Assembly: GCA_903848905.1 (NCBI GenBank)
Contig: CAINHP010000108.1
Span: forward strand, 1-36,330
Direction: 5' to 3'
Source of the DNA: an uncultured Pseudomonadota bacterium
GTDB taxonomy: Bacteria > Pseudomonadota > Gammaproteobacteria > Methylococcales > Methylomonadaceae
Length of the DNA: 36,330 bases
The translations under genes were made by a program, and so were the position numbers. The notes beneath the pieces were generated by a model, which was not told the DNA's origin, ran no database searches, and saw nothing but the letters and a program-made list of their open reading frames with translations. Positions 1 through 36,330 of this stretch are shown here, in pieces. Each line of letters starts with the position of its first letter. Within the stretch, counting starts at the first letter, position 1.

Positions 1-88
1 ACTGGCACACTGATAATCGTGGCCAAAATGGCAATAAAATGGGCTGAAATTAACTTTTTTTTATGCTGTTTTACAACAGAAAGAATAT

Positions 89-124
89 AGCGCCAAGTGT
101 ATATTTGCGAATTTGGCGCTTTCA
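89..124. terminator. Putative hairpin terminator next to the nqrM 3' end
   Basis: Perfect inverted repeat AGCGCCAA (89-96) / TTGGCGCT (113-120) with a 16-nt loop, just beyond the nqrM stop. Flanking T-tracts are short. Confidence 0.45.
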
Positions 125-325
125 TTAGGATTGATTGCTTAACCCTTCTACCGCTTGCTGCGCATCGAGTTTTTTGCGTTTATCACATTTTTCAATACAA
201 ACACAAGCAGCTTTGTCCATGCCACCGCCACAAGAACCTTTAATTGCCCGGCGTCCAAAAATAACACCTACCGCCATAATGGCAATGACAACAAGCATGA
301 TGACAAAAGTCATTAAAAACATCAT
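125..325 (-). CDS. nqrM: NqrM, (Na+)-NQR maturation protein (DUF539-like)
   Basis: 66 aa with one N-terminal TM helix, GVIFGRRAIKGSCGG motif and Cys-rich C-terminus (CGGG...CVCIEKC). Confidence 0.85.
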   Translation of the reverse strand: MMFLMTFVIMLVVIAIMAVGVIFGRRAIKGSCGGGMDKAACVCIEKCDKRKKLDAQQAVEGLSNQS

Positions 326-361
326 CTCTTTTTCTCCAAATTCAACGTTAATATATAGGTT

Positions 362-637
362 TTATAGTGCCATTAAAACGTGCGGATGATCCACTAAATC
401 TTGATATATGGCATCAAGTTGCTTCTTACTTGAGGCCTCAATGGTCACTGTCACGGACAGATAATTTCCATCTTTACTAGTTTTTGCATTCACTTCATGA
501 TTCTGCGTATCGGGGGCATGACGATTCACAATGTCAACAACAACCAACTCCAAATCACCGCTATTTTTTCCCATTGCTTTGATAGGGAATCGACAAGGGA
601 ATTCAAATAAGGTTTCTTCCGTTATCTGCTCGCTCAT
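362..637 (-). CDS. DUF493 / YbeD-like protein
   Basis: 91 aa; FPCRFPIKAMG...VTVTIEASSKKQLDAIYQDLVDHPHVLMAL matches the YbeD/DUF493 pattern. 4-bp overlap with the upstream aminotransferase. Confidence 0.85.
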   Translation of the reverse strand: MSEQITEETLFEFPCRFPIKAMGKNSGDLELVVVDIVNRHAPDTQNHEVNAKTSKDGNYLSVTVTIEASSKKQLDAIYQDLVDHPHVLMAL

Positions 638-1497
638 GAGTTTTTATGTTCCTCTGCATAAGCAATTTTGTAATTTTGAAACAAACCATTCATCGCCTGC
701 CAAAGCCTCCCAACTCTACCACCGGCTACGAGATCACCATCAAGCTCAATGACTGGCAGAATTTCACGCGTTGAACTCGCCAACCATATTTCACTGGCCG
801 TTTTAAGCGCATCGAGTGAAAGAATGTCTTCTGCATAAGGAATGCGATTCGCTTTTGCAAGTTCTAAAATAACGTCACGCGTAATTCCACCTAGAATGGC
901 ATTATTTTTAGGTGGCGTGATTAAAATCCCATCAACAACAGCGAATACGTTACTTGCTGCTCCCTCAGTAACATATCCTTCACGCACTAAGATAGCTTCC
1001 GCGCAATTATTCTCGACAGCTTGTTGGCGCAATAGAATATTACCTAATAATGCGATCGCTTTTATATTACATAAACTCCATCGATTATCCTCAACACTCA
1101 CCGCTTTAACACCGACATTTTTCGCTTCAAATGGCAGGATATCATTACACATCATAAAAACACTTGGCTTAACGCCAATAGGAAACGCATGATCACGTTT
1201 CTCAGCAGCGCCACGTGTAATTTGCATATAGATATATTGATCTTTTGTATTATCAATCAGTGGCATAATTAACTCACGCCACTGCTCGCGAGAATATGGA
1301 TTTCCAATCTGCGTTAACGCTAAACTATTTTCTAACCTTTCAAAATGTCCATCAAGGCGAAATAGACTGCCGGTATAAACAGGGATCACTTCATAAACAC
1401 CATCACCAAATAAAAAACCGCGATCCATAACTGAAATCGTTGCTTGTTCAATCGGCAAATATACGCCGTTTAAGAATACCGTTTTACTTTTTGTCAC
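634..1497 (-). CDS. dat: D-amino-acid aminotransferase (class IV PLP)
   Basis: 287 aa; fold-type IV motifs FLNGVYLP, MDRGFLFGDGVYEVIPVY, EAILVREGYVTEGAASNVF and GGITRDVILELA. Confidence 0.88.
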   Translation of the reverse strand: MTKSKTVFLNGVYLPIEQATISVMDRGFLFGDGVYEVIPVYTGSLFRLDGHFERLENSLALTQIGNPYSREQWRELIMPLIDNTKDQYIYMQITRGAAEKRDHAFPIGVKPSVFMMCNDILPFEAKNVGVKAVSVEDNRWSLCNIKAIALLGNILLRQQAVENNCAEAILVREGYVTEGAASNVFAVVDGILITPPKNNAILGGITRDVILELAKANRIPYAEDILSLDALKTASEIWLASSTREILPVIELDGDLVAGGRVGRLWQAMNGLFQNYKIAYAEEHKNS

Positions 1498-2659
1498 TTG
1501 ATTTCTCCCTCATCATCATAATGCTATCGTAGAGGCGCTGAAAAATATTACCTTGTTCAACAGATTGCAAAGCGACTAAATCAGCAGTGATTATTGCCTC
1601 ATTTTTCAACGTTACTTTTACAATACCGAGCTTTTGCCCTTCCGCAATGGGAGCACTAATCTTTTTATCAACGACAATTTCTGCTTTTAAATCAGCGTAA
1701 TGGCGACGTGGAATTGTCAAATTTAAATCATTAGCCAACCCAATTGACACATTTTTACTTGCCCCTTTCCAAACACGCACTTCACTTAAGGCTTTTTTAG
1801 CTTCATAGAGTTTATGGCCTTCATAAAAACGGAAGCCATAATTTAGCAGGTTTTGATTTTCATTAGCACGGGCATTTGCGCTACTCGTCCCCATAACCAC
1901 AGAAATAAGGCGCATATTTTCTCGCAATGCTGAGGCAACCAGGCAATAGCCGGCATCATCTGTGAAACCCGTTTTTACGCCATCAACTGTTTCATCTCGG
2001 GATAAAAGTTGATTGCGATTATGTTGGGTGATTTTATTATAGGTAAATTCTTTTTGAGAAAACCAAGGATAATATTGAGGAAACTCATCAATTAACGCTT
2101 TGGTTAAGATAGCTAGATCACGCGCGGTGGTATAATGATTTTCAATTGGCAATCCGTTACTGTCTTCAAAATGGCTATTAAGCATGCCTAAACGTGCAGC
2201 ATGTTGATTCATTATTTCAGCAAACGTGGATTCACTGCCTGCAACGTGCTCAGCCAATGTGACACTCGCATCGTTTCCTGATTGAATAATAACGCCTTTT
2301 AATAAATCTTCAATGCGAACTTTATCACCCACTTCAACAAACATCCGTGACCCTGCTGTTTGCCATGCATTCTGGCTAACATTAGCAACATCATTAAGAT
2401 GTAAATGCCCTCCACTCACCTCACGCAACACGACATAAACTGTCATTATTTTGGTTAAACTGGCTGGAGCGAGTTTAATATCTGCATTATTTTCAGCCAG
2501 CACTTTTCCCGTAGAATAATCCATTAGGATATAACTACTCGCTGCAATTTTGGGCGCGGCAGGTGTTAGAATTTCCATTTCTTGCGCATTTACGTGCAAT
2601 GCGTTGAGAAATAGAGTACAAAAAAAGATAAATCGAAAAATTGAATTAAAGACGTTCAT
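1484..2659 (-). CDS. dacA: Serine-type D-Ala-D-Ala carboxypeptidase (PBP5/6 family)
   Basis: SxxK (APASLTKIM), SGN (IIQSGNDASV) and KTG (DGVKTGFTDDAGYCLVAS) motifs, C-terminal PBP5-like domain and signal peptide. The track ORF begins at 2713; the internal ATG at 2659 (MNVFNSIFRFIFF...) gives a better signal peptide. Confidence 0.92.
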   Translation of the reverse strand: MNVFNSIFRFIFFCTLFLNALHVNAQEMEILTPAAPKIAASSYILMDYSTGKVLAENNADIKLAPASLTKIMTVYVVLREVSGGHLHLNDVANVSQNAWQTAGSRMFVEVGDKVRIEDLLKGVIIQSGNDASVTLAEHVAGSESTFAEIMNQHAARLGMLNSHFEDSNGLPIENHYTTARDLAILTKALIDEFPQYYPWFSQKEFTYNKITQHNRNQLLSRDETVDGVKTGFTDDAGYCLVASALRENMRLISVVMGTSSANARANENQNLLNYGFRFYEGHKLYEAKKALSEVRVWKGASKNVSIGLANDLNLTIPRRHYADLKAEIVVDKKISAPIAEGQKLGIVKVTLKNEAIITADLVALQSVEQGNIFQRLYDSIMMMREKSSDKK

Positions 2660-2722
2660 AGGCTCAGTGAATAAAAAAACACAATAAAACTGAGCGCTAT
2701 TATACCATGACAATTGCTTTAT

Positions 2723-3496
2723 TTAATTGGTTTCTGTCACAAATTGTGTTTCAGTTATCCCTAATTTAGCTAATTTATGACTGAGTTCATATACGTTATG
2801 TGAAGCATCAATGGGAAGCTGAACTTTGTATAAAGTTGCGCCTTTATGACTTGATGAAGCAATTTTTGCATCAGGCAATTGATGTTTGCTAATATTTTGC
2901 TGTAGAGCTTGGGCAAGTTTTCTATTATTAAAACTGCCTACCTGCAAATAAACAGGTTGATTTTGCTTTTGCAATTGTATGAGTGCTTGCTCAGGTTCAA
3001 TTGTTTGAATCGCAACTTCACTAGTGCCCGATACATCCATACCTAATTGCTTAGCTGCAGAATACGATAAATCTAAAATACGGTGATCATAGAAAGGCCC
3101 TCGATCATTTACGCGAACAATAACCGTGCGATGATTGGACACATTCGTAATTTGTGCATAAGAGGGAATGGGCAAACTATTGTGAGCGGCTGTCATACCG
3201 TACATATCAAATAATTCACCTGTGGCGGTTTTTTTGCCGTGAAATCCTTCTCCATACCAAGATGCAACACCATGCCTTCCGTGTATTTTAGTTGAAATGG
3301 AATGCGATACTTTTTTTATAGCATTAATTTCGTTTGTTTTTTTAGCGACTTCTTTTGCAGTCTCTGAAGGTTTTTCACTCGACTGTTGCGTTGCGACAAT
3401 ATTATTTTCAGTCAGTGCAACAGGGGTATTCACAGTTGTTGTATTAGCACAACTACCAAATGCCAAAAGCGATAAAACAGGAATCAATTTTTTCAT
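2723..3496 (-). CDS. rlpA: RlpA-family septal lytic transglycosylase/lipoprotein with C-terminal SPOR domain
   Basis: Lipobox-like LLAFGSCA, DPBB motif (GVASWYGEGFHGKKTATGELFDM...VRVNDRGPF) and SPOR-like C-terminus (VYLQVGSFNNRKLAQAL). Confidence 0.92.
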   Translation of the reverse strand: MKKLIPVLSLLAFGSCANTTTVNTPVALTENNIVATQQSSEKPSETAKEVAKKTNEINAIKKVSHSISTKIHGRHGVASWYGEGFHGKKTATGELFDMYGMTAAHNSLPIPSYAQITNVSNHRTVIVRVNDRGPFYDHRILDLSYSAAKQLGMDVSGTSEVAIQTIEPEQALIQLQKQNQPVYLQVGSFNNRKLAQALQQNISKHQLPDAKIASSSHKGATLYKVQLPIDASHNVYELSHKLAKLGITETQFVTETN

Positions 3497-3556
3497 AAAG
3501 TGGTCTATTCGTTGGTTTCAATAAGCCAAACCCAAAATAGCGGGGCTTAACGTTAT

Positions 3557-3597
3557 GAAGTGCCTTTGAATTTTTTCATTTAAGATCAAAGAACTTC
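3557..3597. other. Imperfect hairpin in the rlpA-globin intergenic region
   Basis: GAAGTGCCTTTGA (3557-3569) pairs with TCAAAGAACTTC (3586-3597), one bulge. Confidence 0.45.
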
Positions 3598-3667
3598 ACC
3601 ACCTTCTCATATATATGGCATTAGAATAAGAAGATTTTTAACTTTAATGGTAAAAATGTAGCATTTG

Positions 3668-3698
3668 TTGTTAAGTTGTCGTAATTTTAACTTAACAA
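3668..3698. other. Perfect 10-bp inverted repeat upstream of the globin gene
   Basis: TTGTTAAGTT (3668-3677) / AACTTAACAA (3689-3698), 11-nt loop. Confidence 0.55.
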
Positions 3699-3806
3699 GT
3701 ATTAAATCCACCTTAAGCGCAACTTTTTATTTATGTTTTACATCATCAAAGAATATTATCTATTGTTTTTTGCCATTTTCCGATAAAATAAGTAGGAAAT
3801 TATTGA

Positions 3807-3834
3807 TTGAAAAATGGCTTATATTGACGATAAT
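3807..3834 (+). promoter_or_regulatory. Candidate sigma70-type promoter for the globin/GGDEF unit
   Basis: TTGAAA (3807-3812), 16-bp spacer, GATAAT (3829-3834), about 60 bp upstream of the ATG at 3895. Confidence 0.4.
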
Positions 3835-3894
3835 TTTCAGTACAAAAACAGCATTATTAACTTAGAATAAAAACAATAATTAGGAACCGACAAA

Positions 3895-4392
3895 ATGAGT
3901 AACTCAAATTTATATACCCGCTTAGGCGGCGAAGAATCTATTAGTAAAATAGTTGACAGCTTCTATGAAAAGATGACGGATGACTACCGTGTTAGCCGTT
4001 TTTTTAACGACGATGATAAAAAAACGCAACGCAGCAGCTTAAAAGCATTGGTTAACGCCATTTTAAATAATCACAACACCCACTCCCCAGAATTCAAAAA
4101 TTTATTGACGAAATTCTTTATGTCTGCCTTTGCGCGATTCAAAGATAAAGAAAGACTTCCTGAAACGGGTTTTGCTTATTTAGGATATATCATTGGACAA
4201 AATCATCTTAGTTCAAAATATCTATGCGATAGTCACAGTCATTTGTTAAAATTCATGCCTGAAGATTTACATTACGATATAGTGATTGCTCATTTAAAAG
4301 AAACTTTGCAATCATTAAATGTTGACCATGCGCTTCTATCTGAAGTAATTACACTTGCTGAAAGAGGGCGCAACGGCCTATTGGGTAAATAA
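3895..4392 (+). CDS. Truncated hemoglobin (group-1-like) with an internal insertion
   Basis: N-terminal LYTRLGGEESISKIVDSFYEKM matches the trHb LGG and B-helix FY motif. Putative proximal-His segment CDSHSHLLKF..., then HYDIVIAHLKETLQSLNV...LLGK. SD AGGAACC precedes the ATG. Confidence 0.8.
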   Translation: MSNSNLYTRLGGEESISKIVDSFYEKMTDDYRVSRFFNDDDKKTQRSSLKALVNAILNNHNTHSPEFKNLLTKFFMSAFARFKDKERLPETGFAYLGYIIGQNHLSSKYLCDSHSHLLKFMPEDLHYDIVIAHLKETLQSLNVDHALLSEVITLAERGRNGLLGK

Positions 4393-4426
4393 CTACTCTA
4401 GTAGTTTGACTAGGAATGGATTTAGC

Positions 4427-4888
4427 ATGACTGAAGAAAAAGACCTGTTTTCAACTGATGACGTTTCAATTTCCATTGACTCAAATCACGCACACTTGCA
4501 ACGTCGATTTAATTTAGAGCGCCGAGAAAATACGAAAAAAGCAGCTATATTAGAGTTAGACTTGGATTTGGATGATTTCAATGCGATGAATACCAATTCA
4601 TTTAGTGACAGCGAGGAATTATTGCGACAAATTGGGGAGAGATTAAGACTTCGATTGCGTGATAACGATGTGGTTTTACCTGTCACCAACAATAAGTTCA
4701 TGGTGCTTTTAGAAGATATTCAGTCACCAGATAATGCGGATAATGTTGCTAACGAACTGTTAAATCTCCTAACTCGCCCTTATGAATTAACACAAAATAA
4801 CGATGTTAAAATTGGAACAAAGATTGGAATTAGTTTCTTCTCTAACCCAGATGAACAAGAAGAAGAAACTAATACTCCCCACAATTGA
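4427..4888 (+). CDS. Stand-alone degenerate GGDEF-domain protein
   Basis: ILELDLDLDDFNAMN...LLRQIGERLRLRLRDNDVVLPVTNNKFMVLLED...IGTKIGISFF follows the GGDEF fold pattern, with GGDEF replaced by TNNKF. The track ORF begins at 4355; the ATG at 4427 has an upstream AGGA. Confidence 0.75.
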   Translation: MTEEKDLFSTDDVSISIDSNHAHLQRRFNLERRENTKKAAILELDLDLDDFNAMNTNSFSDSEELLRQIGERLRLRLRDNDVVLPVTNNKFMVLLEDIQSPDNADNVANELLNLLTRPYELTQNNDVKIGTKIGISFFSNPDEQEEETNTPHN

Positions 4889-5875
4889 TTAATGTACTTC
4901 TATTTGATTGCTTGAGCCCGCTGACTTTAAGCCCAAGCGATCAAATAAAGCCAAGTCGTGATTTGTCATTGGATTATCGGTGGTAAGTAATTTATCACCA
5001 TAAAATATTGAATTAGCGCCGGCAAAGAAACACAATGCCTGCATTTCATCGCTCATCGTATTGCGACCTGCCGACAAACGAATGCGTGACCTAGGCATCA
5101 TGACTTTAGCTACTGCAATCGTGCGAATAAACATAAGTGGATCAAGTTGCTCTGTGCCCATAAGCGGTGTTCCTTCTACTTGAACGAGCATATTGACAGG
5201 CACACTCTCTGGATGTTTAGGCATATTGGCAAGCTGTATTAAGAGATTGGCGCGATCTAAATCACTTTCTCCCATACCCACAATTCCTCCACAACATACA
5301 TTAATTCCTGAATTACGGACGCGCTCAAGCGTATCTAAGCGATCTTGGTAGGTGCGAGTGGTAATCACTTCAGCGTAATATTCCTCTGACGTATCTAAAT
5401 TATGATTGTAATAATCAAGACCCCCTTCTTTTAATCGTGTCGTTTGAGTATCCGTTAACATTCCAAGTGTTACACAGGTCTCCATTCCAAGGGATTTAAC
5501 GCCCTGCACCATTTCAACGACACGTTCAATATCGCTATCTTTAGGCTTACGCCAAGCAGCGCCCATACAAAATCGAGTTGCGCCTTGAGATTGCGCAAGT
5601 TGCGCCGCCTTTAATACCTCATCAACGGGCATAAGTGCTTCAGATTTAACACCTGAATCATAACGTGCACTTTGTGGGCAATAGCCACAGTCTTCAGAAC
5701 ATGATCCTGTTTTAATACTAAGTAAACTGCTAATTTGCACTTCATTAGGATTAAAATTTGCGCGATGAATAGATTGTGCCTTAAATAACAAATCGTTAAA
5801 TGGCAGCGCATACAACGCTAAAACCTCATCAATTTGCCAATCGTGACGAATCTGAGTTGCGGTTGAATCTAACAT
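4889..5875 (-). CDS. bioB: Biotin synthase
   Basis: Radical [14 protein letters not shown] motif, [38 protein letters not shown] and [33 protein letters not shown]. Confidence 0.97.
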
Positions 5876-5910
5876 TAAAATAAAACTCCTAAATAAAATC
5901 GATATTATTA

Positions 5911-6624
5911 TTATTCTTCGTTACGCACAAGTCGCACACTATTACTGCCATATTTTCCGTTTGTACCATACCCTTTTCCAACGCCTGTTGAAACATACCA
6001 CGCGTAACTATTGAAACCTTCACTTGGAGAGGATGTCCAAAACCAATTGGATACTGTATTTGGAAAATAGACTGTATTGATGGTGGGTTGTTTAACTTTA
6101 GTCTGACCCGCATTGCTAGGGCAAATAAAGCCTCCATCACCTGTATTTTGAATGGACTCATAGATATCATCTGAACAATAAATAAGGCTAGCCAATTCTT
6201 CTTTTGTTGGAAGTCGCCAATTAGAAGCACCACACATCGTTTTTTTATTCGTTAATTCAATGTAGGCATAAGTATCACATTCACTGCCAATACATTCACC
6301 ACCATTCTTTGAACCCGGATACCCAGAATTTTGACTCTTATCAGGTTCATACCACGTATAAGTCCAATCTTTATCGCGTAAACCTTTATAATCGTTTTTG
6401 ATTTCCCAAATCAATTTGGTTTTATTATCGCGTGTACAACCCCATTGATTTAAATTGGTCCCTAAAACTGGATCTGCTGCGCACGCACCTTTCCCAGCCA
6501 GTTGACCACTGTTACAGACTTTTGTGTATGTCTCATTAATTTGAACTGGCACCTCTTCAGACCATGCATTTGCCGAGCCCAGTAAAAATAAAACGGAAAA
6601 AGAAATAACTGCTTTATGTTTCAT
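5911..6624 (-). CDS. Exported protein with DUF1566 (Lcl C-terminal-like) domain
   Basis: Signal peptide [23 protein letters not shown]...; [25 protein letters not shown]...SVRLVRNEE are DUF1566 hallmarks. Confidence 0.8.
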
Positions 6625-6720
6625 GCTAAATACTCACGAGTTAACGTATACTTTTAGGAATGCTATTTTAAAATTCCATTAATCAAAAATAGCTCAATTT
6701 TCTATTTTTTAACATTATTT

Positions 6721-7419
6721 ATGAAAATAAACCAAAATTATTTTAATTATCTACTTCCACCCACCTGTATTTTATGTGGTGATAAAGGCGAAAAAAATAA
6801 CGATTTATGCGCTGCATGCTATGGCGATTTAATACCTAATTCTCCAAGATGCTATCGCTGTGCCAGTGATTTTGAAGCGCCTGGTTTAGCTACAGGACTT
6901 TGCCCTGTGTGTACACTCAATCCACCTGCATTTGATGAAACATTTGCTCCCTTTGCGCATTCACAAGCTATTCGACACTTAATTCTGAATCTTAAATTCC
7001 GTCATCACTCTCCTAGTGCGCGTTTACTAGGATCGCTTCTCGCAAATTACGTCAAAAAGGCAGCGGAACTCCCAGATTGCATTATTCCCATCCCACTTCA
7101 TAAAAATCGCTATCGAGAACGTGGGTTTAACCAATCCATTGAAATTGCAAAAATAGTATCTAAATTACTTAATATTCCTCTTGATACAACAAGTTGCGTT
7201 CGCGAACGTGACACAGAACATCAAGTTGGATTAAGTGGGTATGCACGATCTGAAAATATAAAAAATGCGTTTTCAGTTCGCGCCACACTTCAAGCAAAAC
7301 ATATTGCTATCATTGATGATGTGATGACTACGGGCTCAACGGTTCAAGAGTTATCGATGGCTCTGAAAAAAGCTGGCTGTCATCGGGTTCAAGTATGGGT
7401 GTGCTCAAAGGCTCATTAA
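6721..7419 (+). CDS. comF: ComF/GntX-family phosphoribosyltransferase-like protein
   Basis: N-terminal zinc-ribbon Cys pairs (CILCGD..CAACY..CYRCA..CPVC), IIPIPLHKNRYRERGFNQS, PRPP motif IAIIDDVMTTGST. Confidence 0.93.
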   Translation: MKINQNYFNYLLPPTCILCGDKGEKNNDLCAACYGDLIPNSPRCYRCASDFEAPGLATGLCPVCTLNPPAFDETFAPFAHSQAIRHLILNLKFRHHSPSARLLGSLLANYVKKAAELPDCIIPIPLHKNRYRERGFNQSIEIAKIVSKLLNIPLDTTSCVRERDTEHQVGLSGYARSENIKNAFSVRATLQAKHIAIIDDVMTTGSTVQELSMALKKAGCHRVQVWVCSKAH

Positions 7420-8893
7420 ATTTTTCAGGCACTGACGCCGCAATAAACGCGCTATCTGGTGCATCCCCCACTTTATCTAGTGCCGTTAATAATGGCGCAT
7501 CATAACCGTAAATATCATCATAAAAAGCCAATACATCCTTTTTTTCATAAAAAGCAGTACTGTAGAAAAATAATACCGGAATGACTGTTTTTAAACTCGT
7601 TTGATGATGCACACTACTATCCAAGTTATTTGCAATACGCTCTTGCGTCCATCCCTCTTGCATCCCGAGTACAAACCGTGCTAGTTCATCAGGATGTTGA
7701 ACACGAACACACCCGTGACTAAAATCACGTCTTGAACGACTAAACAGGGATTTTGATGGCGTATCATGTAAATAAACACCATAAGGATTCGGGAAAATAA
7801 ATTTCAGTTTTCCCAGTGCATTTTTACCACCAGGACGCTGACGGATACGCATTTTGCCATTTTTAAGCGCAACCACTTCCATGTTCTGACCCACTAAATA
7901 ATTTGGATTAGCAGATAATTTAGGCCAAATTTCTTTTTGAAAAATACTCGGCGGAACATTCCAATAAGGCATAAATTCAATATAGCGCATTTCCGCCATC
8001 AACACAGGGGTTTGATTTTTTTGCGCTTTGCCAACCACTACTTTCAAATTAACGGATTGATTATTATCACTATCTACCCCCCATAATTGAAAAGCCGGGA
8101 TATTAACAATAATCGATTTTCCTGAATTCATTTCAGGTAACCAACGTAGTCGCTCCATGGCTAACGAGATTTTTATAATCCGGTTCTGCAAAGTGTATAG
8201 TTTATTTTTTTTATCATGCCCAGTTTGTGTATTTACCACTAATTCACGATAGGTTGCTAAAGCTGAGCGTAGTTGCTGATATTGTTGTAACTTAGGTTCT
8301 GAATTTGAAACAAGTTGTAAAATACTTCCCGTCGTTATTGCTGATTTAATCATATCAGGCAAATTCAGTGTTTTTTGTGTGCGTAGTTTGATACTAAAAT
8401 TTAAACTATGCGGTGCAACGCGTCCATAATGAACATCATGTAAAAAACGTACTAATGAAATAGTGACCGCTGTATCGTATGCCGCCAAATCCGAAGGTGA
8501 ATCTTGTTGATGCAACAGAATCAGTGGAAATTTTTGTTTTAATAGACTTAGTGAATAATCTTCAGGATTTAATCCTTCTGCAGCCGCATTCGATAAAATA
8601 GCAAAGACCTCCCCTACATTTTTTTCAGTTTGCGCATTATTTAACCAAAGCAGTTCATTATTGTTATTTTTATAGAGCGATTCAACGTCTTCGGCACGAT
8701 ATTCAAAATTAGAGCGTATAAGTAAAGGATTCTTTTTTGTCGTGAGAATAGTATTGATTTCTTGATTAACAGTGGACGCGGAAAAAAAAATATCTTCTGC
8801 ATGCGCTACCAAATTAAAGGATACGCCAGCAGAAAAAATATAACTCAATAAAATAGGTTTCAAGAAAAAGCGCGTAACAAGAAAATGTGACAT
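7328..8893 (-). CDS. Murein L,D-transpeptidase, YcbB/LdtD-type
   Basis: 521 aa; signal peptide, PG-binding-like region, YkuD motif HDTPSKSLFSRSRRDFSHGCVRVQHPDELARFVLG. Confidence 0.9.
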   Translation of the reverse strand: MSHFLVTRFFLKPILLSYIFSAGVSFNLVAHAEDIFFSASTVNQEINTILTTKKNPLLIRSNFEYRAEDVESLYKNNNNELLWLNNAQTEKNVGEVFAILSNAAAEGLNPEDYSLSLLKQKFPLILLHQQDSPSDLAAYDTAVTISLVRFLHDVHYGRVAPHSLNFSIKLRTQKTLNLPDMIKSAITTGSILQLVSNSEPKLQQYQQLRSALATYRELVVNTQTGHDKKNKLYTLQNRIIKISLAMERLRWLPEMNSGKSIIVNIPAFQLWGVDSDNNQSVNLKVVVGKAQKNQTPVLMAEMRYIEFMPYWNVPPSIFQKEIWPKLSANPNYLVGQNMEVVALKNGKMRIRQRPGGKNALGKLKFIFPNPYGVYLHDTPSKSLFSRSRRDFSHGCVRVQHPDELARFVLGMQEGWTQERIANNLDSSVHHQTSLKTVIPVLFFYSTAFYEKKDVLAFYDDIYGYDAPLLTALDKVGDAPDSAFIAASVPEKFNEPLSTPILEPDDSQLFSEPSITLEPLSP

Positions 8894-8910
8894 CTATTAA
8901 AAGGCTCGTA

Positions 8911-8940
8911 TTAATATCAAAATCGACAAAAATTTGTCAA
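8911..8940 (-). promoter_or_regulatory. Candidate sigma70 promoter for the L,D-transpeptidase gene
   Basis: On the minus strand: TTGACA (8940-8935), 18-bp spacer, TATTAA (8916-8911). Implies a very short 5' UTR. Confidence 0.4.
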
Positions 8941-8977
8941 TAAAATTGATCGGTATCTTACCATTAGTCTATTCATT

Positions 8978-9217
8978 TCATTGACTGGAATTTTCAGAAT
9001 TCCGCCATTCATAGATTTCAACCAGCGTACTGTCGCATTTACAACACCCCGTACCACATTCGTTCGTTGCGGATTTTTTAGCCACTTTACCTTTATCAAC
9101 TAAAAGGGAAAGCATGCCGCGCAACGCATCCGCATCTACGTCAAAACGGATCATTAAATCACGCAGCGTTACGCTACGATGAATTTTTATATGTTGCCGA
9201 ACATCAGAGAGAATCAT
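8978..9217 (-). CDS. feoC: FeoC-like winged-helix regulator with Cys cluster
   Basis: 79 aa; MILSDVRQHIKIHRSVTLRDLMIRFDVDADALRGMLSLLVDKGKV with ECGTGCCKCDS; ATGA overlap with feoB. Confidence 0.85.
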   Translation of the reverse strand: MILSDVRQHIKIHRSVTLRDLMIRFDVDADALRGMLSLLVDKGKVAKKSATNECGTGCCKCDSTLVEIYEWRNSENSSQ

Positions 9218-11523
9218 GCCATTTGCGCCTCATGCCGCCCTTTTTGCCACAAAATTAAAATTACCAACAGGAAAATGCCTCCTAGCGTTAAAACCCATAA
9301 TAGGGTGTTTTCGGGATGAGATTCAAACGTGGCAATTTGATAAAAAAGTGTCGCTGTGAAATACGCTAAGCTGGTTGTCCAAATAGCCGTAAATGTAGCC
9401 CATCCGGCTGAAGTTTCTCTATAAATCGCTGCCGTTGCGGCAACACATGGCGAGTAAAGTAAAATAAATAATAAATAGGCAAATGCCCCTGCCTGACCAT
9501 CAAAACTATGCTGCATGGCCCTAAAAGTTGCAGTGTTGACATTTTGTTTGCTTGCCGAAGTTTGCTCGTCATTTAATGCGCCAATATTTAACCCGAGTGG
9601 ATCTAAAAGTCGATTGGTCACATCACTTAAATTTTGGGGAATCGTTAACGCCGCTTGTTTTAAACTCTCCTCTAAATCGAAAGGCGGTTTTTCAACTACT
9701 TCCAAGGGCATGTCTAACTGGCCATAAAGCGCATCAAGCGTCCCAACTACAGCCTCTTTTGCCAAAACACCTGTAAAAATTCCCACAGTTGCCACCCAAT
9801 TATCTTCACGAATCCCCATCGGCTCAAATACAAACGTTAAACTGCGTCCTATGTGACTCAATACGGATTGATTGGTATTTTCACGCCCAAAACTGCCATC
9901 CGTCCCTAGCGCGTTAAGAAAATTTAAAATAAGTACCATCGGGACAATGACTCTGCCTGCGTTTAAAATGAACGATTTTAGGCGATCTCCTGTGCGAATA
10001 AATATCCCTTGCAGCGTGGGCAAATGATACGTAGGTAATTCCATAATAAAAGGCGTCGTTTCACCTTTAAAAAGTGTGTGCCTCATAATTAGCCCAGTTA
10101 AAACAGCCACGCCAATTCCAAGAAGATACAGTCCAAAAACAATGTTTTGACCGTTAATGGGGAAAAATGCGGCAGCAAACAAAGCATACACAGGTAAACG
10201 TGCACCACACGACATAAACGGATTCATTAAATTGGTTAAAATGCGGTCACGTGGATTTTCAAGTGTACGCGTCGCCATAATCGCCGGCACATTACATCCA
10301 AAGCCCACAATCATGGGCACAAACGCTTTACCGGGCAGCCCTAAAAAACGCATAAAACGATCCATGACAAAAGCCGCACGCGCCATATATCCGGAATCTT
10401 CAAGCATAGAAAGAAATAAAAATAAAAATCCAACTATAGGAATGAAGGTCGCCACAACTTGCATACCGCTACCAATGCCTTGCGTGAGCACAACATTTAG
10501 CCAACTTGGACAATTAACCGCATTTAGCCAAGCACCTAAACCATCAATGAGAAACGCACCCACCACTTGCTCAAAAAAATCAACAAAAGCACTACCAATG
10601 TTAATCGTAAATAAAAACATGACATACATCACAAGTAAAAAAATCGGTATGCCTAAAAAACGATTCAGTACAATCCGATCTATCTTTTCACTGGTATGGC
10701 GACTCACTTCATTGAGTTTACAAACGACTTGTTTGACCAATTGATTGACAAATTCATAACGCCCGTCAGCGACAAGAATATCAATTTCATCATCGGTTTC
10801 ATCTTCAATTTGTTGTTGAAACTGCGTAGCAAGCTTGCAAAATTCAACGCCTGCTATACGTTGCGCAAGCGTATCATTTTCAAGCAAACGTAGCGTTAGC
10901 CAACGTGCATCACAGGGATATTGTTGCGCAATTACATTTAATTTGGGTTGCAGCTGTGCGATAGTATTTTCGAGCTGCACAATATAGGGAATCGTAATAG
11001 TTGGAATAACTTGATGAACAGCAGATTGATTAATCGCTGTTTTTAGCGTAGAAATACCTTGCTTTGTTGCTGCTGAAATCGCAATGACAGGACAGCCTAA
11101 TTGTGCTGACATAGCATCAATGTCAATTTTGATACCCCGTCGTTTAACGGCATCCATCATATTTAACACAAGTATCATCGGAACGCGCATTTCAATGAGC
11201 TGCGAAGTTAAATATAAATTCCGCTCAATATTGGATGCGTCAACAATATTGATAATTAAATCGGCTTCGCGTGTCGCAACATAATCACGGGCAATTTTTT
11301 CATCCAATGATACTTGATCGTCTGACGATTCAAGCGAATAGGTTCCTGGTAAATCAACGCACTGAACTTGTTTGCCTCCAAACGTATATTCACCCGTTTT
11401 TTTCTCAACCGTCACACCTGCCCAATTACCAACATATTGCTTTGAGCCAGTCAGTACGTTAAATAACGTCGTTTTTCCACAATTAGGATTGCCTACAATA
11501 CCGACGACAAACGTATTTTTCAT
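9214..11523 (-). CDS. feoB: Ferrous iron transporter B
   Basis: G1 GNPNCGKTTLFN; GNWAGVTVEKK; DLPGTYSL; FeoB core VGFGCNVPAIMATRTLENPRDRILT; 769 aa. Confidence 0.97.
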   Translation of the reverse strand: MKNTFVVGIVGNPNCGKTTLFNVLTGSKQYVGNWAGVTVEKKTGEYTFGGKQVQCVDLPGTYSLESSDDQVSLDEKIARDYVATREADLIINIVDASNIERNLYLTSQLIEMRVPMILVLNMMDAVKRRGIKIDIDAMSAQLGCPVIAISAATKQGISTLKTAINQSAVHQVIPTITIPYIVQLENTIAQLQPKLNVIAQQYPCDARWLTLRLLENDTLAQRIAGVEFCKLATQFQQQIEDETDDEIDILVADGRYEFVNQLVKQVVCKLNEVSRHTSEKIDRIVLNRFLGIPIFLLVMYVMFLFTINIGSAFVDFFEQVVGAFLIDGLGAWLNAVNCPSWLNVVLTQGIGSGMQVVATFIPIVGFLFLFLSMLEDSGYMARAAFVMDRFMRFLGLPGKAFVPMIVGFGCNVPAIMATRTLENPRDRILTNLMNPFMSCGARLPVYALFAAAFFPINGQNIVFGLYLLGIGVAVLTGLIMRHTLFKGETTPFIMELPTYHLPTLQGIFIRTGDRLKSFILNAGRVIVPMVLILNFLNALGTDGSFGRENTNQSVLSHIGRSLTFVFEPMGIREDNWVATVGIFTGVLAKEAVVGTLDALYGQLDMPLEVVEKPPFDLEESLKQAALTIPQNLSDVTNRLLDPLGLNIGALNDEQTSASKQNVNTATFRAMQHSFDGQAGAFAYLLFILLYSPCVAATAAIYRETSAGWATFTAIWTTSLAYFTATLFYQIATFESHPENTLLWVLTLGGIFLLVILILWQKGRHEAQMA

Positions 11524-11756
11524 TGCACTAATTCCGTTAAGACAAACGCCGCCTCATCTTTGCGCAATGTGAGCGAAAAACCACGTAATTTAATTTCAAT
11601 AGGATCACCTAATGGTGCAAACCGCGTAATTTTAAATTCTGTTCCCCGGGTGAGCCCCATCGCAAGCAATCGTTTACGATAAGCTTTGCCTGCTGTATCA
11701 AAACCCACAATAATTCCCGTATCACCAACAGCAAGATTTTTTAAACTTGTGGACAT
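11520..11756 (-). CDS. feoA: Ferrous iron transport protein A
   Basis: 78 aa SH3-like; LAVGDTGIIVGFDTAGKAYRKRLLAMGLTRGTEFKITRFAPLGDPIEIKLRGFSLTLRKDEA; 4-bp overlap with feoB. Confidence 0.95.
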   Translation of the reverse strand: MSTSLKNLAVGDTGIIVGFDTAGKAYRKRLLAMGLTRGTEFKITRFAPLGDPIEIKLRGFSLTLRKDEAAFVLTELVQ

Positions 11757-11799
11757 GAATTCACCTATAAAAAGCTAATTACATCAAGAATTGATTTTC

Positions 11800-11822
11800 T
11801 AATTAATAATCATTCTCATTAC
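11800..11822. promoter_or_regulatory. Candidate Fur box upstream of feoABC
   Basis: TAATTAATAATCATTCTCATTA (minus strand AATGAGAATGATTATTAATTA) resembles the Fur consensus GATAATGATAATCATTATC; best 19-mer match by eye is 12-13 of 19. Confidence 0.6.
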
Positions 11823-11871
11823 GATGTACTATAACATATTTATTTAATGTTGTTCACTGAGAAATAGTAAT

Positions 11872-12894
11872 TTATAAACCAATAGTCATAGCATCACCAT
11901 AACTAAAGAATCGATACTGTTTTTCGATGGCGTGTTGATAAGCACTCATCACATCATCATATGTTGAGAAAGCGGATACAAGCATCAGTAAAGTAGATTC
12001 GGGTAAATGAAAGTTCGTCAACATGGCGTCGACCGATTTAAATTCATAGCCAGGTACAATAAATAAATTCGTGTCGCCACAACTTGCTTGAAGGGTTCCT
12101 GAGCGAGAAGCTGATTCCAGTGCACGAACCGCTGTTGTCCCAATAGCAATGACGCGACCTCCTCGTTTTCGCGTTGCATTCACCGCATCAACGATTTCTT
12201 GCGAAACAGAAAAATACTCTTTGTGCATTAAATGCTCAGACAGATTCTCAACACGAACGGGTTGAAAAGTCCCGCTCCCTACATGTAGCGTCACAAATAC
12301 ACGCTCGATACCTTTGGCCGCGATTTTATCCAACATTTCTTCATCGAAATGCAAACCCGCCGTTGGCGCGGCAACTGCGCCCGATTGCATGGCAAAAACA
12401 GTTTGATAGCGCGTTAAATCACTTTCGTCATCTCCTCGTTTTATATAAGGTGGTAGTGGCATATGCCCAATCTCTGCAAGAATATCCAGTACTGAATTTT
12501 CACCATTAAACGATAAATAAAACAAATTCTCTTCTCTTCGAAGCACTTCACAAGAGTAATCTTTATCTAAAGCGATAATTGCACCCGCTTTAGGTGATTT
12601 GCTTGACCGAATATGCGCTAGTGCTTGTTTATCATTTAACACTCGCTCAATTAATATTTCGATTTTACCGCCTGTTGATTTTGCACCGAATAATCTCGCG
12701 GCAATCACCTTTGTATTATTAAAAACCAATAAATCATTGGGTAAAATTAAATCAATAAAATCTGTAAATTGACCATCTCTGATATCCCCTGTTTGACGAT
12801 TCAGCATAAGCAAACGACTCGCCGTTCGTTGCGGCAGTGGCGCTTGTGCAATCAAATTTTCAGGTAAAAAATAATTAAAATCACTTTTTTTCAT
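11872..12894 (-). CDS. queA: S-adenosylmethionine:tRNA ribosyltransferase-isomerase
   Basis: MKKSDFNYFLPENLIAQAPLPQRTASRLL; AAPTAGLHFDEEML; HVGSGTFQPV; TNFHLPESTLLMLVSAF. Confidence 0.97.
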   Translation of the reverse strand: MKKSDFNYFLPENLIAQAPLPQRTASRLLMLNRQTGDIRDGQFTDFIDLILPNDLLVFNNTKVIAARLFGAKSTGGKIEILIERVLNDKQALAHIRSSKSPKAGAIIALDKDYSCEVLRREENLFYLSFNGENSVLDILAEIGHMPLPPYIKRGDDESDLTRYQTVFAMQSGAVAAPTAGLHFDEEMLDKIAAKGIERVFVTLHVGSGTFQPVRVENLSEHLMHKEYFSVSQEIVDAVNATRKRGGRVIAIGTTAVRALESASRSGTLQASCGDTNLFIVPGYEFKSVDAMLTNFHLPESTLLMLVSAFSTYDDVMSAYQHAIEKQYRFFSYGDAMTIGL

Positions 12895-12900
12895 GTTGTA

Positions 12901-12927
12901 AAAATAAAAAATCCCCTTTTATGGGGA
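12901..12927 (-). terminator. Rho-independent terminator for the proC-yggT-yggU gene group
   Basis: Minus strand TCCCC-ATAAAA-GGGGA followed by TTTTTTATTTT, between yggU and queA. Confidence 0.7.
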
Positions 12928-12951
12928 ATAAATAAGAAAATGAGAAACTGT

Positions 12952-13245
12952 TTATTGAATATTTAAACACGCTGGAAATTCAAGCGGCTCTTTTATGGCT
13001 ACCCGTTTATCACGGCCGCTTTCACCAGTTAGTAGTGAACAGGCTGATTGCTTTACACCAAATTCACCAGCAATAAACTTAAGTAAATATTGATTCGCTT
13101 TACCATCAATGGGCGGGGCTTTAATCCGCAATTTTAATCGCTCACCATGAAGCCCCGCCCATTCATCTTTACTGGCTTTGGGTTGAACGTGCAAACTTAA
13201 AATAAGCACATTTCCCGATTCCTGCCACTGATAACCTGTCCTCAT
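12952..13245 (-). CDS. yggU: DUF167 / YggU family protein
   Basis: 97 aa; LSLHVQPKASKDEWAGLHGERLKLRIKAPPIDGKANQYLLKFIAGEFGV. Confidence 0.92.
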   Translation of the reverse strand: MRTGYQWQESGNVLILSLHVQPKASKDEWAGLHGERLKLRIKAPPIDGKANQYLLKFIAGEFGVKQSACSLLTGESGRDKRVAIKEPLEFPACLNIQ

Positions 13246-13841
13246 TAACCAATCAAACTGGCCAATTGATAAAGTGGTGGCAAAAGTAACATTTCAGCCA
13301 GTTGCAAACCCATTAACGCTAAAACGATCGATAAATCCAGTCCGCCTAAATTGGGTAGCATCGCGCGAAAAATGCGCAACATCGGCTCGGTTAAACTGTA
13401 AAGCAGGCGCGAAATATCATTGTATCCGCCTTGATCAAACCAACTTAAGAGAGCGCGTGCAAAAACAGCGTAAAAAAGCACATCCAAAAGTAAGGCAATC
13501 AACTGTGCAAATACAGTTAAGATTAGACCGCCAATATTAAATGCACTAAATGACATAGTCCCTTGCACATAACCTAATGTCACATCAGCGAGCAACTGCA
13601 ATACAAAAACTAAAACCAAAGAAGCTGTATCAATATTGCCAATCGCAGGTATAAAACGACGTAGTATTTTTAATGGCGGATGCGTGATTGTAATTAAAAA
13701 CTTTGAAATTGGATTGCGAAAATCCGCACGACACCATTGCAGTAAAAATCGCAAAAATACAGCAATAATGTAAAACGAGAAAACACTGTCTAAAATAAAA
13801 ACGACTGGATTGGTAAAGTAATTCATTCCCATACTATTCAC
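13245..13841 (-). CDS. yggT: YggT family membrane protein
   Basis: 198 aa, duplicated YggT repeats (FLRFLLQWCRADFRNPISKFLITITHPPLKILRRFIP; ARALLSWFDQGGYNDISRLLYSLTEPMLRIFRAMLPNLGGLDLS). Confidence 0.93.
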   Translation of the reverse strand: MNSMGMNYFTNPVVFILDSVFSFYIIAVFLRFLLQWCRADFRNPISKFLITITHPPLKILRRFIPAIGNIDTASLVLVFVLQLLADVTLGYVQGTMSFSAFNIGGLILTVFAQLIALLLDVLFYAVFARALLSWFDQGGYNDISRLLYSLTEPMLRIFRAMLPNLGGLDLSIVLALMGLQLAEMLLLPPLYQLASLIG

Positions 13842-14659
13842 ACTTCTTGTTTTGAAAGTTCAACCGAGCGATCACGCGCGGCATGGAGTGCTTTTGACAC
13901 AAGCGCTTCAAAACCTCCCTCTTGGAAAGTTTCGATGGCTTTTTGCGTGGTGCCATTAGGCGATGTAACACGTTGTCGCAATGTTTGTGGTGACTCTTGC
14001 GATTCGAGTGCGATTTTTGCTGCACCAAGTGCTGTTTGTTGAACTAATAACTGCGCCGTTTCGGCATTGAGTCCTAATTCGATAGCTGTTTTTTCCATTA
14101 CTTCCATAAGGAGAAAAAAATACGCTGGACCGCTTCCAGAAACTGCTGTTACTGCATCAAGTTCGCTTTCGGTCTGTACCCATAAAGCAATTCCCACTGC
14201 ACGTAAAATATTTTCAGCCAGATCACGCTGTGGATCCGATACATTCATATTGGCATGAAGACCAGTTGCCCCAGTAAGCACTAATGCAGGGGTATTTGGC
14301 ATGCAACGAACAATGGCAATATTCTCACCTAACCATACGCTTAAACTGGCTTGTGACACACCTGCTGCGATAGAAACCACTAATGGTCTACGTTCTTCAA
14401 TGGTCTCTGCAATATGTTTAGAGACACCTTTTAAAATTTGCGGCTTAACGGCTAATACAACAACATCGACTAAGCGAGCAAGCTCATTATTATCGCTAGA
14501 CGTATTGACACCAAATTGCTGAGATAGGAACGCAAGCGTATCAGGATTGGTATCTGAAACCCAAATTAGTTTAGGTGGATGGCCACTGGCAATTAAGCCG
14601 TTAAGTAAGCTACTTGCCATATTACCGCCACCAATAAAGCCAATTTTTTGTGTATTCAT
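13838..14659 (-). CDS. proC: Pyrroline-5-carboxylate reductase
   Basis: IGFIGGGNMASSLLNGLI; VRCMPNTPALVLTGATGL; VTAVSGSGPAYFFLLMEVM; VTSPNGTTQKAIE. Confidence 0.97.
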   Translation of the reverse strand: MNTQKIGFIGGGNMASSLLNGLIASGHPPKLIWVSDTNPDTLAFLSQQFGVNTSSDNNELARLVDVVVLAVKPQILKGVSKHIAETIEERRPLVVSIAAGVSQASLSVWLGENIAIVRCMPNTPALVLTGATGLHANMNVSDPQRDLAENILRAVGIALWVQTESELDAVTAVSGSGPAYFFLLMEVMEKTAIELGLNAETAQLLVQQTALGAAKIALESQESPQTLRQRVTSPNGTTQKAIETFQEGGFEALVSKALHAARDRSVELSKQEV

Positions 14660-14719
14660 AATGCTTTTATCACCGCTTTAATCAAAATTTAATTAAGAAT
14701 ATCTATATAAGACGACATT

Positions 14720-16048
14720 TTACGCGTCTAATTCAAACAATAAAATCTGTAAATCTGCTACGTTTGTCCCAGTTGCACCCGTTAATAGTAAATCTCCTGC
14801 TGCTTTAAGTGCACAATAGGAATTATTATCTTTAAGTAAATCCTCCGGACTTAACTGCATTGTGCGGATACGTAAAAGTGTCTTAGCATCAACTATTCCA
14901 CCTGCAGCAGGACTTGTGCCGTCAATACCATCACTGCCACCGCTAAGAAAAATCCATTTTCCATCCAATTTTTGTTCTTCTGCTGAGATGGCAAAAGCCA
15001 GTGCCATTTCTTGATTACGTCCACCACGGCCACTACCACGCAAAGTCACGGTCGTCTCACCACCGGTTAAAAACGCAATCCGTTTTACAGATGAATATTC
15101 TACATAATGAAGCATTTCATTTTTCAACCAATGCACCCACTGCTCTGCAATATCACGTGCTTCACCACATAAAGGATGTTGATACAAAATGACTTGATAC
15201 TTAAGTGATTGCGCAGCCTCTTGCATGGCGTTGACACTCACCATATTACTCCCTATTAAGTAATTAGTGACGTCATCAAAAATAGGGTCATTTATCTTAG
15301 GTGTTTCCGCAATGACACCTTGCTCGCCCTTCGTTAAATGCAATTTGACTGATTCAGGGAGTAAATGCCAAATGTCTTTACTTTTTAAAACACGGATTGC
15401 ATCTGCAAATGTCGTGTTATCGCCCACTGTTGTTCCGCTTGCAATCACGCTTAAATCATCGTCTAGCACATCCGATAAAATTAAAGTGTAACCAGTTGCT
15501 GGGGCAAGAAAATTAACTAATCCCCCACCCTTAATTTGCGATAAATGCTTGCGAACACAATTCATTTCGTGAATGGTTGCGCCACAAGACAATAACAAAT
15601 TGGTAGTGATTATTTTTTCCTCAAGGGTGATACCTTCGACTGGATACGGTATTAACGCTGATCCACCGCCACTGATCAATACGAGTACTAATTCATCCCT
15701 TTTGGCATTTTCTGCCAAAGCAAGAATCCTTCTTGCCGCTTCAAAGCCTTGCTTATCTGGCAATGGATGTGACGCGCCAATCACTTCAACATTTTTTACT
15801 GCGCTTACATTTTCGTAATTCGTCACCGCAAGCGCATCGCCAAGCAATGCTGCTGGAATAATTTCTTGCGCCGCATTGGCCATAGCACATGCCGCTTTAC
15901 CAAAAGCAATGATGTGTATTTTATGATAATTTGAAAACGACATAGGTGACGTTTCAAAATGGCGTTTAACCGCTAAATAGGGATTAGCTGCCGCGATGCC
16001 TGCTTGAAAAATACCCAGCGCGTGTTGACGCAACTCAGCGTTATTCAT
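14720..16048 (-). CDS. Glycerate 2-kinase (MOFRL/GckA-TtuD family)
   Basis: HIIAFGKAACAMA; LVLISGGGSALIPYPVEG; LILSDVLDDDLSVIASGTTV; LTGGETTVTLRGSGRGGRNQEMALAFAI; SGGSDGIDGTSPAAGGIVD. Confidence 0.93.
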   Translation of the reverse strand: MNNAELRQHALGIFQAGIAAANPYLAVKRHFETSPMSFSNYHKIHIIAFGKAACAMANAAQEIIPAALLGDALAVTNYENVSAVKNVEVIGASHPLPDKQGFEAARRILALAENAKRDELVLVLISGGGSALIPYPVEGITLEEKIITTNLLLSCGATIHEMNCVRKHLSQIKGGGLVNFLAPATGYTLILSDVLDDDLSVIASGTTVGDNTTFADAIRVLKSKDIWHLLPESVKLHLTKGEQGVIAETPKINDPIFDDVTNYLIGSNMVSVNAMQEAAQSLKYQVILYQHPLCGEARDIAEQWVHWLKNEMLHYVEYSSVKRIAFLTGGETTVTLRGSGRGGRNQEMALAFAISAEEQKLDGKWIFLSGGSDGIDGTSPAAGGIVDAKTLLRIRTMQLSPEDLLKDNNSYCALKAAGDLLLTGATGTNVADLQILLFELDA

Positions 16049-16902
16049 GCCATTTTTTTCGCTAAATCAAAAATATTTTCAGCATCAAAAACCTGCTTAT
16101 TATCCTCAAATAATTGCGTAATACAGGCGCGGTGCAAAGCTAGTTTCAACGCACCAAAACCAATCGCACCCCATACAATTTTACCATGACGCAACTCACC
16201 TTTATCCATCATATCAATGCCGCCAATTCCCAATGGAGGGGTTGCATTCGCGTCAGCGAGTAATTCTAAATGTGAGTTATGTTGCCAATGCTCAGGTTTT
16301 AAAAGCTCAACACCTGTAGCACCTGTGGCAACAACAATATTGGCTTCTTCAATAGCATTAGCACGCGCATCTAAATCAGCCGCCGCTTTTGCGTGAATAG
16401 TGACATTGAATCGATGTTGCATAGCTTCACAGACTTTTTCCGCAGCCCATAATTGGCGTGAAGTAATCGTCACCTCAGCACCCTCTAACGCAAGCATGGC
16501 AGCCGCACGTTGTCCAACAGGGCCTGTACCAGCTAAAACAACTGCCTTTTTATCTTTAAGCGTGCCACTTGATGCTAATTTTGCCACGCAGGCCGCTGCA
16601 GTTGTATTACTCCCATTACTATCGAGCATGACCGAAACTTGAAATCCAGGAAAAAAATGTTTTCTCACTGCGGCAAATAAAGCTTCACCTGCGGCCATAT
16701 CACTTCCACCTACAAAAATAGCGGTATTTTTTTTATCTTTAGGGGCTCGAGTGAAAATTGTGCCGTCAACAAGCGCGGCAACCGTATCTGGCGTTAATCC
16801 GGCGTAACTGATCACATGATCTGCGCCGCCATCGTAAGCGACAACAACATCAAAAGCAGAAGGATGCGCATCCGTGTCGAATTGAAATAACAATTTTTTC
16901 AT
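16045..16902 (-). CDS. mtdA: NADP-dependent methylene-H4MPT/methylene-H4F dehydrogenase (MtdA-like)
   Basis: MKKLLFQFDTDAHPSAFDVVVAYDGGADHV closely resembles remembered methylotroph MtdA N-termini. Also VMLDSNGSNTTAAA, AVVLAGTGPVGQRAAAMLALEGAEV and ATPPLGIGGID. The track ORF begins at 16977; the ATG at 16902 is preferred. 4-bp overlap with the kinase. Confidence 0.9.
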   Translation of the reverse strand: MKKLLFQFDTDAHPSAFDVVVAYDGGADHVISYAGLTPDTVAALVDGTIFTRAPKDKKNTAIFVGGSDMAAGEALFAAVRKHFFPGFQVSVMLDSNGSNTTAAACVAKLASSGTLKDKKAVVLAGTGPVGQRAAAMLALEGAEVTITSRQLWAAEKVCEAMQHRFNVTIHAKAAADLDARANAIEEANIVVATGATGVELLKPEHWQHNSHLELLADANATPPLGIGGIDMMDKGELRHGKIVWGAIGFGALKLALHRACITQLFEDNKQVFDAENIFDLAKKMA

Positions 16903-17107
16903 GAAAGACTCGTTTTGATTAGATTTAAAGATGGGTATTCGCTTCATTATAACCGAAAAAACATGGCAAACTGTCATGTTGAACCTGTTTTTACAAGCTT
17001 ATGAATGGTACGATGGTAGAAATAAAATGCGATTTTTTAGATTCGCTCATAAATTCACTATTTTTTAGATAGCACCCGTTGCGTTGTTTCAAAGGAAAGA
17101 TAAAAAA

Positions 17108-18085
17108 ATGAAAGCACCTCTTCATATTGCTGTCACTGGAGCAGCTGGACAAATAAGTTATTCGCTACTGTTTCGTTTAGCGGCTGGGCATTCTTTTGGT
17201 AAGGATCAGCCTATTGTCTTGCATTTACTTGAAGTACCCAGTGCCATGCCTGCGTTAGAGGGTGTTGTCATGGAATTAAACGATTGCGCAAGTCCAATTG
17301 TGCGCGACATTATAATGACCGATGATCCTTTTGTTGCCTTCAAAAATATTGATCATGCCTTTTTAATTGGTGCCCGCCCCCGAACACTAGGCATGGCAAG
17401 AAAAGACTTACTCAAAGTAAATGCTGAAATTTTTTCAACGCAAGGCAAAGCGCTTAATGCCGTTGCAAATCGTAATGTCAAAGTCTTAGTGACAGGTAAT
17501 CCTGCGAACACAAACGCACTGATTGCTCTAAAAAATGCGCCTAATTTATCGCCAACTAATTTTTCATCAATGAGTCGTCTAGACCATAATCGCGCGATTA
17601 GCCAACTAGCTGAAAAATGCGGCGTACTCACAACAGATATTAAAAACATGACCGTATGGGGTAATCATTCTGGTACACAGTATCCTGATCTGCATTATGC
17701 AACCGTTCGTGGACAAGATGCGCTCTCGCTTGTAGATGATAATTGGTTTGTAAATAATTTCATCCCAACTGTTCAAGAGCGCGGTGAAGCAGTGATTAAA
17801 GCACGTGGTCAATCCAGCGCAGGCTCTGCGGCAAATGCGGCGCTCGATCAAATGCGAGCGTGGGCACTTGGAACACCAGATAATGACTGGGTAAGTATGG
17901 GCGTTTTCTCAGATGGTAGTTATGACATTGAAAAAGGCCTCATGTATTCTTTTCCCGTTACCGTTGAAGACGGCGAAATTCAAATTGTTCAAGGCTTAAA
18001 TATCAATGAATTTAGTCGTCATCGTATGCGCGTCACTGAAGATGAGCTAAAACAAGAACGTGACGCCGTTAAACATTTGTTTTAA
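17108..18085 (+). CDS. mdh: Malate dehydrogenase (type 1/cytosolic-like)
   Basis: [80 protein letters not shown] at 17108 preceded by AAAGGAAAG; the track used TTG at 17084. Confidence 0.95.
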
Positions 18086-18102
18086 AACGTGATAAAATAA
18101 GT

Positions 18103-18372
18103 ATGCCTAAAATTTTAATTTATACTGCACACCGCTGCGGTTATTGCGTCATGGCAAAACGATTACTGGACAGTAAAAATGTCACCTATACTGAAATCAA
18201 TGTCGATGAACAAGCCGGAATGCGTGAGGAAATGATGACAAGAACTCGCCGTCGCACCGTACCACAAATTTATATTGGCGACTTTCACGTTGGTGGCTTT
18301 GACGATTTAAATGCGCTTAATCAAGCGGGTAAATTAAACGTATTACTACAAAATGAAAACAATCAGACTTAA
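18103..18372 (+). CDS. grxC: Glutaredoxin 3
   Basis: 89 aa; IYTAHRCGYCVMAKRLLDSKNV...RRTVPQIYIGDFHVGGFDDLNAL. Confidence 0.93.
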   Translation: MPKILIYTAHRCGYCVMAKRLLDSKNVTYTEINVDEQAGMREEMMTRTRRRTVPQIYIGDFHVGGFDDLNALNQAGKLNVLLQNENNQT

Positions 18373-18516
18373 AATTTAAGCCTATTTCTTAAAATATCCA
18401 CAATCAAACCATCTTGAAATAAAGACGTCATCAACGCCATATAGAATGTATTAAATATGTTTTTTGCCCTTCAACTGGCAAAACAAACACCGTTTATAAA
18501 ATTCTAGGAAAGCGTT

Positions 18517-19536
18517 ATGCACGTATTTACCCATCATCGTTTAAAACTATTAAATACCGTTTTAATTATGTCAGTCACTCTTTATGTGATTTCAATTTTA
18601 TTAATTCGTTATCAATCCATACAGTATATGTGGGCCTTCACTGACAAAGGTTTTGCACATGAAATAACCCCCGAAACACTAAAAGTTCCAGTTCAAATTA
18701 ATTCGAAAGCAACTTGTTCAAGTGGCGATTTAAAAGTACTTACCTACAACGTGGAATATGGCTCCCAATTAATTGAAGAAATGGCCGCACGTTTTAATCA
18801 TAAAAGTACGGGAGGCGCTCTGCCATGGTCAATTCGCGCACCAGAAATTCGTGAACGAATAACAGACTATTCGCCAGATTTAATTGGATTTCAAGAAACA
18901 CATACAGACAATGATATTTCAACGATTCTTTCAAGCGAAAACTATAGCTTAGTCACCTATCACATGGGTGGTTTTCAATATGGTGATGCAGCGCTCGCTT
19001 TTAATAAGCATAAGTTTGATTTAATTGATAAAGGGCAACTATGGTTAAGCACCAAACCCAATTTACCAATGAGTTTTGGATTTCGTACTTTGTCAGTATT
19101 TCGTTACGTAAATTGGGCAATCTTAAAAGAAAAATCTACTAATTTTAGCTTTATTTTTGTGAATACGCATTTTGATAACTCAGGCGTCAATAAAGATCCA
19201 AGCGCTTTATTATTCAATGAGCGCATTGCTGCTTTAGCAAAAGATATTCCAATGGTTGTTACTGGCGATTTCAATACGACTGCTCTAGATAAGCGTTACC
19301 GTCACTTAGTAGGTGACGATAAAAACATACCCTATTTACAAAATACCTTTGATTTAATCAACCATGAAACAGTTGACATTCAATCACATCCAAATAGTTT
19401 ATCTGACCACATTTTTACTGGTGGTCCTTGCAAAGCTCATGCCGATAATTGGTTCATAGATCACCGCCCACTTAAAAATGGGCAACGCATGTCAGATCAT
19501 CTTCCTATACTCGCTAAGATTCATTTTGCAGCGTAG
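18517..19536 (+). CDS. Membrane-anchored endonuclease/exonuclease/phosphatase (EEP) family protein
   Basis: N-terminal TM segment, then EEP motifs [33 protein letters not shown] and [11 protein letters not shown]. Confidence 0.85.
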
Positions 19537-20578
19537 TCGATAGATAACTCCCATCTTGAATATGTTCACACCACATAAGATTATCTAAATACCATTGAAC
19601 GGTTTTACGTAACCCCGTTTCAAATGTTTCAAGTGGTGTCCATTGCAATTCGCGGGCAATTTTGCTCGCGTCAATGGCATAGCGTAAATCATGTCCAGGG
19701 CGATCTGTTACATACGTGATTAAATCAGCATAATGCACTACATCCTTAGGCTTTTCAGATTTTAACTCATCAAGAATAGCGCAAATTGTCTGAACGACTG
19801 TCAGATTTGTTTTTTCATTATGTCCGCCAATATTGTAGGTTTCACCAATCGCACCACGCTCTAATACAGTGAGTAATGCACGAGCATGGTCGTCAACATA
19901 AAGCCAGTCACGAATTTGCTGTCCATTGCCATATACAGGTAAAGGTTTCCCTGCAATCGCGTTTAAAATCACCACGGGAATTAATTTTTCAGGGAACTGA
20001 TAATGACCATAATTATTTGAGCAATTCGTGACAATCACAGGCAACCCAAAAGTACGCTGCCATGCACGAACAAGGTGATCTGAACTCGCTTTTGATGCAG
20101 AATACGGTGAACTTGGCGCATAAGACGTCGTTTCAGTGAACAAATCCGATGTGCCATGTAAATCACCAAATACTTCATCCGTTGAAATATGATGAAACCG
20201 AAAAGCTTGTTTTTTATCACCTTCAAGTTGCGACCAATATTGCCGCGCCGCCTCAAGCAATGTGTATGTTCCAACAATGTTAGTTTCAATAAATGCTGCA
20301 GGTTTATCAATAGAGCGATCCACATGCGACTCCGCAGCTAAGTGCATCACCGCATCAGGAGAATGTATGTTAAAAAGGTGCGTTAGCGCCTGTGCATCAC
20401 AAATATCGACTCGCTCAAACACATAACGCGAATTATCTGAAATAGATGCAAGCGATTCTAAATTTCCTGCGTAAGTTAACTTATCAACATTGACTACACT
20501 ATGCGAGGTTTCGTTGATTAAATAGCGAATCAATGCCGAACCAATAAAACCTGCTCCACCGGTAATAAAAATTTTCAA
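19514..20578 (-). CDS. rfbB: dTDP-glucose 4,6-dehydratase
   Basis: [75 protein letters not shown]. Likely TTG start at 20578 overlapping the rfbD stop; an upstream in-frame TTG is at 20596. Confidence 0.95.
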
Positions 20579-21456
20579 AACAATTCTTCCATACAAAGTT
20601 TAAGAGACGTTTCCCACGTGGGCATGACTATGCCAAAACGCTGTGTTAATTTGTCCGTGCAAAGACGCGAGTTTAAAGGCCTTTTTGCAGGTGTTGGATA
20701 CTGTGACGTTGGAATAGGTGAGATAACGTGTGTTTTGAGCTGGCAATGTGGCGATGCCAATTCAACAATTTTTTGAGCAAATCCATGCCATGATGTGTCA
20801 CCTGCACTAGTGAGATGAAACACACCTGAAACAAATAGTTTATTCTCACGCTCTTGTTTCACTTGCTGGACAATATGCGCTGTTGTTTGCGCAATCACCC
20901 GCGCCCATGTGGGTGCACCTATTTGATCAGCAACAATATTTAACGTATCTCGCTCTGCAGCAAGACGCAATATACTTTTCAAGAAATTCTGCCCTCGTGC
21001 CGCAAATACCCACGTTGTACGCAAAATCAAATAATCCACGCCACTGGCAATAATAGCGTTTTCTCCCGCCAGTTTACTTTTGCCGTAAACATTCAAAGGA
21101 TTGACTGCATCATCTTCAAGATAAGATGCGTTTTTAGTACCATCAAAAATATAGTCAGTGGAATAATGAATTAGCAAAGCACCTATTTTTTTAGCTTCTT
21201 GCGCAATGGCATCAACGGCTGTGGCATTGCATAAAAATGTATTTTCTTGTTCACTTTCCGCTTTATCAACCGCTGTATAAGCAGCCGCATTGACAATTAA
21301 ATCGGGATGAATAGCATGAATCGTCAGGCGCAATGCTTCAAGATTGACAAAATCCATTTGCTGGCGATCAAGGGCAATGACCTCACCTAACAGCAACAAA
21401 GCCCGCGCTAACTCCCAGCCAACTTGCCCATTTTTGCCCAGTAATAAGATTTTCAT
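20575..21456 (-). CDS. rfbD: dTDP-4-dehydrorhamnose reductase
   Basis: [57 protein letters not shown]. Confidence 0.95.
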
Positions 21457-21998
21457 TCAAATGCCTGCGCATCTTGTAAAGAAAGACCTTGCTGATCTTT
21501 TGGAGATAAAACAGGCTCGCCTTCAAAAGGCCATATAATGCCGATTTCACTGTCATCAAAGCGAACACATCGTTCAAATTCAGGGGCGTAATAATCGGTG
21601 GTTTTGTAGATAAAATCAGCCGTTTCAGACAAGACTAAAAATCCATGTGCAAAACCCGCTGGCACCCAAAATTGACGATGATTTTCACCGCTTAACTCAA
21701 CGCCATGCCATTGACCAAAAGTTGGAGACTTGCGACGCATATCAACCGCTACATCAAACACACGTCCGCTGGTAACTCGAACTAATTTCCCTTGTGGTTG
21801 CTGAATTTGATAATGCAAACCACGTAAAACATTCTGACTTGAGCGAGAATGATTATCTTGAACAAATGTCACATCTAAACCCGTTAAATTCTGAAATGTT
21901 TTTTGATTAAAACTTTCCATAAAAAAACCGCGTGAATCCCCAAATACGTTGGGCTCAAAAATCAATAGATCAGCAATAGGCGTTTTAATTAAATTCAT
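21453..21998 (-). CDS. rfbC: dTDP-4-dehydrorhamnose 3,5-epimerase
   Basis: FGDSRGFFMESFNQ; VQDNHSRSSQNVLRGLHYQIQQPQGKLVRV; VPAGFAHGFLVLSE. Confidence 0.96.
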   Translation of the reverse strand: MNLIKTPIADLLIFEPNVFGDSRGFFMESFNQKTFQNLTGLDVTFVQDNHSRSSQNVLRGLHYQIQQPQGKLVRVTSGRVFDVAVDMRRKSPTFGQWHGVELSGENHRQFWVPAGFAHGFLVLSETADFIYKTTDYYAPEFERCVRFDDSEIGIIWPFEGEPVLSPKDQQGLSLQDAQAFE

Positions 21999-22030
21999 AA
22001 AAATTAATAGAGTTTTGTTATTAAAATAAG

Positions 22031-23107
22031 TTAGATTACACGTTTGATCGCATAAATACTCAACGAGCTCACCACTGCACTAGGCAATAAGACAATGATT
22101 AATGGATTGATATCGTAAATTAAACCCAAGTGTCCAAAAATATGATCGACAATATTAAAACTCATGCCGATTACAATCCCAATCATCATGCGTCCTCCTA
22201 CATCAATTCCTCGCCTAATTCCTATCACAAAAGGGGTCGCCACCATTAACATGACAAAAATAACCAACGGATTAAAGACGCGTTCCCAAAAAGCCAATTG
22301 AAATTTCTGTGCCTTCTGTTGATTATTTTTCAAAAAATCAATGTAATGAGATAAATCAATGAGTGATAAATTGTCAGGATTGACTACCGCTATTTGCATG
22401 AAATCGGGTGCAATGTTGGTTTGCCACATTTTCTGATCTTGCTTATCTGCCAGCATTTGCGTTGTTGAGATGGTCGATTGCATAATATCATTTAGACGCC
22501 ATTCATTCGATTTAACATACACGGCATTTTGCGCATGCGTAACAGACTTTAAATGAGGCTGGTCTTGCAAGAATGTTGAATCGTAAATACTAATATCAGC
22601 AAGTTCCCCATTTTCTTTTACGTGACGAATATTGATAAATTGCTCACCTTCACGCAACCAAAGTCCGTATTTTGCATGCATCACAAGCGGTTTATGTTGC
22701 GCAACTGCTCTTAGCATTTGCGCCTGCGCTTCAGTTGTTGGGGCAATCAACTCACTGATGCAAAAGGCGAAAATCGCCAAAATAATCCCAGCGACTAAAG
22801 TCGATTTTACAATCCCTAAAATGGATACTCCGGCTGCGCGCATAGCAACTAATTCACGATTATTCCCCATTGAACCTAATACAAATAAACTCCCGAGCAA
22901 TGCCGAAGAAGGAACTAATTCATAACAAACATGTGGAGAGGTCAACGCAAGATAAGTAAAAATATCTGATAAATTGTAACTTCCCTTCCCTAAATTTTTG
23001 AGTTCATCGGTTAATGTAAATAAATTAAATAATGTCAAAAGCAAAATTAATGCAATAAAAGAACCTTTGAGAATTTCTTTTACAATATAGCGAGTTAACA
23101 CATTCAT
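22031..23107 (-). CDS. lptG: LPS export permease LptG
   Basis: YjgP/YjgQ family, 358 aa: N-terminal TM block with ELVAMRAAGVS, C-terminal TM block FVIGIRRGIDVGGRMMIGIVIGMSFNIVDHIFGHLGLIY. Confidence 0.9.
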   Translation of the reverse strand: MNVLTRYIVKEILKGSFIALILLLTLFNLFTLTDELKNLGKGSYNLSDIFTYLALTSPHVCYELVPSSALLGSLFVLGSMGNNRELVAMRAAGVSILGIVKSTLVAGIILAIFAFCISELIAPTTEAQAQMLRAVAQHKPLVMHAKYGLWLREGEQFINIRHVKENGELADISIYDSTFLQDQPHLKSVTHAQNAVYVKSNEWRLNDIMQSTISTTQMLADKQDQKMWQTNIAPDFMQIAVVNPDNLSLIDLSHYIDFLKNNQQKAQKFQLAFWERVFNPLVIFVMLMVATPFVIGIRRGIDVGGRMMIGIVIGMSFNIVDHIFGHLGLIYDINPLIIVLLPSAVVSSLSIYAIKRVI

Positions 23108-24198
23108 ACAGATTTACCACGTTTTCCAAATGCTTGTTTCAACCATTTCCAACCATAAAAACGTGCTAACAAAAGACAGCCAAGCACAAGCAACAAACCA
23201 TTTACGCTCGCCAAACCCATCCACGCCGGAATCGCCTGTTTTAATACCCAGCTCTGTGAAACGCTTAGCAGATTTCCATAACTAAAATAAATGATAAATC
23301 CAATAAGCATATTTCCATAAACCCCCCCACGCGGGGAAAGTTCGGCTAGTGGTACAGCAATAAATCCAAGCAATAAAATACCCAAAGGAATCGCAAATCG
23401 ACGTTGTATTTCAGCTATATCAACACTTGCGGAAGATTGCCAAAGGCCGCTAAATGCCGCGGCCTGTTTTCCACTCACTAAGGGCGAAACTTTCGTGTCA
23501 ATACGAACTGCATATTCATCAAACTTCTCAATCGCGTAATTCAAATCCCCCACTTTGCCTTGCACACGCTCGCCTTGTTTTAAAATAATGTATTGCCCGT
23601 CTTCTAAGTTAGCTAAATAGCCAGAATGTGCATTAATAATAGCTACGCTGTCATTTTGTCTATGCTGTACAAAAATATGCTCTAATTGTTTATCTGCCGT
23701 TATTTTTTCAACATAAAAAACGATATCGCCATGACTATATTCGCTGAATTTGCCTGCGACTAAGCCGCGTATATCGGCGGACTCTTGATCATGATGCGTT
23801 CGCAATTCAATTTGATTTTCAGCCCAAGGTGCCACATTCATTGACAAGTAACCCGCTCCAATACTTAATGGAAAAAGAACCAGAAAAATGGCGCGGTAAA
23901 TGGTAAATACACCACCACCCGCAGATGAAATGGCCGCCATTTCATTATCTCGATACATTCGCCCAAGCACCATCAGCAGAGCCATAAAAGTTGCTGCGGG
24001 CAGAAACGTCACGCAGGCTATTAACATCTTTAGGCCCAAAATAACTAGTAAAGTATCACTTGCAATTTGCCCTTCAATCACTTGATCAAGCACACGAATA
24101 AATTTTCGACTCACAATAATTACCACAAGCACGGAGAGAACAGCCGATAAAGTTTTCACCAAATCGCGCATAATCATTTTATTTAAAACACCAATCAA
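23104..24198 (-). CDS. lptF: LPS export permease LptF
   Basis: YjgP/YjgQ family: RMYRDNEMAAISSAGGG; VPLAELSPRGGVYGNMLIGFIIYFSYGNLLSV; overlaps lptG by 4 bp. Confidence 0.9.
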   Translation of the reverse strand: MIGVLNKMIMRDLVKTLSAVLSVLVVIIVSRKFIRVLDQVIEGQIASDTLLVILGLKMLIACVTFLPAATFMALLMVLGRMYRDNEMAAISSAGGGVFTIYRAIFLVLFPLSIGAGYLSMNVAPWAENQIELRTHHDQESADIRGLVAGKFSEYSHGDIVFYVEKITADKQLEHIFVQHRQNDSVAIINAHSGYLANLEDGQYIILKQGERVQGKVGDLNYAIEKFDEYAVRIDTKVSPLVSGKQAAAFSGLWQSSASVDIAEIQRRFAIPLGILLLGFIAVPLAELSPRGGVYGNMLIGFIIYFSYGNLLSVSQSWVLKQAIPAWMGLASVNGLLLVLGCLLLARFYGWKWLKQAFGKRGKSV

Positions 24199-24219
24199 AA
24201 AAACATACTCCTCAAAATA

Positions 24220-25521
24220 TTACGCGCTAACAGATAACTTTTCACAACGCCAAAGCCACGCCACTAAAAAAACAGCTGGCAATCCAATCAATGATGCATA
24301 CACAAAAAAGTCAATATACCCAAAACGATCCACAATCAGCCCCGAAAAACCGCCTAATAATTGCGCAGGAAAGGTCATCAGCGAACTAAATAGCGCATAT
24401 TGCGTAGCCGTGTGGCCACTACTCGTTAAACCTGATAAATAAGCAATAAAAACTGCTGTTGCAAAACCACCGCTTAAATTATCTGCGCTAATGACCGATG
24501 CGAGTATCGTCAAACTGGGTGGTGTATTTGCCATGAATGCAAACAATAAATTCGTACTAGCCGTGGCAATCGCACCAAAAAACAATGGTCGCATCACGCC
24601 GTATCGCGCCACAAAAACGCCACCCAGCGCAGCTCCCGCAATCGTCATAAAAAAACCGAATACTTTACCAATTTCCGCAATGTCTTTTTTATTAAAACCC
24701 AAATCTAAATAAAACGGATTTGCCATAACGCCCATAGTCACGTCACTCATTTTGTAAATGGCAATCAACAGTAAAATTAACCACGCCAAACTCCCCTGAC
24801 GCGAGAAAAAATCAGTAAAAGGATGAATGACAGCGTCGCGCAGTTGATTTATAAATGATGCTTTCGAGATCTCGACAACTGATTGTTCAACAATCGGTGC
24901 AGGCAAACATAGCGTAGTGATAACACCTAAGCTCATCAGTGCAGCCATCACATAATAGGAAATGTGCCAGTTATAAAATTCTGCAATATAAAATGAGCCT
25001 GCGCCTGCTACCAATAGTGCTAATCGATAACCTAACACATACGTTGCCGCCATCGCACCTTGATAATTCAGTTGAGTGGATTCAATACGAAATGCATCAA
25101 TACTCACATCCTGTGTTGCTGAGCAAAAAGCAACCAGTACCGCACAAGCGGCAATCATCGTTAATTGCGTATGCGAATCTGTACTCGCCATACCAATTAA
25201 ACCAGCCATAATTCCGAGCTGAGCTACCAGCATCCAACTTCGGCGCTGTCCTAATAATGTGGTTAAAAACGGTAGCCGTACTTTATCCACAACAGGCGAC
25301 CAAAGGATTTTGACCGAATAAGTCACACTGACCCAACTAAAAAAACCAATGACAGAGCGTTCAACGCCCTCATCACGCAGCCACGCAGAAAGCGTTGAAA
25401 AAACGAGCAAATAAGGAAGTCCAGCAGAAAATCCCAGCGCAATCATACTAAGCACACGCGACTGCATATAAACGGCAAAGGCGTTGCGCCAAGTTTTGGG
25501 TTTATTATTTTTCAAATTCAT
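24220..25521 (-). CDS. ampG: AmpG-type muropeptide MFS transporter
   Basis: 433 aa, 12-14 TM: GFSAGLPYLLVFSTLSAWLRDEGV; KILWSPVVDKVRLPFLT...GQRRSWML; ATQDVSIDAFRIE. Confidence 0.9.
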   Translation of the reverse strand: MNLKNNKPKTWRNAFAVYMQSRVLSMIALGFSAGLPYLLVFSTLSAWLRDEGVERSVIGFFSWVSVTYSVKILWSPVVDKVRLPFLTTLLGQRRSWMLVAQLGIMAGLIGMASTDSHTQLTMIAACAVLVAFCSATQDVSIDAFRIESTQLNYQGAMAATYVLGYRLALLVAGAGSFYIAEFYNWHISYYVMAALMSLGVITTLCLPAPIVEQSVVEISKASFINQLRDAVIHPFTDFFSRQGSLAWLILLLIAIYKMSDVTMGVMANPFYLDLGFNKKDIAEIGKVFGFFMTIAGAALGGVFVARYGVMRPLFFGAIATASTNLLFAFMANTPPSLTILASVISADNLSGGFATAVFIAYLSGLTSSGHTATQYALFSSLMTFPAQLLGGFSGLIVDRFGYIDFFVYASLIGLPAVFLVAWLWRCEKLSVSA

Positions 25522-27109
25522 CTCGTAATTTCATCGCGCGTTTTTTTCTATTGTAGCCAATGGAGAAATCATGCGTCGCATCTCGAATACGACGCAAAAG
25601 TAACATCATACGCGTATTCTGGTTAAAAATAAGAGGATCTGATTTCAATGGAAAGTAAATTTCTTCTTGTTTTTTTGCTAGTCCAATGAGCGGAATGGAT
25701 AAATCTAACGCATTGAGTGCATGAAACGCCGCATTCACTTGTCCAAGTCCCCCATCAATCACAATCAAATTGGGCAATGACTTTTCTTCTTCAATCAGTC
25801 GCGTATATCGACGCGTCACCACTTCTCGCATACTGGCAAAATCGTCTGCATGCGTGACTGTTTTGAGTTCAAAATGGCGAAAACCATTTTTATTGGCTTT
25901 CATATCAATAAATTGGGTCATGCCCGATACGATATGCTCATTACCTAAATTGGAAATATCAAAACATTCAATCACACGCGGTAATGTTTCTAAGTTCAAT
26001 GCCCGTTGCAGATCAAAAAGCGCGCTGTCGTGATCAATATTGCTTTCACTATTTTTTTCCGCTAATTTCACCAGTGCCAGTTTATTCCCCCGCAGTGGCA
26101 GCGTAAACACCACCTTTCCTCCACGCAATTGCGACAAGACAGTTTCCAAACTCTCTTTTTCTGCTTCATCCCCCCAAATGGGTTGATTGACAATAATTTC
26201 ATGAGGCAGCGTATTCGTTTGATAAAACGCCATTACAAACGCTTGTTTGATGCGTGTTTCGTAATCTACACAAAAATTTTGCTTAGTGGATAATACACCA
26301 CGTTTGATCCCAAATCGCACAATGTGCATTTGCTCACCTTGTCGCTCAAACGCAATCACATCTTGATTTTGCGTATTTTGAGCGTCAATAATCTGTTTTT
26401 GCTCAAGATTTTGTAGTCGATTGAGTTGATTTCGAATTTCAAGCGCGCGCTCAAACTTTTGCTCATCGGAAGCTCGTTGCATTTCACTTGTTAAAAATTT
26501 CAGTGTTTCTTTTAAATTCCCATTTAATAATTGCCTCGCGCGATCTACCTGCTTTGCGTATTCGATTTGACTGACATTACCAATACACGGCGCAGTACAG
26601 CGATGAATATGGAAATTTAAACACGCCTTTTTCGGAAGCGTTTTGCAATCACGCAATTTAAAAATCTGAATCACCATTCTCTGCAATTCAGCTCGCAGGT
26701 GACCGTCCGTATAAGCACCGAAAACCTCCATTTTAGCGGTCGGTTTGCGTGTCGTAAAAATGCGAGGATATGCATCTTTACTCAATGCAATATAGGCAAA
26801 CGTTTTAGCATCTTTGAGCGCGATGTTATATTTAGGCTGATACTGCTTGATTAAACGATTTTCCAGCATCAACGCTTCAACTTCGTTATCAACAATAATC
26901 CAGTCAATTTGCCGAATCTGCACCACCAGGCGCCGCGTTTTAATAGGCAACAAATGCTGACTAGAAAAATAACTTTTTACGCGAGCGCGTAAATTTTTCG
27001 CTTTTCCACAATACAGCACATCGCCTTCGGCATTTTTGTATAAATACACACCCGTTTTGCTTGGAACGTCTGCCGACTTAAAATCGCGAATCGCATTAAT
27101 AAAAATCAT
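25505..27109 (-). CDS. uvrC: Excinuclease ABC subunit C lacking the C-terminal (HhH)2 domain
   Basis: GIY-YIG (KTGVYLYKNAEGDVLYCGKAKNLRARVKSYF), UVR motif, RNase H-like domain (CFDISNLG; VIDGGLGQVNAAF; DATHDFSIGYNRKKRAMK), then stop after KLRDEFEK; 534 aa. Confidence 0.95.
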   Translation of the reverse strand: MIFINAIRDFKSADVPSKTGVYLYKNAEGDVLYCGKAKNLRARVKSYFSSQHLLPIKTRRLVVQIRQIDWIIVDNEVEALMLENRLIKQYQPKYNIALKDAKTFAYIALSKDAYPRIFTTRKPTAKMEVFGAYTDGHLRAELQRMVIQIFKLRDCKTLPKKACLNFHIHRCTAPCIGNVSQIEYAKQVDRARQLLNGNLKETLKFLTSEMQRASDEQKFERALEIRNQLNRLQNLEQKQIIDAQNTQNQDVIAFERQGEQMHIVRFGIKRGVLSTKQNFCVDYETRIKQAFVMAFYQTNTLPHEIIVNQPIWGDEAEKESLETVLSQLRGGKVVFTLPLRGNKLALVKLAEKNSESNIDHDSALFDLQRALNLETLPRVIECFDISNLGNEHIVSGMTQFIDMKANKNGFRHFELKTVTHADDFASMREVVTRRYTRLIEEEKSLPNLIVIDGGLGQVNAAFHALNALDLSIPLIGLAKKQEEIYFPLKSDPLIFNQNTRMMLLLRRIRDATHDFSIGYNRKKRAMKLRDEFEK

Positions 27110-27116
27110 AACAAAA

Positions 27117-29972
27117 TCAAAGCAAACGTTTCAGAAACTCGCCTGTGTAAGAATGGGCTATTTTTGCGACTTCTTCGGGTGTACCTTGCGCAATAATTTC
27201 ACCGCCACCATTACCGCCTTCATAGCCCAAATCAATGAGATAATCACAGCTTTTGATGACATCCAAATTATGTTCAATCACAAAAATAGAATGCCCTTTA
27301 TCCACTAAACTATTGAGAACGCCAATTAAGCGTTTTGTATCATCAAAATGTAACCCCGTTGTCGGCTCATCAAGCATATAGACAACGTGGCCGCGCTTGC
27401 TTTTACTGAGTTCTTTGGTGATTTTAATGCGTTGACTTTCACCACCAGAAAGCGTGGTCGAACTTTGCCCAAGTTTAATATAGCCAAGTCCTACAGCAAG
27501 CAAAGTTTGCAGTTTTTTATTGATAGATGGAATCGCTTGGAAAAAAACAGCCGCTTCTTCGACTTCCATATTGAGCACTTCGGCAATATTTTTGCCTTTA
27601 TAAAACACACTTAATGTTTCTTTATTATAGCGTTTTCCATGGCAATCACTGCACTCCACATATACATCGGGCAAAAAATTCATCTCAATTTTCAGCAAGC
27701 CGTCACCTTGACACGTTTCGCAGCGTCCTCCTTTAACGTTGAACGAAAACCGCCCTTTTTCGTATCCACGCATTTTAGCTTCTTGCGTTTGGGCAAATAA
27801 ATCACGGATTTCATCAAATAATTTTGTATACGTCGCGGGGTTACTGCGTGGGGTTTTACCAATGGGATCTTGATTGATAATAATCACATTATTGATACAA
27901 CTTGGCAACGTAATCGATTCGAACTCCCCAATACTGCCCTCAATTTGTTCACCGAACGTTTGACGCAAATAGGGCATCACCGTTTGATTGATTAACGTAC
28001 TTTTACCCGAACCCGAAACCCCCGTAATGCCACATAAAACACCAAGCGGTAATTTCACATTCACATTTTTTAGATTATTTTCTTTTGCACCAATCACTTC
28101 AATAAAATCGGTAGCAACACGTCTTTTTTCAGGCACCACAATACGAAGTTCACCGTTTAAATAGCGCCCTGTTAAACTGTTGGGATTGGCCATGATTTGC
28201 GCAGGCGTTCCTTTTGCCGTGATATGACCACCATAAATTCCCGCGCCTGGGCCAATATCAATCACATAATCTGCGGCTAGGATGGTATCTTCATCGTGCT
28301 CGACGACAATTAGCGTATTTCCTAAATCACGCAACCGATGAAGTGTTTCAATCAACTTCACATTATCGCGCTGATGCAAACCAATACTCGGCTCATCTAA
28401 AATATACAGCACGCCCATTAAATTACTACCAATTTGCGTGGCTAACCGAATACGCTGTGCTTCACCACCCGAAAGTGTTTTTGCACTGCGTGAAAGCGTC
28501 AAATACCCAAGGCCGACATTATTCAAAAAACCTAAACGCTCGTTAATTTCTTTTAACACCTGCTTTGCAATGAATAAATCTTTGCTATTGAGTTTCTCTG
28601 GTAGCGCTAAAAAGAATTTGGCCGCATTTTCAATGCTCATATCCGTTGCATCAATAATACTTTTATTGTCAATTTGTACGGCAAGCACGACAGGTTGAAG
28701 GCGTTTTCCTGCGCAACTCAAACAGGGTTTGTATTGCATATATTTTTCAATTTCTTTTTTACGCCAATCACTTTCTGTTTGCTTATAAAGTCTTAACGTT
28801 TGCGGGATAATGCCCTCATAACCGTCATCGAGTTTCATCGACTCACCGTTTGACCATCTACCCGCTAAAGGCTCAATCGTCCCGTAAAGCAGCGCATTTA
28901 ATTGCGTCGGACTAAATTCACCTAATGGCGTCCATACATCAAAACCAAATTCGCGTCCCACCACACTAATTTGTTGCGCTCGCCACGCCAAATCCATTTT
29001 ATTGTAAATGGCAAGACCACCTTCCATAATGGATTTTGTTTTATCGGGAATCAGCAAATCGACCGATAACTGGGTAATTTCGCCCAAACCATGACATTCA
29101 CTACACGCGCCAAAGGGACTATTAAACGAAAACATACGCGGCTCTAAGCTTTCAAACACCAATTTAGGGTGTTTCACGCACGCGCCAAAGGTGCTGTAAA
29201 CTGTCTCACTGGCAGCGCGTTGCAATTCTTTTTTCTTTTCACCAGTTGCATTTTTATCAATGATAATCATGCGCTCTTTGCCTAGCGATAGCGCTTGCTC
29301 CACCGCGTCATTGATACGTGAACGCTCATCTTCATCGATGGTCACGGTATCAATCACCGCTTCAATCCAATGTTTTTCGTAACGCTCAAGCGTTAAATCA
29401 TCCTTAATTGTATCTGCATCATAGATAATTTGATCCACGCGAATTTTACTAAAACCTTGTTTGCGCAAATCATCAATCACTTGTTCGTGCGTGCCTTTTT
29501 GACCATTAATCATGGGGGCGAGAAAAATCAATGTTTCGCCTTGTTGCGCCATAATTAAGCGTGTAATATTTTCAGCACTTTGCGGTTTCACTTCGCTATG
29601 GCATTTAGGGCAATGATGGACGCCAATTCGAGCAAATAATAAACGCAGATAATCGTAAATTTCCGTCACGGTGCCGACAGTGGAGCGCGGATTTTTACTG
29701 GTGGTTTTTTGCTCAATGCTAATAGCGGGCGATAAACCTTCGATGCTATCAACATCGGGCTTATCCATTAAACCAAGAAATTGACGCGCATACGCAGATA
29801 AACTTTCGACATAACGCCGCTGACCTTCAGCGTAGAGGGTATCAAAAGCGAGTGTGGATTTTCCCGATCCCGAAAGTCCTGTAATGACAATTAACTTATT
29901 GCGTGGAAATTCAACATCAATATTTTTTAAATTATGTTCGCGCGCGCCTTTAACAATGATACTGTCTTTCAT
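27117..29972 (-). CDS. uvrA: Excinuclease ABC subunit A
   Basis: 951 aa; two ABC cassettes ([50 protein letters not shown]), zinc-binding CxxC pairs, [12 protein letters not shown] and [10 protein letters not shown]. Confidence 0.98.
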
Positions 29973-29999
29973 AATCCAATAGCCTGAAGGGAAATTTAA

Positions 30000-30065
30000 A
30001 TGAAATCGAAGAAAAAAATAAACGGTGGTTTAAACATGATTGTGCAACGTTTTTTCAAAAATTAA
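30000..30065 (+). CDS. Candidate 21-aa leader ORF upstream of uvrB
   Basis: ATG at 30000 preceded by GAAGGGA with 7-nt spacing; MKSKKKINGGLNMIVQRFFKN*; stop 5 nt before the uvrB ATG. Below the ORF-track size cutoff. Confidence 0.35.
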   Translation: MKSKKKINGGLNMIVQRFFKN

Positions 30066-30070
30066 TAGCC

Positions 30071-31990
30071 ATGTATTTTACACTTAACGCGCCCTATTCG
30101 CCTTCTGTTAGCCAAGAAGAAGCCATTGATACGTTAACAAAAAACTTTCATTGCGCAAAAAAGCAAACTTTACTCGGAATCACAGGCAGCGGTAAAACGT
30201 TTGTCATGGCCAATATGATTGTCGCATTGCAAAAACCAACACTTATTATTGCGCACAACAAAACGCTCGCCGCACAGTTATTTACCGAACTAAAAGAATT
30301 ATTCCCTCAAAATCGCGTTGAATATTTCGTGTCATTTTACGACTATTATCAACCCGAATCCTATCTGCCGACCACCGATACTTACATTGAAAAGGATTCT
30401 AGCGTTAACGTGGCTATTGAAAAAATGCGACTACATGCTGTATCGAGTTTAGTAAGTCGCAACGATACGATTATTGTGGCCAGTATTAGCTGTATTTACA
30501 GTTTAGGCAATCCGAACGACTTTCGCTCAATGGCCGTGCCTCTTAAAACGGGAAAACCACTTAAACGCTCGGACTTACTCAAATCGTTACTCACGATTCA
30601 ATATGAACGCAATGACAGCGCCATTGCCCCGGGAAAGTTTCGTGTACGCGGGGACGTGGTTGATATTATTCCCGCGTATGAAAGTAATATTTTGCGTGTG
30701 ACACTTGAAGATAATTGCATTGCATCAGTGAAAGAAATGGATCCACTTACGGGGGATTTAATCACTAAAATCGATGAAACTGTCCTGTATCCAGCTAAGC
30801 AATATGTCATTCCAGAAGAAAAAAAACAACGCGCACTTACCACCATTCGAGAAGAATTAATAAGCCATCTTCCAACACTGCCTCCCCTTGAAGCACAGCG
30901 TTTAAAACAACGAATTGAATATGACTTAGAAATGATAGCTGAAATTGGCTATTGCTCAGGCATTGAAAATTACAGCCGCAATTTTGAAGATAGACAGCCA
31001 GGCGAGCCACCCTATACGCTAATGGATTATTTTGATGGCGACTATTTTTTAATTATCGATGAAAGTCATCAAACGCTGCCCCAATCACGCGCCATGTTTA
31101 ACGGCGATTATGCGCGTAAAAAGAATTTAGTCGATTATGGCTTTCGTCTACCTAGCGCATTTGATAATCGCCCCCTCAAATTTGTTGAATTTGAAAGTAA
31201 AATGGCCACGACGCTTTTTGTGTCAGCCACGCCAGCCGATTATGAAATTGCCAAAAGCGACCATGTTGTCGAATTAATTACGCGCCCAACGGGACTGCTT
31301 GATCCTGTCATTATTGTGCATCCAATAACGGGACAAATGACACATTTAATTGAGCAAGCTAAGCTAGCCATTGCGCAAAATACGCGTGTACTCATTACCA
31401 CATTAACCAAACGAATGGCAGAGGATTTAACCAATTTTCTCGCAAAAGAAATGCTCAAAGTGCGCTATATTCACAGCGACGTGGATAATTTAGAGCGTAT
31501 AGAATTAATTCGTCAATTGCGAGTAGGGGAATATGATATTTTGATTGGCATCAATTTACTCCGCGAAGGATTAGATCTGCCCGAAGTGAGTTTAGTGGCC
31601 ATTTTAGACGCAGATAAAGAAGGTTTTCTGCGAGATGAACGTAGTTTAATTCAAACTATCGGTCGCGCGGCAAGAAATAGTGAAGGCAAAGTGATTTTTT
31701 ATGCAGACAGCATCACAAAATCCATGCAAAATGCCATGACACTCACGGAAAATCGACGTGAACAACAAATTCTTCACAATCAAAAATATAACATTACACC
31801 GCAAACCATTATAAAATCAGTTAATGAACAAAAGAGTAAAATCAAAGGAACCAAACACTTAAGTAAAATTGATATTGAACGCCAGCTGATTGAACTTGAT
31901 GCTCAAATGCGTGTTTGTGCGGCGCAACTTGATTTTGAAAAAGCCATTGAATTGCGCGATAGAATTGAACAATTAAAGAAAGCACAATAA
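30071..31990 (+). CDS. uvrB: Excinuclease ABC subunit B
   Basis: LLGITGSGKTFVMAN; VEYFVSFYDYYQPESYLPTTDTYIEKDSS; YCSGIENYSR; DESHQTLPQ; VLITTLTKRMAEDL; GINLLREGLDLPEVSLVAILDADKEGFLR; C-terminal UVR motif. Confidence 0.98.
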   Translation: MYFTLNAPYSPSVSQEEAIDTLTKNFHCAKKQTLLGITGSGKTFVMANMIVALQKPTLIIAHNKTLAAQLFTELKELFPQNRVEYFVSFYDYYQPESYLPTTDTYIEKDSSVNVAIEKMRLHAVSSLVSRNDTIIVASISCIYSLGNPNDFRSMAVPLKTGKPLKRSDLLKSLLTIQYERNDSAIAPGKFRVRGDVVDIIPAYESNILRVTLEDNCIASVKEMDPLTGDLITKIDETVLYPAKQYVIPEEKKQRALTTIREELISHLPTLPPLEAQRLKQRIEYDLEMIAEIGYCSGIENYSRNFEDRQPGEPPYTLMDYFDGDYFLIIDESHQTLPQSRAMFNGDYARKKNLVDYGFRLPSAFDNRPLKFVEFESKMATTLFVSATPADYEIAKSDHVVELITRPTGLLDPVIIVHPITGQMTHLIEQAKLAIAQNTRVLITTLTKRMAEDLTNFLAKEMLKVRYIHSDVDNLERIELIRQLRVGEYDILIGINLLREGLDLPEVSLVAILDADKEGFLRDERSLIQTIGRAARNSEGKVIFYADSITKSMQNAMTLTENRREQQILHNQKYNITPQTIIKSVNEQKSKIKGTKHLSKIDIERQLIELDAQMRVCAAQLDFEKAIELRDRIEQLKKAQ

Positions 31991-32015
31991 ATTAATATTT
32001 CGCTAAAGGCATTTT

Positions 32016-33083
32016 ATGACGCTTTCTGATCCGCCTCATTTTTTTCGACAATACGCGCCGATTCTGGGCGTAATAGTTTTAGTCTGGCTAAGTTTTTGCG
32101 TATTACAGCAATTTCTTATCACACTAATATGGGCATTAATTATTGCTTATGTTACGTATCCCCTTTATGAAAAAATATTAGATTTTTTCAATGGGAAGGC
32201 TATATTAAGTGCAGCAACATTGACCAGCGCTGTATCGGCTATTGTCATTTTGGTGTGTTATAACTTACTTAATATGCTGCAAGAAGAACTATGGAACACC
32301 TACACACAACAGATTACCACGTTTGGAACACATTCTTTTCAACTCCCCGAAAGTATTCGACATATTCCCTATTTGGGAGAATATTTAGAAAACCGGCTCA
32401 ATCATTTGTTAACTAATCGTGCGGCATTAAATGAACATCTTATTGCATGGGCAAAATACAGTTTACAGCTTTTTGGTGAAACTTTGCGTCATTTAGGCCA
32501 GTTGATTATTGAATTATGTTTTGTGTTAATTACAGTGTTTTTCTGTTTCCGTGATGGCAAAACATGGCTTAATCAAGTCCAAACAGCAATGGGTTACTTT
32601 TTTGATGATGAGCAAGGCTATTATCTACAAACAATTGGGCATACCACACGCGCTGTCTGTTACGGATTAGTTTTGGCTGCATTAGGTCAAGGCATTATTG
32701 CTGGCATTGGCTATGCGGTAGCAGGCATGAGCGCACCATTACTGCTTGGTGCTTTTACCGCGTTAATGGCACTTATTCCCATGGGTGCAACATTAGTTTG
32801 GATTCCGACTGGATTATTATTACTCGCAAACGAGAATATTTGGGCAGGACTTGGGCTACTTGCATGGGGATTTCTAGTGGTCAGTACGGTGGATAATGTA
32901 ATTAGGCCACTTATTATTTGTGGTGCGAGTCGAGTCCCTTTTTTAGTGGTTTTATTTGGTGTATTTGGTGGCTTGACAGCTTTTGGTGCCATAGGCTTAT
33001 TTTTAGGACCCATAATTCTTGCGTTACTTCTTGCCGTCTGGCAGATTAATATAACCAAAATTCAACTCAACAATGCGCAGTAA
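32016..33083 (+). CDS. AI-2E family transporter / PerM-like permease
   Basis: 355 aa polytopic protein; ALIIAYVTYPLYEKIL; FRDGKTWLNQ; LGAFTALMALIPMGATLVWIPTGLLLL; VDNVIRPLIICGASRVPFLVVLFGVFGGLTAFGAIGLFLGPIILALL. Confidence 0.9.
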   Translation: MTLSDPPHFFRQYAPILGVIVLVWLSFCVLQQFLITLIWALIIAYVTYPLYEKILDFFNGKAILSAATLTSAVSAIVILVCYNLLNMLQEELWNTYTQQITTFGTHSFQLPESIRHIPYLGEYLENRLNHLLTNRAALNEHLIAWAKYSLQLFGETLRHLGQLIIELCFVLITVFFCFRDGKTWLNQVQTAMGYFFDDEQGYYLQTIGHTTRAVCYGLVLAALGQGIIAGIGYAVAGMSAPLLLGAFTALMALIPMGATLVWIPTGLLLLANENIWAGLGLLAWGFLVVSTVDNVIRPLIICGASRVPFLVVLFGVFGGLTAFGAIGLFLGPIILALLLAVWQINITKIQLNNAQ

Positions 33084-33117
33084 TCACATTTAAACAATCA
33101 TATTAACAGAGAAAGAA

Positions 33118-34008
33118 ATGAGCGAAACAATTACATGGAAAGGCATTATTTTAGCCGGTGGTGCAGGTACACGACTTCACCCCATAACGAAAGCTGTATC
33201 AAAACAACTTTTGCCTGTTTATGATAAACCGATGATTTATTATCCTTTATCGGTGCTTATGCTCGCCGGCATTCAAGATATTCTCATTATTACGACACCT
33301 GAAGATCAACAAAATTTTAAAAACTTACTTGGTGATGGCACTGAATTTGGAATTAACATTCAGTATGCTATGCAACCCAAACCCGAAGGTTTAGCGCAAG
33401 CGTTTTTAATTGGTGAAGAATTTATTGGTGATAGCCATACCTGTCTTGTTTTGGGTGATAATATTTTCTTTGGGCAAGGTTTTTCGGGCAGCATAAAACA
33501 AGCATTAGCGTGTAAAAAAGGGGCAACTGTATTTGGTTATCAAGTTAAAGATGCCGAGCGTTTTGGCGTCGTGGAATTTGATGAAAATAATAAAGCCATT
33601 TCTATCGAAGAAAAACCCACCAAACCAAAATCCCATTTTGCGGTAACAGGACTTTATTTTTACGATAATCGCGTCGTAGAAATTGCTAAAAATATAAAAC
33701 CCTCCACGCGTGGTGAACTTGAAATTACCGAAGTGAATCAAACCTATTTAAATGCAGGTGAATTGAATGTTGAAATTTTTGGTCGCGGCTTTGCATGGCT
33801 CGATACAGGAACACATGACAGTTTGCTTGAAGCGGGGCAATTTGTGCAAACCATTGAACATCGTCAAGGTTTAAAAGTCGCTTGTTTAGAGGAAATTGCC
33901 TTCCACAATGGTTGGCTTAGTGTTGAAAATTTGCAAAAAAGTGCTGCTGCATTGTCAAAAACAGCTTATGGCGCATATTTGCTAGAATTGAGTAAAACCG
34001 CAAAATGA
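33118..34008 (+). CDS. rfbA: Glucose-1-phosphate thymidylyltransferase
   Basis: [95 protein letters not shown]. Confidence 0.97.
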
Positions 34009-35318
34009 ACGCATTTCAGCCGCTTGCCGAGCGAATGCGGCCAAGTGACTTAGCCAATTATAGTGGGCAAGTGCATATTTTATCGCTCGGCAAACCACTT
34101 TACAGTGCGTTAACGTCTGGCAATTTGCACTCAATGATTTTCTGGGGAGCATCGGGCACGGGTAAAACAACGCTTGCCCGTTTAATTGCTAAACAATCAA
34201 ATGCTGAATTTATAGCCATTTCAGCTGTACTTGCAGGGGTAAAAGAAATCCGCGAAGCGATTGAACACGCGAAAACCATTCAAAAATTCGAAAAACGCCG
34301 TACGATTTTATTCGTCGATGAAGTACATCGATTCAATAAAGCACAACAAGATGCGTTTTTGCCGCATGTTGAAGATGGAACAGTCTATTTTATTGGTGCA
34401 ACAACTGAAAATCCCTCTTTTGCGCTCAATAATGCACTGCTTTCAAGAGCTCGGGTGTATGTCTTAAATCCACTAACACCATCCGAATTACAAGCTATTT
34501 TGACGCATGCGCTTGAAAATAGTGTAAATGGCTTAGGTGATTTAAAGCTGGAAATGTCCGATGAGATTAAGCTTCAATTTGCCCAGGCGGCAGATGGCGA
34601 TGCACGGCGCCTGCTGAATTTACTCGAATTAGCAGCTGAAGTCGCCTCAGCACAGTCAACGTCCATCATTGATGAATTTATCGCACAAGGTGTATTAAGT
34701 GGAGGTGTGCGTCGTTTTGATTCCCACGGTGAAGAATTTCATAATCAAATTTCAGCGCTTCATAAATCCGTTCGGGGTAGCTCAACAGATGGCGCACTTT
34801 ACTGGCTTTGTCGCATGATAGATGGTGGTTGTGACTTGTCGTATTTGGCGCGACGTATTGTGCGTATTGCCTCAGAAGATATTGGCAATGCGGATCCCCG
34901 CGCACTGCAACTCGCGCTCAATGCGTGGGATGCACAAGTGCGTTTAGGCACACCCGAGGGCGAATTATCCCTTGCTCAAGCCGTACTTTATATGGCGAGT
35001 GCACCTAAAAGCAATGCCGTCTATCAAGCTTATAACGCGGCAATGGCGCACGTTAAACAAACCGGATCACTCGAAGTACCGCTACATTTGCGCAATGCAC
35101 CCACCACGCTCATGAAAAAACTCGATTACGGCAAAGCTTACCGCTACGCACACAACGAACCCGATGCTTATGCAGCAGGTGAAAATTATTTCCCACCAGA
35201 ACTATCTAAAACCCAGTATTACTATCCCGTTGAGCGAGGGCTTGAAATTAAAATTAAGGAAAAATTGGCTAGATTGCGAGAATTAGACGCAGTCTTTTTA
35301 GAAACAAATGGTAATTAA
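34005..35318 (+). CDS. rarA: Replication-associated recombination protein A (MgsA/WHIP AAA+ ATPase)
   Basis: [100 protein letters not shown]. Confidence 0.96.
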
Positions 35319-35407
35319 CCATCATAGCTAAAGCCACCTTCGTCTTTTTGCCTTATAATTGTCATTATATTTTCATTTTATAACACCACTTTTTAAAAAA
35401 TAAGAAC

Positions 35408-36330
35408 ATGGACTTAAAATTTCTCGATTTTGAACAACCCATCGCTGTACTAGAAGCGAAAATTGAAGAACTACGCAACGTGGAGTTTGATAATAAAATC
35501 AATATCTCCGATGCACTCAAACAATTAGAAGACAGAAGCGAAGCCTTAACCGAATCTATTTTTGCCAATTTGACAGATTGGCAAATTTCACAAATGTCTC
35601 GCCATCCAGGACGACCTTATACACTCGATTATATCGATTTAATGTTTACTGATTTCCATGAACTTCATGGTGATCGGGCCTATGCAGACGATCCTGCCAT
35701 AATTTGCGGTCTTGCCAAACTTAACGGCAAACCCATTGCGATAATTGGCCATCAAAAAGGTCGCGATACCAAAGAAAAAATTCACCGAAATTTCGGTATG
35801 CCACGCCCTGAAGGTTATCGTAAGGCGTTGCGCGTGATGAAATTAGCAGAGCGTTTTAATCTGCCGCTGATTTGCTTAATTGACACGCCGGGGGCTTATC
35901 CGGGTATTGACGCAGAGGAACGTGGACAAAGTGAAGCCATTGCACGAAACTTGTTTGAAATGGCGCAACTTAAAACGCCTATTATATGTACCATTATTGG
36001 TGAAGGCGGCTCAGGTGGCGCGCTCGCCATTGGTGTTGGCGATCGTTTAATTATGCTTGAATACAGCACCTATTCTGTCATCTCACCTGAAGGATGCGCG
36101 GCTATTTTATGGAAAAGTCCTGATAAACTTCAACTTGCCGCTGAAGCAATGGGAATCACCGCAGACCGAATTCGCGAACAAGGCTTTTTAGATGAAGTGG
36201 TTCGAGAACCATTAGGTGGCGCGCATCGAGACTTCAAAACAATGGGCGAGAATTTAAAAGAAACCCTAATACGTCATTTAGACTCTATTCAGCAACAAGA
36301 CATGCAAACCATTTTAGCTACGCGCTATCA
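35408..36330 (+). CDS. accA: Acetyl-CoA carboxylase carboxyltransferase alpha subunit (3' end truncated by window)
   Basis: Own translation from ATG 35408: [23 protein letters not shown]...[33 protein letters not shown]...[29 protein letters not shown]...[26 protein letters not shown]...[16 protein letters not shown]...[12 protein letters not shown]. Absent from the supplied track, probably because it runs off the edge. Confidence 0.96.

Follow-up and report, generated by a model that had tools for sequence, protein, structure and literature searches.

Degenerate GGDEF domains are known as c-di-GMP receptors. PelD, a receptor of this type, has lost the active-site motif, retains the RxxD motif of the I-site and is not a cyclase. 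PopA, CdgG and SgmT are further degenerate-GGDEF receptors that bind c-di-GMP through the I-site, and in all four proteins the domain lies within a larger protein that carries an effector, membrane or receiver domain. In the diguanylate cyclases (DGCs) PleD and WspR, the I-site serves product inhibition. GGDEF proteins are also combined with heme proteins. Globin-coupled sensors (DgcO/DosC and relatives) are built from a globin and a GGDEF domain, and a stand-alone heme protein is paired with a separate GGDEF protein in SwH-NOX/SwDGC, Hnox1/Lpg1057 and D. shibae H-NOX/Dgc1 (split H-NOX pairs: PMC8846402, PMC8738867). In the methanotroph Methylobacter, a stand-alone O2-binding protein of the Hmr/Hst pair in the hcp-hcr cluster is proposed to relay a signal to a c-di-GMP protein encoded nearby (PMC6977074). 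No published pair of a truncated haemoglobin (trHb) with a GGDEF protein or diguanylate cyclase was found in the open literature searched.

The window (the whole 36,330-nucleotide stretch of DNA that was analysed) comes from a freshwater methane-oxidising bacterium whose genome assembly spans 2.49 Mb (278 contigs, completeness 96%). Among the named public records of its close relatives, freshwater Methylococcaceae MAGs predominate, UBA10906 being one of them. The original prediction described a globin gene and, 34 nt further along the same strand, a gene for a degenerate GGDEF protein of 153 aa, the two being flanked by minus-strand genes; this layout agrees with the coordinates obtained here:

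2723-3496, minus strand: rlpA-like gene, upstream flank
3895-4392, plus strand: long (insert-bearing) group-I truncated haemoglobin, 165 aa, ATG start (Bac_globin above cut-off; group-I trHb structures closest; His114 invariant; AlphaFold)
4069-4215, plus strand: inserted segment between helices E and F, about codons 59-107, with a helix at 65-78 and a low-confidence loop (gap in ordinary trHbs in alignment A2; AlphaFold)
4393-4426, plus strand: intergenic gap of 34 nt (34-35 nt in four genomes; no terminator-like site)
4427-4888, plus strand: stand-alone mini-GGDEF, 153 aa, active site lost, I-site kept, both ends truncated (Pfam, alignment)
4658-4669, plus strand: predicted RxxD primary c-di-GMP I-site, codons 78-81 = R-D-N-D (R78 and D81 invariant in 14/14 aligned minis)
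4685-4699, plus strand: codons 87-91 = T-N-N-K-F, at the place of GG(D/E)EF (alignment)
4889-5875, minus strand: bioB, downstream flank, abutting the GGDEF stop

The mini-GGDEF frame begins with ATG at 4427 and ends with the stop codon at 4886-4888. No terminator-like site was found between the two genes, the four promoter-like sites in 3450-5000 were not above the chance expectation of 6.3, and an Rfam scan of 3300-5000 for a riboswitch or other RNA element upstream gave no match up to E = 1. Co-transcription of the two genes is plausible. Both are under purifying selection, with Nei-Gojobori dN/dS values of 0.09-0.24 for the globin and 0.12-0.26 for the mini; the neighbouring bioB, comF and DUF1566 genes gave 0.02-0.04, 0.06-0.13 and 0.05-0.15, and all of these values are rough because dS is saturated in several pairs. 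Since both genes are present in four genomes, show dN/dS of about 0.09-0.26 and retain the gap of 34-35 nt, they are real genes, and a pair of pseudogenes is disfavoured by the same dN/dS values and conservation. Compared with the described heme systems, the pair exhibits several discrepancies. In contrast to globin-coupled sensors, a stop codon and 34-35 nt separate the two reading frames in four genomes, the globin is a truncated globin rather than a sensor globin or protoglobin, and the GGDEF domain is dead. Unlike the H-NOX/DGC systems, the heme protein is not H-NOX, the partner lacks the catalytic residues and the pairing is not conserved. The Methylobacter pair differs in that it comprises a hemerythrin and a full PAS-EAL-GGDEF partner.

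The mini-GGDEF has lost its active site and kept its I-site. GGDEF (E 7e-12, 45.8 bits against a cut-off of 23.8) is the only significant Pfam domain in this protein and in three other minis checked, with no linked effector or sensor domain, as had been predicted for the partner. Fourteen minis were compared with 30 full-length GGDEF domains (26 from this genus and four from other genera of the family) in a MAFFT alignment, with positions given in PleD numbering. Ten key positions are invariant in 30/30 full-length domains. Two of them, R359 and D362 of the RxxD I-site, are kept in 14/14 minis; K332, N335, D344, R366, G368, G369, D370 and E371 are degraded, and the hydrophobic F372 is also retained. 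The GG(D/E)EF motif is kept in 0/14 minis and reads TNNKF in the window mini, which thus bears out the claim that the partner is non-catalytic and shows the pattern of an I-site receptor, RxxD retained and active site lost. An active diguanylate cyclase is ruled out, as the catalytic K332, N335 and D344 are degraded and GG(D/E)EF is lost. The retention of RxxD could partly reflect structure, because RxxD is universal in the full-length relatives as well.

A further arginine, R33, is invariant in the 14 minis, whereas its column holds R in 14 of the 30 full-length domains (Fisher p = 5e-4, an optimistic value since the sequences are related). It is located 43-45 residues before RxxD. In WspR, R198 lies 44 residues before R242; it is contributed by a second domain to complete the I-site, and c-di-GMP retention depends on it (PMC2270323). 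A c-di-GMP dimer cross-links the primary I-site of one GGDEF domain to the secondary I-site of another, and at the secondary I-site either of two positions is enriched in arginine (PMC8041772). PleD R313 falls two columns away from R33 in the MAFFT alignment, and R33 matches the secondary I-site by spacing, not by column identity. The minis share with PleD and WspR the RxxD motif and have an arginine roughly where WspR has R198; unlike these enzymes they have no catalysis left to inhibit and consist of the regulatory part only. They resemble PelD in losing the active-site motif and keeping RxxD, and differ from PelD-type receptors in that they stand alone, are truncated at both ends and form a multi-copy dispersed family.

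Of the 18 genomes searched in the genus, 11 carry stand-alone mini-GGDEFs of about 110-170 aa (G000, the window genome, and G001, G003, G004, G005, G006, G008, G010, G011, G013 and G014), at nine kinds of locus. Their neighbours, named from translations rather than by HMM assignment, are globin and bioB; HinT and a permease; tatC; fapA/DUF342; comEC (three genomes); prmC; a SnoaL-like gene; a PilZ-like gene; and fae. Globin-free loci include those at comEC (L207, L210, L213), prmC (L212), fapA (L064, L170), tatC (L043/L215) and HinT (L002, L058, L059, L062), and the minis at all of these have kept RxxD and lost GGDEF. All minis share one aligned core that ends shortly past the strand ISFF/VDFV. 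They lack the N-terminal helix and the C-terminal helix/strand with which a normal GGDEF domain begins and ends, and this loss could impair folding; the AlphaFold model of the window mini, built from four sequences, is poor (pLDDT 47). In a maximum-likelihood tree, all 17 mini rows fall on one side of a branch with support 100/98, or 100/99 with the motif columns removed, and a single origin is the simplest reading because of this placement. This new-looking, I-site-only family is a more notable finding than the globin pairing. Four full-length proteins of the window genome have intact GGDEF motifs, and an EAL domain was seen in three of these. The presence of c-di-GMP in the organism is accordingly expected, and the four proteins could be both its source and docking partners of the mini. 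Genomes in the window's clade of four have 5-6 GGDEF matches each, compared with 20-24 for some sister species, which suggests that the c-di-GMP network is shrinking.

Among group-I truncated haemoglobins, the globin is a paralogue distinguished by a conserved insertion of about 40 aa after helix E. Bac_globin matches residues 5-57 only (E 3e-7, 31 bits against a cut-off of 21), the protoglobin family scores 15.7 bits, below its cut-off of 25, and only globin families match in Pfam, with no HNOB (H-NOX) match. In a PDB sequence search, ordinary group-I trHbs align to both ends and leave the middle unmatched (THB1, E 3e-12). The insertion is present in 16 long relatives of the alignment and absent from ordinary trHbs, and the proximal (F8) His114 and an RFF segment are invariant in 19 aligned sequences. 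The AlphaFold model (pLDDT 80, pTM 0.74) places the early helices and helix E first, followed by the inserted helix at 65-78, an unsure stretch at 85-108 (pLDDT < 50) and helices F, G and H. Foldseek returns group-I trHbs as the best matches, with 6cii on top (TMt 0.79, probability 1.00, though rmsd 5.9). The globin thus shares the sequence and fold match and the proximal His with C. reinhardtii THB1, the Tetrahymena protein and Synechocystis GlbN. In contrast, the short Gly-Gly EF region of these proteins of about 120 aa is replaced by the helix-bearing insertion between E and F, giving 165 aa. The earlier assignment as a truncated haemoglobin holds, the protein matching group I and keeping the proximal His; it is not an ordinary member, and the insertion had been missed.

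An exact-motif scan of 84,980 genomes, which could miss distant long globins without those motifs, gave 94 relatives, with 80 loci kept; all long forms among them belong to this genus, to Methylomonas or to a small number of further Methylococcaceae records. The window genome carries two further trHb-family genes of normal length. norB lies one gene from the long globin at two loci (L079, 2044-4127; L080, 2-1465), and a norB homologue with 90% identity is present in the window genome. At L079, norC and an HD-GYP phosphodiesterase are also near the long globin. The insert-bearing globin represents a separate, Methylococcaceae-specific variant of group-I trHb that is occasionally near nitric-oxide-reductase genes. 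In G025 (L018, 1498-3263), an FAD/2Fe-2S reductase adjoins the long globin and an ordinary trHb lies beyond, which suggests that the long form arose through duplication of a trHb-reductase unit. The long globin of G009 (contig 265, L021/L195) is broken by an in-frame stop, which is evidence of loss. Judged from the family and a few neighbourhoods, the globin most likely binds heme via H114 and most likely handles NO or O2.

The original prediction proposed the two genes as a candidate heme-dependent signalling pair, with conserved adjacency and co-occurrence among its checks. Adjacency was observed in four closely syntenic genomes only (G000, G013, G014 and G006), where bioB is always next and rlpA lies ahead wherever the contig extends that far. 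The syntenic block runs rlpA-globin-mini-bioB-DUF1566-comF, so the adjacency is no stronger evidence than that of any other block neighbour. The intact long globin of four other species of the genus (G004, G005, G007 and G015) has other neighbours, long globins of Methylomonas and other genomes have no adjoining GGDEF gene, and the bioB surroundings in other species of the genus hold no globin-mini pair; in G015 the genes near bioB encode an ordinary trHb together with its reductase. Among the 18 genomes, six carry both gene types, three the globin only (including the broken G009 copy), five the mini only and four neither, which gives no co-occurrence in these small counts of related genomes (Fisher p = 1.0). 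With the long globin elsewhere lacking a GGDEF neighbour and minis at many globin-free loci, a dedicated pair is not supported beyond one small clade, and a conserved two-gene module is rejected as a general system. The pairing looks local rather than conserved, since the mini belongs to a scattered family of apparently single origin.

We hold, at slightly better than even probability, that these are functional genes that evolve separately and lie in tandem in one small clade, the mini being a non-catalytic c-di-GMP binder or docker and the globin a heme protein that handles NO or O2. The mini family, apparently of single origin, has given up catalysis together with the two ends of the GGDEF domain and retains the I-site. 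The mini would bind c-di-GMP through R78-x-x-D81 and, with the help of the conserved R33, would dock in a c-di-GMP-dependent way either to another copy of itself or to full-length GGDEF-EAL proteins at their I-sites; docking is suggested by the usual role of the product dimer in bridging primary and secondary I-sites (PMC8041772). It would thereby act as a receptor, buffer or inhibitor, a non-catalytic adaptor. The globin would bind heme through H114 and handle NO or O2. The two genes would at best be co-transcribed, and direct coupling is unnecessary to explain the data.

The coupled version of this arrangement, in which the globin would bind O2 or NO and, touching the mini directly, govern how the latter binds c-di-GMP or docks, appears unlikely. 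The tandem order and spacing kept in four genomes, the purifying selection on both genes, the split H-NOX pairs and the proposal that the Methylobacter hemerythrin hands O2 on to a PAS-EAL-GGDEF protein from its own cluster (PMC6977074) are all consistent with it. Nevertheless, the synteny of the entire rlpA-to-comF block leaves the adjacency within background, other long-globin genomes show neither adjacency nor co-occurrence, and the alignment reveals no feature of the globin-linked mini beyond those of the globin-free minis. Similarly improbable is reuse of the GGDEF-derived fold of the mini for binding GTP or another nucleotide, or as a protein-protein scaffold, with the I-site residues being structural. 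Degenerate GGDEF domains can sense GTP (PMC8846402, PMC7288161) and RxxD sits at a helix end; against this, the PleD GTP-contact positions N335 and D344 are lost in most minis, and the polar invariants R33, R78 and D81 coincide with known c-di-GMP contacts. We give still less weight to a broader proposal, a new class of often multicopy, I-site-only minis that would bind c-di-GMP and clamp or buffer full-length GGDEF-EAL proteins like handcuffs, with one copy in the clade of the window coupled to the insert-bearing NO/O2 globin and gated by heme. An eroding GGDEF-EAL relic, transiently kept while the clade shrinks its c-di-GMP network, would fit the low GGDEF counts, the in-frame stop or broken frame near the end of the HinT-linked mini of G006 and the fae-linked minis of G005 that lack the usual start codon for the full-length frame, but it is very improbable given mini dN/dS of 0.12-0.26 over high dS and an identical pattern of loss and retention across 14 members of a single clade.

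If, as the preferred reading of a c-di-GMP-binding mini holds, these proteins do bind c-di-GMP, the regulatory part of a cyclase can be excised, multiplied and spread as free-standing receptor modules. The minis would then provide a clean natural test of the role of the I-site without catalysis, and an extra layer of c-di-GMP control in freshwater methane oxidisers.

A further short candidate was observed in G066, and G144, a genome of another genus, carries a copy closely similar to the fae-linked mini of G005. Contig 21 of G005 contains two near-identical mini-GGDEF/fae segments (L208, L209), and the same arrangement occurs in G144 (L239), possibly as a result of transfer, a repeat or a binning artefact.
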